In this document: in pieces, positions 1 through 61,645 of the stretch | How positions within the stretch are numbered: position 1 is the first letter of the stretch | Layout: every line of letters starts with the position of its first letter | NCBI GenBank assembly: GCA_029865945.1 | Contig: JARXAH010000091.1 | Span: 1-61,645, forward strand | DNA length: 61,645 nucleotides | DNA from: Bacteriovoracaceae bacterium | Lineage (GTDB): Bacteria > Bdellovibrionota > Bacteriovoracia > Bacteriovoracales > Bacteriovoracaceae | Reading direction: 5' to 3' | Made by a program: the position numbers and the translations under genes | The notes under the pieces: model-generated | What the model was told of the DNA's origin: nothing | Database searches by the model: none | Seen by the model: the letters and a program-made list of their open reading frames with translations, nothing else

Positions 1-804
1 GCACCAACTCCATCAGGTACTGCGACGCCTGGTCCAACAGGAACGGCAATGGCCTGTGTGGGAACAAGAGGGGTGATTTGCAAAGGAGGTTACGGCGCAC
101 CGGGAACGGGAGGGAAAGAAATTCCTGCGAAAGTAGTTTTCTTAAATCCTGCGGGAAGTAAGCTCACCCAAAATGCACAATCGATGGCCGTGCAAATTAT
201 TGATAAGGCGAATAGGGAACTTTTGTTCGATGGACATCAGCACCTAAAGTTTAAACTCAAAGAGGCCGTAGAGTTGCCAGAGCCTTCGATTGCCACGATT
301 CAAAATTCGTCGGCAATGACTGCTCAGTACGGTGCCACCGATGCTTATGTATTGGTACTCGTCAATGATATCCCTGGAGGAACGGCAGGTTACTCTCCTG
401 GTTTGCGAATTGATTGGAAGTCCAAACAATCCATTGTGGTAATGGAGTATCGCTTAGTGGCCAATGGAGTAACGGTGTTAGTACATGAATTACTACATGG
501 AATGGGTGCCCCTCATACCACTGACGGAAACGGCGGACAAGACAATGTATTCCCCAATGGAATTCAGCGCTACTCAACGATTGTAGGAAATACCCCTCCA
601 CTGATTTACAATTTTGACATTTTTCTAGAAGACGTCATGAGTTACGAGGGTGTTCGAAATGTGGGAGGTTTCAATTGGGATACGAGAACGATCATGATGT
701 GGTATGTAACCAATTATCCTCTATTTAAATCGAATAGTGACTCTGCGATGAATGGTGCTTACTCCAACATTCTTAATGAATATTATTCGAGATTCGTTAA
801 ATGA
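1..804 (+). CDS. Metzincin-type zinc metalloprotease (5' partial)
   Basis: The reading frame is open from base 1, so the gene begins upstream of the window; the first codons encode a Pro/Thr/Gly-rich linker typical of the stretch behind a lipoprotein or signal peptide. The protein carries HELLHGMGAPH (bases about 487-519), an exact HExxHxxGxxH metzincin zinc site with three His ligands and the catalytic Glu, and about 40 residues later the sequence DVMSY, a plausible Met-turn. It is probably an exported peptidase acting in the periplasm or on the surface. Its stop overlaps the next start by 4 bp (ATGA), so the two are translationally coupled. Substrate is unknown. The zinc site is seen directly; family assignment beyond the metzincin clan is not possible. 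Confidence 0.8.
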   Translation, partial: APTPSGTATPGPTGTAMACVGTRGVICKGGYGAPGTGGKEIPAKVVFLNPAGSKLTQNAQSMAVQIIDKANRELLFDGHQHLKFKLKEAVELPEPSIATIQNSSAMTAQYGATDAYVLVLVNDIPGGTAGYSPGLRIDWKSKQSIVVMEYRLVANGVTVLVHELLHGMGAPHTTDGNGGQDNVFPNGIQRYSTIVGNTPPLIYNFDIFLEDVMSYEGVRNVGGFNWDTRTIMMWYVTNYPLFKSNSDSAMNGAYSNILNEYYSRFVK

Positions 805-1907
805 TAAATAAATCTTTATTTTTAATCATTTCAATGTTGATACTTTCTGCAAATTCCCTTTTTGCTGCCGCATTAACGGATACGGAACTCGGCCGATACT
901 TAACTTCCATTCATGATGTGGATTGGAAAACGTTAACGGAACGTTACTCTCAGAATCCTCAAGCATTAAAAAATCGTCTCGCTTTGATCATTGCTAACCC
1001 CCAAAAAGAATTGCCTCAATTAGATGGGTTTCAAAATCGATTCGCTTGGGAAAATGCCATCCGCGGTTATGGCCATTTAGCAGATCGTAACTCTAAGGGA
1101 AATCTCTCCTCGAGTGAAGTAAAGTATTATCAGCAAATTCAAACCCGAGTAGAAAAATATGAAGACAATTATGGAAAAATTGCCTTAATTGAGTCGCTTA
1201 AAAATACGGGAACCGCGGACGCTTTAAGAATGCTTGGAAAAATGGCCCAGGAAGAAAATGAATTGTGGCTATCAACGAAAGCATTGGATGCGGCAAGTAA
1301 AATATTGGAGGGCGAAACCTCTCTAGGGGCCCAAGGGGATTTGGCCTATGTTCCTTTTTATTATCCCAATTTAAAAGAAAATTTTTCTGTTCGTGAAACG
1401 ACCGATTGGCCTGAACATATTGAAGAATTACTCACGATCGAAGAAAAAATAAAAGCCCTATACAATTTTAAAAATTCTAAGGAAATACATCCATCAATGG
1501 AAAAATATTTCCAAAATCTAGAGGAGAAATTTATGAAATCACTTGAGGCAGCAAAAGTGGCCATGGCCAATTCTGAAAATAAGGATCAAACACCTGTGCT
1601 CCTAGCTTCAGCGGGTGAAGGTGAACAAGAAAAAGATTTTGGAACACTGGGACAAACAATTGGAAAATTTTCTCATGATGTTGCAGAAGAAAAATCTGAA
1701 CTAGCACAAAAAATTGATGAAAATAAAAATGTAAATGAAGTCAATCCAGAGCAAATGCAACGTGGAATTGCCTCTGAGCAAGATCAGGGACCGAATCCAG
1801 ATGCGCCATCCCCTTCAACGCCAAATTATATGCTATTTGGTTTAATTGGAGTCCTCTTTTTAGTCATGGCGTATGTGGGTATAAAATTTTCGAAAAAGAA
1901 AAAATAA
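801..1907 (+). CDS. Exported, C-terminally membrane-anchored protein of unknown function
   Basis: A 368-residue protein with an N-terminal signal peptide (hydrophobic core at about residues 5-20, AxA-like end near 22-24), a mostly helical acidic middle part, and a hydrophobic segment at about 345-362 followed by KFSKKKK, which is a stop-transfer anchor with a cytoplasmic tail. The bulk would therefore lie in the periplasm. I recognise no domain. The ATGA overlap with the upstream metzincin gene suggests coordinated synthesis, and it may be a partner, tether or substrate of that protease (inference). Confidence 0.75.
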   Translation: MINKSLFLIISMLILSANSLFAAALTDTELGRYLTSIHDVDWKTLTERYSQNPQALKNRLALIIANPQKELPQLDGFQNRFAWENAIRGYGHLADRNSKGNLSSSEVKYYQQIQTRVEKYEDNYGKIALIESLKNTGTADALRMLGKMAQEENELWLSTKALDAASKILEGETSLGAQGDLAYVPFYYPNLKENFSVRETTDWPEHIEELLTIEEKIKALYNFKNSKEIHPSMEKYFQNLEEKFMKSLEAAKVAMANSENKDQTPVLLASAGEGEQEKDFGTLGQTIGKFSHDVAEEKSELAQKIDENKNVNEVNPEQMQRGIASEQDQGPNPDAPSPSTPNYMLFGLIGVLFLVMAYVGIKFSKKKK

Positions 1908-1947
1908 CTGATTGTTTGAGTCTAGAGTTTTTCTTTGTTAGTTCACT

Positions 1948-3192
1948 TTAAACCAAACACAGCAAAAAATAATCAGCACTCATCATCCAAGTTTGAGAAT
2001 TAACTTTTCTCCAAATATTTTTTTCATATACCAATTGAAAATGCGGAACACCTAAAGCGGATTGAAATTTTTGATAAGTAGTATCTAACTTAGAATCTTT
2101 ATACTTACACTCAACCGAAAACCATGGAATTCGATTTTTTACAACTAAAAAATCCACTTCTCGCTTCTCTTTATCCCGTAAATAATAAAGCTTAAAATCT
2201 CCTTCTCCTGTGTCTTCCCAAAATTGACAGGATTTTAATAAATGTACGGCGATCATATTTTCAAATTTGGATGCAGGATTCTCAACTTGCGTCCAATCAT
2301 AAAGGTAGGGTTTGCCTTCTTTTTTAAGAGTACGGGTAATCGATTTTTGATATGGCCGAATGACAAATAAAAAATATAGTTCTTGTAGAAAACTGAGCCA
2401 GCGCTTTACTGTATCAAAGGAAACGTCCAAATCTTCACGTAACGAAGCAATACTAAGGGGTGACCCCACCTTTTCAGGAAGGAGGGATGTCAAGATTTCA
2501 ACTTGTCCAATCTCAACAATGCGGCTTAGATCGCGTAAATCTTCGCGAACAATTTTTTCGATTCGACCTCTTTGCCATAGGTTAAAAATTTTCTTATCCC
2601 TTGCAAAAAAGGGTTCTGGGAAACCACTGAACTCAAAAAGTTGTTCTAATAGATCCCAAGAAGTTTTTTGATTTATTGATGATGTTGATGATGGATGAAT
2701 GGCCATTTTTAGAAAATCATCTGGCGATACAAGCTCACTCTTGGAAACTTCGGCCAAACTTAAAGGGTTGAGACGAAAATGAAAATACCGACCTAATAAG
2801 GAGTCCCCCCCTTTTTTGTAAACATTCAACCTCGCACTTCCAGTCACCAATATTTTTATTTCAGCGTGGTAAAGATCGTAAATTCCTTTAAGTTTACGCT
2901 TCCAAAATTTGGATTTGTGTATTTCATCTAGGATAACGAGCCGATTTTTATTTTGCTCATTTAAATTAAATTTATCTAAAAAAGCATTGGGGTTTTTCGC
3001 CCACTGTCTTTGAAATTGAGTATCATCCCAGTTGAGATAAATAGATTCATCAAAAGATTTTTGTAGGGACTTAGCAAGAGTGGTTTTACCCACTTGTCTT
3101 GGACCAGAAATAAAGGCCATTTTTGACCGATCTAGTGCCAATTGTTTGACCTGAGAAAGTATATTTCGAGTAGCATCATTCTTTTTCTTCAT
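1948..3192 (-). CDS. AAA-family ATPase with C-terminal DUF4143 domain
   Basis: A 414-residue cytoplasmic protein. Near residue 30 it has the Walker A motif GPRQVGKTT and near residue 88 a Walker B-like LVILDEIHK, followed by a sensor-like VTGSAR; this is the AAA_14 ATPase type. The C-terminal half includes REVDFLVVKN and an ECKYKDS element, the nuclease-like arrangement typical of DUF4143. Such proteins are widespread and often of accessory origin; their role is unsettled. It is monocistronic, convergent with the upstream plus-strand pair, and a pair of GGTC palindromes lies 25-75 bp before its start, which could mediate autoregulation. Confidence 0.85.
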   Translation of the reverse strand: MKKKNDATRNILSQVKQLALDRSKMAFISGPRQVGKTTLAKSLQKSFDESIYLNWDDTQFQRQWAKNPNAFLDKFNLNEQNKNRLVILDEIHKSKFWKRKLKGIYDLYHAEIKILVTGSARLNVYKKGGDSLLGRYFHFRLNPLSLAEVSKSELVSPDDFLKMAIHPSSTSSINQKTSWDLLEQLFEFSGFPEPFFARDKKIFNLWQRGRIEKIVREDLRDLSRIVEIGQVEILTSLLPEKVGSPLSIASLREDLDVSFDTVKRWLSFLQELYFLFVIRPYQKSITRTLKKEGKPYLYDWTQVENPASKFENMIAVHLLKSCQFWEDTGEGDFKLYYLRDKEKREVDFLVVKNRIPWFSVECKYKDSKLDTTYQKFQSALGVPHFQLVYEKNIWRKVNSQTWMMSADYFLLCLV

Positions 3193-3216
3193 CTGACTAG
3201 ATTAGCATAGACAAGA

Positions 3217-3266
3217 ATTTGGTCAAGACCAAATGACACATAGGCACGAATTTGGTCAGGCTTGAC
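3217..3266. promoter_or_regulatory. Paired GGTC inverted repeats (candidate operator)
   Basis: At 3217-3234 an 8-bp inverted repeat ATTTGGTC/GACCAAAT is separated by 2 bp. At 3249-3266 the same left half AATTTGGTCA recurs and ends in TTGACC, giving GGTCA-4 bp-TGACC. The left halves start 33 bp apart, about three helical turns, so two dimers could sit on one DNA face. The sites lie directly upstream of the AAA/DUF4143 gene start (3192) and behind the guaB stop. Binding by any regulator is inference. Confidence 0.5.
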
Positions 3267-3289
3267 CGGGCGTACCGAGCATAAAGGAC

Positions 3290-4372
3290 CTACCGATAGT
3301 TGGGCGCTTCATTAGTGATAATCACATCATGAACATGACTTTCTTTTAGTCCTGAAGTACTGATGCGAACAAATTTCGCTTTTGAAACGAGCTCATCTAA
3401 ATTTTTTGCTCCCACATAACCCATCCCTGATCGAAGGCCTCCCATGAGCTGATGGACTTGTTGCTCTAAGGTTCCTCGGTAAGGAGTCATTCCTTCCACA
3501 CCTTCGGGAACTAATTTTTTTTCTTCGAGTACATCACTTTGACCATAACGATCACGCGACCCCATACTCATGGCACCGAGTGATCCCATACCACGGTACG
3601 ATTTGTAGCGCTGTCCATTGATCGTGAGTACTGGGCCTGGTGATCGATCGGTTCCTGCTAGGAGTGATCCCACCATCACGGCACTGGCTCCGGCCGCCAA
3701 AGCTTTCACCACATCACCAGAATATTTTATTCCTCCGTCTGCAATCATGGGCACCCCATGAGAGCGACAAATGGGAGCACACTCTAGCACCGCTTGAAAT
3801 TGAGGAACACCAATACCTGCCACCATGCGAGTCGTACAAATGGATCCTGGCCCGACACCCACCTTGATTCCATCGGCGCCATTTTCAATTAAAAAAGCGC
3901 ACGCTTCCGGGGTGGCCACGTTTCCAACGATTACTTCAATTTTATTTTGATATTTTTGCTTCATTTTTTTGAGCATCTCAACAACGCCCAAACTGTGTCC
4001 GTGGGCCGTATCAATCAAGATCACTTCCACGCCCGCGTTCACCAGCGACTCTGCTCGCTCCCATTCACTTGGGCCCACACCAATGGCCGCACAGACCGGA
4101 TGTACGCCACTTTGAATAATTTTTTTTATTTCTTCTGCTTGGGTAGCAAAGGACATATTTTTATGGACTACCCCTGCGCCGCCTAACTCCCCCATCCCTA
4201 TGGCCATGGAGGCCTCTGTAACTGTATCCATCGCACTGGAAATAAGAGGAATTTTTAAGGTAATTTTTCGTGTCAACTTTGAAGCTAAATTAACGTCTTT
4301 AGGTAAAATTTCAGAATATCCAGGCCGAATAAGCACATCATCGTAAGCGAGAGAAACTGACATTTTTTCCAT
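3290..4372 (-). CDS. guaB: Inosine-5'-monophosphate dehydrogenase lacking CBS domains
   Basis: Catalyses NAD-dependent oxidation of IMP to XMP, the committed step to GMP. The 360-residue protein has the TIM-barrel core with catalytic Cys179 in [19 protein letters not shown] typical of IMPDH, the mobile flap [10 protein letters not shown] and the IMPDH-specific Arg-Tyr dyad (275-276). The usual tandem CBS (Bateman) insert is absent: the strand around GVVHKNMS runs straight into [10 protein letters not shown]. Usual length is about 485. GMP reductase, also CBS-less, is disfavoured by the flap dyad and the VAGIGVPQ segment. Loss of the CBS pair should remove the adenine/guanine nucleotide control of the enzyme. 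ATG at 4372 follows AAAGGA at about 9 bp; an internal ATG at 4363 is also possible. Confidence 0.93.
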
Positions 4373-4644
4373 GGGAATTATCCTTTATTTTTTATTTTAT
4401 ATTTTTGCTTTAAAACTATTTTTGTAACCATTCGTGTGATCCCTAACCTGATTGTTGCCAGTGATTTTTTAGTCTATCAATAGAATAGCTAATTTCGCTA
4501 GGTACCTACTCTGAGCAGCGTAAATATTTATAAATTATGACTATTTTTTTGTCGGCCGGAGGTCTAGGTTTCCCAATCAAAAGTTTACTCAAAATATAGG
4601 GAAAGCGTGGATTGGTCCACTGGAAGTATTAAAAGGAAGCAAGA

Positions 4645-5805
4645 TTAGTAATGTTCGTTTTGGTCTTGTTCCACTTGTCTTAATTGCTCAAGCAAAAGAT
4701 TTAGCTCTTTTTCTTGACTGGATTTATGGGTATTGTGTGAACTTCCTGCATCCTCAGGCCCGTCTTGAGAAGAAGGATTTCTCATGTAATCAACGGATTT
4801 TTTCTCCTGAGGTTGCGCTTGCATGGGGGCGGTAATTTTGATGTCAGGTCTACTATTGTCTGAAAAGACTTGCTGATGAAAATGATCCTTATTTGCCGCA
4901 TCTCCTTTCCCATCAAATCTCATGACACGAATAGGTACTTCCTTACTTATTTGGCGCTTCCTCTTTTTAGGCAGAATTTCTTTTGATGCTATTTTACGAT
5001 CCGCAATTTCATGAATCATCTTTTTCATATTTTTAGGAATAAACATAATTTTATTTTCATCACTCCCTTTATACAAATCAGCGGCATCCCGCGTTTTTTG
5101 TGGGCCTGGCCCGATGGAAGCAATGCCACGTTTCAATTCTTCGTCGTCTTGTTTGGTTTTATCCGGTGATAGTTGAACGAGTAGTTTTTGAAACTCTTCA
5201 TCACTCGACCTTGAATCAATCCCCTTAAACTGAGACAAAAGAAGATGCATACTTTCTTTTCCAATGAGCGAAGGCTTCCTTGGTAGTCCTTGCTGAAAAT
5301 CTCTTTGTACGAAAGAAATTTCTCCGCTCACTAAATTTTCTCTCTTATCCGGAATGTAGGCATTGGCCAGCATGGCATTACCCGAAATGACAAAAACTTG
5401 AGTCTTCTTCAAGACCGTATCATAAGTGATAATTCCTTCCATTCGTTTAAACTGAATCATGCCATTGGGCGATTCAATATAGAGCATTTGTTGTTCTTGA
5501 TGACTGGACAGCCACATGCTTCCGTAGCGGAGTTGCACACCGTAAGTGGTAAGTTCGATACTTGTTTGTCCAGCAAAATGGATCGTTTCTTCCCTAGGGC
5601 CAAGTAAAGAAATTTGGGACCCGGGAGTTAAAATTAATTTGGAATTGGGACGCAAAAAAACGCCAACGGAGAGGGGCCTTTGCGCCATTGTTTGAGCAAT
5701 AAAATCTACTTTACCTTTAAGTGACATAACACGGTAGCTATCCGAATCGGCAGCTCTTATCATTTTTGAAGCGATGAGCAGCACCAAAATGGTAAACAAT
5801 TTCAT
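4645..5805 (-). CDS. Exported FecR-domain-like protein
   Basis: The start is placed at ATG 5805, not the longer frame from 5850, because it overlaps the upstream stop by 4 bp (ATGA), follows GGGAG at a good distance and begins a clean signal peptide (MKLFTILVLLIASKM...). The mature part has a beta-rich region of about 150 residues resembling a FecR domain (GKVDF start, then repeated strand-turn units ending in a VFVISGNAM strand), followed by a low-complexity charged tail. FecR-like domains in exported proteins are often structural or surface modules rather than sigma regulators; no sigma factor is nearby. Function unknown. Translationally coupled to the gene at 5802-6533. Confidence 0.6.
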   Translation of the reverse strand: MKLFTILVLLIASKMIRAADSDSYRVMSLKGKVDFIAQTMAQRPLSVGVFLRPNSKLILTPGSQISLLGPREETIHFAGQTSIELTTYGVQLRYGSMWLSSHQEQQMLYIESPNGMIQFKRMEGIITYDTVLKKTQVFVISGNAMLANAYIPDKRENLVSGEISFVQRDFQQGLPRKPSLIGKESMHLLLSQFKGIDSRSSDEEFQKLLVQLSPDKTKQDDEELKRGIASIGPGPQKTRDAADLYKGSDENKIMFIPKNMKKMIHEIADRKIASKEILPKKRKRQISKEVPIRVMRFDGKGDAANKDHFHQQVFSDNSRPDIKITAPMQAQPQEKKSVDYMRNPSSQDGPEDAGSSHNTHKSSQEKELNLLLEQLRQVEQDQNEHY

Positions 5806-6533
5806 AAGGACACTCCCGACTTCTGATAAAGATTCGATAAGATGTCCCATTCTTGGGTGTTGCGATATTTATCCTTAAATTCCTGCAAGGAAGTGTGAAA
5901 TTCGGAAACGTGTCCGAGCTTATATTGCGCCAAGGCCATCCAAAGTTTTGCTCGAATGTAGTACCTAGATTTTGGATAGTGAGTAATGTAGTTGGTGAGT
6001 ACTTGTAGCCCCTCATCTAAATAGACTTGTCCTTCGATGGAGGCAACGCCCAGTTGAAACAAATCAATTTCTTTAAAATTTTTTGCTCCCCCTGGCTGAA
6101 AAAATAAAGTTAGGCCAAATTGAGCGGCCTCTAAGTATTGTTTCAAATTCCAATGTTTGTGAAAGTAAGTGAGCAATTTTTCCGAATTCCATTGATAAGT
6201 ATCTTGCTGAACAAAATCCGCGATGTCTGTTGAGTTATGTTTGCGCTTAGGAGAAAATTTTAACGAACTAGGAGCAATCGATGCAAGGGAACGGCCTGAC
6301 ATTTCTTCCCCTGCACTGCCTTTCGATTGCATTTTTTCCATTTCAAATCGAAGGTCTTCATAAACACCGGTCATGTGGGCCAATTTTGTTTTTAATATTT
6401 CATTTTCTTGTTTAAGCTGAATTTGTGCACTGATAGAAGGGAATGCATAGTTCCAACCCTTCCAAGGATACCAACGAAACGTCACACAATAGACTGACGC
6501 CGTTCCAAGAAATATAAATAGGAAATATCTCAT
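5802..6533 (-). CDS. Membrane-anchored coiled-coil/TPR-like protein
   Basis: Begins with a hydrophobic segment (MRYFLFIFLGTASVYC) that acts as signal or anchor; GGGTGAT precedes this ATG, while the longer frame from 6581 lacks a binding site. A short coiled coil follows (about residues 38-70, rich in Gln/Leu/Glu), then an unstructured Ser/Lys linker and a C-terminal helical part with TPR-like spacing (LFQLGVASIEGQ, YYIRAKLWMALAQYKLG). This architecture resembles YbgF/CpoB-type periplasmic coiled-coil-TPR proteins, but I cannot assign it to that family. It overlaps the FecR-like gene by 4 bp and is likely co-transcribed with it. Confidence 0.6.
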   Translation of the reverse strand: MRYFLFIFLGTASVYCVTFRWYPWKGWNYAFPSISAQIQLKQENEILKTKLAHMTGVYEDLRFEMEKMQSKGSAGEEMSGRSLASIAPSSLKFSPKRKHNSTDIADFVQQDTYQWNSEKLLTYFHKHWNLKQYLEAAQFGLTLFFQPGGAKNFKEIDLFQLGVASIEGQVYLDEGLQVLTNYITHYPKSRYYIRAKLWMALAQYKLGHVSEFHTSLQEFKDKYRNTQEWDILSNLYQKSGVSL

Positions 6534-6664
6534 CGCCAGATCACCCAAAGTAAAAGGTCTGAGTAGCAAAAACCTATACATCTTGTCGGGGATTGGAGGG
6601 GAAAACTTTAGCTAATTTTTTTCAATTCTATCTTCAATAATGTTAAGTATTTGAGCTGAAGAAA

Positions 6665-7912
6665 TCAAAATTTCAATTTCTGAATATCAACTCGTCCTTT
6701 TAACATTTCAAGCACATTGCGATGCCCGTTAAAGTGCGCCTCGCCGCCCAGGATATAAATATTGATAGGTCGTCTTGGAGAGGAAGTGTCTTCTCTATTC
6801 ATTAAACTTGAAATGCGTTTGGCCCAACGGCGGTTACGAACTTCCATGTACTTTTTCTCATTATCGTTCTGAATTTGGTCTTTGGGTTGGTTCCTAGTTT
6901 TAGAAAAATCAGAATATAGTGCGTAGAGAATACGGTTGGTCTCATCGCTATAGGAACTATTTGTGTGAAGAGAAGAATATTCTTTGGAAGCGACTTCTAA
7001 TTCTTTACGATCGAATTTTTTGATCTCCTTTGCAATTGATATTTGTTCGTTATAGACACGATTATATAACTCTTCGATTGTTTGATCATTGTCCAGAGCT
7101 TCTAAGGCAGACGCATTTTTAGATTCGAGGTAATGAGCAATCGCTTCATCGAGAGTATTATACAATTTTTCTTTTTTTTCATTTTTTTCAACTTGCTCCC
7201 TACGAAAAAGAACAAAAGATGCTCTATAAAATTCTTCCACAAACGTATCTAAATTAAGATGTTCATAAAGTGACGATTGTAAATTTTGTTGAACATAGTG
7301 TTCGAGACTCATTTCACTCATGCTATTTTGATCAAGCTTGAAATACTGAATTTCGTAAAAAGCTTTTAAAAGCTCCGCAGACGATTGTAGAGTGAGTCTC
7401 AATTTGTGTCTGGAGATACATTGATAAATGGGAGTCGTAATTTCAAAGCTATTATGGGATATGGGTGGGTAGGGAGCTGAACTTTGGGCCATTTTTTTAA
7501 ACCCTAAACAATCAAGTGCGGCGACATTAAGCCTAAGCATATTGTGTTTTATTAAAGATTGGGAAATAGGCATTTGACCATCTTCAGGAAAGGTAGATGT
7601 TAAATCTACTTCACCCGCATAATAGGTGGGAGGAAATTCACCTATGAGTTGTTTAATATTTGAAACGTCCTCGATGCTTGCAGGAATGTGGGTCGTTCCA
7701 ATAACAAAAATAGTCACTTGTGAGTCTTGCTTAGTTAACTTCCAGATATGTTGATTAATTAACTTACTACTTTGAGAGTTACCATCTACTTCGCTAATTT
7801 TTGAGATATTGATTTGCTCTGCTTGCGGAGAGGATTTCTTGGCCTTTCTGGCACAACCGACAAAAAGATTACTTAACAAAAATGATATCAGAAAGTGAAC
7901 TAAAATCTTCAT
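6665..7912 (-). CDS. TraB/GumN (Tiki-like) family lipoprotein
   Basis: Start ATG 7912 is preferred (AAGGTAGG 9 bp upstream); it opens a lipoprotein signal with lipobox LFVGC and Cys about residue 22. The mature protein begins with a TraB/GumN-type strand WKLTKQDSQVTIFVIGTTH and ends with YILGGEAHFNG, giving the two GxxH motifs that define the TraB/Tiki superfamily; a Glu in YYAGEVDL fits the conserved acidic residue. Between the motifs lies a long charged helical insert. Family members are proposed metalloproteases. Envelope location follows from the lipobox. At 415 residues it is longer than the usual roughly 300. The family call rests on motif memory, not on alignment. Confidence 0.7.
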   Translation of the reverse strand: MKILVHFLISFLLSNLFVGCARKAKKSSPQAEQINISKISEVDGNSQSSKLINQHIWKLTKQDSQVTIFVIGTTHIPASIEDVSNIKQLIGEFPPTYYAGEVDLTSTFPEDGQMPISQSLIKHNMLRLNVAALDCLGFKKMAQSSAPYPPISHNSFEITTPIYQCISRHKLRLTLQSSAELLKAFYEIQYFKLDQNSMSEMSLEHYVQQNLQSSLYEHLNLDTFVEEFYRASFVLFRREQVEKNEKKEKLYNTLDEAIAHYLESKNASALEALDNDQTIEELYNRVYNEQISIAKEIKKFDRKELEVASKEYSSLHTNSSYSDETNRILYALYSDFSKTRNQPKDQIQNDNEKKYMEVRNRRWAKRISSLMNREDTSSPRRPINIYILGGEAHFNGHRNVLEMLKGRVDIQKLKF

Positions 7913-8154
7913 GCAAGCCATCCTACCTTTTGAAAAAGGGTGCAACCAGCTTGCCATGATTGATATTTGATTTTACTGGTAAGGAAAGGCAATGGATGTA
8001 TTTTTAACACATGGCCGGATAAACTTTGGCCAATTGCTAAGATAGGATTAATTCTTAACTACCAAGTCATTAATATAAATTTCACTAACCATTTTTAATT
8101 GTTGGCCTTGTGGTAGCTTTTAAAAAAAAATTCTAAAAAAAAGCATTTGAGTTT

Positions 8155-8751
8155 ATGAAAATATTTTTACTTTCAGTAGTTTTCTTTTTATCTGAACTTA
8201 GCTTTGCCCAAATATATAAACCGGCCGTTTTCATTATCGACATGCAGATATCATTCTTTGAAAGTGAAAGGAACATTGAATCTAAAGAATTATTAGATCT
8301 CAATCTTTCCCTATATAAGCTAATTAATTGGGCACAAGAGAACTCGCTACCTATTATCATAGTTGAATATGAAAATTCTGGGCCGACTAGTCCTTCCATC
8401 GAAGGAATGGTGCTTAAGAATAATAATTATGAAAAATATACGACTATTATAAAAAAAGACAATGGATTATTTTACGAAATAGATAAAACGAAGGAAGTAA
8501 AGAATTTTCTTGATAAATACAGTGTAAATTCTTTAATTGTCTCGGGAATAAATGCCCATGCATGCGTAAGTGAAACCGTGGTGGGAGCAATCAACAATGA
8601 CTATTTTGTTTTTACGTCACGGGATTTAATTGCGGCCTTTAACTATCATCCCCCAATCTATCCTACCACGCTTTATTTTGAAGATGATAAATTAATGCAG
8701 TTTGATCACTTGAAAGATCTTTTTTCCTATTTCAAAAAAAAACGATTATAG
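8155..8751 (+). CDS. Exported isochorismatase-like cysteine hydrolase
   Basis: A 198-residue protein with a signal peptide (MKIFLLSVVFFLSELSFAQ, cleavage after SFA) followed by a cysteine-hydrolase fold. The expected triad is visible: Asp29 in FIIDMQ, Lys100/101 in IIKKDNG, and Cys137 in SGINAHACVSET with the preceding cis-peptide-like region. The family cleaves amide or vinyl-ether bonds (isochorismatase, nicotinamidase, carbamoylases) and is normally cytoplasmic, so the signal peptide is unusual. Substrate unknown. Its stop overlaps the convergent stop of the M23 gene (TTATAG). The binding site upstream (TTGAGTTT) is weak. Confidence 0.8.
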   Translation: MKIFLLSVVFFLSELSFAQIYKPAVFIIDMQISFFESERNIESKELLDLNLSLYKLINWAQENSLPIIIVEYENSGPTSPSIEGMVLKNNNYEKYTTIIKKDNGLFYEIDKTKEVKNFLDKYSVNSLIVSGINAHACVSETVVGAINNDYFVFTSRDLIAAFNYHPPIYPTTLYFEDDKLMQFDHLKDLFSYFKKKRL

Positions 8752-9711
8752 CGCCTTGTTCGATGATTCCACTAATGAAACGCCGTCCACCAGCATTCCT
8801 CCCAATTTCACTCCCCAATGTAAATGTGGGCCAGATACTCTGCCCGTGGCACCTGAAAGGCCAAGCACATCGCCCTTATCCACCATCTGATCTACTTTAA
8901 CTTTAATTTCCGATAGGTGAGCATAAATGGAAAAAATATCTCCTCCGTGATCAACAACGACTTGGTTGCCGGAGTAAAACATATTGCCCACATAAACTAC
9001 TTTGCCCCGGTTCGTCGCAGGGATGGGTGTGCCTACTGATGCTCGGTAATCATTGCCAAGGTGCTGCGATCTTTTTTTGTTATTAAAAATTCTTTGATTC
9101 CCATAAATACTGGTGAGCACACTATCAAGGGGAGTAATAAAGGGAGATTGAAAATAAAAATCTTTGTTAGATTGGGCGTAAATTTCGGCCATTACTTGTT
9201 GCTCGTGCTCAATTCGTTTCAAGTCCTTTGCGCTGGGAAAAACTTTTTTAGGTGATACCTTTAATTTTTCCTCCAAATAAGGAAAAGCAGCATACTTAAG
9301 GTGAGCAACAACTTCGCCTCCTTGGGAAGCATCATTGATTTTTTTTAAAGCACAAACATTTTTATCTTTGGGCAAAAGTGTTTCACTTTTATTTTTGGTA
9401 AAATAATCAACGGCAATAAAGGCGTGACCTGTTTTTTTTTCTAAGTTTAATATCCAAGGCCACTTTTTATCTCCGCACCAAAGTTCATAATTTTTTCCCT
9501 CGGCCGCGCTGGTTATTTTCAAAGAAAAATTTACGACAGAAACTTTCCCATTTTGAACGGTCAATGTTGGAGGAGTTTCCGAAGTTGTGGCCTTTGAAGA
9601 AGCGGACGCGACCTCGATGGGTTTCTTATCCATGCTAGAGCAATCAGAGAGAGCAACGAAGAAGATCCAAAAGGAAAAATAAAAATAAAAACTATAAGTT
9701 CTTTTTTCCAT
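8746..9711 (-). CDS. M23 family (LytM-type) metallopeptidase, exported
   Basis: A 321-residue exported protein: hydrophobic signal, a possible but imperfect lipobox (LSDC), then an N-terminal beta domain and a C-terminal LytM peptidase. All zinc residues are present: His217 and Asp221 in HLGNDY, His296 and His298 in HLHW, plus the GTPI-P-A and GPHLHWGV elements. It should be an active peptidoglycan endopeptidase, unlike the EnvC-like protein at 12386-13387. The start overlaps xseA by 20 bp, so it is the last gene of the ftsE-to-M23 run. Confidence 0.88.
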   Translation of the reverse strand: MEKRTYSFYFYFSFWIFFVALSDCSSMDKKPIEVASASSKATTSETPPTLTVQNGKVSVVNFSLKITSAAEGKNYELWCGDKKWPWILNLEKKTGHAFIAVDYFTKNKSETLLPKDKNVCALKKINDASQGGEVVAHLKYAAFPYLEEKLKVSPKKVFPSAKDLKRIEHEQQVMAEIYAQSNKDFYFQSPFITPLDSVLTSIYGNQRIFNNKKRSQHLGNDYRASVGTPIPATNRGKVVYVGNMFYSGNQVVVDHGGDIFSIYAHLSEIKVKVDQMVDKGDVLGLSGATGRVSGPHLHWGVKLGGMLVDGVSLVESSNKAL

Positions 9712-10984
9712 CGTAAAACTCCAAGCTTCCTAACTCGCTAATTTGTTTCAATTTTGAAGCGCGGTCAATTAAATGTCCATCCTTGTCCCAAGCAAGACAG
9801 TATCCTTTCTCCATCACCGATTTAGGGTGATGGGCCGTTAGCCATAATTGATATTTTTCAAGCTGATGGCGCCATTGTTGACATTTTAGTGTAAGTGACT
9901 GTTGCATGGACTTAGGTGATTCTTCTATTTGGTAGCGCCACATTTGGATGCGATTTAAAAACGATTGCGCCATTCTTTGAGTACTATTGTTGAGTCTACT
10001 TTTTTCCATCTTAAGTTGTTGTCTCAAAAGTGAAACTAACCTCTCAGTTGAATAGCGTTGCTTTCGATCTTTGATGGCATTGTGTAAGTTTTGTCCTTGA
10101 GAGCGAAGTAATCTCACCCAATGATAAAATTGGCCTCGCTGATCAAAAGATCGTTGGCTTAAAAATTCCGCGGCCGCTGAAGGAGTCTCCAAACTTTTAT
10201 CGGACACTAAATCTAGTAGCGTATGATCTCGCTCGTGTCCGATCGCGCTAAGAATGGGTATAGAAAATTGCGTCGCCACATATTCAATCAACTTTTCATC
10301 ATTGAAACACCATAAATCCTCTAAGGAACCACCGCCCCTAGTTACGACCACCAAATCAATATCATTTTGGGGCCTCGCTTTAATTTTGGTGAGCGCAGAA
10401 ATAATAGAATCAACAGCAGATTCTCCCTGGACAAGGGCCGGAAAAATGAGAAGCGAGTAATGAAAACTCCTTCTCGTATACACCGTGATAAAATCCCTTA
10501 TGGCCGCCGTACCAAGCCCTGAGACGATGGCAATTTTTTTTGGATGAATGGGAATATTTTTTTTGCGCGCAACTTCAAAATAACCTTTGGCCAAAAATTT
10601 TTGTTTTAACTGTTGCAGTTTTAATTTTAAGAGGCCTTCTTTGTCGCCAAGCTGAATTTTTTTGGCCATGAGTTGAATTTGGCCGCGCTTTTGATAATAA
10701 GAAATATCTCCCCACAGCCAAACGTTGGCCCCATTTTGAAGCCCCGTAGTCATCGCAGCTGAGGTGTATTGCTTAAAGAGAACACAAGAAAGGGCGCAAT
10801 CTTGTCCATGTAAATTAAAATAGTAATGGCCCGAAGCACTGAAGGTTAAATTTTGAATTTCACCTGCTAAAAAGAGGCCGCGGTATTCTTTTTCTAATTG
10901 TGTTTTTAAAAGAAGACTGATTTCACCCACAGTGAGTGGGATTTCCACTTCACCACTGTTATTTGTTAAGTCATTTTTTTCCAT
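9692..10984 (-). CDS. xseA: Exodeoxyribonuclease VII large subunit
   Basis: Catalytic subunit of ExoVII, which degrades single-stranded DNA from both ends and acts in repair. The 430-residue protein has the N-terminal OB fold (LTVGEISLLLK, GEIQNL, SGHYYFNLH), the conserved catalytic-domain motifs VTRGGGSLEDLWCFNDE and PILSAIGHERDHTLLD, then the long coiled coil and a C-terminal strand. Length is normal. The small subunit gene xseB is not in this window. It sits 14 bp after ctp and overlaps the M23 gene, so it is probably co-transcribed with cell-envelope genes. Confidence 0.95.
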   Translation of the reverse strand: MEKNDLTNNSGEVEIPLTVGEISLLLKTQLEKEYRGLFLAGEIQNLTFSASGHYYFNLHGQDCALSCVLFKQYTSAAMTTGLQNGANVWLWGDISYYQKRGQIQLMAKKIQLGDKEGLLKLKLQQLKQKFLAKGYFEVARKKNIPIHPKKIAIVSGLGTAAIRDFITVYTRRSFHYSLLIFPALVQGESAVDSIISALTKIKARPQNDIDLVVVTRGGGSLEDLWCFNDEKLIEYVATQFSIPILSAIGHERDHTLLDLVSDKSLETPSAAAEFLSQRSFDQRGQFYHWVRLLRSQGQNLHNAIKDRKQRYSTERLVSLLRQQLKMEKSRLNNSTQRMAQSFLNRIQMWRYQIEESPKSMQQSLTLKCQQWRHQLEKYQLWLTAHHPKSVMEKGYCLAWDKDGHLIDRASKLKQISELGSLEFYDGKKNL

Positions 10985-10998
10985 AATTCTTACTAGAA

Positions 10999-12357
10999 TT
11001 ATTTAGTTTTCATCAATTGGGAAGACTTAAGTATGTTAACTGCTTGCTGGACTTGAAAATCTTGCTTGGGATTATAACCTAAATCTTCTGGCCCTTTGAC
11101 TTCTCCCTCATCGGATTCATTTTGGCCTCCAACGGCCCCATCTTTTGACTCACCTTTCTCACTCGACTTTTGCTTTTTTTCCGTCTCTGATAAAAGATGA
11201 TTTCGCAAATCAGATTCGCGCAAATACTTAGGACGTTTTTTATTATCTTTAAGCATTTTTAAATCATACTCATCGAGCTCCACATCTGGATGAATTCCTA
11301 ACGCTTGAATTTTTCTTCCCTTGGGAGTGACGTATTGTGCAACGGTGAGTTTGAGCGCCACTTCTTTATTAAGCGGGATGAGTGATTGAATACTTCCTTT
11401 ACCAAACGTCGTTCCGCCCATAATGATCGCTCGTCCTAAATCCTGAAGTGCGCCGGCCACTATTTCTGAGGCCGAGGCAGATGCTCCGTTAACTAAAACG
11501 GCCATCGGTACTTTAGATTCTCGAAAGCCAAGATCAACAACTTTGCGTACGTCCATAATTTTGCCACTGCGATCTTCGGAGGAAACCACAATTCCCTCAT
11601 CAACAAAAAGTGATACTAACTCGACGGCCTGATCGAGCAGGCCACCAGGATTGGAGCGCAAATCTAAAATAATTCCCTTGAGTTTATTATCTTTATGCTT
11701 CTTTAATACATCTTTCACTTGCGCAGAAACATCTCGTTGAAATTGAGAAACGCGAATAAAAAGGAAATCATTGTCCTCTCCATTACTCATTAGTGAAGAG
11801 ATCACCGATTTTACTTTGATTTTTTTTCGCTTAATCTGAAATGATAACACCGCCGCTTGTCCCTCTCTCATCACCTCTAGTTTTAATACTTCCCCTTTTT
11901 TTCCTCTCATAATCTGGGTCACTTCCACTAACCCCAGCCCCAAAGTAGACTTACCATTGACTCGAACAATTTTATCTCCGGCCCTAATGCCTGCTTCATA
12001 GGCCGGCGTTTCGCTTTGAGTCGTGACGATAATAATAGAGCCTTCTTTTTGTGTTATCTCAACACCGATGCCTTCAAACTCTCCATTCGTTTCGTCTTGA
12101 ATTTTTTTATAAAGCTCAACATCGAGATAAGCGGAGTGAGGATCGAGCACACTCATCATCCCTTTGATTGCGCCATTAATTAATTTTTGATTATCAATTT
12201 TTTGAAAATACTGGGTCTCAAGAATATAGAGAACTTTATTAAATAATTCTAAGTCCTGGACTTGAATGCTTTCACTTTTTTTTTCATCACTCCCAAAAGC
12301 GAGAATGGGAAATAAAAGGAACAACCATAACAGGTTTTGATTTTTCACAATGAACAT
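10999..12357 (-). CDS. ctpA: C-terminal processing peptidase, S41 family
   Basis: A periplasmic serine protease of the CtpA/Prc type. Signal peptide at residues 1-21 (LLWLFLLFPILAFG), PDZ domain at about 95-165 (GEFEGIGVEI, AYEAGIRAGDKIVRVNG), and the S41 core with the catalytic Ser in GASASASE (291-298) and Lys320 in GTTFGKGS. The C-terminal 90 residues are charged and low-complexity. In many bacteria an S41 protease lies directly after ftsEX-envC, as here, and it may process or turn over envelope hydrolases and their regulators (inference). Confidence 0.93.
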   Translation of the reverse strand: MFIVKNQNLLWLFLLFPILAFGSDEKKSESIQVQDLELFNKVLYILETQYFQKIDNQKLINGAIKGMMSVLDPHSAYLDVELYKKIQDETNGEFEGIGVEITQKEGSIIIVTTQSETPAYEAGIRAGDKIVRVNGKSTLGLGLVEVTQIMRGKKGEVLKLEVMREGQAAVLSFQIKRKKIKVKSVISSLMSNGEDNDFLFIRVSQFQRDVSAQVKDVLKKHKDNKLKGIILDLRSNPGGLLDQAVELVSLFVDEGIVVSSEDRSGKIMDVRKVVDLGFRESKVPMAVLVNGASASASEIVAGALQDLGRAIIMGGTTFGKGSIQSLIPLNKEVALKLTVAQYVTPKGRKIQALGIHPDVELDEYDLKMLKDNKKRPKYLRESDLRNHLLSETEKKQKSSEKGESKDGAVGGQNESDEGEVKGPEDLGYNPKQDFQVQQAVNILKSSQLMKTK

Positions 12358-12385
12358 CCTTGTTTCACTAAATATTTATAATTAA

Positions 12386-13387
12386 CTATATCTTTAAATA
12401 CTTCATGGGCGCTTGAGGAACTTCCCTCTTCCTCACTTCAAAATAAACTTTGTGCTGGCCCAATTTACTTTGAGCATAACCCAGCACATCCCCTTCGTTC
12501 ACATTCACATTTCGCTCTATATTTAACTTGAGCTCACCCAAAATCAGGGTTCGCAAATCTTGGCCGTGATCAATCATAATCACTTGGCCATAGGAAGCGA
12601 GGGCGCCAATATAAACAACTTTCCCTTTTCCAGGAGCAAGGATCGGAACATTTTGATCGATATAAAAACTAACCCCAGGATTTTCAATTTTCAATTGTTT
12701 AAATTGCTGCACAGGAACACCAAAGACTCCATTTTCTTCATTCGTCGCCGCGCCTTTGCCCAAAATTTCTTGCGCTTTTTTCTCCACTCCTGCCTTCACA
12801 ATCTTTTCTTGTTTCTGGTTTTGCCATTTTTCTGTTTTGGAATAAACTCTTCCAAAATTTTCTCTTTGCATTTGCAGTTGAGAGAGGGATTGATAAATTT
12901 GATTTTGTGACTTCTTTGACTCCTCATAATCGGCACGCAAATTTTCTAAGGCCTTCATTTTTTCACTTAAATTTTGCTTTAAATTATTTAAGTCTACAAA
13001 ATCATTTTTCATTTTGGTGAGCAATATTTTTCTTTGCCCCAAAATGGAGGGGTTTGTTTGCCGGCCTGGATCACTCGTAATTAAACTTAGCGCCAGGAAC
13101 TGTTTTCGCACTTCTAAACTTTTTGTTTCCAATTCATGATGGTATTTTTGGGAAATTTTATCTAATTCATTGATTTGTGATTCAAGTTCTTGCATTTTCT
13201 TTTCTTGTTTCACATAACTTTTATTTTCCTGAGCAATATTTTTATCAATCGCATTTAAAGACGCCTTAATCTTGATCATACTTTGGTCTAAGCGTTGAAT
13301 ATCATCTTTATCGTTTACAATCGTAGTGTTCGCAAAAACGCTCCCCAACCATCCCAAATATAGAATCACTAAAACCCATCGGAACAT
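12386..13387 (-). CDS. envC: EnvC-like murein hydrolase activator (degenerate LytM)
   Basis: Start ATG 13387 is chosen because it begins a signal peptide (MFRWVLVILYLGWLGSVFA) and lies 5 bp after the ftsX stop; the longer frame runs into ftsX. After the signal comes a long coiled coil (about residues 25-200), then a LytM-like domain at about 240-333. The zinc site is broken: the first His-x-x-x-Asp is absent and the last motif reads HKVYFEVR instead of HxH, so the domain should be catalytically dead, as in EnvC. EnvC binds the FtsX extracellular loop through its coiled coil and activates amidases at the septum. Confidence 0.87.
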   Translation of the reverse strand: MFRWVLVILYLGWLGSVFANTTIVNDKDDIQRLDQSMIKIKASLNAIDKNIAQENKSYVKQEKKMQELESQINELDKISQKYHHELETKSLEVRKQFLALSLITSDPGRQTNPSILGQRKILLTKMKNDFVDLNNLKQNLSEKMKALENLRADYEESKKSQNQIYQSLSQLQMQRENFGRVYSKTEKWQNQKQEKIVKAGVEKKAQEILGKGAATNEENGVFGVPVQQFKQLKIENPGVSFYIDQNVPILAPGKGKVVYIGALASYGQVIMIDHGQDLRTLILGELKLNIERNVNVNEGDVLGYAQSKLGQHKVYFEVRKREVPQAPMKYLKI

Positions 13388-13392
13388 GATTT

Positions 13393-14196
13393 TCAATATA
13401 ACCTTTTTACGTAATAAGTGTGCTGACACATAATCGTGATACTTAAATTGAGCAATAACCAAAAGAGTAAAAAAAGTCCGGTGGATAAATCGCCCGTCCC
13501 ATAAATTAGGGAAACCACCCCTCCCACCAAAGCAAAAGGCATCCAAGAAATAAGATAAGTTTTTAGGCCTATATTTTTTTGACGATGAAAGGATTCAATC
13601 ACATTCGCACGAAAGCTAGATTCTTTGGCAAATTCCCAGAGTGAAAAAATACTTAGCAAAATGAGTCCGCCTAAAATTCCAATTAAAAAATAATCACGCA
13701 AGGCCGTCTTAACCAAACCCAATTCTTTATTCGTAAAAGGTGATTCCACTTCGGTGGCCATGACCCCATCGGATAAAAATTCATGCAAAAAATATTTCCT
13801 CGCCTCTTTTCGTTGCTCAAGATCAAGGCCTGCATGCAAACTAATTTCATACGTGCCTAAATTGGTCTGCAACAGATCACTCGGCACTGGAACCCCCAGA
13901 GCACTCAACTGATCTTGCACTAGAGTTTTAGATTGGGCCGCATCCAATACTTTCACATTCACAATACTTTTAATTCCCAGTAAGCGATCTTTGATGGATT
14001 TTTCCGACAAAGGTGGATCCATGAGTGCATAAAAATGAGGATTGGAATCACTTTGATCAAAAAGGCCACGCCACGTCAATTGCAGTTCCGTGAAAAATCC
14101 TAAAATAAACATCACCGTTAAACTACAAACAAAATACATGGCCACTTTAAAGGCCTTAAAAGAAAAAATATCCCAAAATAATCTTAAGTAAAGCAT
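13393..14196 (-). CDS. ftsX: Cell division protein FtsX
   Basis: A 267-residue inner-membrane protein with one N-terminal transmembrane segment (about 18-40), a periplasmic domain of about 120 residues (about 41-160), then three more segments (about 165-188, 212-232, 238-258). This four-helix MacB/FtsX layout and its place between ftsE and envC identify it. It transmits FtsE ATPase cycles across the membrane to EnvC. The gap to ftsE is 36 bp and to envC 5 bp. Confidence 0.9.
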   Translation of the reverse strand: MLYLRLFWDIFSFKAFKVAMYFVCSLTVMFILGFFTELQLTWRGLFDQSDSNPHFYALMDPPLSEKSIKDRLLGIKSIVNVKVLDAAQSKTLVQDQLSALGVPVPSDLLQTNLGTYEISLHAGLDLEQRKEARKYFLHEFLSDGVMATEVESPFTNKELGLVKTALRDYFLIGILGGLILLSIFSLWEFAKESSFRANVIESFHRQKNIGLKTYLISWMPFALVGGVVSLIYGTGDLSTGLFLLFWLLLNLSITIMCQHTYYVKRLY

Positions 14197-14232
14197 AATT
14201 TCCTCGAAGCGCCTGTTTCACTTATGAAACGA

Positions 14233-14982
14233 CTACATTTGATAAACAAATTTTCCTTGTTCCATTTGAATAAGTCTGCCGGAAAAATTTCGTACGAATT
14301 CATAATTATGAGTGGCCCAAATGACCGTCATCCGTTTTTTTTGATTGAGGTGGGATAAAACTTCAAATAACTTAATTGAGCTCTGTCTATCTAGATTAGA
14401 AGTTGGTTCATCGGCAATTAAAATATCTGGACGGCCAAGGAGCGTTCTAATGATCGCCACTTTTTGCCTTCCCCCACCACTTAAATGATCAAGCGAGCGA
14501 TGAAAATCTTTTTCCATATTAAAAAGCTGGCAATAATCGATGGCCTGCTCTAAAAACTCTGCCCTTGATTGATAAACTGAGGGATCATAAGCAAGCATCA
14601 AGTTATCTTTTAAGCTTCGATCATGAAACACTTTTAAGTCTTGATAAATTCTTGCTAAAAATAGCTCTTTACCTTGAGAATGATTTTGATGATTCATTTG
14701 CGCTAAATACTCTCCGCGATAAGACGGTAGCTCACCATATAAGAACCGAAGTAGCGTCGTTTTCCCCGCCCCCGTTGGCCCAGAAATAAACACGAAATCT
14801 CCACGATGAATTTTGAGATTGAGATCACTGAGAATTTTTTGACCACTTAAAAAAACGGAAACTTGATTTAATAAAAAAATAGGCCAATTTTTATGATCAT
14901 CAATTGGGCCAAATGCGGACGCTGTTTTGGACGTAGTCGATTTTTGTAAATGGGAATTTCTGCTGAGAAGCTGACGATCCAT
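14233..14982 (-). CDS. ftsE: Cell division ATP-binding protein FtsE
   Basis: ABC ATPase with Walker A GPTGAGKTT, an altered signature LSGGGRQKVAI, Walker B ILIADEPTSNLD and the switch His in WATHN. It powers FtsX and hence EnvC-dependent septal hydrolysis. Compared with the usual 220-225 residues it has about 30 extra N-terminal residues rich in Ser/Thr/Lys before the first strand; GAGGT at a good distance from ATG 14982 supports that start. First gene of the run ftsE-ftsX-envC-ctp-xseA-M23. Confidence 0.92.
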   Translation of the reverse strand: MDRQLLSRNSHLQKSTTSKTASAFGPIDDHKNWPIFLLNQVSVFLSGQKILSDLNLKIHRGDFVFISGPTGAGKTTLLRFLYGELPSYRGEYLAQMNHQNHSQGKELFLARIYQDLKVFHDRSLKDNLMLAYDPSVYQSRAEFLEQAIDYCQLFNMEKDFHRSLDHLSGGGRQKVAIIRTLLGRPDILIADEPTSNLDRQSSIKLFEVLSHLNQKKRMTVIWATHNYEFVRNFSGRLIQMEQGKFVYQM

Positions 14983-15113
14983 GTCTACCTCTTAGGCCAT
15001 TCTGGCCGCTTACTTTTATTGTAAGCTGTATTACCTACTTTGGTAAAGGGTGGCACGAAATCGTTCAAGTTTTTTTTCATACAATTTGATTTATTTTACA
15101 CTTAGTTTAGCTG

Positions 15114-16592
15114 TTACTTACTTGAAATTTCAAAATGCTGAGATAGCAAATCAAAGGCGCCATGGGAACAAAAAACGTTGGGCAAAAAATTTGTCTTATT
15201 CTGGAGCAAACTAATCAGGCTTTCCTCAATGTCAGAGAGTAAAAAAATCTCCCCGCTCTCCCTCACTATCTTGGTTGGGTCTCGCTCCCAAAGGACATTT
15301 TCGGTTGTCTTATCACGCACCAAAGTTTTTTGAGATTTCAGTAAAAAAATATCTTTCTTAGGTAAGTCATCGACGATCCAGTCACTAGGGCCGCCTCGCT
15401 TGGATAGATAATCTTGCATTTCTTCAAGCTTATCTTTGGCGCGCTTTACTGCACGGTGATAGTGGGCCAAGTCACTTGCGTCCAAAATTTTTTGATTAAA
15501 TTGATCAATGCGCACCGTGCGAGGAGATTTCGCGTGAATGAGATGATCGACCATGTCGGCAATTCGTGCATGATCTTTTAAGTGACCGCCGTAATAGAGT
15601 TTTTGAAGTAGTACGATAAAATAATGGTCGTTAAATCCATAAAACCGCTCAGGATCATTTTCCACCATATCAAGCAAATCGCCGTACCTGTAAATAAGTT
15701 CTTCTTGTAGGAGATGAAAACAAATATCTTCGGCGAGAGCATCAAATTTTGCTCCTCTCGCTGAGCGAATCACTTGCGAATACCAAGCAAACCGGGACAT
15801 GAGAAAATCTTGAATACAGTAGATTGCTTTTTCGTTGATCGCCAAAATTTCTTGGCCAGCAATTTTCACCACTCTAAAATGGTGCAACAAATAATCTCGA
15901 TCATACGCCCCGTAGTTGAGGCCCGTGTAGTGGGCATCTCTCAGTAAGTAATCCATGCGGTCACAATCCACTTCGGAGTGAATAATTTGATTTGCCAAAA
16001 AGTTGGGGCCAATACCTTTCACTAAATCAGAAATCTCCTTGGGATCAAGACCATATTTTTCTAAAATGGTAGTGATTCCCTGAGGGCCCTTAGTTTTTTT
16101 AATAATGAAAGACCCCAGGTGCTCATGATTATCTGGATGGGCCTTAGGCTTAGATTTTGAATTTTTGGTTTCCGCAAATTTTATATAAGACGCTTCAGTC
16201 GTATGAGAAAAAGGAAATGTTCCAATATCATGCAAGAGGGCAGCAACTCGAATCGATTGATGAAATTTCACTTCTGAATTTTCATTCGGGCCCGAAATCA
16301 AATTGCCTTGGAATAAAATTTCGTCAGGAACGGCCTTGCCTATGGACTGCAATATGGAGTGAGCATTATACATCACGCCAATGGAGTGACCGTAGCGTGA
16401 ATGTTCTGCACCCGGAAAAGTATAGAAGGAAAAACCCAATTGCTTAATCCAACGCAACCTTTGAAAAAAAGGAGATTGAATAATTTCCCATTCTAGTGGA
16501 GTGAGTTGAATAAAGCCGTAAAGAACATCATAAATAAGATGTTTTTTAGGGATCGCGTTGATGGCCCTACTTGAGATTGACTTGTCATCCAT
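15114..16592 (-). CDS. HD-domain phosphohydrolase (dGTPase-like, COG1078 type)
   Basis: A 492-residue cytoplasmic protein. Near the N terminus are FFQRLRWIKQLG and GAEHSRYGHSIGVM, the conserved opening of this family; the HD pair is in AALLHDIGTFPFSH, and the last metal Asp is in SEVDCDRMDYLLRDAHYTG. These match the YwfO/SAMHD1-like branch of HD phosphohydrolases, some of which hydrolyse dNTPs. The C-terminal 200 residues are less conserved. No genomic partner is evident; it is followed by an intergenic region before ftsE. Confidence 0.85.
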   Translation of the reverse strand: MDDKSISSRAINAIPKKHLIYDVLYGFIQLTPLEWEIIQSPFFQRLRWIKQLGFSFYTFPGAEHSRYGHSIGVMYNAHSILQSIGKAVPDEILFQGNLISGPNENSEVKFHQSIRVAALLHDIGTFPFSHTTEASYIKFAETKNSKSKPKAHPDNHEHLGSFIIKKTKGPQGITTILEKYGLDPKEISDLVKGIGPNFLANQIIHSEVDCDRMDYLLRDAHYTGLNYGAYDRDYLLHHFRVVKIAGQEILAINEKAIYCIQDFLMSRFAWYSQVIRSARGAKFDALAEDICFHLLQEELIYRYGDLLDMVENDPERFYGFNDHYFIVLLQKLYYGGHLKDHARIADMVDHLIHAKSPRTVRIDQFNQKILDASDLAHYHRAVKRAKDKLEEMQDYLSKRGGPSDWIVDDLPKKDIFLLKSQKTLVRDKTTENVLWERDPTKIVRESGEIFLLSDIEESLISLLQNKTNFLPNVFCSHGAFDLLSQHFEISSK

Positions 16593-16624
16593 GAGACATT
16601 CTCTGATATAGAATTACAGTTAAA

Positions 16625-16858
16625 TTAATTTACGGATTTTTTCTTATTATAGCCGCCCGATTTTTTTACTTTCTCTAGTACTTTTTCCAATAAAACTTTC
16701 GCTTCGTGGCGCAAAGAATTCTCATGAATAAAGCGATAAAAATTTTCCACATCGGAAGTAGCACGAAAGGCCTTAAGCATGGATGCTTTTGATTGCGCAG
16801 TCGCTTTTACGGTAGGAGCATTAGTTGTTGTTGTTGTGGAATTCGAGGTTGTGGCCAT
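16625..16858 (-). CDS. Small hypothetical protein, Thr-rich N terminus
   Basis: ATG 16858 is preferred over the frame start at 16885 because GGAG lies 7 bp upstream. The 77-residue product has a low-complexity Ser/Thr/Asn/Ala head (first 25 residues) and a basic helical tail (NFYRFIHENSLRHEAKVLLE then a Lys-rich end). It is soluble and carries no signal. I do not recognise it. It lies between the HD protein and the GAFTGA-less regulator, same strand, with about 115 bp to the latter. Confidence 0.6.
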   Translation of the reverse strand: MATTSNSTTTTTNAPTVKATAQSKASMLKAFRATSDVENFYRFIHENSLRHEAKVLLEKVLEKVKKSGGYNKKKSVN

Positions 16859-16973
16859 AGGAGTTCTCCATTGATTCGTTCTCAAAAATCATTTTACCTT
16901 CCAAACCATCATATAACAATCAGAAGAATCCAATTTCTTCCGATTGTTATGAGGATTTTAGCAAATGATATCT

Positions 16974-18506
16974 TTAATTCTGCGCGGTATTTTGTTGCGT
17001 CTTATGCTCATCAAAAATTCCATAAGAGTGCAATTTATTATAAAGCGTCTTAACGGTAATTCCTAAAGACTTGGCCGCTCTAGTTTTATTTCCGTTTAAA
17101 TGCTCTAACGTCTTAAGAATGTGTCCTTTTTCTAATTCGAAAAGGGTCACTTCAATATATTCAGAACTTGAGGCCTTCTCTACTGGAATTTCACGATCAA
17201 AATCACTTGATTGAAGAAGATCGATTTGCTCGACGATTTTTCCATCAGTGAGCATGTATGATCTTTCCATGATATTTCTTAGTTCAGTCACGTTGGCACC
17301 CCAAGCGTGATTCGTAAGTTCTGCTAGTACTTTTGTCGAAATAGATTTCTTCTGAGATTTCCCTAAATTTAAGTAGTAATCAGCAAGAAGTTTGATATCT
17401 TCTTTTCGCTCGATTAATCCTGGAAGCGTAATCGTTACTGTGCTCAAGCGATAGAATAAATCTTCACGAAATCTTTTCTCAGTTACTTCTCGGCGCAAGT
17501 TTTTCTTAGCAGTAGCGATAAAGCGAATATTGATTGCTATTTTATCTTTTGATCCGATTCGAGAAATACAACCAGTAGTCATAATTTGAATGAGTTTTGA
17601 TTGCATTCCTAAACTCAATTCATGAACATCGTTAAAAACAACCACTCCACCGTTGGAAGCTTCAAGTAGTCCTGCTCTTTCATTTTGTCCAAAAAGTTCT
17701 TTCTCTACGGTTAATTCATCTTTTACTGCGCATTCAAATATATTAAAGGGACTAGATTTTCTTTGTCCTACTTGGTGAATTTTCTTAGCAAATAATCGCT
17801 TACCAGTACCCGTTGGGCCTTCGATAAGAATAGGAAATTCTTCGCTCGCCGTGCGATTTGCTAATTTGATGGCATCAACGATGCGGTTATCATGACCGAT
17901 AATTTCAATATTAAATGAACTATCAGAATTTCCGCTAAAAAAAGTACTTTCAGATTGTTTTTCTAATTTATTTACTAATTCTTTATTCAAGTATTTCACC
18001 ATTAAATAGTTTTTCATATTTTCCATCGGAAGAGAGATCGATTGGAAAATTTCTTTTAATTTAATCACATCTTTTTCACCGAAATTTCGATCTGCGCGAT
18101 CAGACTGAATGTGAAGCGTTCCAAGAATTACTCCATCAATCATCATGGGAATAACCATTTCTGCAAAAATTGATTCCGGAAGTCTTCCATCGCTATAAAT
18201 AGGATCTCTTTTTACGTTATTGCTAAAGTATGGGCGTTTTGTTTTTGCCACCTGACCAGAAGTACCAACGCCGCGTGAGATAATCGCAGATGTAACCACT
18301 GGGCCTTCTTGAGTGGCGACCATTTGAGTTGATTCATCGTTATAAGCAAGAAAAATTTCTACGCGCTTATCACCCATCGCTTCCCAAACATAAGTGGCAA
18401 GCTTGTGAAAGAAAGATCCTTCTTCCAAGCTCGATAAAAGAGATGTCACCAACATTTGGTTTTGATTTAGGGCGGAGTTAATTACTGTTGATTCCAAAGA
18501 CTGCAT
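16974..18506 (-). CDS. Divergent NtrC-type regulator (GAF-AAA-Fis HTH) without GAFTGA
   Basis: Start ATG 18506 has GAGG 5 bp upstream (a GTG two codons earlier is possible). Domains: GAF-like sensor at about 25-165, AAA+ domain at about 200-430 with Walker A GPTGTGKR and arginine-finger region RFREDLFYRL, and a Fis-type helix-turn-helix at about 455-500 (GNKTRAAKSLGITVKTLYNKL). The sigma-54 contact loop is gone: after ELFG the usual 21 residues to the GG before Walker B are only 12, and no GAFTGA is present. Walker B reads VVVFNDV rather than hhhhDE. It should bind DNA but not remodel sigma-54 holoenzyme in the usual way; compare TyrR and Rhodobacter NtrC, which lost GAFTGA. Confidence 0.88.
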   Translation of the reverse strand: MQSLESTVINSALNQNQMLVTSLLSSLEEGSFFHKLATYVWEAMGDKRVEIFLAYNDESTQMVATQEGPVVTSAIISRGVGTSGQVAKTKRPYFSNNVKRDPIYSDGRLPESIFAEMVIPMMIDGVILGTLHIQSDRADRNFGEKDVIKLKEIFQSISLPMENMKNYLMVKYLNKELVNKLEKQSESTFFSGNSDSSFNIEIIGHDNRIVDAIKLANRTASEEFPILIEGPTGTGKRLFAKKIHQVGQRKSSPFNIFECAVKDELTVEKELFGQNERAGLLEASNGGVVVFNDVHELSLGMQSKLIQIMTTGCISRIGSKDKIAINIRFIATAKKNLRREVTEKRFREDLFYRLSTVTITLPGLIERKEDIKLLADYYLNLGKSQKKSISTKVLAELTNHAWGANVTELRNIMERSYMLTDGKIVEQIDLLQSSDFDREIPVEKASSSEYIEVTLFELEKGHILKTLEHLNGNKTRAAKSLGITVKTLYNKLHSYGIFDEHKTQQNTAQN

Positions 18507-18683
18507 ACTCACCTCTTGTCTAAATTTTATAGGGGTCGAATTCTTAAAACCTGTTTATTACTAAAAATAGTGCCCATAAGCTGGACGCATATCGGATATG
18601 ACAATTATACGCAGCGCGTAAAATAAATACAAGATAAATATAATCAGGAATGTAAGAATTTCACGAAATGTCAATAAATTAGA

Positions 18684-20018
18684 CTAGTTAGAGAAGCGAG
18701 GGGAGTAGCAATTTTCCAGCGTATTACTAAGTGGGCCCAAAATTTCGCCGTCTTTCGTCATAATGTAGATTCTTTGTTCGGCCTTGGAGCGTGAAAAGAC
18801 CTTGCGAGATGTAAAAACAATAAACTCTCCATCGTTGGAAAACGTGGGATCCTCATTGGACCCATAATTTTTAGTCAGTCTGACCAGATTATTCCCATCG
18901 ACACCGATGCGATAGATATCAAACATATTATCGACCCAAGACGAAAAAACAATTTCAGAACCATCGGGAGAAAACCGTGGAGTGGCATTAAATTGCCCAA
19001 CAAAGCTGATTCGTTTGACGTTCTGCTCGAGAGCAGAAGGATCAAGGGTATAAATATTTGCTCTCCCCGCGCGGTTTGATAAAAACGTCATCACTTTTCC
19101 ATCGGCGCGATAAGATGGATCCACATCTTCCGCGGAATTATTGGTAACTTGTCTAGAGGCCTTTGTGTTTAAATCGTAATAAAAAATATCTGCGTTCCCT
19201 TTATAGGACTGAGTAAGAAAAACTCCTTTTCCGTCGGGAGAATAGACGGCACCAGAATTCATACCAGTGTTATCTAGTATGTTGCGAGAGGTCATGGTGG
19301 ATAAATCTAATTCATGGAGCGCTACATTTTTGATACGTTTTTTACTATCTATTAAACTATAAATGATTTTTTTATTATCGGGAGAAAACGCAGGAGAGAT
19401 GGCAATTCCCTTATGATCGGTGAGTTTCTTTAAATTAAAACCATCAAAATCCATCATGTAAATTTCTTTAATCATTTTTTTGGCGGTCGCGTCTTTCGTT
19501 GACGCAAATATAATTTGAGACTTAAAGACAGAGGATTTTTTTGTAATGGATTGAAAAATGAGATCTGATAATTCATGGCCATCTTTGCGAGTAACGGCGA
19601 CAGGACGGTAAACTTTACTATCCATGGAAGTTTTATTTAAGTTGACTTGAAACACCACAACCCGAGTTTCTCTCGGCAAGCAAGAAAGATGCACGACGAA
19701 GTGAAATCCTTCTTTGATGATGTCGTTGATTCTTTTGGCCCAATTGAGAGAATCATTAATTTCTTTTTCCGCTTTATTGCGTGAAAATACTTCAAAAATA
19801 TGTTGGTAAAAAGATAAATCATTGCGAACGATCTCAACCACCTCTCGGTGCTGAGTGAGCGATACTCCAGGGCCACTACACTCAAAACTTTCAATCAGAA
19901 TTTTGTCTTTTCCTTTTTTGGCCACTCCCACTGCAACTTCCACAAACTTATCATCAGCAAAAAGGGAGATCGAAAACGAAAAAGTAAAAAGGGAGAACAA
20001 TAAAATAATAATTTTCAT
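18684..20018 (-). CDS. tolB: Tol-Pal system periplasmic protein TolB
   Basis: Signal peptide at residues 1-21, N-terminal alpha/beta domain, then a beta-propeller with repeated TolB/WD40-like blades: SPAFSPDNKKIIYS, GAVYSPDGKGVFLTQS, DPSYRADGKVMTFLSNRAG, TPRFSPDGSEIVFSS and DPTFSNDGEFIVFTS. TolB couples the TolQRA motor to Pal and outer-membrane constriction. Overlaps tolA by 4 bp. The gene pal, which normally follows, is not downstream here; the next same-strand gene is the GAFTGA-less regulator about 180 bp on. Confidence 0.94.
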   Translation of the reverse strand: MKIIILLFSLFTFSFSISLFADDKFVEVAVGVAKKGKDKILIESFECSGPGVSLTQHREVVEIVRNDLSFYQHIFEVFSRNKAEKEINDSLNWAKRINDIIKEGFHFVVHLSCLPRETRVVVFQVNLNKTSMDSKVYRPVAVTRKDGHELSDLIFQSITKKSSVFKSQIIFASTKDATAKKMIKEIYMMDFDGFNLKKLTDHKGIAISPAFSPDNKKIIYSLIDSKKRIKNVALHELDLSTMTSRNILDNTGMNSGAVYSPDGKGVFLTQSYKGNADIFYYDLNTKASRQVTNNSAEDVDPSYRADGKVMTFLSNRAGRANIYTLDPSALEQNVKRISFVGQFNATPRFSPDGSEIVFSSWVDNMFDIYRIGVDGNNLVRLTKNYGSNEDPTFSNDGEFIVFTSRKVFSRSKAEQRIYIMTKDGEILGPLSNTLENCYSPRFSN

Positions 20019-20827
20019 AGAGGAAACACTATCACAATATTTCCTCTGAGTAATCTAGGAACTATATCTTTATGAGGGATCATAAAAGGGGCCGCTTTCA
20101 TGATCGACTGAACAGCACGTTGGTCAAACTCCGCTTCCCCTGACGATGATAAAACCTCGTGAGAAAGTAATTTTCCGGTTCCATCAATAAATATTTTAAT
20201 TCGTGTCCTAAGCGGCCGATCAATGAGATAGGAAGGAAGAATCCAAAAATTTTTAATGCGCGAACTAAGCTGTGCCGTATAAATTTCTATTTCCTCTTGC
20301 AGTTGTTGATCACTTAAGCCTTCAACGGCCTGGCCTTGCATTAACTTATTTCCCTCTAGCGCCAAGCGTTTCAATTGTTCTCGTTTTTCATCACTGAGCT
20401 CAATTTTTTTATTATTATCTTTCGTTTCAATTTTGGAAGGTTTTACTTTCTTTTTACTTAATTCTTTGAGGAGATCGTCAATTTGCGCTGGGGGAGGATC
20501 TTTCACTTCGGTTGGTTTTACTTCGGACTCATTTTCATCTTTTACTTCCTTTTTCTCATCAACCTTAGTTTCTTCCTTCGCCACATCTTGGGACACATCC
20601 AGGTCCATTTTTCTTAGCTCTTCAAGAGTAAATTTTGGCATGGAAACCACGTCGACTTGGATGGAGGGAACAATGACTCTCCCCTCTTCTTCCTCTTTCC
20701 AAAAATGAATATAAGTGACGGCCAAAATTAAAAATAAAAAAAAGAGATGAAAAGAAAATGACTGGTAAAACGACTTGACTCTCCACGATTCAAGCGTTTC
20801 AAAAATGGAGGGAAGGTTATTTTTCAT
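20015..20827 (-). CDS. tolA: TolA/TonB-family energy transducer
   Basis: A 270-residue protein with one transmembrane helix at about 26-45, a long charged Lys/Glu linker (about 60-160) and a TonB/TolA C-terminal domain (RIKNFWILPSYLIDRPLRT, VLSSSGEAEFDQRAVQSI). Its position between tolR and tolB makes it the TolA of this system, spanning the periplasm from TolQR to TolB/Pal. It is shorter than E. coli TolA (421). Overlaps tolR by 11 bp and tolB by 4 bp. Confidence 0.9.
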   Translation of the reverse strand: MKNNLPSIFETLESWRVKSFYQSFSFHLFFLFLILAVTYIHFWKEEEEGRVIVPSIQVDVVSMPKFTLEELRKMDLDVSQDVAKEETKVDEKKEVKDENESEVKPTEVKDPPPAQIDDLLKELSKKKVKPSKIETKDNNKKIELSDEKREQLKRLALEGNKLMQGQAVEGLSDQQLQEEIEIYTAQLSSRIKNFWILPSYLIDRPLRTRIKIFIDGTGKLLSHEVLSSSGEAEFDQRAVQSIMKAAPFMIPHKDIVPRLLRGNIVIVFPL

Positions 20828-21236
20828 ATTCTGTAATTAAAGAAATATTTTCCACGCCGCCTCGTTTGAGTTCTCCCATCACTTTAACGACGACTTCATA
20901 TTTTAATTGGCCATCTCCTCGCAAGTAGAGAACTTTCTTCTTGGCCACTTTTAGTTTATCCATGATCACGGCCATCAATTTCTTTTCCGGGATAGCAACT
21001 TTCCCCAGGTAGAAAGTTGGCCCCATACCGATGGAGAGAACCACAAGATCATCAGATAGTTTTACCTGCTCTACTTTCTTAGAAATGGGCAATTTTAAGG
21101 GAATGCCGTTAAAGAGGAACGGTGCACTGATCATAAAAATAACTAAGAGAACCAACATGACATCCACCATGGGTGTTACGTTGATTTCTGCGAGATAATC
21201 TTTTTGTTGATCAGAATTTTGCGGCCCCATGGCCAT
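20817..21236 (-). CDS. tolR: TolR/ExbD-family proton-channel subunit
   Basis: A 139-residue ExbD/TolR protein: cytoplasmic N terminus, the conserved INVTPMVDVMLVLLVIFM with the proton-relay Asp at about residue 25, then a periplasmic domain. With TolQ it forms the proton-driven motor that energises TolA. AAGGAA precedes ATG 21236. It lies 13 bp after tolQ and overlaps tolA by 11 bp. Confidence 0.95.
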   Translation of the reverse strand: MAMGPQNSDQQKDYLAEINVTPMVDVMLVLLVIFMISAPFLFNGIPLKLPISKKVEQVKLSDDLVVLSIGMGPTFYLGKVAIPEKKLMAVIMDKLKVAKKKVLYLRGDGQLKYEVVVKVMGELKRGGVENISLITEYEK

Positions 21237-21249
21237 AAAAAGTTTCCTT

Positions 21250-21963
21250 TTATTTTTTAAGTCCGACGGCCATCACTCTCTCGAAAAGATTTATCAAATC
21301 TTGCCCATAAGCAGTCATCGTGCTTCGGTATTCTTGAAAACGACCGGAGACAAAATTAAAAAAAATGCTCGCTGGAATACTGGCCGCCAATCCTGCGGCC
21401 GTAGCGATGAGCGCTTCTGCGATCCCCGGGGCAACGGCTTCGAGGGTTCCTTGTCCCATAGCGAGCCCGCGAAACGAATCCACAATTCCCCAAACCGTTC
21501 CAAACAATCCAATGAAGGGAGAAACTGAAGCAATGGTGGCCAAGTAAGAACGATATTTTTCATGAGGTAAAAAAAATTCGATGGAAATGCTAGAAACCGA
21601 TCTTTGCATATAGTCGTTGGAAATTTTATTTTGCGGGCCAAAAATATCGCCCTTTCCACTGCTAATTAAATCTTCGTTAAACTTGATCAGCTGATCATAG
21701 ACATTTCTAAAAACTCTCGCCTTCGGAGAAAAGTGAAACTTTGAGGAATTTTGGTAAATATGCTCCATGACCATAAGATCGGCACTGCGCATGGGATCGC
21801 CCAAATTATCAAAAAGGCGATTATCTTCTTTCATTTGCTTGAATGCTTTTAAGTAGTAATACCAAATCGCCCATGAAATCAACGAGGCGACAACAAGAAC
21901 GATCATCACTATTTTACCTACTAAACTTGCGTTCCAAATAATTTCCCAAAAACTATGATTCAT
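21250..21963 (-). CDS. tolQ: TolQ/MotA/ExbB-family proton channel
   Basis: A 237-residue inner-membrane protein with three hydrophobic segments: about 14-36, about 135-160 (TIASVSPFIGLFGTVWGIV, the conserved ExbB/TolQ element) and about 178-200 (EALIATAAGLAASIPA). The Thr and Pro positions typical of the channel are present. It partners TolR and TolA. GAGG precedes the ATG. It is preceded on the same strand by five genes of unknown function. Confidence 0.95.
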   Translation of the reverse strand: MNHSFWEIIWNASLVGKIVMIVLVVASLISWAIWYYYLKAFKQMKEDNRLFDNLGDPMRSADLMVMEHIYQNSSKFHFSPKARVFRNVYDQLIKFNEDLISSGKGDIFGPQNKISNDYMQRSVSSISIEFFLPHEKYRSYLATIASVSPFIGLFGTVWGIVDSFRGLAMGQGTLEAVAPGIAEALIATAAGLAASIPASIFFNFVSGRFQEYRSTMTAYGQDLINLFERVMAVGLKK

Positions 21964-21996
21964 AAATTAAACCTCAACATCTCAAATCAAAAAAAA

Positions 21997-22881
21997 TCAA
22001 AAAAATAGCTTGCGACTCAATTTTAAACCATATCCAAAGAGTACGTATAGCAGAAGCATCGGAAGAACAAAGGGAAGTGGATGATAATTGACGTTAATTG
22101 ACCAAACCTCGGTGGGGAGGGAAGGGAATAATTGAAGCGGAGAAAAAAAGACGAGCAACAGGGAAAAATAAATAAAACTAAAAAAAAATAGCTGCAAATT
22201 TTGTTGTCTCCAAAAATGCATAAAAGAAAGACTATAAAAAAACCAGAGCACCGAAAATACCTTTACATCAACCGGAAAACAAAACCACTCCATCAAGGCC
22301 ATCATGAATCCCATGATGAGAAAATCCCTCCAAGTGAGCAAATGTTCTTCGTTTTTGTTTTCCTTAAAAAAACGATTCCAACGCTTGGGGGAAATAATGA
22401 GATAACCTGAAAGCAGGCCAAGAAATAAATAGAGAGAGCAATAAAAATAACCGGCCAAGGCATCATCCCAATTCGTTAAATTTTGCGACGAAAAGGAAAT
22501 GGGGTAGAGCCAGAAATAAGTCAAAAAAAGCAGAATTAAAAAAACTGGCCAAATGACGATGGAAGTTCTTTGTCTGACATTATTTAGCGATGAGCTATCA
22601 AATAACAATTTCCAGCGATTCAATTTACTATCAAAAAAATTGCCCTCAATGCGAAGTGGTGAAAATTGATAAAAGAAAAACAGGACTACAAATTTGGCAC
22701 CGCCCACCAAGAAAAGCGAGTACTCATAGATCCATTCTTGAAACGGAATTAAACTTCCATCGGTGGTAATTCCAAGGAAAGAAAAGAAGATAATCATGAG
22801 GGCCAAGACAATTTTTACGGATAGTCCAAATAAGATGAGCGGCATAAAGATGAATAAATATTTTTTCAGATAACTGAGCAT
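21997..22881 (-). CDS. Polytopic inner-membrane protein, unknown
   Basis: A 294-residue, very hydrophobic protein with about eight predicted membrane helices, many Phe and Trp residues and short loops. I recognise no family. It lies 33 bp before tolQ and 22 bp after the preceding gene, in one direction, so it is likely in the same transcript as tolQRAB. A structural or energy-coupling role in the envelope is possible but not shown by sequence. Confidence 0.65.
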   Translation of the reverse strand: MLSYLKKYLFIFMPLILFGLSVKIVLALMIIFFSFLGITTDGSLIPFQEWIYEYSLFLVGGAKFVVLFFFYQFSPLRIEGNFFDSKLNRWKLLFDSSSLNNVRQRTSIVIWPVFLILLFLTYFWLYPISFSSQNLTNWDDALAGYFYCSLYLFLGLLSGYLIISPKRWNRFFKENKNEEHLLTWRDFLIMGFMMALMEWFCFPVDVKVFSVLWFFYSLSFMHFWRQQNLQLFFFSFIYFSLLLVFFSPLQLFPSLPTEVWSINVNYHPLPFVLPMLLLYVLFGYGLKLSRKLFF

Positions 22882-22903
22882 AGCGTATTCTAGCTGATGC
22901 TAA

Positions 22904-23824
22904 CTATTTTGAGAACCACTTAAGCTGCATTTCTGGCGATGGATAACGGCGAGAATAATCATTAAATTTATTTTGCTTGATCACAATTTCTTGTCGCTTT
23001 TTAAGAAGCGCCTCATAGGCCTTGGTATAAAGTTTATTGGTATTTAATAAATCTTTCATCTGCTTAGTAACATTGTATTGTTGATCAAAAGTGTATCCAA
23101 CATTAAAAACAAAATCGCTCATGGAATCTAACAATTTCCCCACAAAGACCACGTCACGTTTTTTGGGATCCATTTTGGTTCCCAACTTTTTTTGATAACC
23201 CTTTTCCGTGACCTGATCAAAAAAAAGTTTATTTTTCCAGCGCCAATAATCTTCTATCAATAGGAGTGAAATTTCGACTTTACTCAAATCCATCTCTCGA
23301 ATGAAGGGCAAGGAAAGTAAAAAAATGGCCTCCTCCGATTTGGAAGGGAGGATCATATGAGGCACTTCATAAGAATTTAAAACCAATAAGCGAACAGATA
23401 AATTTCTAATTCCCAAATCCTCTAAAACTTTTTTAAAGGCCATCCCAATTCCAAGATCTGATTTTTCAAATTCCCACTTTAATTTGACAGCATTTTTCGT
23501 TAACCAAAGCTCCGTCACCATTTTCCAAAAATCTTCTTCGCTTGGATAAAAAAAGCGATCCATTTCCAACTTAGAGCGAGTTTTCTTGAGCGCCTGGCGC
23601 TGCTCCAGTAATTTCTTTGCTTCTTTGGCCAGCTTGTCTCGCTTGATCACATCTTTTAATTCTTGAAATTTTAGTTCTTCAAGTTTTTCTTCTTCTTCAA
23701 TTTTTGGGGAGGGTTTTGGCGTTTCGCCAAGAGCAGTAGGTATCTCGATTGAGAGCAGGAATAAAAACAAAAAAATTCTGCCACATAGATTAACTACCGG
23801 AGGTAAATTCGATCGCATGATCAT
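22904..23824 (-). CDS. Exported charged coiled-coil protein, unknown
   Basis: A 306-residue protein with a signal peptide (about 15-33, ending TALG), a Lys/Glu-rich coiled coil at about 40-90, and a C-terminal helical domain containing WRWKNKLFF and KQMKDLLNTNK. No catalytic motif is visible. Start ATG 23824 follows GGGGGAGG, a strong site, and overlaps the upstream gene by 35 bp. Likely periplasmic; part of the run leading to tolQRAB. Confidence 0.65.
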   Translation of the reverse strand: MIMRSNLPPVVNLCGRIFLFLFLLSIEIPTALGETPKPSPKIEEEEKLEELKFQELKDVIKRDKLAKEAKKLLEQRQALKKTRSKLEMDRFFYPSEEDFWKMVTELWLTKNAVKLKWEFEKSDLGIGMAFKKVLEDLGIRNLSVRLLVLNSYEVPHMILPSKSEEAIFLLSLPFIREMDLSKVEISLLLIEDYWRWKNKLFFDQVTEKGYQKKLGTKMDPKKRDVVFVGKLLDSMSDFVFNVGYTFDQQYNVTKQMKDLLNTNKLYTKAYEALLKKRQEIVIKQNKFNDYSRRYPSPEMQLKWFSK

Positions 23825-24188
23825 AAATCCTCCCCCAATAATACAAATCAGATAAATCTAAATTTAGTGATTGAAAAAAGATAGGATATTTTTGCTGAAA
23901 ACAAAAATTTGGTTTTTCTTTTAACAAATAACTGGTTTGAATATGGCCTAATTCTTCTCCCACTTTCACATACGACCAATCTTTAACCGGACTAGGAGAC
24001 TTCGAGAATACCTTGATGGCCTGACCACATTGAATCGTGGTTTTACTGTCAGCATAAGCAAAAGGGGTTTTGTGAACATGGCCAAAAGTGTGGGCAAAAT
24101 ATCTCACATCAAATTCTTCAGCAATCGTTAATTTCAACGATGAAACAAAAATAATCACGGCAATGATAAAAAATAAATTTTTTACCAC
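23790..24188 (-). CDS. Small exported protein, SH3-like
   Basis: A 132-residue protein with a signal peptide (cleavage near residue 23, LTIA). The mature part, with IQCGQAIKVFSKSP, KDWSYVKVGEELGHIQTSYL, resembles a bacterial SH3 (SH3b) fold, where strands pack around a GW-like turn; this is a low-certainty call. SH3b domains bind peptidoglycan or proteins. It overlaps both neighbours (35 bp and 7 bp), implying tight translational coupling. Confidence 0.6.
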   Translation of the reverse strand: MVKNLFFIIAVIIFVSSLKLTIAEEFDVRYFAHTFGHVHKTPFAYADSKTTIQCGQAIKVFSKSPSPVKDWSYVKVGEELGHIQTSYLLKEKPNFCFQQKYPIFFQSLNLDLSDLYYWGRIYDHAIEFTSGS

Positions 24189-24715
24189 GCAACCTCTTGG
24201 GCCATAGTTCCAGGAACCTCAATCGAAACTTTTTTAATATCTTTCATTTCATGACAATAAAAATGCACTCGGTAGTGCTTTGCCCTCAACCTTGCGGCAT
24301 CCGCGTGATTATAAATTTGACGCTCAAAGGAGACTGATACCATTTCTTTAAAGCCGAGGGATCGCATTTGATCATGCAAATTCCTTGTAGGTACTTTAGC
24401 AAAAGGATAAGAGTAGTTCATTCCCACGACAAGTTGCTTACAATTTTTAACGTATTCATTTTCTTGATCAGAAAACCACTTTCTGAAGGGGGAATGTTGA
24501 GGGAGATCCGCCAACAAAATTTCATAGAGAAGGGTCGCTCGCTGATACCAACTCGCGCGTGTAAAAACCAAAGAGTCGCTCCAAGTTTCTTTTCCGCTAA
24601 CTCCGGTGGTAATTTTCAATTGGTCAGCGATATATTGATTCACACTTAAAGGTGATGAGCAGGCAAAAGTAAAACATAAAATTGAGAACCACTTGCGCAC
24701 GAGATATCCTTTCAT
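24182..24715 (-). CDS. Putative lipoprotein, unknown
   Basis: A 177-residue protein with signal MKGYLVRKWFSILCFTFACSS; Cys at about residue 19 with TFAC as a plausible lipobox (no clear +2 Asp, so outer-membrane sorting is possible). The rest is mixed alpha/beta without recognised motifs. Its start overlaps the PilZ gene stop by one base (TAATG) and its end overlaps the SH3-like gene by 7 bp, so all are co-translated. Confidence 0.6.
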   Translation of the reverse strand: MKGYLVRKWFSILCFTFACSSPLSVNQYIADQLKITTGVSGKETWSDSLVFTRASWYQRATLLYEILLADLPQHSPFRKWFSDQENEYVKNCKQLVVGMNYSYPFAKVPTRNLHDQMRSLGFKEMVSVSFERQIYNHADAARLRAKHYRVHFYCHEMKDIKKVSIEVPGTMAQEVAW

Positions 24716-25641
24716 TAACCTTCTGATAGGTAGGTGTTAATGGCCCGCTTGGCCGCATCGTTAAGCTCCATAAATTCCATGGAAAGAGCGCCGTCATTTT
24801 TAGAAATGCGAACAATTTTTGCTTTCGCAACGAACTGATGCTCAACATTTTCCGGATGAACATTCATCTTAATAACATCTCCTACTTTTCCTGGAAAGGC
24901 ATTCAGCAAAACTTGCATGCCTCCCACAGAAATATCTTTGCAAATACCTTCGTAGAAATTGTTATCAGAAGTAAAAAATAGTCTTGCCGTAAAAGGTTTG
25001 CGCTCCCAACGTCTTCGATCACTGTCATTAATGATGGGCGGAAGATCATTAAAGATATTTTCGAAGTCATCAAATATTCCTAAAATTCTCCAGCAGTCGA
25101 TTCCAGGAAAATAGACTAAGGTGCGTCCATTAATTCGACTCTCTACATAAAGTTTCCGAAGAGTATTGAGATCAAATGGACCAAATTCTTTTGGAGTCCC
25201 GCCGCGATCAAATCCCGTTTTGATATAAATATTTTTGGCCGTTGGATTTAAGCTCGACAGCAGTAACGTTGCCGTATCTACTTTGGCGGTTTGATTAATT
25301 TTTAAAACAGTCGAATCAGTTGAAGTGTTGAAGCTGCTAGTCACTTCTTCTTTAATTTGATGCTCTTTTATTGGTTGTTCTTTTTTTATAGCGTTTGTGG
25401 TCTGCTGAGTGGCAGCGGCCGGTGGTGCTCCTAAATTAGAAGGAATATTGGTCGCCGTCGTGTGGGAAATTTCCCAGAGCTCGGGTACTTGTTTGGCCTG
25501 TTGCCAATCTTGAAACCTTTTACACCAAACATAAGTATCGTTTTGTACAACACCGGTATCAACTAAATGTTTCAAACTTGCAAAGGGCGTAGGGCCTTCT
25601 TGCTTACCATTCAAATAATAATACCATGAATCACCACTCAT
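24715..25641 (-). CDS. GYF_2-GYF_2-PilZ domain protein
   Basis: A 308-residue cytoplasmic protein. Residues about 5-58 (WYYYLNGKQEGPTPFASL, ... WQQAKQVPELW) form a GYF_2/DUF4339 domain; about 143-185 (GFDRGGTPKEFGPFDL, ... DCWRIL) is a second, diverged copy; the C-terminal 105 residues are PilZ with the c-di-GMP motif RRRWERK and DISVGGM. PilZ senses cyclic di-GMP, and GYF_2 domains are thought to bind proteins. It is first in the directional run that ends with tolB, so c-di-GMP may influence envelope constriction through it (inference). Confidence 0.82.
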   Translation of the reverse strand: MSGDSWYYYLNGKQEGPTPFASLKHLVDTGVVQNDTYVWCKRFQDWQQAKQVPELWEISHTTATNIPSNLGAPPAAATQQTTNAIKKEQPIKEHQIKEEVTSSFNTSTDSTVLKINQTAKVDTATLLLSSLNPTAKNIYIKTGFDRGGTPKEFGPFDLNTLRKLYVESRINGRTLVYFPGIDCWRILGIFDDFENIFNDLPPIINDSDRRRWERKPFTARLFFTSDNNFYEGICKDISVGGMQVLLNAFPGKVGDVIKMNVHPENVEHQFVAKAKIVRISKNDGALSMEFMELNDAAKRAINTYLSEG

Positions 25642-25765
25642 AGGTTCTCCAAGAGTTTTAGCGAGTGCAAATTAAAATTCAATCTTACTTTATTTTAACT
25701 CAAGATAAAATTATGCGAAAGAAAAGAAAGAGGGATAATCGGGAATTATTTAAAAGCGGGGTGAA

Positions 25766-27196
25766 TTATTGTTTGGCCTTCTTATAAACAATTTCGATCA
25801 AGGATCCATCTTGGTAGACTGAAGTCCCGTAAAATTTTATCACATAGCCGGTTTTAAATATTCCGGGATTCGCTGGGGAAAGATCGTTGGGGGATTTGAC
25901 TAATAAATTAGTACTCAATTTGTAACCCAAGTAGACCCAACCATTAGGCGCTCCTTGAGGAATTTCTTTGCCATTAATTTTGATCGTCAGAAATTCTAGA
26001 TCTGGTTGATCGGGTAACACGGCAAAGCCGTAATATTTCACAAGGCCAGGTTTTTTTACGTATAAGCACTCTGGAAAAGTCACTTTCCCATTGCCAAAAA
26101 GTTCTAAGAAGTGATCATTGTAAATTTCTTTTGGAACAAAATTCGATTCTACCGGACTTTCACGAATATTTTGATTCTCTCGGTAGCCTACATATTTAAA
26201 TCCCTGCTGCGTATCATTAATGATAAGTTTTTTACCGCTGGGACTTTTTATCGCTTGCAGCTTCTTGGCGTCTATTCCGTTCATATCCCCTATCGGCCAA
26301 AAATTATAAGTATGCCCCGTTTTAAATTTATCGATGGTTGATGCAACTCGAGAGAACAGATCGCTAACGTTATTGGTGCAAAGATCATAGCTATCGGGAT
26401 TATTTCCAGGACTGTCATTAATACCCTGCGCGAAGTATAGTCGCCTAGACATCTCTGCATACCTAGTGCCTGGATATCTCGCAGTGGATCCGCACTTAGA
26501 AAAATTGACGATACTTATAAACCGAAACTGTAGAGCTTTACTAAGTGAGCTAGATGCATAATTTAAAAATGATTGAAAGTAACCTTCAAACTGGCCAGTA
26601 TCCAGCGTATTTCCATTCCCATCAAAGGATAAATCCGTATCATTTCCATTGGATAAAAGGATGACCATTTTATAAGATCCCGCTCGAAAAATGGGTTTCG
26701 CATTGGAAAGGTTTTGCTTCGAATTCACCCAAAGTAAATTTTGAGCGCGCTTAAATCCCAGCTCTGCCCCACTATTCGTATTGGCAGGGGGAACAGTGAC
26801 GGTATCAGGAGCTGGACAATTAACATCAGCATTTAAATTATCAGTACAGAAATTGGTAATTAAGGGATATCGCTGCTTATCGGCCTCTGTTTCATTGGCA
26901 GGTGCAATGAGTGGGGCAACATAAATTCGGTAATCTTTAAATTGTTGAGATTTACTGATGATGCTTGAAACAAAAGAAGAGAGATTAGCGCTTAGGAAGT
27001 AAACACTTGAAGAGTTATCAACTAATAAAAGAACATCTAGCGGAGGAGGAGAATACCTCGCACATCCGGCAATTTCTTCAATCTTAACAGGATCAATTTT
27101 CACTTCGTTCTTCGTATTGGCGCGCGTAAATTCTTCTTTCGTACAACCGAAGGATGCCATCCATAAGGCGAAAATTATTTGGTGAAAAAACCGCAT
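25766..27196 (-). CDS. VWA-like lipoprotein
   Basis: A 476-residue protein with signal peptide and lipobox ASFGC (Cys18). Near residue 55 is PLDVLLLVDNSSS, a MIDAS DxSxS of a von Willebrand A domain; the GAELGFKRAQNLLW and YKMVILLSNGNDTD elements fit the later MIDAS Thr/Asp region. The C-terminal third is beta-rich. Envelope-attached VWA lipoproteins usually bind proteins or surfaces in a metal-dependent way. AGAGGA precedes the ATG. Monocistronic, diverging from slyD. Confidence 0.75.
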   Translation of the reverse strand: MRFFHQIIFALWMASFGCTKEEFTRANTKNEVKIDPVKIEEIAGCARYSPPPLDVLLLVDNSSSVYFLSANLSSFVSSIISKSQQFKDYRIYVAPLIAPANETEADKQRYPLITNFCTDNLNADVNCPAPDTVTVPPANTNSGAELGFKRAQNLLWVNSKQNLSNAKPIFRAGSYKMVILLSNGNDTDLSFDGNGNTLDTGQFEGYFQSFLNYASSSLSKALQFRFISIVNFSKCGSTARYPGTRYAEMSRRLYFAQGINDSPGNNPDSYDLCTNNVSDLFSRVASTIDKFKTGHTYNFWPIGDMNGIDAKKLQAIKSPSGKKLIINDTQQGFKYVGYRENQNIRESPVESNFVPKEIYNDHFLELFGNGKVTFPECLYVKKPGLVKYYGFAVLPDQPDLEFLTIKINGKEIPQGAPNGWVYLGYKLSTNLLVKSPNDLSPANPGIFKTGYVIKFYGTSVYQDGSLIEIVYKKAKQ

Positions 27197-27316
27197 TCGT
27201 CTTCCTCTCCCTTCTTTATCGGAGGACGAAGAAAAAAAATAAATAGATGAGAAATAGAGGAAAAAGAACCTAAACAGTTGCCCATTTCACTTCGGTATTT
27301 TCTTTCAAAGACATAC

Positions 27317-27352
27317 TAGAATAGTTCCCATAAGATGATGGGAATAAGGAGG
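27317..27352 (+). promoter_or_regulatory. slyD promoter -10, 5' inverted repeat and strong SD
   Basis: TAGAAT at 27317-27322 fits a -10 element (no good -35 seen). Just after it, TTCCCAT/ATGGGAA is a 7-bp perfect inverted repeat with a 6-nt centre at 27325-27344, at or just after the expected transcript start. AAGGAGG at 27346-27352 is a near-perfect ribosome binding site for ATG 27358. The repeat could be an operator or a short 5' hairpin. Confidence 0.4.
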
Positions 27353-27357
27353 TCTTC

Positions 27358-27840
27358 ATGGCCAAAAGAGTAATTGGATTTCACTACAAACTTTTTGATT
27401 CTAAGGGCCAGTTGTTGGAAAATTCAGAACAACAAGGGCCGCTTTATTTTCTAGAGGGCCATGGGCAAATCATTCCAGGACTGGAAAGTGCTGTCATTGG
27501 AATGAACATCGGCGATACAAAAAAAATTGATGTTAAGTCCAAAGATGCCTACGGTGAAATCCGGGCAGACCTCGTCATTGAAGTGAGCGAAGATCAGTTT
27601 CCCAAAGGCAAACAACTAAAAATAGGCGACCAATTTCAAGTGGATCAAAACCACAACTCGCCCGTCTTTATTGTGAAAAACTTAACCAACGGCAAAGTCA
27701 CTCTCGATGGAAATCATCCGATGGCCGGAAAAGATTTAACATTTGATGTAAAAATTTCCGCCATTCGCCCAGCGACAGCAGAAGAGATTGCTCACGGCCA
27801 CGCCCACGGTGAAGATCCGGCACACTTTCATCACGATTAG
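27358..27840 (+). CDS. slyD: FKBP-type peptidyl-prolyl isomerase, SlyD-like
   Basis: A 160-residue SlyD: FKBP core (VIGFHYKLFDSKGQLLENS, GQIIPGLESAVIGM), the inserted IF chaperone domain at about 70-125, and a His-rich tail (GHAHGED... HFHHD) that binds nickel or other divalent metals. It isomerises Xaa-Pro bonds and assists folding and metalloprotein maturation. Length and domain order are normal. A strong terminator follows at 27878-27925. Confidence 0.93.
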   Translation: MAKRVIGFHYKLFDSKGQLLENSEQQGPLYFLEGHGQIIPGLESAVIGMNIGDTKKIDVKSKDAYGEIRADLVIEVSEDQFPKGKQLKIGDQFQVDQNHNSPVFIVKNLTNGKVTLDGNHPMAGKDLTFDVKISAIRPATAEEIAHGHAHGEDPAHFHHD

Positions 27841-27877
27841 AAAGATTACTTTAGTCTAGTAAATCATCCCTTCATCC

Positions 27878-27925
27878 CATCCAAGTATTTTAGTAAGAAA
27901 AAAATACTTGGATGATATTTTTTTT
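27878..27925 (+). terminator. Rho-independent terminator after slyD
   Basis: A 14-bp perfect stem (27878-27891 with 27901-27914), 9-nt loop, and a run of eight T at 27918-27925. It cleanly ends the slyD transcript before the next gene. Confidence 0.85.
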
Positions 27926-27965
27926 CCCCAAGTTACAATTGAGAATACAAAAAGAGGAATAATTG

Positions 27966-28985
27966 ATGAAAATTATTTTACTTGCGCTATTCTTTTCAGT
28001 TCTCACTATTTCAAAATCACAAAGTGCTGATCCTGAAGAGTGCAACGAGTTATTCGTAGATCTCATGGAAAAAAATCAATATGACAGTATGAGAAAGATG
28101 CTAGATAAAAATAATAAACCTAAGAGAAAAAAATTTACGGTAAACAGAACAGTTGGGGATTACTGCCAACTATTCTCGCAAGACGAAAAAAATATTTTTC
28201 TTAAACTGTATTTAGATTTAAAGAAGAAATTTATCAATAATCTAAGGCCGGCCATTCTTGAAATTGGCGCAGGGAAAGCATATGTTGCCATGCAATCGGC
28301 AGGAATTGCAGGAGTACTCGCGAACACAGCACCAGAGCACTTGGCCTATACGGCAACAGAAAATCTTGAAAAATCTTTTATCCAGCAAAGAGATCAGACT
28401 TTTAGTTTTGAAAATTACCCCGTCGTCGTTGCTATCAATGGATCAACAGAAACGAATTCTTACTCCAATAACAACTTTCATTATTTAGCTGGAAGGCTCT
28501 TTGAAAACTATACTGATGAGGAACTACGCGAGTTCGCCCCTCTTGGAGGATATGATTTAATCCCTGATGTATACGGAGTTATGGCCTATACCCTTAAGCT
28601 TTCCGAAGACTTAAGGAAAGTATTTAGAATCTTAAGGCCAGAGGGAAATTTAATTTTAAATATCCCAAGCGATTATCATACCCCGGAATCGATCAAGCAA
28701 TTTAATCAAATACCAAAACCAGAGTTAAAATTAGAGAGTTTTCCTTATCTTCCTGATAGCAAATACAAAACATTTATACTTGTTGAAAAAGATGGTAGAA
28801 AAATTGCCATAAGCATGAAGGAATGGCTCTTAAAGTATCAAACTGCTTTTAGTATTGAAGATTATGGAGATTTTCTTGTTCTCACAAAAAAAATCAACTC
28901 CACAGAAAATGAAATACCGTCTCTTAAATTAATAGATGTGAATCTAGGCGTTGCGCCATTTTCTAGGCTTTTTATCCAGCAATAA
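27966..28985 (+). CDS. Methyltransferase-fold protein with signal peptide
   Basis: ATG 27966 (AGAGGA 8 nt upstream) is chosen over TTG 27963. The first 19 residues are a standard signal peptide (MKIILLALFFSVLTISKSQSA). The rest resembles a class I SAM methyltransferase: ILEIGAGKAYVAM at about residue 97 as motif I, YDLIPDVYGVMAYT as the later acidic strand, and ILRPEGNLILNIPS as the typical post-II strand. An exported SAM enzyme is unexpected because the periplasm lacks SAM. Either the signal serves as a membrane anchor, the fold is used for something else, or the domain call is wrong. Monocistronic. Confidence 0.65.
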   Translation: MKIILLALFFSVLTISKSQSADPEECNELFVDLMEKNQYDSMRKMLDKNNKPKRKKFTVNRTVGDYCQLFSQDEKNIFLKLYLDLKKKFINNLRPAILEIGAGKAYVAMQSAGIAGVLANTAPEHLAYTATENLEKSFIQQRDQTFSFENYPVVVAINGSTETNSYSNNNFHYLAGRLFENYTDEELREFAPLGGYDLIPDVYGVMAYTLKLSEDLRKVFRILRPEGNLILNIPSDYHTPESIKQFNQIPKPELKLESFPYLPDSKYKTFILVEKDGRKIAISMKEWLLKYQTAFSIEDYGDFLVLTKKINSTENEIPSLKLIDVNLGVAPFSRLFIQQ

Positions 28986-29010
28986 AATCCTATTGATTGC
29001 AGCAAAAAAT

Positions 29011-29646
29011 TCAGTCTAATTTCTTCCAACCCATAGAGTGATTCACGAAATCTTGGGGTGAGATCCCCTCTTCCCCTTCTGGAACTGGCGCAGGAAAAAA
29101 ATATTTAGCCCACTTATCTGGATAAATTTGAAAATGCATTTTCTTTAAGGGTGGTAAAAACCATTTTTTGTCGGCCGGTTTCAAAATTGAATCCAAAAAT
29201 TTATAAATAAGCTCAGAGCAATAAAGGAGCTCATTTCCATTCTTGTCGGTGTTGTTCCAACTAAATTTCTCATCGTAGGGCAAACCATTCCAAGTAGGGA
29301 GAGCGTTTTTCAATTGGTGCGAAGAAAGTTTCACTTTTGATCTTAAAAATAAAACAGGCACTTGTTTATTTCTTCGCTTCAAAAATTCATCCAAAGGAGT
29401 GAGCTTTACTTCGCCCCAAGACTCTAAAATCAGCGCTTCATGGAATCGTTTATCTTCCCCTACCCTCATCACAACCATACCCATGTGGGAGTAGAGCGAG
29501 CGCTCTTCAAGCTCAATCAATCGGCACATGTAACAGGGGAGAGAGACGAAAATGAGATCTCCGGTTTTTAAATTTGTCGCTTCTGAATGAAAAGATAAGG
29601 CGGCAATAAGGAATAAAAAAAAATTACGTTTTATTTTTAGAATCAT
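29011..29646 (-). CDS. Permuted papain-like (YiiX/YebB-type) exported hydrolase
   Basis: A 211-residue protein with a signal peptide (about 1-23, HSEA). The mature part starts with TGDLIFVSLPC and LYSHMGMVVMR, the His strand of the permuted NlpC/P60-papain fold, and later has ELLYCSELIYKFL with the Cys nucleophile; this Gly-Asp-Leu-Ile ... His ... Tyr-Cys-Ser-Glu order defines the YiiX/YaeF class. These enzymes probably cleave lipids or amides in the envelope. It overlaps the cyclic-nucleotide-binding gene by 23 bp. GGAG is rather far (about 15 nt) from the ATG. Confidence 0.78.
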   Translation of the reverse strand: MILKIKRNFFLFLIAALSFHSEATNLKTGDLIFVSLPCYMCRLIELEERSLYSHMGMVVMRVGEDKRFHEALILESWGEVKLTPLDEFLKRRNKQVPVLFLRSKVKLSSHQLKNALPTWNGLPYDEKFSWNNTDKNGNELLYCSELIYKFLDSILKPADKKWFLPPLKKMHFQIYPDKWAKYFFPAPVPEGEEGISPQDFVNHSMGWKKLD

Positions 29647-30712
29647 TGAGTTTTTTTACTCCAAATTGAAACTTGATGATAGGAACATACTTAAATAGTT
29701 TTTCTTTTTGCAGTTCAATAAAATGTTCTTTGCCTTGTCCAACGAGTGCATCGCGAACGAGGCCATGTTTTTTTGCTTCCATCAAATCATCGGTAGTTAT
29801 CCCCATATTTCGAAAGGAATAGTTCTCTAATAAACCCGAAACATCAAGCAGGTGAAACTGCCCATCTTTTGTCGCTTTCATTTCATCTTTGGCGAGTCCT
29901 TGAACTTTACTTAAAATATCTTCCAGAAAAATAAAAGTTTTCTGAGGAATCTTTAGTTTCTTTTCATCGGGCATAAATCGTTCAGTTTGATAGAAACTAA
30001 TGAGTGTTCTAAAAAATTCTAAATTAGAAATTTGACAAAAAATTTGTCCATCAGGTGAATTTTCCGTCGTTAACAATTGGAAATTTTTTAAAACAGGAAA
30101 TAAAGATTCAATTTTAGACTCATTAATTCCATAGATGTCTGTTCCATAAATTTTTAATAATTTCTTATTGAATTTAAATGACATTTTTTGTCCGTCATCG
30201 CTACCAAAGGTATGACCAATGAGGTAGTAGGTGGCCAGCAATTTGGCGACTTCATTATCTTTAATAAAAACATATTCTTCGTCCCCGTAAGATAAACTCG
30301 CCGATTCAAATTCCTTAAGTTTAAGATAACTTCTTTTAAGCCCCTGAGACATTCCCAGGTAGAGCGCACGCAAAAAATGTGGTCCGCTATGAATGTACTG
30401 TTTAATGGTTTCACTTTCTAATTCTAGATATTCAATATCGCCCAAGGCCTCAGCGCTCATGGCATGATGATGCCCATCGTCCCACAAAGATAGTTCCCCA
30501 AAAATTTCTCCAGGCCGTATGACACCGAGTTCAAAAAAACCTTTCCCCTTGGTTTTAAAAAGTCTCACTTGACCAGTTTGTAAAATATAAATTGTTCTTC
30601 CCACATCTCCTTCTTTGAAGATGGGCAAACCACTTTTTATTTTCTTGAGTTCTTTGGCATTATTGAGAATCTGATCATAATTTTTGTCACTTGTTTTTTC
30701 ACTCACTTTCAC
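29624..30712 (-). CDS. Cyclic nucleotide-binding domain protein
   Basis: A 362-residue cytoplasmic protein. The N-terminal cNMP-binding domain (about 25-130) shows FKEGDVGRTIYILQTGQVRLF, RPGEIFGELSLWDDG (phosphate-binding cassette) and YLELES. The C-terminal 230 residues lack the CRP-type helix-turn-helix where it would be expected and match nothing I recognise; a winged-helix further on cannot be excluded. Start is GTG: either 30712 or, better spaced to GAGG, 30706. It begins right after the thiolase stop, so the two share a transcript, and overlaps the YiiX gene. Confidence 0.75.
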   Translation of the reverse strand: MKVSEKTSDKNYDQILNNAKELKKIKSGLPIFKEGDVGRTIYILQTGQVRLFKTKGKGFFELGVIRPGEIFGELSLWDDGHHHAMSAEALGDIEYLELESETIKQYIHSGPHFLRALYLGMSQGLKRSYLKLKEFESASLSYGDEEYVFIKDNEVAKLLATYYLIGHTFGSDDGQKMSFKFNKKLLKIYGTDIYGINESKIESLFPVLKNFQLLTTENSPDGQIFCQISNLEFFRTLISFYQTERFMPDEKKLKIPQKTFIFLEDILSKVQGLAKDEMKATKDGQFHLLDVSGLLENYSFRNMGITTDDLMEAKKHGLVRDALVGQGKEHFIELQKEKLFKYVPIIKFQFGVKKLNDSKNKT

Positions 30713-30713
30713 C

Positions 30714-31895
30714 TCACACTTGCTCTAAAATAATAGATAACGCCTCACCACCGCCGATGCAAATACTGGCCATTCCCAGGCGGGCCTTTTTCTCTATCAT
30801 GACGTGCATGAGTGATAAAACAATCCTCGCTCCTGAAGCACCGATCGGATGGCCTAAACTTATGGCGCCTCCGTGCAAATTAACTTTATCTAAATTTATT
30901 CCCAATTCTTTCACGCAACCCAAAACCACGAGCGCAAAGGCCTCGTTAATTTCAAAGACATCGATGTCACTTAAATTTAATTTCGCTTGGTGCAAAACAT
31001 TTTTCATCGCTTGGATGGGTGCCGTCACAAACCAAGTAGGATTTTGAGAATGCGGGGATAACGCTCGAATTTTGAAACGAGTTTTATTTTTGGCAAAACG
31101 GTTGGGATCATTAGTGAGAAGTAGTGAGACGGCCCCGTCATTAAGTGACGATGCGTTGGCAGCAGTGATCGAAGCATGCGCTTCCTTAGAAAAGGCCGGT
31201 TTCAATTGTGACATTTTTTCAAAATTTACTTTCGCCAAATTTTCATCTTCGACGCAATCAAGTTTTTGTCCATTAAGTAAGGTGACAGCAGTGATTTGAT
31301 TTTTAAATATGCCTGCCTGATTGGCCGCAATAGCTCTTTGGTAAGAGAGGGCCGCAAAATCATCTTGCTCTTTTCTAGAAATTTTTAATTCCAAATTACA
31401 TTGCTCGGCGCAAGCTCCCATACTCGATTGTCCATAAACATCAGTTAGGCCGTCATGTTCCACCGAATCGATCAGTTTTCCTGCTCCAAATTTGATTCCC
31501 TTCCTTGACGAGGCCAATAAGTGAGGAGCATTGCTCATACTCTCCATGCCCCCTGCAATAGCAACCTGAAATTGATTCAGTTGAAGGGAGTGATAAATTT
31601 GATTAATCGCTTCCAGCCCAGAGCCGCATACTTTATTCACCGTTGAAACGATGGTTGATTCCTTTAATCCTCCGTGAAGGGCCGCTTGTCTTGCAGGCGA
31701 TTGCCCTACTCCTGCTTGAACCACTTGTCCAAAATAGGCCGCTTCAATGAGATCAGAAGAAATTTCTAAATCTGTTAGCAATGCTTTTATTGTACTAGCG
31801 GCCAAAATAGGTGCGGGGGCACTGGCAAGTCCTCCCATCAGTCCTGAAAAGGCAGTACGTTTGCCACCAACGATGTAAACTTCTTGATTCATCAT
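30714..31895 (-). CDS. Thiolase (acetyl-CoA acetyltransferase)
   Basis: A 393-residue thiolase. Acyl-accepting Cys in TVNKVCGSGLEA (about residue 88), the NEAFA and GGAISLGHPIGASGAR His motifs, and the second Cys in ICIGGGEA. It either cleaves 3-ketoacyl-CoA or condenses two acetyl-CoA. The other beta-oxidation genes lie at 35258-38069, so degradation is likely. Diverges from the gene at 32003. Confidence 0.93.
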   Translation of the reverse strand: MMNQEVYIVGGKRTAFSGLMGGLASAPAPILAASTIKALLTDLEISSDLIEAAYFGQVVQAGVGQSPARQAALHGGLKESTIVSTVNKVCGSGLEAINQIYHSLQLNQFQVAIAGGMESMSNAPHLLASSRKGIKFGAGKLIDSVEHDGLTDVYGQSSMGACAEQCNLELKISRKEQDDFAALSYQRAIAANQAGIFKNQITAVTLLNGQKLDCVEDENLAKVNFEKMSQLKPAFSKEAHASITAANASSLNDGAVSLLLTNDPNRFAKNKTRFKIRALSPHSQNPTWFVTAPIQAMKNVLHQAKLNLSDIDVFEINEAFALVVLGCVKELGINLDKVNLHGGAISLGHPIGASGARIVLSLMHVMIEKKARLGMASICIGGGEALSIILEQV

Positions 31896-32002
31896 TCTTC
31901 TCTCTCCCTAAATATTAACTTTATCTTGAATTAGTTTAGTCGCAAATGTAATTAAGGAATATCAATTTTTCTCATAATTCGACTAAGGCCAAAAAGGATT
32001 TT

Positions 32003-32467
32003 ATGTTTTTTAGACTTTCAGAACAAGAAATTTATGACTCCGAACATTCTTCGTTTGATCAAGTCCTCGTCGATCACATTACGCTCACTCTGGTAGAATT
32101 TTTGGAGGGACAATTTCCCAAAAATAAAGATCAGCTATTCCCAGAACTCGAGTGTTTCGCTCTTGATAACGAAAATGAAATTTTATTCATGGCCATTTTT
32201 CGCCCAAAAAGTTTTGCGTCGCCAGTATCTTTCTTTTTATCTTGGGAAATTGTTCCAGAAATTTTGAAATCAAAAACAAGATCTCAAATTCTTATTGAAA
32301 TGGGAGAGCTTTGCGGAAATTTTCTCATCGATTTCGCCAACGAAATTAAAGATTTTATTTATTCAAAAGATTGGGTTGAGCACGAATTTCAAAATTTGAA
32401 ATATTTTGCAAAAACATCGAGAGAAGATATTCGCCTGACCATTGAGGCGAATAAACTTCTCCGATGA
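32003..32467 (+). CDS. Hypothetical soluble protein
   Basis: A 154-residue acidic protein without signal or membrane segments; AAGGA is 4-5 nt before the ATG. It reads as a mixed alpha/beta fold (EILFMAIFRPKSFASPVSFF, LIEMGELCGNFLIDFANEIKD). I do not recognise it. It is a lone plus-strand gene between the divergent thiolase and the convergent peptide transporter. Confidence 0.6.
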   Translation: MFFRLSEQEIYDSEHSSFDQVLVDHITLTLVEFLEGQFPKNKDQLFPELECFALDNENEILFMAIFRPKSFASPVSFFLSWEIVPEILKSKTRSQILIEMGELCGNFLIDFANEIKDFIYSKDWVEHEFQNLKYFAKTSREDIRLTIEANKLLR

Positions 32468-32473
32468 ATTATG

Positions 32474-34009
32474 CTAAACGTTACCCATGACTTTAGATAA
32501 TTTCTTATCCGCCAAAAAGAAAAGTAATCCCACGGTGATACCAAGTACGGTTAACACCAAAAAGAAAACGTCTTTTGACCAAATAGTATAGAACGCTCCC
32601 AAGTAACCGCTAAGATAATTTCCGAAAAATGAAGAGAGAAACCAAACTCCCATCATCATGGATACCATTCTCGCAGGTGCCACTTTTGTCACAAGAGATA
32701 ATCCAATTGGTGATAAATAAAGTTCACCCATCGTAAAAATCCAAGTCGTCATGGCCAACCATAGGAGGCTTCCTTTTTCTACTCCATCCCCTACCACGTG
32801 AGCAGCTAACATCATGGTCAAAAAGGCAACGCCACAAAGAATACAACCTATTCCCATTTTTCTAACCGAAGAAGAAGGTCGCTTGCCGGCCTTAATTCCT
32901 CTATCCCACCACATATTGAGTAGCGGCGCGAACATAAATATAAAACCAGGATTAAAACTTTGATACCAAGAAGAAGGGATCGGGAATAAACCAAAAAGGG
33001 ACCAATTAGTTTTTTCATCGGCCCAAAGTTGAAGTGTATTTCCTTGTTGTTCAAAAATAATCCAAAAAGCAATCGTTCCCAAACAAAGAATAATCAAGGC
33101 CCAACAACGTGCCCGTTCATCTTTGTTTAATTGTTTGAGCATATAAGTGACGCCGACGATCACAGCGATAGCAAAGGTTAATTTCGCCCAACCTGGAATC
33201 ACGAGCAAGGAGAAAAATGCTACCATCGTAAGCAGAAATCCACCGAAGATTCCTGATATCATTTTAAATTTTACGCCTGTGGAAATACTGATATTGCTTT
33301 TTGTTAGTGAATCACTTGGGAGCAGCCCTTTACCAAAGTGGTAAACAGCAAGGCCCGCCAACATTCCAACACCTGCTGCACCAAATCCCCAGTGCCATCC
33401 CCAGCTAGCAGATTGTCCTAAGGTTCCACAAACAAGTGGAGAAAAGAAAGCGCCTAAGTTAATTCCCATGTAGAAAATCGTGAAGGCACCATCGCGGCGA
33501 GGATCGCCTGGTTGATAAAGATTTCCCACTTGCGTAGAAATATTTGGCTTAAATGCGCCGTTACCTAAAACTAAGAAAAATAATGCAACTAAAAACATAC
33601 TTTCTGAGGCCATCAAGAAGTGACCAATGGCCATGAGGATCGCCCCCACATACACTGTTTTTCTTTGTCCCAAAACCTTGTCCGCCAAGATGCCACCAAA
33701 CAAAGGAGAGAGATAAACAAAGCCCGTATAAAGCCCATATAACTGCGAGCTAAAAGGTTGAACGTCGAGATGACCGAAGGCCATTTCTAAAAGTCCTTTT
33801 AACTGTTCATAACCTAAAACAGTTTTTGCTTTTTCCGGATCTAATATTAAATACTGAGTCATGTAGAGAATGAGTAGCGCACGCATTCCGTAATAGGAAA
33901 ATCGCTCCCACATCTCGGTAAAAAAGAGAACCATTAAACCTTTTGGATGACCAAAGACCGTATCATCGCCTTTCTTTGGCGCCCCGACGGCACTACTGAC
34001 AGCATTCAT
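32474..34009 (-). CDS. POT/PTR2-family peptide:H+ symporter
   Basis: A 511-residue major-facilitator transporter with about 12-14 membrane helices. The POT signature is clear: FFTEMWERFSYYGMRALL with the ExxER-like motif near the start, then GGILADKVLGQRKT and PNISTQVGNLY. It imports di- and tripeptides with protons, which suits a peptide- and protein-consuming lifestyle. Length is typical. Confidence 0.93.
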   Translation of the reverse strand: MNAVSSAVGAPKKGDDTVFGHPKGLMVLFFTEMWERFSYYGMRALLILYMTQYLILDPEKAKTVLGYEQLKGLLEMAFGHLDVQPFSSQLYGLYTGFVYLSPLFGGILADKVLGQRKTVYVGAILMAIGHFLMASESMFLVALFFLVLGNGAFKPNISTQVGNLYQPGDPRRDGAFTIFYMGINLGAFFSPLVCGTLGQSASWGWHWGFGAAGVGMLAGLAVYHFGKGLLPSDSLTKSNISISTGVKFKMISGIFGGFLLTMVAFFSLLVIPGWAKLTFAIAVIVGVTYMLKQLNKDERARCWALIILCLGTIAFWIIFEQQGNTLQLWADEKTNWSLFGLFPIPSSWYQSFNPGFIFMFAPLLNMWWDRGIKAGKRPSSSVRKMGIGCILCGVAFLTMMLAAHVVGDGVEKGSLLWLAMTTWIFTMGELYLSPIGLSLVTKVAPARMVSMMMGVWFLSSFFGNYLSGYLGAFYTIWSKDVFFLVLTVLGITVGLLFFLADKKLSKVMGNV

Positions 34010-34173
34010 GTTTGCTCCTCAAAAAAATTTGCTCAAAAAAGACTGGCCTGTCTCATAAGCTATTACTGATTACTAATTAAGAATTTCCTTTCATAAAATT
34101 CAAAAGAATTTTTTATGATGAATGAGAAAAAATGTCGAATTTAATTTTAAGTGTTATTAATTGTTACAAATTT

Positions 34174-35226
34174 CTATTCTTCTTCGTAGCCTGCTTTGAA
34201 AGAATCAATTGATCGTGGTTCAAAATCCATATCATCTGCTTCTTCATCCACCACATCTTCAATTTCTTCAATTTCCAATTCCGTATCGGAGATATTGAGT
34301 TCGGCAAGTACCTTGTTAAACTCTCTATCGTCGGACAAATCGTCGATTAACATTTGAATATATTGTGCTGGATATTTTGACACCAGTTCTTCGATGTAAT
34401 TTTGTAATTTACCTTCTTTAAGAATTTCTTTTTTGCGATTTAATTGTTTCCAATTATAAATGTAGTGATAGCGACAGTAGGGGCCGGAGGTACGAATATT
34501 TTCACACGAACGCTCCATACACTCATCGCTCTTAGGAAGAAATATATCCATGGTTAGGATCGCTTCCTCAATGTCCTTCCATTGGAAATATTCTTTTAAA
34601 TTTAAAAACTGCTCTTTTATTTTCTCTTCAATTTGCTCCACATCTTTCTTCATTTTTTCTGTAAAATGAAAGGCGGCCTTTTCTTTTTTGGAAACTACTT
34701 TGATATCATCGACATCTAATTCATCGTGATCAACCTCTGGGCCTTTGGGATTTTTTTCTTTTTCTTTTTCTTTCGTGACGATTTTTGTTTTTGATCTGTC
34801 TTTCTTGGATTTTTCACTTAGGAGTTGAGTTTTATTTTTGCTTGAGGTTTGAGAAACCGGTTTAGTATTAATAGGCGCTGAAACATTTTTTTTATTTTTC
34901 AGATCAACATGAGTTTTGGCAACTGGCTTCGCCGCAACTTTTCCCACTGGACCAATTGGTTTAGCAGCTGGCTTTCCTGCTGGCGCTTTTTCTTTAGTAA
35001 CTATTTTTGCGGGAGCTTTAACCGGTTGGGCATGAATTTTTTTTGCAGGTTTAGATTTTACAGCAACGGCCACCTTTTTTTTAGCGGGCGCAGGAGGGGA
35101 CTTAGTCTTTTTTTTGTCTTTTTCTTTCACATTTACCTTTTCTTTGGCCTTGCTTTTGAGCGGAGATTTCAATTTTTCTTTTGAGTTCTCTTTGGCCTTT
35201 GATTTTTTATTATCTTTTTTTCCCAT
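34174..35226 (-). CDS. Lys/Ala/Pro-rich protein with Cys/His motif and acidic tail
   Basis: ATG 35226 follows GGGA at 7 nt and is preferred to the frame start at 35253. The first 170 residues are low-complexity Lys/Ala/Pro/Val, like histone-H1-type or AlgP-like tails. A folded helical part follows, with CMERSCENIRTSGPYCRYHY, a CxxxxC...CxxHY pattern typical of a small zinc-binding motif. The end is strongly acidic (EIEEIEDVVDEEADD). Likely binds nucleic acid or another polyanion (inference). It lies 31 bp after the acyl-CoA dehydrogenase gene on the same strand. Confidence 0.7.
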   Translation of the reverse strand: MGKKDNKKSKAKENSKEKLKSPLKSKAKEKVNVKEKDKKKTKSPPAPAKKKVAVAVKSKPAKKIHAQPVKAPAKIVTKEKAPAGKPAAKPIGPVGKVAAKPVAKTHVDLKNKKNVSAPINTKPVSQTSSKNKTQLLSEKSKKDRSKTKIVTKEKEKEKNPKGPEVDHDELDVDDIKVVSKKEKAAFHFTEKMKKDVEQIEEKIKEQFLNLKEYFQWKDIEEAILTMDIFLPKSDECMERSCENIRTSGPYCRYHYIYNWKQLNRKKEILKEGKLQNYIEELVSKYPAQYIQMLIDDLSDDREFNKVLAELNISDTELEIEEIEDVVDEEADDMDFEPRSIDSFKAGYEEE

Positions 35227-35257
35227 AATATTTTCCCTTATAAACTTAAACATTTTT

Positions 35258-36421
35258 TCACTTTACTTCTTTTAACTCATGAGTGGCAATAACCACTCTT
35301 TGAATTTCTGAAGTTCCTTCATAGATCTCAGTAATTTTTGCATCACGGTAGTAACGCTCTAGGGGATACTCTCTGGTAAATCCATTTCCCCCACAAATTT
35401 GAATTGCTTTAGAAGTGACAAACATCGCCGCTTCCGAGGCAAATAATTTGGCGTGGGCCGATTGTTTCGAGAAAGGTAGATCGCGATTTTTTCTTTGGCT
35501 AGCATCGTAAATTAAAAGCCTGGCCGCATGAATTTTGGTGCTCATATCGGCGAGCATAAATTGAATACCTTGAAGTTGGGAGATGGGTGCGCCAAATTGT
35601 ACGCGCTCGGTACTATATTTTCTTGCATAACGAAAGGCCCCTTCGGCAATGCCTAATGCCTGAGCAGCGATACCGATTCGGCCTCCATCGAGCGTGGCCA
35701 TCGCCACCCTAAAACCTTTTTCCAAACCGCCCAGTAAATTTTTCTTGGGCACCTTCACTTTATCGAAGGCGATTTGCGCGGTGGAGGATCCCCGAATTCC
35801 CAATTTTTCTTCGAGCTTAATAACCGAAAAGCCGGGAGTTTTCGTTTCAACAATGAAAGCACTAATTCCCTTGTAATTGGGAGTCTTCGTCGTTTTTGCA
35901 AAAACAATCGCTACATCGGCCTCTTTACCATTAGTAATCCAATTTTTTACGCCTTGAATTTCATAGTAATCGCCTTTGTCTTCTGCATAGGTGGTAAGGG
36001 ACCCCGCATCAGATCCGGCGTTGGGTTCACTTAAGCAAAAACACCCAATCCATTCACCGCTCGCTAATTTGGGTAGATAAGCATTTTTTTGTTCTTCCGT
36101 TCCAAAGGCAAGAATCGGCCACACACCAAGAGATGTGTGAGCAGAGACGAGCACTCCCGTGGAAGCGCATTGACGAGAAATTTCTTCTACGATGATGGAG
36201 TAAGATAAATAATCCATCCCTGCACCGCCGTAGGCCTCGGGGACATAAGCGCCTAAGAATCCTTGCTCGCCTAACTTTTTAATAAGTTCGGTGGGCAATT
36301 CTTCATCCACATCTATTTTTTTGGCGAGCGGCCCAACTTCGGCATCCGAAAACTTGGCCACAAGTTGGCGCAATTCATCATAGTGGTCGTCTAATAATTG
36401 AAACGTATTTTTTGCATCCAT
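35258..36421 (-). CDS. Acyl-CoA dehydrogenase
   Basis: FAD enzyme for the first step of beta-oxidation. The 387-residue protein has the family patterns [13 protein letters not shown] and GIRGSSTAQ, and the catalytic Glu in [13 protein letters not shown] near the C terminus, as in short/medium-chain enzymes. Length is standard. It precedes the Lys-rich gene and follows enoyl-CoA hydratase in one minus-strand group. Chain-length preference cannot be read here. Confidence 0.93.
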
Positions 36422-36460
36422 TTTATTCCTTTATTTTGATTTTGATTTTGATTTTTATTT

Positions 36461-37228
36461 TTATTTTGATATAAATTGAGAGGGCCTTCGCTCGATAAAC
36501 GCGGCCATCCCCTCTTTTTGATCATCAGTTGAAAAAAGAGAAGCAAACATTTGCGACTCTCTGGCCAAATTCTCCGTTGAGGTTTTTCCCATTTTTTTGA
36601 TGGCCTTAAGCGCTAGTGGGCCGTTCATGGAAATTTTCTTGGCCCTATTTTCTGTTTCAATTCTTAACGTCGCCACATCCGGAAAAATTTCTTGCACAAT
36701 TCCTAGTTCCAGCATTTTGCTACTACTAAAACTCTCTCCTGTCATCGCTAGCCACTTACTTCTCGCAACCCCAATGGACTGAACTAATCGCGCCCAACCT
36801 CCAAAACCGGGAATGACTCCCAATTTAGCCTCGGGAATTCCCCATTGACCGCTTGTGGCAGCGTAGATGATATCGCAAGCAAGGGCGAGCTCTAGTCCAC
36901 CACCCAACGCGTGTCCATTCACACAAGCGATGACGGGCCTTGGGAAATTTTCAATCATTTCGTTGACCTTGTGGCCAAGCAAAGAAAAACTTAAGGCACT
37001 CTCAGAATCCATATCACTCATGGCCGCAATGTCAGCTCCAGCGACGAAGGCCTTTTCTCCCTCTCCCGTGAGGATGATTACTTTTGATTCATGCCATGGT
37101 TGATGGATTTCGGATTGAAAAAAATTTTGTAATTCCATTAAAACATCCCTATTGAGGGCATTAAGTTTTTCAGGGCGCGAGATGGTGGCCGTGACAATGC
37201 CGAGTGATCTTTTGATGTTAATAGTCAT
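36461..37228 (-). CDS. Enoyl-CoA hydratase
   Basis: A 255-residue crotonase: oxyanion-hole element AFVAGADI and NGHALGGGLELALACD with the first catalytic Glu, and IPEAKLGVIPGFGG with the second. It hydrates 2-enoyl-CoA to 3-hydroxyacyl-CoA. All active residues are intact, in contrast to the crotonase-like protein at 47056-47910. The start overlaps the 3-hydroxyacyl-CoA dehydrogenase stop by 11 bp. Confidence 0.92.
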   Translation of the reverse strand: MTINIKRSLGIVTATISRPEKLNALNRDVLMELQNFFQSEIHQPWHESKVIILTGEGEKAFVAGADIAAMSDMDSESALSFSLLGHKVNEMIENFPRPVIACVNGHALGGGLELALACDIIYAATSGQWGIPEAKLGVIPGFGGWARLVQSIGVARSKWLAMTGESFSSSKMLELGIVQEIFPDVATLRIETENRAKKISMNGPLALKAIKKMGKTSTENLARESQMFASLFSTDDQKEGMAAFIERRPSQFISK

Positions 37229-38069
37229 AAAATCCCCTTTTACTTTTTCTTCCCAAACGATTGGCCATCACATATTGGCGAAGCAAAGGACACGGCCGAT
37301 ATTTGCTATCACCTAAACCTTCAAAAAGAACTTCCATAATGGAGAGACAAGTATCGAGGCCAATAAAATCCGCCAACTCAAGAGGGCCCATCGGAACATT
37401 GGTTCCTAATTTCATTCCCTCATCTATATCTTTTGGGGTGGCGATGCCTTCATGTAAAACATAAATGGCCTCATTAATCATAGGCATTAAAATGCGGTTA
37501 ACAATAAATCCAGGAAAATCTTTTGATACAACCCAAGTTTTTCCCAGCTCCTGGGCCAAGGATTGAACCACACTCAATGTTTCAGATGATGTGGTTAGTC
37601 CAGGAATGATTTCTACTAATTTCATTACGGGCACAGGATTCATAAAATGCATTCCAATAACTTTGTCGGGACGCTTGGTGGACGCTGCTAATTCGGTGAT
37701 CGGAATCGATGAGGTATTGGAAGACAGGATGGCATTTTGTGGTAATTTATTATCGAGTGTTTGAAAGAGTTCTAATTTTAATTTCTTATCTTCTTTAATC
37801 GCCTCAATAGAAAAGTTAATGGAATGGGTATCAAAGGAGTCCCAATGAGTAGTCAGGGTTAAATTTTTTTCCCACTGACTTTTTTGCTCTGACGTCCACT
37901 TCCCTTTTTCTATGCCCTTTTCCCACTGACTCACGATGGTCTGCTTGGCCAAATCCACCATTGACTGGGCAACATCCAATAACACGACCTTGAAACCTTG
38001 CTGGATACAGGTTTGAGCAATACCTCGCCCCATTTGACCAGCACCCACAACTAAAATATTTCTACTCAT
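37218..38069 (-). CDS. 3-hydroxybutyryl-CoA (3-hydroxyacyl-CoA) dehydrogenase
   Basis: ATG 38069 (AAAGGA upstream) is preferred over the longer frame at 38111, because the NAD Rossmann fold begins at once: ILVVGAGQMGRGIAQ. The catalytic His is in IGMHFMNPVPVMKLVEI and the C-terminal dimer domain has GFIVNRILMPMINEA. About 283 residues, normal. It oxidises 3-hydroxyacyl-CoA with NAD. First of three or four genes (then hydratase, acyl-CoA dehydrogenase, Lys-rich protein). Confidence 0.93.
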   Translation of the reverse strand: MSRNILVVGAGQMGRGIAQTCIQQGFKVVLLDVAQSMVDLAKQTIVSQWEKGIEKGKWTSEQKSQWEKNLTLTTHWDSFDTHSINFSIEAIKEDKKLKLELFQTLDNKLPQNAILSSNTSSIPITELAASTKRPDKVIGMHFMNPVPVMKLVEIIPGLTTSSETLSVVQSLAQELGKTWVVSKDFPGFIVNRILMPMINEAIYVLHEGIATPKDIDEGMKLGTNVPMGPLELADFIGLDTCLSIMEVLFEGLGDSKYRPCPLLRQYVMANRLGRKSKRGFYDY

Positions 38070-38192
38070 CTTTTTCCTTTCAATTTGATCAATGATATTT
38101 TGAATCATCATCGCAAAAATTTTCTAGGCCATCCAGTGGAATTCTTTTGTATTTGAGATGATTTCTTGTCATTAAAGAAAATATGAATTAGT

Positions 38193-38249
38193 TATAATAG
38201 TTGTCCCATTTCTTAAAATTAAGTTTGGTATTGGTTTTTGGAAAATGGG
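38193..38249 (+). promoter_or_regulatory. rpsT -10 element and 5' leader hairpin
   Basis: TATAAT at 38193-38198 is a perfect -10; no -35 is well placed (TTGTCA is 21 bp away). The transcript would begin near 38205, where CCCATTT (38205-38211) pairs with AAATGGG (38243-38249). The hairpin lies about 40 nt before the TTG start codon. S20 mRNA is autoregulated in other bacteria through its leader; a similar role here is a guess. Confidence 0.45.
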
Positions 38250-38290
38250 AATCGTTTATTAATTTTAACTTTGTTATAAGGAGTGTTTGC

Positions 38291-38554
38291 TTGGCAAATC
38301 ACAAATCAGCAGCGAAAAGGGCGAAACAATCAGAAAAGAAACGTGCACACAACCGTTCTAAGAGTTCGGCAGTAAAAACTGCTATTAAAGCGATTAGACA
38401 ACTTATTGATTCAGATAAGATGGATGAAGCGAAAAAAATTCTTCCAGCTATTCAGTCAAAAATTGCAAAATTGGCCAAAACTAACATTATCAAGAAAAAA
38501 ACTGCTTCTCGAAAAATTAGTCGAATTGCCGCTAAAGTAACGACTAAAAAATAA
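38291..38554 (+). CDS. rpsT: 30S ribosomal protein S20
   Basis: The protein from TTG 38291 reads (M)ANHKSAAKRAKQSEKKRAHN, the standard S20 opening, with AAGGAG 7 nt upstream. The longer frame from 38201 adds unrelated residues and is rejected. 87 residues, very basic, helical; binds 16S rRNA in the small subunit body. A TTG start on S20 is also known in E. coli, where it lowers translation and takes part in autogenous control. Confidence 0.96.
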   Translation: MANHKSAAKRAKQSEKKRAHNRSKSSAVKTAIKAIRQLIDSDKMDEAKKILPAIQSKIAKLAKTNIIKKKTASRKISRIAAKVTTKK

Positions 38555-38567
38555 ATTCATTCTCTTT

Positions 38568-38642
38568 TTTGTACTTCTTAGTTTGAGGGTAGCTTAAATT
38601 CGTTAAGATCAATTAAGCTTGATTAGATTTGAGAAGTACAAA
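38568..38642. terminator. Long inverted repeat between convergent rpsT and DUF420 genes
   Basis: TTTGTACTTCT (38568-38578) pairs with AGAAGTACAAA (38632-38642), an 11-bp stem, with smaller internal stems such as CTTAA/TTAAG. The right arm lies inside the last codons of the DUF420 gene. It may serve as a shared bidirectional terminator, but the loop is long and the T-tract precedes the stem on the rpsT strand. Confidence 0.3.
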
Positions 38643-39182
38643 TATCAGAACGCCGGTAAGGGAAACATAAAACCACAATGGATAAGTCCACTTAGCCAAC
38701 TTTTTATGCTGAGCAATTCTGTTCGATATTCCCCAATAAAAACTTAACAGCACCATGGGAAAGACAATCGTCGACAACAGTATGTGACTGATAAGAATAA
38801 AAAAATAAATCGGTCTCATGATACCCACGCCTTGAAACTTAGAATCTCCATGGAAGCTGTGATAGATCAAATAACCCACTAGAAATAATGACGACGACAC
38901 AAACGCCAACTTCATCCAACGTTTATGCCTATCAATATAAATTTGACCTTGGGAACGCCGCTTAATGGAGCGAATGCCCAACAAAATGCAGGCCGCTGCC
39001 GTCAAATTCATGCAAGCGTTAAAAAAGGGAATGAACTCCCACCACCCAGATTCACTACTACTGGGGGCCAAAAATCCGTGAGAAAAATAAACCAACCAAA
39101 CTAGTCCACTTAAGGCAAGGACCGAAAAAAGTAAAATAAATTTGTCGGCCTTACTTAAATATTGGGAATTTAAAATCGACAT
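38613..39182 (-). CDS. DUF420 family membrane protein
   Basis: ATG 39182 follows CGGAGAAAAAA and replaces the longer frame at 39239. The 189-residue protein has five membrane helices with the DUF420 features: INACMN-like NACMNLTAA, DRHKRWM, YHSFHGD and ISHILLST, which contain conserved His residues. DUF420/CtaM-type proteins are linked to cytochrome oxidase assembly. No oxidase genes are nearby in this window. Confidence 0.8.
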   Translation of the reverse strand: MSILNSQYLSKADKFILLFSVLALSGLVWLVYFSHGFLAPSSSESGWWEFIPFFNACMNLTAAACILLGIRSIKRRSQGQIYIDRHKRWMKLAFVSSSLFLVGYLIYHSFHGDSKFQGVGIMRPIYFFILISHILLSTIVFPMVLLSFYWGISNRIAQHKKLAKWTYPLWFYVSLTGVLIFVLLKSNQA

Positions 39183-39260
39183 TTTTTTCTCCGATTTTTT
39201 CAGATGACTCAATTTAGTCAAGAAACAGACGATAAGCATGAGAGGTGGACGCTTAAGTAT

Positions 39261-42047
39261 ATGGTGATGAATCGAAAATGGATACTATTTTGCATCTCTC
39301 TTTGTGCTCATTTTTTGATTGTGAGTTGCGATTTATTTGAGGCCGATCATAGTATTCCTGAGGGTGCGCAAGAGGGTGCCAATGCTGCCAATCTTAAGGC
39401 CGAAGCTTGTCCAAAAGTAGATTCCCTAAAAGATTATGGATTAATCAAAAAATACCCAGAGATTTGTATTCTTCAAATGTGCACCGATGTGGAAGCGCCT
39501 GAGTATAAAAAAGCTGATATCGAACGTGAAACAGAATTTTTTAAAACTTATCGCCTCAAAGTTCCAGAAAAATTTAGAACGTGGCAGTTTATCTGGCAAT
39601 CTGCAGATAAGTGCAAATACCCCAACAAAGATTTTTGTCAGCACCCTCAGGGAAATAATTGTTTTGAGAAAGATAAGGAAAAGTGTCCTCAGAGAAATCA
39701 CTGCGAGTTTTTTTTGTGTGAATTAGAAATGAGTGTCGATAACGAAAAATTTAGAGAATTTGAATACCACATTAAGCAATCAGGTGGTGGAAAAATTACG
39801 ATTAAGAAAGAAGATTGTGGGAAATACCCATTCGTATCAAAATTGAAAAGTCCTCCTGCTGTGTTGGCGGCTTCCGTGGCCGCTACCGGTAACGAGTCGC
39901 CGGCCATTATCCCTACAACGGTACCTCCAGCTGTGCAGACAGCAGTGCAAACAGCAGTGCAAACAGCAGTGCAGACAGCTTCCCCGCCAGTTGCCGTTGC
40001 TCCGGTAGTTGCTCCGGTAGTTGCCCCGGCCGCTGAACTGGTTGTTGAAAAGAAACCACCGACCAATGAAAAGGCGGCGGAGAAGCAGGTGCCCCAGGTC
40101 CCCTCGACATTAGTAGAAAAAGAAAAGAATGAGGAAGTGAAAGTGATAGCAGCGACCCTGGATGAAAAAAAACCTGAAGTAGTAATGGATGGCCCTCCGG
40201 TGGCCGTTGCGACTCCTGAAGAAGTTAAAGTGGAATTTAAAAGTGAAGTGGCGGCGGCCGAAGGAAAAAAAACTGAGTCCAGTGTACAGTCATCGGTCTT
40301 AACTAAAATGAAAACCTGCCTTCCTCCTGAAATATTGAAAGATTTTACGACAAATAAAACCAACATCACTGATTTTGCGGCCGACCAGGCGGTCGATAAT
40401 TGTGGATGCCAATTTAAATTATGTAATGATCCCAAATTTCGCGAATACAGTGAATTGCTAGTAGAAGAGGTAAGGAAATATGAAGGTCGATGTAAAGCAA
40501 AATATCCCCTAGATTCCGTATCAATAGTTACTACTAACCAATGTTTAAATGAAGAAATCGTCATCGAAAAAAATATTTCCAAAGAACCCATTGTGATGAA
40601 TTTAATTGTCGATAACAGTGCGGATCTTTCACCTTGGCAAACAGCAAAAAAATCTTTACTTGATCAAATCGACGAATTAATGGCAGTTGGGGTTAAATTA
40701 AAAATTTATGCCTTAAGCCAAGTGAATCAAAAATATGATGGGTCTCCCCAATTACTATCTCCTATTTGCGAAAAAAAGAAATTTTATGCACCAGAACCGG
40801 TAGCAGAAATTCTTATTAATTCCCAAAATAGTAAAGAACAAATTTCCAATCTTATTGCCGAAGGATTGCAACGTGTACCGGCGGTGAATAACTTTTTTTA
40901 TCCTGCAGGAATTTGTTTCATCAACAGGCTTTTTGATGAATTTGAAAAACGCCAAGGCCAATCCCAATTAATACCTCAAAAACAAGTTATTTTTTTAGCA
41001 ACCCACAGAGATGATTTCTCCAATAATGTGAATGCGGTCAATGAAACCTATTGCTTTGATTCTGTTGCACCGAAGGATCCTGGACAAGAAAAATCGGGAC
41101 GAGAAATTGCCTCCCAAAAAATGATGAACTATTACGCAAAAGTGAGATCGTTAGAATTTATGGTCACAGTGAACGGATTAGAAACAAAAACTTATCAAAT
41201 GTCTTTAGATGATACGGGACAAGAATTTTATGACTCTTTAACTAATGATGACCGAGAGTGTAGGTCCCAAGAAATGAATTGGATGAGACAAAAAGAAAAA
41301 ATTACGGAAAGTTTTAAAAGTTGTCGCATCAAACGAAGCTTTAAACGATTATTGGTTTCATCTTCTGAAGTACCAGAGCCCAATTTGTGTTTATTTACCT
41401 GCGATCAGAGGCCAAGTTTTTACTTAAAAGGTGAAGGCCATGATTGTTTCAAAAACTTGGCCAAGCAAAAATATACCATGATCGACGATTATCGTTATGT
41501 GACTTGTGAGCGCGATGATCAAGGAAGTGAAATTTTAAGGTCAACTCCCCTATGTGCGGCCAATCCATTGGTAGGAAATTACCAAATGCTTACGGGGGCG
41601 AGCGAAATTTTGAAGCGAAACCAGATGATTAAAGACCAATGGAAGTTTTTAATTTTTAATACGACAAGTGAATCTTGTTCTGCGAAGGGTTTAAAAATTT
41701 CTAAAAATTACCAAGATAAATTTTCTGAATGGAAAAATTCGATGGGTGTTGATGTTCGCTCCGTTAATTTGTGCGACGATGCGGCCGCCGAAAATTTGAC
41801 GAAAGGATTAAGCGAATTAATTCAAGAATCTACTCACGGACTAAATTATGCAATTAACCTTCCTGCGGGAAGTAAAATTGAAAAAATTACTTTATTGGCC
41901 GAAGACCAGAAACTTATTATCCCAAGTGAAGCTTATAAAATCATGAAAACCAGTAAAGGGACATCGCTGCAATTTACTTCGATCAACATGCGAAAAACCA
42001 TCACTGGGTTTCAAAAAATAATCATCACCTATGCACCGTCCATATAA
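39261..42047 (+). CDS. Large Cys-module lipoprotein with VWA-like segment
   Basis: The start is set at ATG 39261 (39267 also possible) because a lipoprotein signal follows directly, with lipobox LIVSC. About 929 residues. Three similar modules recur: CILQMC, CEFFLC and CQFKLC (roughly residues 69, 148 and 383 from this start), each followed 30-50 residues later by a Cys next to KYP. Between modules 2 and 3 is a low-complexity linker with AVQT and VAP repeats. About residue 440-480, MNLIVDNSADLSPWQTAKKSLLDQI resembles a VWA strand and first metal site with DxSxD. The C-terminal half is Cys-containing and unrecognised. Probably surface-exposed or periplasmic; role unknown. Confidence 0.7.
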   Translation: MVMNRKWILFCISLCAHFLIVSCDLFEADHSIPEGAQEGANAANLKAEACPKVDSLKDYGLIKKYPEICILQMCTDVEAPEYKKADIERETEFFKTYRLKVPEKFRTWQFIWQSADKCKYPNKDFCQHPQGNNCFEKDKEKCPQRNHCEFFLCELEMSVDNEKFREFEYHIKQSGGGKITIKKEDCGKYPFVSKLKSPPAVLAASVAATGNESPAIIPTTVPPAVQTAVQTAVQTAVQTASPPVAVAPVVAPVVAPAAELVVEKKPPTNEKAAEKQVPQVPSTLVEKEKNEEVKVIAATLDEKKPEVVMDGPPVAVATPEEVKVEFKSEVAAAEGKKTESSVQSSVLTKMKTCLPPEILKDFTTNKTNITDFAADQAVDNCGCQFKLCNDPKFREYSELLVEEVRKYEGRCKAKYPLDSVSIVTTNQCLNEEIVIEKNISKEPIVMNLIVDNSADLSPWQTAKKSLLDQIDELMAVGVKLKIYALSQVNQKYDGSPQLLSPICEKKKFYAPEPVAEILINSQNSKEQISNLIAEGLQRVPAVNNFFYPAGICFINRLFDEFEKRQGQSQLIPQKQVIFLATHRDDFSNNVNAVNETYCFDSVAPKDPGQEKSGREIASQKMMNYYAKVRSLEFMVTVNGLETKTYQMSLDDTGQEFYDSLTNDDRECRSQEMNWMRQKEKITESFKSCRIKRSFKRLLVSSSEVPEPNLCLFTCDQRPSFYLKGEGHDCFKNLAKQKYTMIDDYRYVTCERDDQGSEILRSTPLCAANPLVGNYQMLTGASEILKRNQMIKDQWKFLIFNTTSESCSAKGLKISKNYQDKFSEWKNSMGVDVRSVNLCDDAAAENLTKGLSELIQESTHGLNYAINLPAGSKIEKITLLAEDQKLIIPSEAYKIMKTSKGTSLQFTSINMRKTITGFQKIIITYAPSI
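39933..40031 (+). repeat. In-frame 12-bp tandem repeats in the lipoprotein linker
   Basis: GTGCARACAGCA occurs four times (39933-39980; encodes VQTA units), and GTTGCTCCGGTA two exact times plus a variant (39996-40031; encodes VAPV). Both units are 12 bp, so copy changes keep the frame and would change linker length only. Confidence 0.85.
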
Positions 42048-42070
42048 AATAATTGGACTCAAAGAATCTA

Positions 42071-42099
42071 TTGACATAATTTAAGAAAATGAATTTAAT
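42071..42099 (+). promoter_or_regulatory. tRNA-Val promoter
   Basis: A perfect -35 TTGACA at 42071-42076 and TTTAAT (-10, five of six) at 42094-42099 with the ideal 17-bp spacer. Transcription would begin near 42106, about 25 nt before the tRNA. Confidence 0.75.
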
Positions 42100-42130
42100 G
42101 TCTGAATTCCTTTAATTTTTCTCAATTAGT

Positions 42131-42206
42131 GGGCGTTTAGCTCAGCTGGGAGAGCGCTACCCTTACAAGGTAGATGTCGGGGGTTCGATCCCCTCAACGC
42201 CCACCA
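42131..42206 (+). tRNA. tRNA-Val (anticodon TAC)
   Basis: A 76-nt cloverleaf with 7-bp acceptor stem GGGCGTT/AACGCCC, D-arm GCTC...GAGC, anticodon stem CTACC/GGTAG with loop CTTACAA (anticodon TAC, reads GTA and GTG), T-arm GGGGG-TTCGATC-CCCCT-like pairing, discriminator A and an encoded CCA end. No integrase or repeated tRNA 3' end was seen nearby. Confidence 0.95.
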
Positions 42207-42344
42207 CTAATTTAGAAAAGCCGATTTGATGACGCCAAATTTTTCGCAACTAAATCATTCTCTTATCTAACATAAATCATACAATGTATTAGGCGCTCGC
42301 CCTCTATTTAACAAACACAGATTTTTTTGAAGATTGGGGTAAAC

Positions 42345-43418
42345 ATGATGAAAGATGAAAACACAAAAATGATCAAGTTAACCCAAACCGTAAAGAAGGG
42401 CGGTTGTGCTGCCAAAGTACCGGCGCTCATTTTAAAAGAGATTTTGGCCGGAGTGAATTTCCCGCCGCTCATCGAAGGATTAACTGTCGATGGATCCTCA
42501 TTTGATGATGCCGCCATTTATGAAATTTCCCCTGATATTGCCTTAGTTCAAACATTAGATTTTTTTACACCGATTCTTGATACACCCTATGATTTTGGAG
42601 CTGTGGCCGCGGCCAATTCTTTGAGTGATGTTTATGCTATGGGCGGAAGACCTAAAACTTGTATGGCCATCCTCGCGGCGCCCCTCGCCACCATGGAAAC
42701 TTCGATTATCAAAGAAGTGCTTCAGGGTGCAATTGACGTCATCAAGGAATCAAAGAGCTCGCTTGTGGGAGGACACTCGATTGATGATGACACTTTAAAA
42801 TTTGGACTATCAATTACGGGAGTCGTCCATCCAAAAAAAGTTTGGACTAATGCGGGGGCCCTTCCTGGTGATCAATTAATTCTAACAAAACCCTTAGGTA
42901 CTGGAACTTTATGTGCAGGCCTTAAGCATAAATCCTATCATGAATCAGACATAGAAGAGGCCGTTCAATCTATGAAACGTCTCAATAATATTATGGATTA
43001 TTTATCCTCCGTTTCAATCGAGGCCATTCATAGCGCGACAGATATTACTGGTTTTGGGTTGGCAGGGCATAGTTTACAAATGGCAAAAGCATCTAAGGTA
43101 AATTTTAAAATCTTTGCACACTCTTTGCCCCTCTTTAAACAAACGATTTCCTCTCTTGAAAGCGCGCATCTCACAAAGGCCCACAAAAGCAATGAAGAGT
43201 ACTCTCGGCCATGCTTCAATTTTGAAACGAAAGTATCTGCTCTCTTAAAACTTGTCATGTTTGATCCTCAAACTAGTGGAGGATTACTTCTCAGCGTAAA
43301 GGCCGCGCAAGCAAATAAAATAGTAGAAGAACTAGCAAATTTTTTTCCGGGAACGGCCATCATCGGAAGTGTGACAGATATTTCGACAACTGATAAAAAA
43401 TTTGTCCATGTGGAATGA
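42345..43418 (+). CDS. selD: Selenophosphate synthase
   Basis: Makes selenophosphate from ATP and selenide. ATG 42345 (GGGG 5-6 nt upstream) is preferred over TTG 42327. The active-site loop reads KKGGCAAKVP with Cys21 and Lys24 conserved; the second Cys of E. coli SelD is Ala here, and the position is Cys, not selenocysteine. AIRS/PurM-type core follows (DDAAIYEI, SLSDVYAMGGRP, GGHSIDD, TDITGFGLAGH). Overlaps mnmH by 11 bp, so selenophosphate is probably made for tRNA modification. Confidence 0.95.
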   Translation: MMKDENTKMIKLTQTVKKGGCAAKVPALILKEILAGVNFPPLIEGLTVDGSSFDDAAIYEISPDIALVQTLDFFTPILDTPYDFGAVAAANSLSDVYAMGGRPKTCMAILAAPLATMETSIIKEVLQGAIDVIKESKSSLVGGHSIDDDTLKFGLSITGVVHPKKVWTNAGALPGDQLILTKPLGTGTLCAGLKHKSYHESDIEEAVQSMKRLNNIMDYLSSVSIEAIHSATDITGFGLAGHSLQMAKASKVNFKIFAHSLPLFKQTISSLESAHLTKAHKSNEEYSRPCFNFETKVSALLKLVMFDPQTSGGLLLSVKAAQANKIVEELANFFPGTAIIGSVTDISTTDKKFVHVE

Positions 43419-44421
43419 TGTAGACTTAAGGAAACTATTTCTAGCTCAAACTCCCTTGGTTGATGTGAGAGCTCCGATAGAATTTGAGGCAGGAAAAATT
43501 CCATTTTCGATCAATCTTCCAATTCTTAACAATGAAGAACGTGTTCAAGTTGGAACCACTTATAAAAATCAAGGACAAGCAGCGGCCGTTTTACTTGGCC
43601 AGCAACTTGTTTCTGGAATTAATAAGGATGAGCGGGTTAACCAGTGGATAAAATTTATTCAGCAAAATCCTGAGGCCCAAGTATTTTGTTTTCGCGGAGG
43701 AATGAGATCAAAGATTAGCTGCGAGTGGATTACTGAAAATGGTTTTCCCAGAACACCCATTGTTGGTGGCTATAAAAGAATGCGCAATTTTTTTCTCTCC
43801 CTACTCAATGAAGGGCCACTTCCTAAAATATTTCGTTTAGGTGGACTTACCGGATGCGGAAAAACAGAATTACTTTTAAAGTTAAAAAAACACATAGATC
43901 TTGAAGGACTGGCCAATCATCGTGGATCTGCCTTTGGCTTCATGGGCCAACAGCCAACTCAAATTACATTTGAAAATCAATTGGCCTTTAAAATTTTACA
44001 GCTTCCTGAAAGGGTGATGCTTGAAGATGAGTCTAGCGCAATTGGAAACGTGGTGATTCCCGTTCGTTTTTTTGAAGAAATGAAACGTGCCCCCTTAGTC
44101 ATGTTGGAATTACCTTTAGAAGATCGTATCGTTAATATTTTTAATTCTTATGTTCTAAGGAATGATTCCATTTTTTTTACCAATGCCTTGCAAGCGATAA
44201 GTAAACGACTTGGTGGTTTAAAAACAAATGATCTTTTGAATAAAGTTAAAATTGCTTATGAATATGGAATGAATTTAAGAGAACATCGGGAATGGATTTC
44301 CATTCTTCTTTGTGACTACTACGATAAGTTTTATCAAAAGAGTCTAGAGAAGCAAAAAAACTTGATTTTATTTCGAGGAAGTAGGGAGGAAATTTTGCAG
44401 TGGGCAGTTGATTTCCAATAA
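43408..44421 (+). CDS. mnmH: tRNA 2-selenouridine synthase
   Basis: Also called SelU/YbbB. Converts 2-thiouridine at tRNA wobble position 34 to 2-selenouridine via a geranylated intermediate. The 337-residue protein has an N-terminal rhodanese domain with VDVRAPIEFEAG and the catalytic Cys94 in FCFRGGMRS, and a C-terminal P-loop domain with GLTGCGKT at about 146-153. ATG 43408 is preferred over TTG 43402. Overlap with selD (11 bp) supports an operon. No selA, selB or selC was seen in the window. Confidence 0.95.
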   Translation: MWNDVDLRKLFLAQTPLVDVRAPIEFEAGKIPFSINLPILNNEERVQVGTTYKNQGQAAAVLLGQQLVSGINKDERVNQWIKFIQQNPEAQVFCFRGGMRSKISCEWITENGFPRTPIVGGYKRMRNFFLSLLNEGPLPKIFRLGGLTGCGKTELLLKLKKHIDLEGLANHRGSAFGFMGQQPTQITFENQLAFKILQLPERVMLEDESSAIGNVVIPVRFFEEMKRAPLVMLELPLEDRIVNIFNSYVLRNDSIFFTNALQAISKRLGGLKTNDLLNKVKIAYEYGMNLREHREWISILLCDYYDKFYQKSLEKQKNLILFRGSREEILQWAVDFQ

Positions 44422-44423
44422 TC

Positions 44424-44447
44424 AAATTCGGTGTTTTTAGAATTTTT
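44424..44447 (+). terminator. Candidate terminator after mnmH
   Basis: AAATTC/GAATTT 6-bp stem (44424-44429 with 44440-44445), 10-nt loop, ending in a run of five T. The stem is weak and AT-only apart from one pair, so the call is tentative. Confidence 0.35.
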
Positions 44448-44488
44448 AAGGATTTGGAATTCACTTAGCTCTAAATATTAAAAGTGTC

Positions 44489-45472
44489 TTATTGCTTTAA
44501 TGCATCAACAAGAGTCTTGATTTTTTTATAATTGGGATCATTCTGGTTGAAACCCAATTCGGTCATGGCATCTAATAATAGATCTAAAACGCTATTTAGA
44601 CTAGCTGGCCATAAATCAGGATGGTCTTTTTTGAATTGTCCAAGGGAAACAAAAGGAGTTACATTTTCACCATCTACTACATATGGGAGAGCAAGCTGCA
44701 AGCGTGATGATTCTATTGCAAAGTCACTAAGAAATTGCTGCACAAAAAAGGCCCAAGTTAATTTACTTGCCTCATTATTTTCTTCGGTTATTGCTGCGTG
44801 CGCATCCATTGCCCCCAAAAGATAATACTTAAAATTATGAACTAGATTAAGCAAAGAAGATTTTGCGAGGACAATATCCTTCGATAATGCTAGAGACTCA
44901 GGTATTGAATTAGTAATTTCAAAACCTGGCTTAGGAATAAGAATTTTTACTGATTTTCCATTTATTTCAATTTCTTGAGTGATGTAAAATTTTTCATATA
45001 TAGCATAATTCGGGAGATGGAAATTATTATCGAGAATAGCTTGATTATCTTTAAATAGACTAAACCGAGTAAATTGATTTACTACATCTGAACTAAAAAA
45101 TTGGGACGCATTGGATCTAGTTAGCTCACTTGAGTGGGCAAGCAATCTCAAATAATCGAAAAGTCGAAATGCGTATTTAACCCCTTGTACTTGGTCTTCT
45201 TTTTCCAGAACTCCTAATTGTGATAAAGCGTTATTTAATACTTCGGGCTGAATTAAATTGGCACTAAAAAGATCCATAAGAATAGAAAAATTCTTAGCCT
45301 CCTCGGCCTTAAATTGTAGAATTTTTTCAATATAGTATCTCACTTCTTCTATTCCCAATACATTTCCCGGGCATTTATAAAGGAAGTCATAGTCATGGGG
45401 ATTAGTGGACGCAATGGATATTGTGCCAAAGCATCCCAAAAAAATAATCATCAATTTTTCAAAAATTTTCAC
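44489..45472 (-). CDS. Exported protein, unknown
   Basis: A 327-residue protein with a signal peptide (MKIFEKLMIIFLGCFGTISIA, cleavage near 21; the Cys at 14 is not in a good lipobox). The mature part is largely helical with few Cys residues. No motif is recognised. It is alone on its strand, convergent with mnmH, and borders the decayed region 45473-46264. Confidence 0.65.
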   Translation of the reverse strand: MKIFEKLMIIFLGCFGTISIASTNPHDYDFLYKCPGNVLGIEEVRYYIEKILQFKAEEAKNFSILMDLFSANLIQPEVLNNALSQLGVLEKEDQVQGVKYAFRLFDYLRLLAHSSELTRSNASQFFSSDVVNQFTRFSLFKDNQAILDNNFHLPNYAIYEKFYITQEIEINGKSVKILIPKPGFEITNSIPESLALSKDIVLAKSSLLNLVHNFKYYLLGAMDAHAAITEENNEASKLTWAFFVQQFLSDFAIESSRLQLALPYVVDGENVTPFVSLGQFKKDHPDLWPASLNSVLDLLLDAMTELGFNQNDPNYKKIKTLVDALKQ

Positions 45473-46264
45473 GGGCCACCTATGTTAAAGTGCAATATGA
45501 ATACAAATAGTTTCATTCTTTCATGTTTTTTGAATTTTCGTCTATTGGGCAAAAAATGCTTGAAATATTTGGCAATAGGCCACTACCGCTACCGTGTTTT
45601 AGAATCAACTATTTTGAGAAATGTTTAGTTTTTTTGGGAAATTATGACTGGCCGACATTGGTTAAATCTTACATTTCGTAAATTAAAACAAATCTCGTAA
45701 TGCAAGTTGTGATCAAAATAACAGTCGCCTCAATCTACCTCACAAAATAATGTGGCCAACTTTCGTCAAGAAGAAATTATGGGACAATTTAATCTAAAAG
45801 AGCTAATTTTTTATTCATATTGATGATGCAAAAAATGTGAGTTTTTATTACAAAAGAAACTAAATTAGAAAATCAAGATTTTTATTTAGAAAATGGCTTT
45901 ATAGTTTTCACCGAAGAATATCATTTGAAACGTGGCCATTGTTGTCAGAGCGGATGTCGTCATTGCCCGTACAAAAATGATGTAGAAAGCGATACTAAAA
46001 AATCAATTACAAATTCAGACCTATATAATTGTTTTGAGTAATGTTAAGTTTTATTGGAAAAAGACGAGACGTGCTACTGCACGTCGCAGGTGTTGAAGCC
46101 GATGGCCGACAACATAGATAAATATTAAAAGGAATAGGTATTAGTGAAATAATTCGATTAATACATTGCTCGGGTGGGAGTAAATTGCAGACGACTTGTT
46201 CCATCGGCATATTGTCTTTTCAGCTTCAGATTCACCGTTACGCCGATGCGGTTATAGGAAATCC
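45473..46264. other. About 790 bp AT-rich gene-poor stretch
   Basis: No intact gene is supported here. It holds the DUF5522-like remnant (45823-46041) and, at about 46050-46260 plus strand, short open fragments in changing frames (for example one with the peptide LIHCSGGSKLQTT) that look like decayed coding DNA. A hairpin GACGTGC/GCACGTC at 46068-46085 has no T-tract. The part 45473-45822 shows nothing I can interpret. Confidence 0.6.
45823..46041 (+). pseudogene. DUF5522-like small Cys protein, no usable start
   Basis: The plus frame ending at TAA 46039-46041 encodes FYLENGFIVFTEEYHLKRGH and then CCQSGCRHCPY, which matches my memory of DUF5522 (pattern ...VFT..YH..RG.CC..GCRHCPY). The frame has no ATG, GTG or TTG before the conserved part: reading back, it meets a TGA at 45838-45840 directly after ATG codons at 45823, 45826 and 45835. 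Options are a nonsense mutation in codon 6, a rare ATT start at 45847, or a sequence error. The tail after CPYKND is not conserved. Normal family length is about 50-60 residues. Confidence 0.6.
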
Positions 46265-46894
46265 TCAGAGATTTTCAACTGCAATCAGGTAATCAGTTTT
46301 CCAACAAACATTAAGGCCCAGCGCTTTCCCAATTCTTTTCAACTCGCTGTAATTGAGACTGAGCCCCTTTTCCTCTCGGCGATAAGCAAGCCCGACTCTA
46401 TCAGTGATGATCCAACCGTTTGGTGCCAAAAGTTGAGCGTAGGTTTTAAGCAAAAGAAAAAAATGTTGATTGCAGCAGCTAAAGCTACTCAAATTGTTAT
46501 CAATGATAATATCAAAGTTGCCATAGCCATATAATTTTTTTAGTGCGTGGGGGTCATACTTGTTTGTTTCAAAAACTGTTTTATAAACAATTCCATTTTT
46601 TTGTGCGTGTTCAATTTCCAATTGGTCGCAGGTTATTCCATGGATCTCAACTGAAGGAGCAATAAGACGGAAGGATTTTGCAAATAGGGAGTTTCCAATT
46701 CCGATATGCAGTATCTTTTCATGTCCGCGTAACTCTTTTTTTAAATAATCTTCTATTCTCACTTGATCTGGCGTACTAGGAAGATTTGTCCAGCAGGCAT
46801 CATAATACTCGGCCTGAGGTGATTCAGATCCACAACTAGCAGAGTATTTCCATTGATAATATTTACTGTACAGTTCTTTAATAAATTGTTTCAT
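46265..46894 (-). CDS. Class I SAM-dependent methyltransferase
   Basis: A 209-residue cytoplasmic protein. Motif I is ILHIGIGNSLFAKSF (about 60-74), with EIHGITCDQLEIEHA as the acidic post-I strand, NFDIIIDNNLSS as motif II-like, and LLAPNGWIITDRVG as motif III. Substrate unknown. It has no close partner; the crotonase-like gene lies 161 bp upstream across a 20-bp tandem duplication. Confidence 0.75.
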   Translation of the reverse strand: MKQFIKELYSKYYQWKYSASCGSESPQAEYYDACWTNLPSTPDQVRIEDYLKKELRGHEKILHIGIGNSLFAKSFRLIAPSVEIHGITCDQLEIEHAQKNGIVYKTVFETNKYDPHALKKLYGYGNFDIIIDNNLSSFSCCNQHFFLLLKTYAQLLAPNGWIITDRVGLAYRREEKGLSLNYSELKRIGKALGLNVCWKTDYLIAVENL

Positions 46895-46990
46895 ACTTTT
46901 ATTCCCCCTTCAAAAGGAAGAATAATGGAATCATCTAATTGCGACTAGGAGAAAGTTGTATTTTAGTATTTTAGAGTAATACCAGGCCCT

Positions 46991-47030
46991 CGAAACATTA
47001 TCATATTAAGCGAAACATTATCATATTAAG
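46991..47030. repeat. Perfect 20-bp tandem duplication
   Basis: The unit CGAAACATTATCATATTAAG occurs twice back to back (46991-47010, 47011-47030), followed by a partial third start CGAAAT. It lies between two minus-strand genes, in the likely 5' region of the methyltransferase gene. Confidence 0.9.
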
Positions 47031-47055
47031 CGAAATATAGAGAAAAAAATTTCCA

Positions 47056-47910
47056 TTAGTTTGGTTCTTTTTCCAAATTCGGTACTAAAAATAATCGCAC
47101 CTGACGTTTAAAATTCCTTGCCCCATTTCCTGGATATTTTTCGTTTTCATTCCAAGTTCGCTCGCCCTTCTTCCACTCTTCTGCACTAAGCGCAGCATTT
47201 AAGATAGAGAGCTGTTTTTCTTCTTGGGGTTCAATTAGCTGCATAATACTTTCTGTCATTGCCAGCTTTTGTTGAATGCGTACGACACTGTGTTGCTGAT
47301 GAATAACGTTTAATAGTTGAAACAACATTTCATCTCGGTTGCTTTCATCATAAAGTTCACTCAAGAAATTTTTCTGATGCCACTCACCTGCAAAATAAGA
47401 TCGGCCATAAAGAAATTGCTGAGTAAAAGCAGTTCCTAAAATAACTTGCATAAAATCCAACGTAGTGAAGGAAGGAATTCCTTTTTGTTGATTATCGTAA
47501 ATACATTTAAATTGCTTGGATGCGATCCTAAAATCACATGCGAGGGCCAAGTCAAATCCCACGTGGGATACGCCGTTGTTCAAATCACACACCACCGTTT
47601 GTGGAAGTCGCATGATGAGCTTTTGAATGGTGCGTACTCTTCCAATCATTTTCATCCAAGAAGTGCGGTCTCTATCTTTTACATTTTCCCAATCAATTCC
47701 GTGATGAAAAAAATCACCTTGGGATTGCAACAAAATGGAATCAATTTCAAGTTTGTCATAGGCCCAAGCGAGTGCGGATTCGAGCTCAAAGAGTTGTTCC
47801 AGTGAAGCAAAAATTTTCTTTTGTTCATTTGGCAGCAAGCTGATAATGAGCGAGCGCGTGGGTTTGTGGAGCTTCGTTTCAATTAGCCTAAAATTAAATA
47901 TGGGCCTCAT
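47056..47910 (-). CDS. Crotonase-fold protein with degenerate active site
   Basis: ATG 47910 follows AAGGAAGG at 4-5 nt, much better than the frame start 47997. The 284-residue protein keeps crotonase landmarks: NGVSHVGFDLALACDFRIA in place of NGxAxGGGxELALACD, and GIPSFTTLDF in place of the LGxxPGxGG loop. The oxyanion-hole Gly run is changed to HVG and neither catalytic Glu is in place. It may be a non-catalytic or differently active relative of enoyl-CoA hydratase. Function unknown. Confidence 0.7.
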   Translation of the reverse strand: MRPIFNFRLIETKLHKPTRSLIISLLPNEQKKIFASLEQLFELESALAWAYDKLEIDSILLQSQGDFFHHGIDWENVKDRDRTSWMKMIGRVRTIQKLIMRLPQTVVCDLNNGVSHVGFDLALACDFRIASKQFKCIYDNQQKGIPSFTTLDFMQVILGTAFTQQFLYGRSYFAGEWHQKNFLSELYDESNRDEMLFQLLNVIHQQHSVVRIQQKLAMTESIMQLIEPQEEKQLSILNAALSAEEWKKGERTWNENEKYPGNGARNFKRQVRLFLVPNLEKEPN

Positions 47911-48161
47911 ATACCTTCCTTGGTAAAAAAGTTCCCGATCCTCTCTTTCATTTTTGGATAGTTTTACGTGTTCGTCAAGGCCGCTATGCTTGAGCAAAAA
48001 TGACCGCTATCAACATTAGCAAAATGACACCATCCTGAAAAAACTACAGTCACTAGTAATGCTAAAGGGTTGCTCTCCTCTATAGATTTTTCCATTATTT
48101 TACATTTTCTCTTGAAATATCTGAGCTCCTTGTATATTCATTTTTTTTTAAAGGGGAATTT

Positions 48162-49373
48162 ATGTTATTCAACGGCAAATCTATATCCAAGCTTCTCTTG
48201 GCATGGCCTATCTTATGTTTCGGTCCTAACTTGGAGGCAAAAACAAAGAGCTTAATTTATCCCAATATTTTATGGCCCACGACCTCTATCCACTTCTGCA
48301 TCTTAGATCCAAAAGATTCAGAATTTAATCATTTTATCGATTTAACCAATGATAAAAATAAAGAGATCATCAAAGTTGCCCAAACATTACCTCCGAAGTA
48401 CAGAGAGCTCTTTGGTAAGGTATTAAAGTCTAGTTTTTCAGAAAGCACGGAATTATCGGATTTTAAATTATTCTTAGATGATAAATGCAGCTACACATCT
48501 GATGTCTATATTGCTTACTTAAAATCAGAAGAGGCCGAATTTAGTGCCGATCTTGGAAATGCATTAAATATTTGGGGGAAAAAAAATTTTATGGTGATCA
48601 ATCAAGGATTAATGAATCTAAAAGAAAAAGAAATGAGCGAATTTACGGACTGGAGATTAAAAAGAAATATTGAGATGAACAATGAAATAAAAACAAAGCA
48701 AGAACGATTTATCGATGACGCTATCTCCTATTCTTTTAGTCATGAGGTATTGCATGTTCTTGGCCTAGGGCATGGCCTTTACAATACTGAGCTAGCGGAT
48801 CTTGTCACCAAATTTACTGATGATCCTAAAACTGACTGGGATGATGATGACACTCTAATTGAATTTGCTTCCATCTTTAATAAATATTATCAAAAATGGG
48901 ATCTCTACATTGATCATAGTGTTTCCATGACAATTGGATCAAGCGCCGTCGAGGAATATTTTAGCACTGGTGATAGTGGTGATAGTGGTGATAGTGTTGA
49001 TAAATTTAGTGACTTCATGGAATTAGAAAGTGGGCCTTTATCTTCGATGAGCTATTTTTATAGTTTACAAAACTTGGCCTACCTAAAAATTTATACGATT
49101 TGCCATAGTAAAAATTTGGGGATTTTAATAGCAGATAGAAATGACCAAAAAATTCTTTGTGATGAAACTCTGCTATCTGAAATTTATCATTTCGAAAAAA
49201 ATGGACAATATGTTCAACGAAACGAAAAAATCTTATTACTGCGCGGGTATTTTCCTCATAACTCGGCCAAGAAAAAATTAGCTGAAGAATGGGAATCCAA
49301 GCAAAAAGAAGTTAATATCCAAATTGGTGATTGGTTTAAAGTTGCCAAAAAATACGTAGGCCTCTACCTCTAG
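48162..49373 (+). CDS. Exported metzincin-type metalloprotease
   Basis: AAAGGGG lies 5 nt before ATG 48162. A 403-residue protein with a signal peptide (to about residue 26, LEA). The zinc site SHEVLHVLGLGHGLY is an exact HExxHxxGxxH near residue 200, and SSMSYF about 85 residues later is a possible Met-turn. Just before it lies a GDSGDSGDS repeat. It is the second metzincin in the window; beyond the active site it does not obviously resemble the first. Its stop is one base from the convergent NIF3 gene stop. Confidence 0.82.
   Translation: MLFNGKSISKLLLAWPILCFGPNLEAKTKSLIYPNILWPTTSIHFCILDPKDSEFNHFIDLTNDKNKEIIKVAQTLPPKYRELFGKVLKSSFSESTELSDFKLFLDDKCSYTSDVYIAYLKSEEAEFSADLGNALNIWGKKNFMVINQGLMNLKEKEMSEFTDWRLKRNIEMNNEIKTKQERFIDDAISYSFSHEVLHVLGLGHGLYNTELADLVTKFTDDPKTDWDDDDTLIEFASIFNKYYQKWDLYIDHSVSMTIGSSAVEEYFSTGDSGDSGDSVDKFSDFMELESGPLSSMSYFYSLQNLAYLKIYTICHSKNLGILIADRNDQKILCDETLLSEIYHFEKNGQYVQRNEKILLLRGYFPHNSAKKKLAEEWESKQKEVNIQIGDWFKVAKKYVGLYL
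48969..48995 (+). repeat. Three 9-bp repeats in the metzincin gene
   Basis: GGTGATAGT three times in tandem, encoding GDS units, in the loop after the zinc site. Multiples of 9 keep the frame. Confidence 0.85.
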
Positions 49374-49374
49374 G

Positions 49375-50181
49375 CTAGGCCGGGTTGCCGCTATCAAAAA
49401 ATTTCATTTCTAATTCCTCAGGAAAATTTTTTGCAAGGTAATCTTGCAGCGCATGTAACCCCCAAACTTCTGTGGCGTGATGCCCACCTGCGAAATAATG
49501 AATCTCGGCCTCCCGGCAATCATGATAATTGTACTCCGTCATCTCTCCGGTCACATAGGCGTGACACTGTTTTTGATGGGCCAAATTCCAAAGCGACTGC
49601 CCTCCACCGGTAATAATACCCACTCGCTTGATAGGAGATTTTTCATCAAAGATGGCGCTGCTAATCTGGCGAGAAAGAAGAGTTGTTAATTTTTCCTTAA
49701 GTTGCTTTGGGAGAACCGATTTGGGAAATTCCCCCCAAACACCTAAAAGATTTTTTTTGGCATCTTGGAGTGGCTGCAGATCTTGAAGTCCCAAGATTTG
49801 GGCAAGGGCCGCGCCATGCCCAAGGGTAGGATGGCCGTCCATGGGAAGGTGGTAGGCAACAAGGGACGTTTCATTTTTGATAAGTAACTTGACTCGCTCT
49901 CCGTAGGCCCCCGCAATGGCACGTGCTCCATGGTAATCCCAAAGAATTCCGTGATGAGTGATGAGAAGATCTGCATTCCACTGGGTAGCAGCGGTGATGG
50001 CCTCAAGACTCGCAGTGACCGCGAAGGCAACTTTCTGAAGTTTTCCAGGACGTGGGGCGTCCACTTGTAGGCCGTTAGGGCAGTAGTCCCTAAAATTTTC
50101 AGGTTGATATAATTCATTTAAAAATTCCACAAAGCTTTGCACGCTGTTAAGTGGCGATGCTTTTATGTCGTTTTCATTCAT
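49375..50181 (-). CDS. NIF3/YbgI-family dinuclear metal protein
   Basis: ATG 50181 (AGGGG upstream) is preferred to the frame start 50253, which would add an unrelated hydrophobic stretch. The 268-residue protein has the metal ligands LLITHHGILWD and GGHHATEVWG, plus YCPNGLQV near the N terminus and VGIITGGG in the middle. The family (often annotated GTP cyclohydrolase 1 type 2) binds two metal ions; its cell role is unsettled. Confidence 0.9.
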   Translation of the reverse strand: MNENDIKASPLNSVQSFVEFLNELYQPENFRDYCPNGLQVDAPRPGKLQKVAFAVTASLEAITAATQWNADLLITHHGILWDYHGARAIAGAYGERVKLLIKNETSLVAYHLPMDGHPTLGHGAALAQILGLQDLQPLQDAKKNLLGVWGEFPKSVLPKQLKEKLTTLLSRQISSAIFDEKSPIKRVGIITGGGQSLWNLAHQKQCHAYVTGEMTEYNYHDCREAEIHYFAGGHHATEVWGLHALQDYLAKNFPEELEMKFFDSGNPA

Positions 50182-50283
50182 GGCAGGTACCCCTTTTAAG
50201 AAAAAGAAATAAAATATTCTTGAAATGGTGCTATAAAAAATATATAAGCGCATTAGAAATTATTTTTTATAGAGGCAAGCAAT

Positions 50284-50667
50284 ATGAACAAATTATTTTA
50301 TTTCTGTTTACTCCAAGTATCAATGATCGTTGCTATGATCGGCGGTGTGCAGGCACAAAATTTACCTAACCAACGCCCTTGCCGAGGTAATAATCTAACC
50401 TTAAATGAGGGTGGATCAATAGAAGTAAAAAATCGGACCATGAGGAATTTCTCGCAATCTACTTGCCGACTTGAGTGTACGGTAAAGTCAGCTCCGAGAG
50501 AGGAAAGAGGGTACCGAGATATTTTCGTTGAATCTACCCTACCAGTTGGAATTGAAATCACTGAAAAAGTGGTCAAGGAAATTCAAGATAAATTAGAATT
50601 CAAGTGCACCTCTTTCCTGCGCGGAACTGTCGTGTCTAATTCGTTTAATTTTTGCAAAAACTATTGA
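50284..50667 (+). CDS. Small exported Cys protein
   Basis: AGAGG lies 8 nt before the ATG. A 127-residue protein with a signal peptide cleaved after VQA (about residue 24) and a mature part with five Cys residues (CRGNN, CRLECT, FKCTS, NFCKNY), suggesting disulfides in the periplasm or outside. Beta-rich; no family recognised. It diverges from the NIF3 gene and converges on the large orphan. Confidence 0.65.
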   Translation: MNKLFYFCLLQVSMIVAMIGGVQAQNLPNQRPCRGNNLTLNEGGSIEVKNRTMRNFSQSTCRLECTVKSAPREERGYRDIFVESTLPVGIEITEKVVKEIQDKLEFKCTSFLRGTVVSNSFNFCKNY

Positions 50668-50672
50668 TTCAT

Positions 50673-53009
50673 TTATTTTGATATACTTGTTAACCAAGTT
50701 TGTGGAAATTTTCCGCAAATTTTTCCGTCTTTAGAAAATTCATTTTCAAGTTTTGTAAGATTTTCTTTCATATAAGTAATAGACTTACACATTGGTAACA
50801 ATTTTTCGTGAGGAGTAAATCCTTGCTTGCTATTATAAAAATCATTCGAAGGAAGTAATGTAGAAATATTATTACAACCAATAATTGGTTTACATAACAA
50901 TGCAAAATTATCATCTAAAGCATATGTCGAACCATCTTCGTTAATTTCTAGCCCCATTTGAAACGCTAATATGCAATCTCTAAATACCTGATAAAGAGAA
51001 TCTATAAATAAGAGCCTTCTTGAATCCACAGCATTTTCTTTCGTACTTTTTGATGCTTCAATAATAATCTTTGCATCTTTTCTTAAATCGTCCAACCTAC
51101 GATTTACTTCTTTATCGAGAAGCCCGGTAAAATATCCTTTGCGTTTCATCATTGCATCAAATATTCCGTCAAGATTTTCAAACCGATCACTAATAACATT
51201 TTTGTTGTTAGGATTTGGATCTACTCGAGTAGTCACCAAGGGTAAATTTGATTGAAATTTTTGAAATGTCTGACTGTTTTTAAAAATTAAGATTTTTATT
51301 TTTTCGTCTGTAGCATTTTCACTCTTATATTTTCTTAACAACTCATTCATGACTGAAATATAGCTAGGAAATACGGTATCGATAATCTGAGGCCAATTTT
51401 TTACCCATAACGCAACACTATCTTTCATTGCTGCATTATAAAATCCAAACTTAAGTTTTGTTTTATTAGTTGGTAACTTTTTCCTCATCTCACTTTCTGA
51501 TTCTATGAGTGGTTTTAGTACATTCAACACTTTCTCGCGGTAATAAAACTTAAACTGATCAACTAATAAATCAGTCGTTACACCATCTTTTTCAGAGTAA
51601 AAAGGAGATTCGCTTCCAACATTGCTAAAGACAGGATAAATTTTATCTTTAATAAAATTAATAATGGAATAACAGCTATCTTGAATTCCCAAAGAAATAT
51701 CACCTGATAACATTTCTGCTCTTATTCCATCACAAATTTTATTATTACTCTTGTTAATATCAGCTGTTAGTAAGTTAAAAAAATTTCGATACTGACCTTC
51801 AAATTCAAATTGATCAACTGGTTTTTGACCTTCTTCTTTATCCCCATAGATACAAGAATTAAGATTACTCATGCAGCTTCCATCAGTTACTGAATTTGTA
51901 GTGTTACTATAATCAAATTTACACTGATGTGCGGTTGTACAGGCCAAAACTTGGGCAGAATTCAAAGTGCATGTTGCAGTTTCAAAGCTGTCCCGATCCT
52001 CACCACCTTCCATTTCCAAGGAAGCTTTAATCGCTTCGTACTTTTCTAATTTTTTCAAATCATTTCTTTGATACATTATCCAATTGGTAAATTGAGCTAA
52101 TGGATTGATGATAAGGGATGTTGCAACTTGAACTACTCCAGGCGCATAAAAAAATGAAGCAGCCGATCCAATTTTGAGTAATCCACCTGCTACGTCAGAT
52201 ATGGCCTTCTTAACATCTGAACAATTAGCATTCAAGAGATTATTATCCTTATTTCCAAGAGTAGATGTTATTAAGTTCCGTGAAATTTCATACGCTTGGT
52301 TTAGCGATGCTGCAAGCGCTTGATTTGTCTGATCTTTAATTTCAATTTGTTGTTGTCGTGCTTGGGATTCCGATTTGGGAGGATAGCAATCAATTTGCTT
52401 CCAACTTTTAGTAACAACACCAGAATTAATTACACTAGCAATACAATATTCTAGATCATTTGAATAAGAGTTAGGTTGTGATGAGGAACGATCATAGCTT
52501 ATTAATTGTATATTATTACAATTCTGGAGTTGGTATTCTTCCTTGATTTTGTTTCCATATTCTCCCTCTAGAGGAAAAAAATCATAAGTATTAGCATCGC
52601 GAAGTTGTAGCCTTAAAAGATCATGATAACTAGCTTCATCATCGAAACAATTGAGCGGAGAGCCTTTCAAGCTAATTAAATTCGTGTTGATATATTGTGA
52701 GTTTGTAATATTTTTACTAATATTTTCAATTACGGTTTGAGATCTACTTAACTGAGTGACAACATCTGTAGAAATTCCGCATTTTTTATTTTCATCAATT
52801 TTAGTTTTCAGATCAGTTATTTTGTTACTTAAATCAGTAACCAACGTTTTCTTTAATTCTCTAGAGCTCCCGGTCTTATCGTCTTTTTCCAGGTAAGGAC
52901 AAGAATAACTAAGGGCATAACTCATACTTGGCATTAAAGAATAAATGAGGATAAAAAAATACCAATAAATAACCTTACGTAAACAATAATCGTTATCGAG
53001 AGTTATCAT
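50673..53009 (-). CDS. Large exported orphan protein
   Basis: A 778-residue protein with an N-terminal signal segment (about 12-32, SMSYA). It has about 20 Cys residues, a coiled coil at about 45-90, and one hydrophobic stretch at about 285-310 (IGSAASFFYAPGVVQVATSL) that may be a membrane helix or a buried helix. The base composition is distinctly more AT-rich than the neighbouring suc genes, with many Asn, Lys and Ile codons. No domain recognised. Possibly acquired or fast-evolving. Confidence 0.7.
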   Translation of the reverse strand: MITLDNDYCLRKVIYWYFFILIYSLMPSMSYALSYSCPYLEKDDKTGSSRELKKTLVTDLSNKITDLKTKIDENKKCGISTDVVTQLSRSQTVIENISKNITNSQYINTNLISLKGSPLNCFDDEASYHDLLRLQLRDANTYDFFPLEGEYGNKIKEEYQLQNCNNIQLISYDRSSSQPNSYSNDLEYCIASVINSGVVTKSWKQIDCYPPKSESQARQQQIEIKDQTNQALAASLNQAYEISRNLITSTLGNKDNNLLNANCSDVKKAISDVAGGLLKIGSAASFFYAPGVVQVATSLIINPLAQFTNWIMYQRNDLKKLEKYEAIKASLEMEGGEDRDSFETATCTLNSAQVLACTTAHQCKFDYSNTTNSVTDGSCMSNLNSCIYGDKEEGQKPVDQFEFEGQYRNFFNLLTADINKSNNKICDGIRAEMLSGDISLGIQDSCYSIINFIKDKIYPVFSNVGSESPFYSEKDGVTTDLLVDQFKFYYREKVLNVLKPLIESESEMRKKLPTNKTKLKFGFYNAAMKDSVALWVKNWPQIIDTVFPSYISVMNELLRKYKSENATDEKIKILIFKNSQTFQKFQSNLPLVTTRVDPNPNNKNVISDRFENLDGIFDAMMKRKGYFTGLLDKEVNRRLDDLRKDAKIIIEASKSTKENAVDSRRLLFIDSLYQVFRDCILAFQMGLEINEDGSTYALDDNFALLCKPIIGCNNISTLLPSNDFYNSKQGFTPHEKLLPMCKSITYMKENLTKLENEFSKDGKICGKFPQTWLTSISK

Positions 53010-53162
53010 AAGTGTTCCTATATTAACGTAGCAAGATGTAGCTTATGATTAAATCTAGCTGATTTTAAAAAATTTCCCTTATAAATTATTAAATTTAGTA
53101 AAAAAATATAGAGTGCGTAAAAATGAAGGGATGATTAGAAGAAAATTTTTAAACAAAATGAG

Positions 53163-53193
53163 AAAGTTGAATAAAAATTACAGTATCAACTTT
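53163..53193 (-). terminator. Candidate hairpin after lpd
   Basis: AAAGTTGA (53163-53170) pairs with TCAACTTT (53186-53193), an 8-bp stem with a 15-nt loop, 7 bp beyond the lpd stop on the minus strand. The T-tract after it is interrupted, so termination is tentative. Confidence 0.35.
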
Positions 53194-53200
53194 TGACAAA

Positions 53201-54604
53201 CTAAATATGCAGCGACCGATTTTCCGTCGCGGCAAGCGCGGCCTCTCTAAAGGCTTCGCTGTAAGTAGGATGAGGATGGGACATGCGAGCGATATCTTCC
53301 GCGCTGGCGCGGTATTCCATCGCCACCACTGCTTCCATAATTAAATCGGCTGCGCGCGGGCAAGTCATGTGTACGCCCAAAATTTCATCTGTAGTGGCGT
53401 GGGCAAGAATCTTGATCATTCCAAAATTTTCTTCACTGGTGCGCGCGCGGCCGAGTGCTTTCATCGGGAAACTTCCCTTCTTGAAAGGGATATTTTTTTG
53501 TTTCAATTCTGATTCGCTCGCTCCCAACCACGCCACTTCTGGCCAAGTGTACACCACTCCAGGAATTAAATTGTAGTTTATGTGGGGTTTTTGTCCGGCC
53601 ATAAACTCGGCCACGTACATGCCCTCATCTTCTGCCTTATGAGCGAGCATCGCCCCTCTCACCACATCACCGATGGCGTAAATGTGAGAAATTTTTGTTT
53701 GGAGATGTTCATTCACAGGAACGCGGCCTCGCTCATCAACTTGCAAATCCGCTTTCTCAAGGCCAAGCCCCGTCGTATAAGGAATTCGCCCTACGGCCAT
53801 TAAGCAATAATCACTCTCTATCGTTTTAAGAGCGGAGGGATTAGATTTTTCAACAAAAGTGATTTTTACTTTTTTTCCTAAATTTTCTACGACCTTTACT
53901 TGCATGGAAGTTAAAATTTCCATCTCTTCTTTTTTAAGCGCCTTCACCAATTCTTTGGCGCAATCACTATCCATGGTTGGCAAAATTTGATCCATATATT
54001 CGATGAGGGTTACTTTCGTCCCTAAGCGTGCGAAGACCGAGCCCATCTCACAGCCAATGACTCCGCCACCGATGACCACCATACTTTCTGGTCGTCCCCC
54101 AGGAATTTTCAAGGCCTCGGTTGAAGAAATGATACGTTTTTTATCAATCACTATTCCAGGTAAACTTCCAGGTTTTGATCCGGTGGCAATCACTATATTT
54201 TTTCCGTGAATCGTTGTCTCACCCACTTTCACTTCATGAGTGTTCACAAAACTACCGACACCTTGAAATACGGTGATTTTATTTTTGTTCATGAGAAATT
54301 TTACGCCGTCACAAGTTTGCTTAATAACTTTTTGCACGCGCTCGCTCATTTTCTCAAAGTTCAATTTCACGCTGTTCGTTTCAACTTCGATACCATGAAT
54401 TTGATTAGTCTTTACCACCTGATGATAGCGCTCACTGGAATCAAGCCACGCCTTGGAAGGAATGCAACCCACATTCAAACATGTTCCACCGAGAGTAGAA
54501 TATTTTTCGACTATCGCCACTTTCATTCCTAGCTGCGCACAGCGAATCGCGCACACATATCCACCAGGGCCTGATCCAATAATCACCACATCAAATTCTT
54601 GCAT
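53201..54604 (-). CDS. lpd: Dihydrolipoamide dehydrogenase (E3)
   Basis: FAD flavoprotein that reoxidises lipoamide in the 2-oxoglutarate dehydrogenase complex. The 467-residue protein has the FAD GxGxxG (IIGSGPGGYVCA), the redox disulfide GGTCLNVGCIPSK, the NAD site VVIGGGVIGCEMG and the C-terminal His-Glu in HPHPTYSEAF. Last gene of sucA-sucB-lpd; the gap to sucB is 39 bp. Confidence 0.96.
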   Translation of the reverse strand: MQEFDVVIIGSGPGGYVCAIRCAQLGMKVAIVEKYSTLGGTCLNVGCIPSKAWLDSSERYHQVVKTNQIHGIEVETNSVKLNFEKMSERVQKVIKQTCDGVKFLMNKNKITVFQGVGSFVNTHEVKVGETTIHGKNIVIATGSKPGSLPGIVIDKKRIISSTEALKIPGGRPESMVVIGGGVIGCEMGSVFARLGTKVTLIEYMDQILPTMDSDCAKELVKALKKEEMEILTSMQVKVVENLGKKVKITFVEKSNPSALKTIESDYCLMAVGRIPYTTGLGLEKADLQVDERGRVPVNEHLQTKISHIYAIGDVVRGAMLAHKAEDEGMYVAEFMAGQKPHINYNLIPGVVYTWPEVAWLGASESELKQKNIPFKKGSFPMKALGRARTSEENFGMIKILAHATTDEILGVHMTCPRAADLIMEAVVAMEYRASAEDIARMSHPHPTYSEAFREAALAATENRSLHI

Positions 54605-54643
54605 AATATTTATCCTTAAATTGATCGCTTGATCTATTAATCA

Positions 54644-55873
54644 CTACATATCTAAAAGCATTCTTGCAGGATCTTCAATAAATTGCTTCACCGCTTTTAA
54701 AAAACTAACTGACTCTCGGCCATCAATAATTCGGTGATCGTAAGATAGGGCAACATACATAATAGGACGAATCACCACTTGGCCATTGATCGCTACGGGG
54801 CGCTCCACTATGTTGTGCATTCCTAAAATTGCGGACTGAGGCGTATTAATGATGGGAGTGGAAAGCATACTTCCAAACACGCCACCATTAGTAATCGTAA
54901 ATGTTCCACCTTGCATTTCATCAATGGTGAGTTTCCCATCCCGGGCCTTGCCGGCCAAATTAATAATTCCTTGTTCAATTTGCGCCACTGACATTTTATC
55001 TGCGTGACGAACGACGGGAACCACTAATCCTTTTGGCGTTGAAACCGCAATTCCCACGTGACAGGATTCAAAAAATAAAACATCTTGCTCATCAATTTGG
55101 GCATTCACCGAAGGAAATTGTTTGAGCGCAAGACAACAGGCCTTCGTAAAAAAAGACATGAAGCCTAAGTTGATTCCATATTTTTCTTTAAAAGCATCTT
55201 TATATTTTTTTCTCAACTCCATCACCGGTTGCATATCCACTTCATTGAAAGTGGTGAGCATGGCGGTCGTATTTTTGGCGGCCACTAATTTTTTGGCAAT
55301 GGTTTTTCTTAAAGCAGACATTTTTTCTCTGCGAACAGGTGAAGTGACTTCTCCAAAAAGCGCACTTTGATTTGACGCGATGGAAGAGGGTTTCACTAAT
55401 TCCAAGGTACCAGCATGAGAAGCACTATTTGCGGTAGCACTCATGGCATCACTTTTGGTGATTCGCCCCCCCACTCCCGATCCCACCACATTTGTAGGCG
55501 GAATATTTTTTTCACTCAATATTTTGCTCGCGGCAGGAGAAGGAAATCCAGCAACGGCAGACGTTGAGGGAGGTATCAAAGTTGAAACACTCTCTGCTGT
55601 CTTCGGTGCACTTGCGGTTGCAGGCGCACTATTCGTTGCCACGGCCCCCTCGGCCACACTAGCGACTACCGTTCCAATTTTGATAGTTTCTCCGGCCTTG
55701 GTGAGGATTTTAAGCACACCGCTCACAGGGGAAGGTAACTCTACGGTCGCCTTATCGGATTCCACTTCACAAATAGGCTCATCCATTTTCACGGCACTGC
55801 CATCGCTCTTTAGCCACTGGGTAATCGTCACTTCCGTTACCGACTCTCCCACGCTTGGTATTTTTACATCCAC
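54644..55873 (-). CDS. sucB: 2-oxoglutarate dehydrogenase E2 (succinyltransferase)
   Basis: A 409-residue E2 with one N-terminal lipoyl domain (lipoylated Lys in [12 protein letters not shown], about residue 43), an Ala/Pro/Ser linker, a short peripheral subunit-binding domain ([22 protein letters not shown]) and the catalytic domain with the His-Asp motif SYDHRIIDG. It transfers succinyl to CoA. Lies 37 bp after sucA. Confidence 0.95.
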
Positions 55874-55910
55874 TTCGAACTCCTTATTTCAATTCTATAT
55901 TCAACATTAA

Positions 55911-58676
55911 TTACGCTTTAAAAGTACTCAAGACCAAATTTTTTTGTTCCTCTGCGTGCACCGACTGATAACCAGTGGCCGGACTTGCACTCGCTTTGCG
56001 ACTTATTAAACTAAAATCTCTAAACTCACTGTAGCGCATGAGGTAAGTCCACGCTCCCATATTTTTTGGTTCTTCTTGCACCCAATAAAACTGTGCGTGG
56101 GCATAATCTTTTAAAATAGCTTCTATTTTCTTTTGAGGAAGCGGATACATTTGCTCCAAACGGACAATCATCACATTTTGCACGTCGTTCGATTTTTGAT
56201 ACGCTGCCAAGTCGTAGTAAATTTTTCCGGTACAAAAAACGACTCGTTTAATTTTTTTGGTATCTTTCACTGGCGAATAGATTAATTCTTGAAACGAACT
56301 GGTCTTCGTAAAATCATCTAAGCTAGAAACGCATTCCGGATGCCGCAGTAGTGATTTAGGCGTCATGACGATCAAAGGCTTTCTAAAATTCCACTTTAGT
56401 TGCCGACGAAGCAAGTGGAAATAGTTGGCCGGAGTCGTGCAATTAGCAACGATCATATTTTGTTCGGCCGCCAATTGCAAAAAGCGCTCAGGCCTCGCGT
56501 TAGAATGCTCTGGCCCCTGTCCTTCATATCCATGAGGTAGCAAACACACAAGTCCACTCATGCGCTGCCACTTAGATTCGCCGGAGGAAATAAATTGATC
56601 AAAAATTGTTTGCGCACCGTTTGCAAAATCTCCAAACTGTGCTTCCCAAATCACTAAATGCTTAGGCGATGTGAGTGAGTATCCATATTCAAATCCAAGC
56701 ACTGCGTATTCAGACAATGGCGAATTATAGACGCGAAAGGATCCTTTCGCTCCCACACTCTTTTGTAATTGATTTAAAAAATTATGAGATTTTTCACCAC
56801 CGATATCAAAAATTTTTGAATGCCTGTGGGAGAATGTTCCACGAATCACATCTTGGCCACTTAAGCGAACATCACTTCCCTCCATAACCATAGATCCATA
56901 AGCAAATAGCTCTCCCATGGACCAATCGAAGCTATTGGTATTCCAGCGCTTCTTTCGCTCTTCGAGCAACTTTTGTGCTTTGGTGATGGGAATAATATCT
57001 TGAGGCACGGTAATGAGGGATTGATATATTTTTTCTAAATCTCCTTCACTTACTTTCGTGTCGGGAGATTTATCAAAATCATCGATGCCAGGCCTTTTCA
57101 GTTGTTGCCAATCTTTTTCTGGTTTTTGATAAAAATAAGGCAGTGGATGTTGTTTGACCGAATTGAATCGGTCCTGAAGTTGGGAGCGAAAAGTTTCTTC
57201 CATCTTCTGGGCCATTTCCATCTCGATCGTTTTTCCTTGAATCAATTTTGAAACGTAAATTTCCCTTGGAGTCTGATGACCTTTAATCAGTTCATACATG
57301 TGGGGCTGTGTGAAGCGGGGCTCGTCACTTTCATTGTGGCCATGCTTGCGATAACAAACCATATCCACATACACATCTTGATGAAAGGTATTTCTAAATT
57401 CTGCGGCCAGCTCCATGGCAAACACCACGGCCTCTGCATCATCACCATTCACATGAATCGCCGGCACATTGAGGACGCGCGCCACACTTGTACAATAAGT
57501 TGAAGTACGAGCGTCATCGAAGTCAGTGGTAAATCCAATTTGATTATTGATGACTAAGTGGACAGTTCCGCCCACGCGGTAACCTTTAAGATCAGATAAT
57601 TGATTCATTTCATAAACGATACCTTGGGCCGCCACGGCCGCGTCACCGTGAATGATAATGGGCAAAATTTGTTTTTGATTTTCTTCGTACAAGTGATCAA
57701 TTTGCCCTCTACAATATCCCAGCACAACTGGGCCAACCGCCTCTAGGTGAGAGGGATTAGGCATCAATTTTAAATAAACTTTTTCTCCGCTGGGAAGTTG
57801 CACTTCTGAGCTATAGCCCAAGTGATACTTCACATCGCCGTCGCCGTAACTTAAATCCGGACGAGCTTGGCCTTCAAATTCATTAAAAATATATTCGTAA
57901 GTTTTTCCTAAGATGTTGGCGAGCACATTCAGTCGTCCTCGATGGGCCATGCCAATGACCACTTCTTTACAACCAAGGGCGCTAGATTTACTAATGAGTG
58001 AATCGAGAGCAGGAATGGCGTTCTCTCCTCCCTCTAAGGAAAATCGTTTTTGTCCTACGTACTTGGTATCTAAAAAATTTTCAAAAATGCTCGCTTGATT
58101 TAATTTTTCTAAAATGCGTTTTTTCTTATCCAATGAAAAAGAAAATTCCCCTTTATAACTTTCAAATTTATCGCGAAACCATCTTCTAATATCGGTGTTT
58201 TGAATGTGCATGTACTCGACACCAATACTTTGGCAGTAGATTTTTTCCATGTGAGTAATGATTTGCTGGAGGGTACAAATACCAAGTCCTAAATATTGGC
58301 CACTAATAAAATTGCGCCCCAAATCTTCTTTTTGTAAACCATAATCTTCTAAATTCAAATGGGGTTGCCGATCTTTTCGAGAGCGGATGGGATTAGTTTT
58401 GGAAAGCAAATGTCCTCTGGCGCGGTAGGATTGCACCAAGCGAAAAACTTTAAATTCTTTGTGCACATCAAGGGCGCCATCACTTCCTAAATTTCCACCA
58501 GCAAAAACTTGCGCCCCTTCTTCGGGAGAATGATTTTCCCAAGCAAATTCCATTCCGCGAAAAAACATTCCCCAACCTTCATCTAAATCTTGTGGGGATT
58601 CTTTATACTTGCGATAAATTTCTTCAATGTAAGTGGGATCCGAAGATAACACGTGGGACTGGTCAAGTGTCTTCAT
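55911..58676 (-). CDS. sucA: 2-oxoglutarate dehydrogenase E1
   Basis: A 921-residue thiamine-diphosphate enzyme that decarboxylates 2-oxoglutarate in the TCA cycle. Conserved parts: the N-terminal E2-binding helix with YIEEIYRKYKESP, VVIGMAHRGRLNVLAN, HGDAAVAAQGIVYE, the ThDP motif ending in VINNQIGFTT, and HGYEGQGPEHSNARPERFLQ. Length is normal (about 930). First gene of sucA-sucB-lpd; the esterase gene ends 65 bp upstream. Confidence 0.96.
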   Translation of the reverse strand: MKTLDQSHVLSSDPTYIEEIYRKYKESPQDLDEGWGMFFRGMEFAWENHSPEEGAQVFAGGNLGSDGALDVHKEFKVFRLVQSYRARGHLLSKTNPIRSRKDRQPHLNLEDYGLQKEDLGRNFISGQYLGLGICTLQQIITHMEKIYCQSIGVEYMHIQNTDIRRWFRDKFESYKGEFSFSLDKKKRILEKLNQASIFENFLDTKYVGQKRFSLEGGENAIPALDSLISKSSALGCKEVVIGMAHRGRLNVLANILGKTYEYIFNEFEGQARPDLSYGDGDVKYHLGYSSEVQLPSGEKVYLKLMPNPSHLEAVGPVVLGYCRGQIDHLYEENQKQILPIIIHGDAAVAAQGIVYEMNQLSDLKGYRVGGTVHLVINNQIGFTTDFDDARTSTYCTSVARVLNVPAIHVNGDDAEAVVFAMELAAEFRNTFHQDVYVDMVCYRKHGHNESDEPRFTQPHMYELIKGHQTPREIYVSKLIQGKTIEMEMAQKMEETFRSQLQDRFNSVKQHPLPYFYQKPEKDWQQLKRPGIDDFDKSPDTKVSEGDLEKIYQSLITVPQDIIPITKAQKLLEERKKRWNTNSFDWSMGELFAYGSMVMEGSDVRLSGQDVIRGTFSHRHSKIFDIGGEKSHNFLNQLQKSVGAKGSFRVYNSPLSEYAVLGFEYGYSLTSPKHLVIWEAQFGDFANGAQTIFDQFISSGESKWQRMSGLVCLLPHGYEGQGPEHSNARPERFLQLAAEQNMIVANCTTPANYFHLLRRQLKWNFRKPLIVMTPKSLLRHPECVSSLDDFTKTSSFQELIYSPVKDTKKIKRVVFCTGKIYYDLAAYQKSNDVQNVMIVRLEQMYPLPQKKIEAILKDYAHAQFYWVQEEPKNMGAWTYLMRYSEFRDFSLISRKASASPATGYQSVHAEEQKNLVLSTFKA

Positions 58677-58741
58677 AGACGCATTTCCTTAAAAACTAAA
58701 ATGATAATAATACCAAGGTATAATTGGATAATAGAATTATT

Positions 58742-59554
58742 CTAACTGATTTTCTCTAATTCTTGGCCCATTTTTTGCAAAACTCGCTCAGGAATTTCAT
58801 GCCCACCAGTAAACGGTACCCAAGTGTATTGAGGAAAAGAGTTTTTGAGAAGAGTACTCAGTTGTTCTGCACCAAAAAATTGTAAAATAGGATCTTGCAT
58901 CCCATGGGACTGAATGACCGAACAAGTATCAAAGGCCGAGGGCCGATGGATTTGAATGGATTGCAGCGCCTGAGTAGTCCATTCATGATCCATCGCTTGA
59001 GTGGACAACAGCCATAGCCCAACAAAATTTTTTTCTAATCCTTGAACGTTTTTATTTTTTTCAATAAAACTAAGAAGACTCCCCAGGGCCACCATACCTC
59101 CCTGACTAAAACCTCCGAGAATGATTTTTTCTACGCCACTTGCCATCAGAAATTCTAAAAAATCACATACGAGGCCAACACTTTTAATGAAGTTCTCTGG
59201 CCGATTTAGTTCACTGACATTCGCAGCGCCGCCCATCCATTTGGTGCGCCACATTTGCCAATCAATTTCAAACCACGCACGCCCGCCAGCGGAAAATAAG
59301 GCGGCCGGCAGAGCATTCGGAGCATTCAATGAATAAAAACCTGTGTTTGTTTTGATGGGCAAATACTGGGCGAGTGAAAATAAATCTGAAGCATCAGCGC
59401 CGTAGCCGTGACACAAAACCACAGCAATTTTTGGTAAGACACTTGCCGTGGATTCAACTTGATCAAAATTAACAGTGGAGAGGATATCCAGAGGCGGTGC
59501 TCCTTTCGGAGTACCGCGCCACTGAGTTTTTTTTATTTGAGAGGTAAAGTCCAA
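58742..59554 (-). CDS. Phospholipase/carboxylesterase family hydrolase
   Basis: A 270-residue alpha/beta hydrolase of the Abhydrolase_2 (carboxylesterase/lysophospholipase) type. Nucleophile Ser in GGFSQGGM, Asp in SHGMQDPIL and His in FTGGHEIP complete the triad; LCHGYGADASDLFSLA is the oxyanion-loop strand. No signal peptide. It sits between the Cys-rich lipoprotein gene and sucA on the same strand and may share their transcript. Confidence 0.88.
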   Translation of the reverse strand: MDFTSQIKKTQWRGTPKGAPPLDILSTVNFDQVESTASVLPKIAVVLCHGYGADASDLFSLAQYLPIKTNTGFYSLNAPNALPAALFSAGGRAWFEIDWQMWRTKWMGGAANVSELNRPENFIKSVGLVCDFLEFLMASGVEKIILGGFSQGGMVALGSLLSFIEKNKNVQGLEKNFVGLWLLSTQAMDHEWTTQALQSIQIHRPSAFDTCSVIQSHGMQDPILQFFGAEQLSTLLKNSFPQYTWVPFTGGHEIPERVLQKMGQELEKIS

Positions 59555-59556
59555 GC

Positions 59557-59838
59557 TTACTTCTTTTTATTGGTCTTTCCTGGTGTGGGTGTCACTGTGG
59601 GCGTTACAGTGGAAGTGGCAGTGGGAGTAGCTGGCGCGGCATTACTGCTACTCGCATCTTGTGTTCCAGACGCAGAAGCACCTTGTTCTTTTCCGTGCTC
59701 TGTTTGACAAGATTTTTTATCTTTGCAACAGGCTTTATCATTCGCATCGCATTTCTTACTTCCACAAGTTGAGGAACAACTAAAGATAGCAAGGGAAATT
59801 AAAATTGAACTAATAAATGTGAATAAGATTTTCTTCAT
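59557..59838 (-). CDS. Small Cys-rich lipoprotein
   Basis: A 93-residue protein with a signal and lipobox IFSC (Cys21). Right behind it are seven further Cys-type positions in a short span (STCGSKKCDANDKACCKDKK, then SC), followed by a Ser/Ala/Thr/Pro-rich tail (ATPTATSTVTPTVTP). Clustered Cys and Lys suggest metal binding or redox, but no family is recognised. It ends 3 bp before the esterase start. Confidence 0.7.
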   Translation of the reverse strand: MKKILFTFISSILISLAIFSCSSTCGSKKCDANDKACCKDKKSCQTEHGKEQGASASGTQDASSSNAAPATPTATSTVTPTVTPTPGKTNKKK

Positions 59839-59911
59839 AAATTCTCCTGTTAATAGAAAGAAATGTAATGGGGTTACTGTTATTAAATCTTAAGGGAAAT
59901 CCTAACGGTTT

Positions 59912-60097
59912 CTAATCATTTTTTCGACTGAATTCCACATCTACTACTACCTGATCATTACTTTTTGTCTTACTTGGACCGCTATTTGCTTTGCGATCAC
60001 TGGGAGGGAGTTTACTTGTCTGACTAAATAAGTACCGTATTAGCCCACGAATGATAAAAAAGAAAAATGTAAAATAGATGATTTTAAGAATGGCCAT
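59912..60097 (-). CDS. Small single-pass membrane protein
   Basis: A 61-residue frame: membrane helix at about 3-24 (ILKIIYFTFFFFIIRGLIRYLF) and a polar tail ending DVEFSRKND. The composition looks like a real small membrane protein, but no purine-rich ribosome binding site precedes the ATG, so it is uncertain. Confidence 0.4.
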   Translation of the reverse strand: MAILKIIYFTFFFFIIRGLIRYLFSQTSKLPPSDRKANSGPSKTKSNDQVVVDVEFSRKND

Positions 60098-60187
60098 ATA
60101 AGAAAGGAAAATAGCACACTAAATGGAAATAAACTACTGTCCAATAATGTTTACCATTGGTTAAATTTTTAAGTCTTAAAAACCAAT

Positions 60188-61549
60188 CTAATAGACATAA
60201 GGAACTGTAAAATAGCTACAAACAGATTTATCTTTAAAAAGCGCCATCACTTCATCCAAAGTAGATTGGTCTAGAACTTTAAGCTCAACCAACCTAACGC
60301 CATTGTTTCGATATGTGGCGAGCCTCTTAAGAAAAATTAATGGATATAGGCCAATTGTCTCAACATTCAAAAAATTCTTTCCAGCTTCTAAATATAATCG
60401 AGATAAAAGTACTTTCGCAGAAACTAATGATGTTCGGTTAAATAAACTTTGATACTCTGGATTTAATAGCCAATCGAAAAAAAAATCCAAATAAGTTTCA
60501 GAAATACTTGAATTGCTAATTATCGCCTTGTTAAGAAGACTGTCACTCCAATCAGCATTAAACCCCTTAGCAAATAAAAAGTTAAAATTTAGCTTTTCTT
60601 CATTAGGCCTCAACTTATTTGCATCAACAATTGCCAACATAAAGCCCTTAGACATCATTGCAGAAAACAACCACACTCCACCTTCATCTTTTGTAAAATT
60701 TTCTATAAAAAACGACTTCCAATCGTTAACTTTCAAACTAGCCAAGAATGAAACCATAAAATGATAAATAAAATTACCAATTTGCCTAATCTCACTGTCT
60801 GTAAATAGTTTATGGCCAACAATTGCATAAAAGGAATACATTGATAAAGTCGAGCCCGGATACATAACTTCAAAAATCATCCTATCAGCTGTTAATTTTA
60901 TATTTAAAATACTTGCAACGTCATTTCTCTCCATTCCTGAAATAACTTCTAAGGCCGTTAAATAATTTTTGATTATCCTATCTTTGTTTTTCTCGGAGGG
61001 ACTTATATTAGTCATTTCCACATAAATTTCTTGCAAAGTTTTTCCGCCAAAAATGTATTTTATAAATTTTCTTTTTATGGAAAGATCATCAATCTCACTG
61101 AGATCTATTTTGCCAACAAGATGTCTTAATCTACTCGAACCTGATGAATAGAGTGCGAACTTGTCTTGTAAAAATATTTCTTGAAAGACAGGGAAATTAA
61201 AATAAAAGGCGTTCCTTAAAGTGGACTGTCTAACGATTTCGTGAAAAAAACTATCAAATATACCTAGCCTTTCTATATGAGTTACAAAGTTACTACTTGC
61301 CTCAAATACCTCTTTATCCCCTGAACGAAAGCGAGAATAGCTGGGAATATAATACTCAAACAGATAATTATAAATATTAGTAAGCTCATCTAGATCTATT
61401 TTTTTCCCCTCTTCTGTACCTAAGAAAGTACTAGCAAGATTGAAAATTCTGGAAGCGGATGAACTATCTTCCCAGAAATTATTCCATAAAACAAAACTAT
61501 ATATCCTACATTCCGCAGTTGAACTGGGTGTGACTCGTAGGCTAACTGC
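60188..61549 (-). pseudogene. Long open frame without a start codon (5'-truncated gene)
   Basis: The minus frame is open for 454 codons from just after TAG at 61550-61552 to the stop at 60188, and reads as protein throughout (for example FYFNFPVFQEIFLQDKFALY, then later WSDSLLNKAIISNS). Yet its first 171 codons contain no ATG, GTG or TTG; the first is TTG at 61036 and the first ATG 21 bases later. Either the true 5' end was lost or a frameshift lies near 61550. Product: a helical cytoplasmic protein I do not recognise. Confidence 0.6.
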
Positions 61550-61563
61550 CTAATTTTAATGAT

Positions 61564-61645
61564 TTATTTTTTGTAAATCCCGCACCAAGGTGCTGAGTCA
61601 GCTCCTTCTTTTAGCAATTTATCAATTTTCTTTTGCAATCGCTGA
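61564..61645 (-). CDS. C-terminal end of a gene entering from the right
   Basis: The minus frame enters at the right edge and ends at TAA 61564-61566; its last residues read KLLKEGADSAPWCGIYKK. Only about 26 codons are visible, so nothing can be said of its function. It ends 14 bp before the open frame at 61549. Confidence 0.5.
   Translation of the reverse strand, partial: QRLQKKIDKLLKEGADSAPWCGIYKK

Follow-up and report, generated by a model that had tools for sequence, protein, structure and literature searches.

The window, as we call the whole stretch of DNA analysed here (61,645 nt), corresponds to contig C18 in a draft genome of 3.08 Mb and 103 contigs, and carries a gene for a putative transcriptional regulator in a tol locus (Table 1). 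The order tolA, tolB, regulator, small basic protein, HD-domain protein and FtsE-like gene was nearly constant among the loci compared. The regulator gene runs from an ATG at 18506 to a stop at 16974, with the Shine-Dalgarno sequence AGAGG within AAGAGGTGAGTATG; an alternative start is the GTG at 18512. The Pfam matches of the protein were GAF, Sigma54_activat, AAA lid and HTH_8, the central AAA+ domain being of the Sigma54_activat type (PF00158, E 1.7e-40), in agreement with the predicted structure, and the helix-turn-helix (HTH) of the Fis type (PF02954, E 3e-11). The protein is neither NtrC proper, its N-terminus being a GAF domain without a receiver domain, nor TyrR proper, the NCBIfam TyrR equivalog giving a score of 168.5 bits where the cut-off is 576.

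Table 1. Features of the regulator gene, its promoter and its neighbours in the window.
Feature	Position	Strand	Basis or remark
Regulator, GAF - AAA+ - Fis HTH, 510 aa	16974..18506	minus	Open frame, Pfam
GAF domain, residues 32-153	18048..18413	minus	Pfam PF13185/PF01590; structural match 3ci6, Z 17.7
AAA+ and lid, residues 202-432, degenerate	17211..17903	minus	Pfam PF00158, PF25601; AlphaFold model
Walker A, GPTGTGK	17799..17819	minus	Intact
Remnant of L1 (sigma54-contact loop), 12 residues, QNERAGLLEASN	17652..17687	minus	Without GAFTGA
Walker B, VVVFNDV	17625..17645	minus	Canonical TLFLDEI
Arginine-finger region, FREDLFYRL	17445..17471	minus	Intact
Sensor II position	17286..17288	minus	T replaces R
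Fis-type HTH	17025..17138	minus	Near invariant across the family, GNKT.AAK.LGITVKTLYNKLHSYG
-35 hexamer, TTGTAT	18627..18632	minus	CTTGTA in 56/56 aligned promoters
-10 hexamer, TATAAT	18604..18609	minus	17 nt from -35
Dyad TTACGCGCTGCGTAT, proposed autoregulatory operator	18607..18621	minus	In spacer, overlaps -10
tolB	18684..20018	minus	Upstream neighbour
tolA	20015-20827		Upstream of tolB
tolR	20817-21236		Named from sequence and order only
tolQ	21250-21963		Named from sequence and order only
77-aa basic protein (NFYRFIHEN.LR.EA)	16625..16858	minus	Downstream neighbour
HD-domain phosphohydrolase-like protein	15114..16592	minus	Next conserved neighbour

The 77-aa protein is one of a small family with the pattern NFR..DIENFYRFIHEN.LRREA and a basic tail, which had no match in Pfam or NCBIfam. 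Of 144 genomes of the phylum, 121 encode a member, almost always only one, and among the loci examined its gene adjoined the regulator in 92; it also adjoined a canonical regulator ortholog (L171) in another family.

The original prediction described the regulator as an NtrC-type protein that had lost its sigma54-contact loop and altered its Walker B motif while keeping Walker A, the arginine-finger region and the Fis HTH. The translation bore this out: exactly 12 residues separate ELFG from the GG before Walker B, without GAFTGA, as against 21 in the genome's canonical paralogs, Walker B reads VVVFNDV, and the three retained elements were all in place. An additional defect, absent from that description, was found at sensor II, where the window protein reads ANVTEL and 12 of 12 canonical orthologs read GNxREL. 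The deletion recurred, in frame and with some variation, in some 40 related sequences that come from independent assemblies, and so reflects neither chance nor a sequencing error.

Among 101 orthologs, the GAFTGA or GSFTGA loop was present in 12, all of which also had the DE of Walker B (canonical orthologs: L170-L176, L039, L111 and the basal L117, L119 and L122). The other 89 (degenerate orthologs) had no GAFTGA, and only one of them, L065 with a loop of 10 residues, had the Walker B DE. Orthologs keeping GAFTGA had been named in advance as evidence against the prediction; they do exist, but they represent the ancestral state and thus document loss of the motif rather than an error. Taken together, the comparison shows that GAFTGA and the acidic pair of Walker B are gone from the predicted proteins of almost the whole Bacteriovoracaceae family. 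The seven orthologs taken from other families of the phylum (L170-L176) were without exception canonical, so it was the family of the window that lost the motif.

In a tree built from an alignment that omitted the loop and Walker B columns, canonical orthologs lay either basal to the degenerate clade or outside it, so that the protein has a bacterial enhancer-binding protein (bEBP) architecture that lost GAFTGA in descent from canonical ancestors, and the canonical L039 and L111 were placed close to degenerate orthologs. All degenerate orthologs fell on one side of a single branch, to which the loss of GAFTGA tentatively maps, the support of that branch being weak (58). The short loops formed two groups, and a single-clade constraint was rejected (AU p 0.029); the topology shows separate deletions of the predicted loop in at least two lineages. 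One clade, outside its own short-loop subclade, had loops 18-23 residues long whose sequence was scrambled, apparently an intermediate state, and in L113, at the base of the clade of the window, the full-length loop reads NAFIGQ. Two orthologs of the family, both in the tol locus, had decayed much further, L178 (genome G024) and L179 (genome G001), with 28% and 26% identity, respectively; neither has a recognisable ELFG, yet the HTH (GITIKTLYNKLH or GITVKTLYNKL) is retained.

The AlphaFold model of the regulator had a mean pLDDT of 90.2 (about 95 in the AAA+ domain) and a low pTM (0.55), because the placement of the domains was uncertain. The modelled AAA+ domain aligned with those of FleQ, NtrC1 and NtrX over about 237 residues (Z about 29). 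FleQ of Pseudomonas was the closest structural match (Z 29.7), and the top Foldseek matches were to Brucella abortus NtrX (5m7n/o/p; rmsd of the AAA+ 1.6 over 237 residues), which shares the AAA+ fold but has a receiver domain. FleQ acts at both sigma54 and sigma70 promoters; it binds c-di-GMP and keeps its sigma54 activity.

Conservation differed between the domains. At a GAF identity of about 0.3, AAA+ identity was 0.37 in degenerate and 0.67 in canonical orthologs, whereas HTH identity was 0.72 and 0.64, respectively, in a comparison where the canonical sample was small and more diverse (28 pairs, nine of them in the GAF bin of about 0.3). The direction of the difference, a less conserved AAA+ domain in the degenerate orthologs, is clear from these alignments, and its size is approximate. 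The Walker A lysine was retained in 87 of the 89 degenerate orthologs, and the position of the catalytic glutamate held E in 8. Walker B substitutions were of many kinds, so relaxed selection on hydrolysis fits better than one selected substitution; the decay of Walker B, the arginine finger and sensor II was heterogeneous between lineages. Given that Walker A is retained but Walker B is not, the regulator probably binds ATP but does not hydrolyse it. Motif status in the 101 orthologs, domain-wise conservation and the AlphaFold model all gave good support to two further parts of the original prediction, namely that the protein does not open sigma54 promoters in the standard way and that constraint on its ATPase has weakened.

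The named relatives were Bacteriovoracaceae, Halobacteriovorax and Bacteriovorax. The family Bacteriovoracaceae is related to known predatory bacteria. All 129 family genomes searched had a relative (E below 1e-55), in most cases full-length and scoring far above paralogs. Of 124 family genomes, 116 carry rpoN, as does the genome of the window, where the majority of the paralogs examined retained GAFTGA, indicating that sigma54 itself has not been lost. By this comparison, the motif loss is specific to the regulator and not a consequence of losing sigma54. A search for the strict -24/-12 element (TGGCACN5TTGCW) found none at the regulator loci of either canonical or degenerate genomes; the sole match, in L012, adjoined another paralog.

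Two other proteins of the genome of the window also lack GAFTGA. A second regulator, L007 (G000:C24, about 2473-3339), is a 681-aa protein with GAF, AAA+ and HTH domains and an N-terminus that, by sequence, looks PilZ-like; it likewise has no L1 loop (IFGGEKDLGVLKRC), and its Walker B reads VCLKDV. A third bEBP-like protein, L006 (G000:C10, about 28323-29261), has SFRISSNSQHIQ in place of the loop and LLLAEI as Walker B.

Alignment of 56 loci revealed a common sigma70-type promoter before the regulator, consisting of CTTGTA, a spacer, a -10 element and a conserved block upstream of -35. This block (18633-18660 in the window; consensus ACACCtGAGcAtTTTAG, ACACCtGAGcA) is not a dyad and may bind another factor. 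A dyad, TWACGCnnnGCGTWA (TWACGCAnnGCGTWA), lies about 38 nt past the start of the -35 element, at about +1 or over the -10 element, and had a mean score of 9.2 in the aligned promoters versus 6.1 in shuffles. Its half-sites change symmetrically in several genomes (ACGC/GCGT, ACAC/GTGT and ATGC/GCAT). The window has only a poor downstream copy; its good dyad is the one in the spacer. A consensus promoter scan gave matches at the chance level and missed the conserved promoter, since TTGTAT was below its threshold.

In 856 kb of tol loci, where about 6.5 matches were expected by chance, a dyad matrix found 58 sites, of which 57 (including two behind mis-called starts) were regulator promoters; since the matrix was trained on the same promoters, their recovery is partly by construction, but the absence of sites elsewhere is not. 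The one remaining match in the tol loci was at a bEBP stop codon of L017, and no candidate site by the matrix lay near tolB or the 77-aa gene except the regulator's own promoter. In the genome of the window, with at most one mismatch, the regulator promoter was the only intergenic dyad and the other four lay inside reading frames. The strict dyad pattern gave no recurring target in other genomes, where perfect sites preceded unrelated genes. A profile of the whole promoter gave strong E-values for the regulator promoter in most family genomes; its other matches, with rare exceptions, were no better than E about 1e-3, and the second-best ones were weak and inconsistent and yielded no consistent second promoter.

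The dyad also stands 50-70 nt before the start of canonical orthologs from two other families, in which the gene lies at other loci (p = 0.008 and 0.004 by shuffling), so that the site seemingly goes with the gene and not with the tol locus. This joint occurrence is the best evidence that the regulator itself reads the dyad. The canonical L111 and L039 share the regulator promoter, and autoregulation would therefore predate the loss of sigma54 contact. No dyad was found before the canonical orthologs L171-L175, outside the tol setting, or before the degenerate L179.

We consider it reasonably probable that the regulator, descended from a bEBP, is a sigma54-independent DNA-binding protein that binds ATP, probably without hydrolysing it, and represses its own promoter. 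In the proposed mechanism, a bEBP ancestor would have become such a regulator in Bacteriovoracaceae, active as a dimer or higher oligomer whose state depends on a GAF ligand and on ATP that is bound, not hydrolysed. Binding to the dyad, which overlaps the -10 element or the start in its own sigma70-type promoter, would repress that promoter; action with sigma70 is suggested by this very combination of promoter and conserved dyad. The canonical ancestor probably repressed its own promoter already, so that on loss of the sigma54 contact the activating function would have gone while binding to the promoter remained. It would be unusual for a repressor to control nothing but its own gene; additional targets, with sites that are weaker or of another kind, are therefore probable, and the regulator may act at other sigma70 promoters through weaker sites. 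Against this explanation, a different factor could read the dyad, which is missing from the degenerate L179 and from five canonical orthologs that lie outside the tol setting, and the branch uniting the degenerate orthologs is weak (support 58).

The regulator might instead activate sigma70 promoters in the manner of R. capsulatus NtrC, binding upstream of -35 and recruiting RNA polymerase in an ATP-binding-dependent way. The action of the GAFTGA-less NtrC of Rhodobacter and Caulobacter at sigma70 promoters (PMC10274813), the kept Walker A of the degenerate orthologs and the conserved block upstream of -35 are in keeping with such a role, but the dyad at the -10 element or the start is in the position of a repressor site, the upstream block is no dyad, and the profile that contains the block found no consistent second promoter; we regard this role as unlikely. 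It is improbable that the AAA+ domain is a non-functional remnant of a protein sliding towards loss, in which only HTH binding matters and ATP and the GAF ligand are irrelevant. The heterogeneous decay of Walker B, the arginine finger and sensor II would fit a remnant, but the Walker A lysine persists in 87 of 89 degenerate orthologs, the reading frames are open and full-length across the family, and GAF identity was higher in degenerate than in canonical orthologs (0.41 versus 0.29), the canonical ones coming from more distant genomes. Equally to be weighed is that all former targets have been given up, the regulator's own promoter being the sole operator, the AAA+ pseudo-ATPase mainly a GAF/ATP sensor in the tol locus and DNA binding a matter of feedback only, which we judge distinctly improbable. 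Continued work with sigma54 through an altered contact that compensates for the missing GAFTGA is very improbable: rpoN is present, but the loop was deleted twice, the Walker B acids and the sensor II arginine changed together, and the regulator loci have no strict TGGCACN5TTGCW element. Although the window comes from a draft assembly of 103 contigs, an assembly or sequencing error as the source of the loop deletion is ruled out by the occurrence of an in-frame deletion of equal length in tens of independent genomes.

The kind of change proposed in the preferred reading is already known from TyrR, HupR, alpha-proteobacterial NtrC and VpsR. TyrR, DhaR, HupR, VpsR and YplP are bEBP relatives with a defective GAFTGA, of which TyrR, DhaR and HupR are sigma70 dependent (Francke et al., PMC3162934); they have other sensor domains and regulons, whereas the regulator described here forms a lineage-wide ortholog group in which canonical orthologs survive. 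In Caulobacter, NtrC without the GAFTGA loop acts at sigma70 promoters, and NtrX also lacks GAFTGA, unlike FlbD and TacA (PMC10274813). Both ATP binding and hydrolysis were predicted to matter for Caulobacter NtrC (PMC10274813), and R. capsulatus NtrC needs ATP binding but not hydrolysis, as cited in the same paper. Alpha-proteobacterial NtrC resembles the regulator in being a bEBP without L1 and acts at sigma70 promoters, but it has a receiver domain and is under two-component control, whereas the regulator has a GAF domain and a degenerate Walker B. A 2025 survey of sigma54 kept only GAFTGA-bearing proteins and did not mention Bdellovibrio (PMC12316311); such a filter would drop the regulator family. 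Our literature search, which covered few subscription papers, found no paper combining Bdellovibrio and GAFTGA. As far as the literature searched shows, what would be new is that the change is lineage-wide, that canonical orthologs survive along with intermediates, that the loop was deleted repeatedly and that the conserved dyad is private.

GAFTGA-less activators have so far been known singly, and here a whole family would show the passage from an ATP-driven sigma54 activator to a sigma54-independent regulator. The orthologs offer a natural series for asking what an enhancer-binding protein must keep after sigma54 has ceased to be its partner, with a candidate operator at hand. The tol locus of these bacteria thereby gains a conserved regulator and an unstudied small protein.
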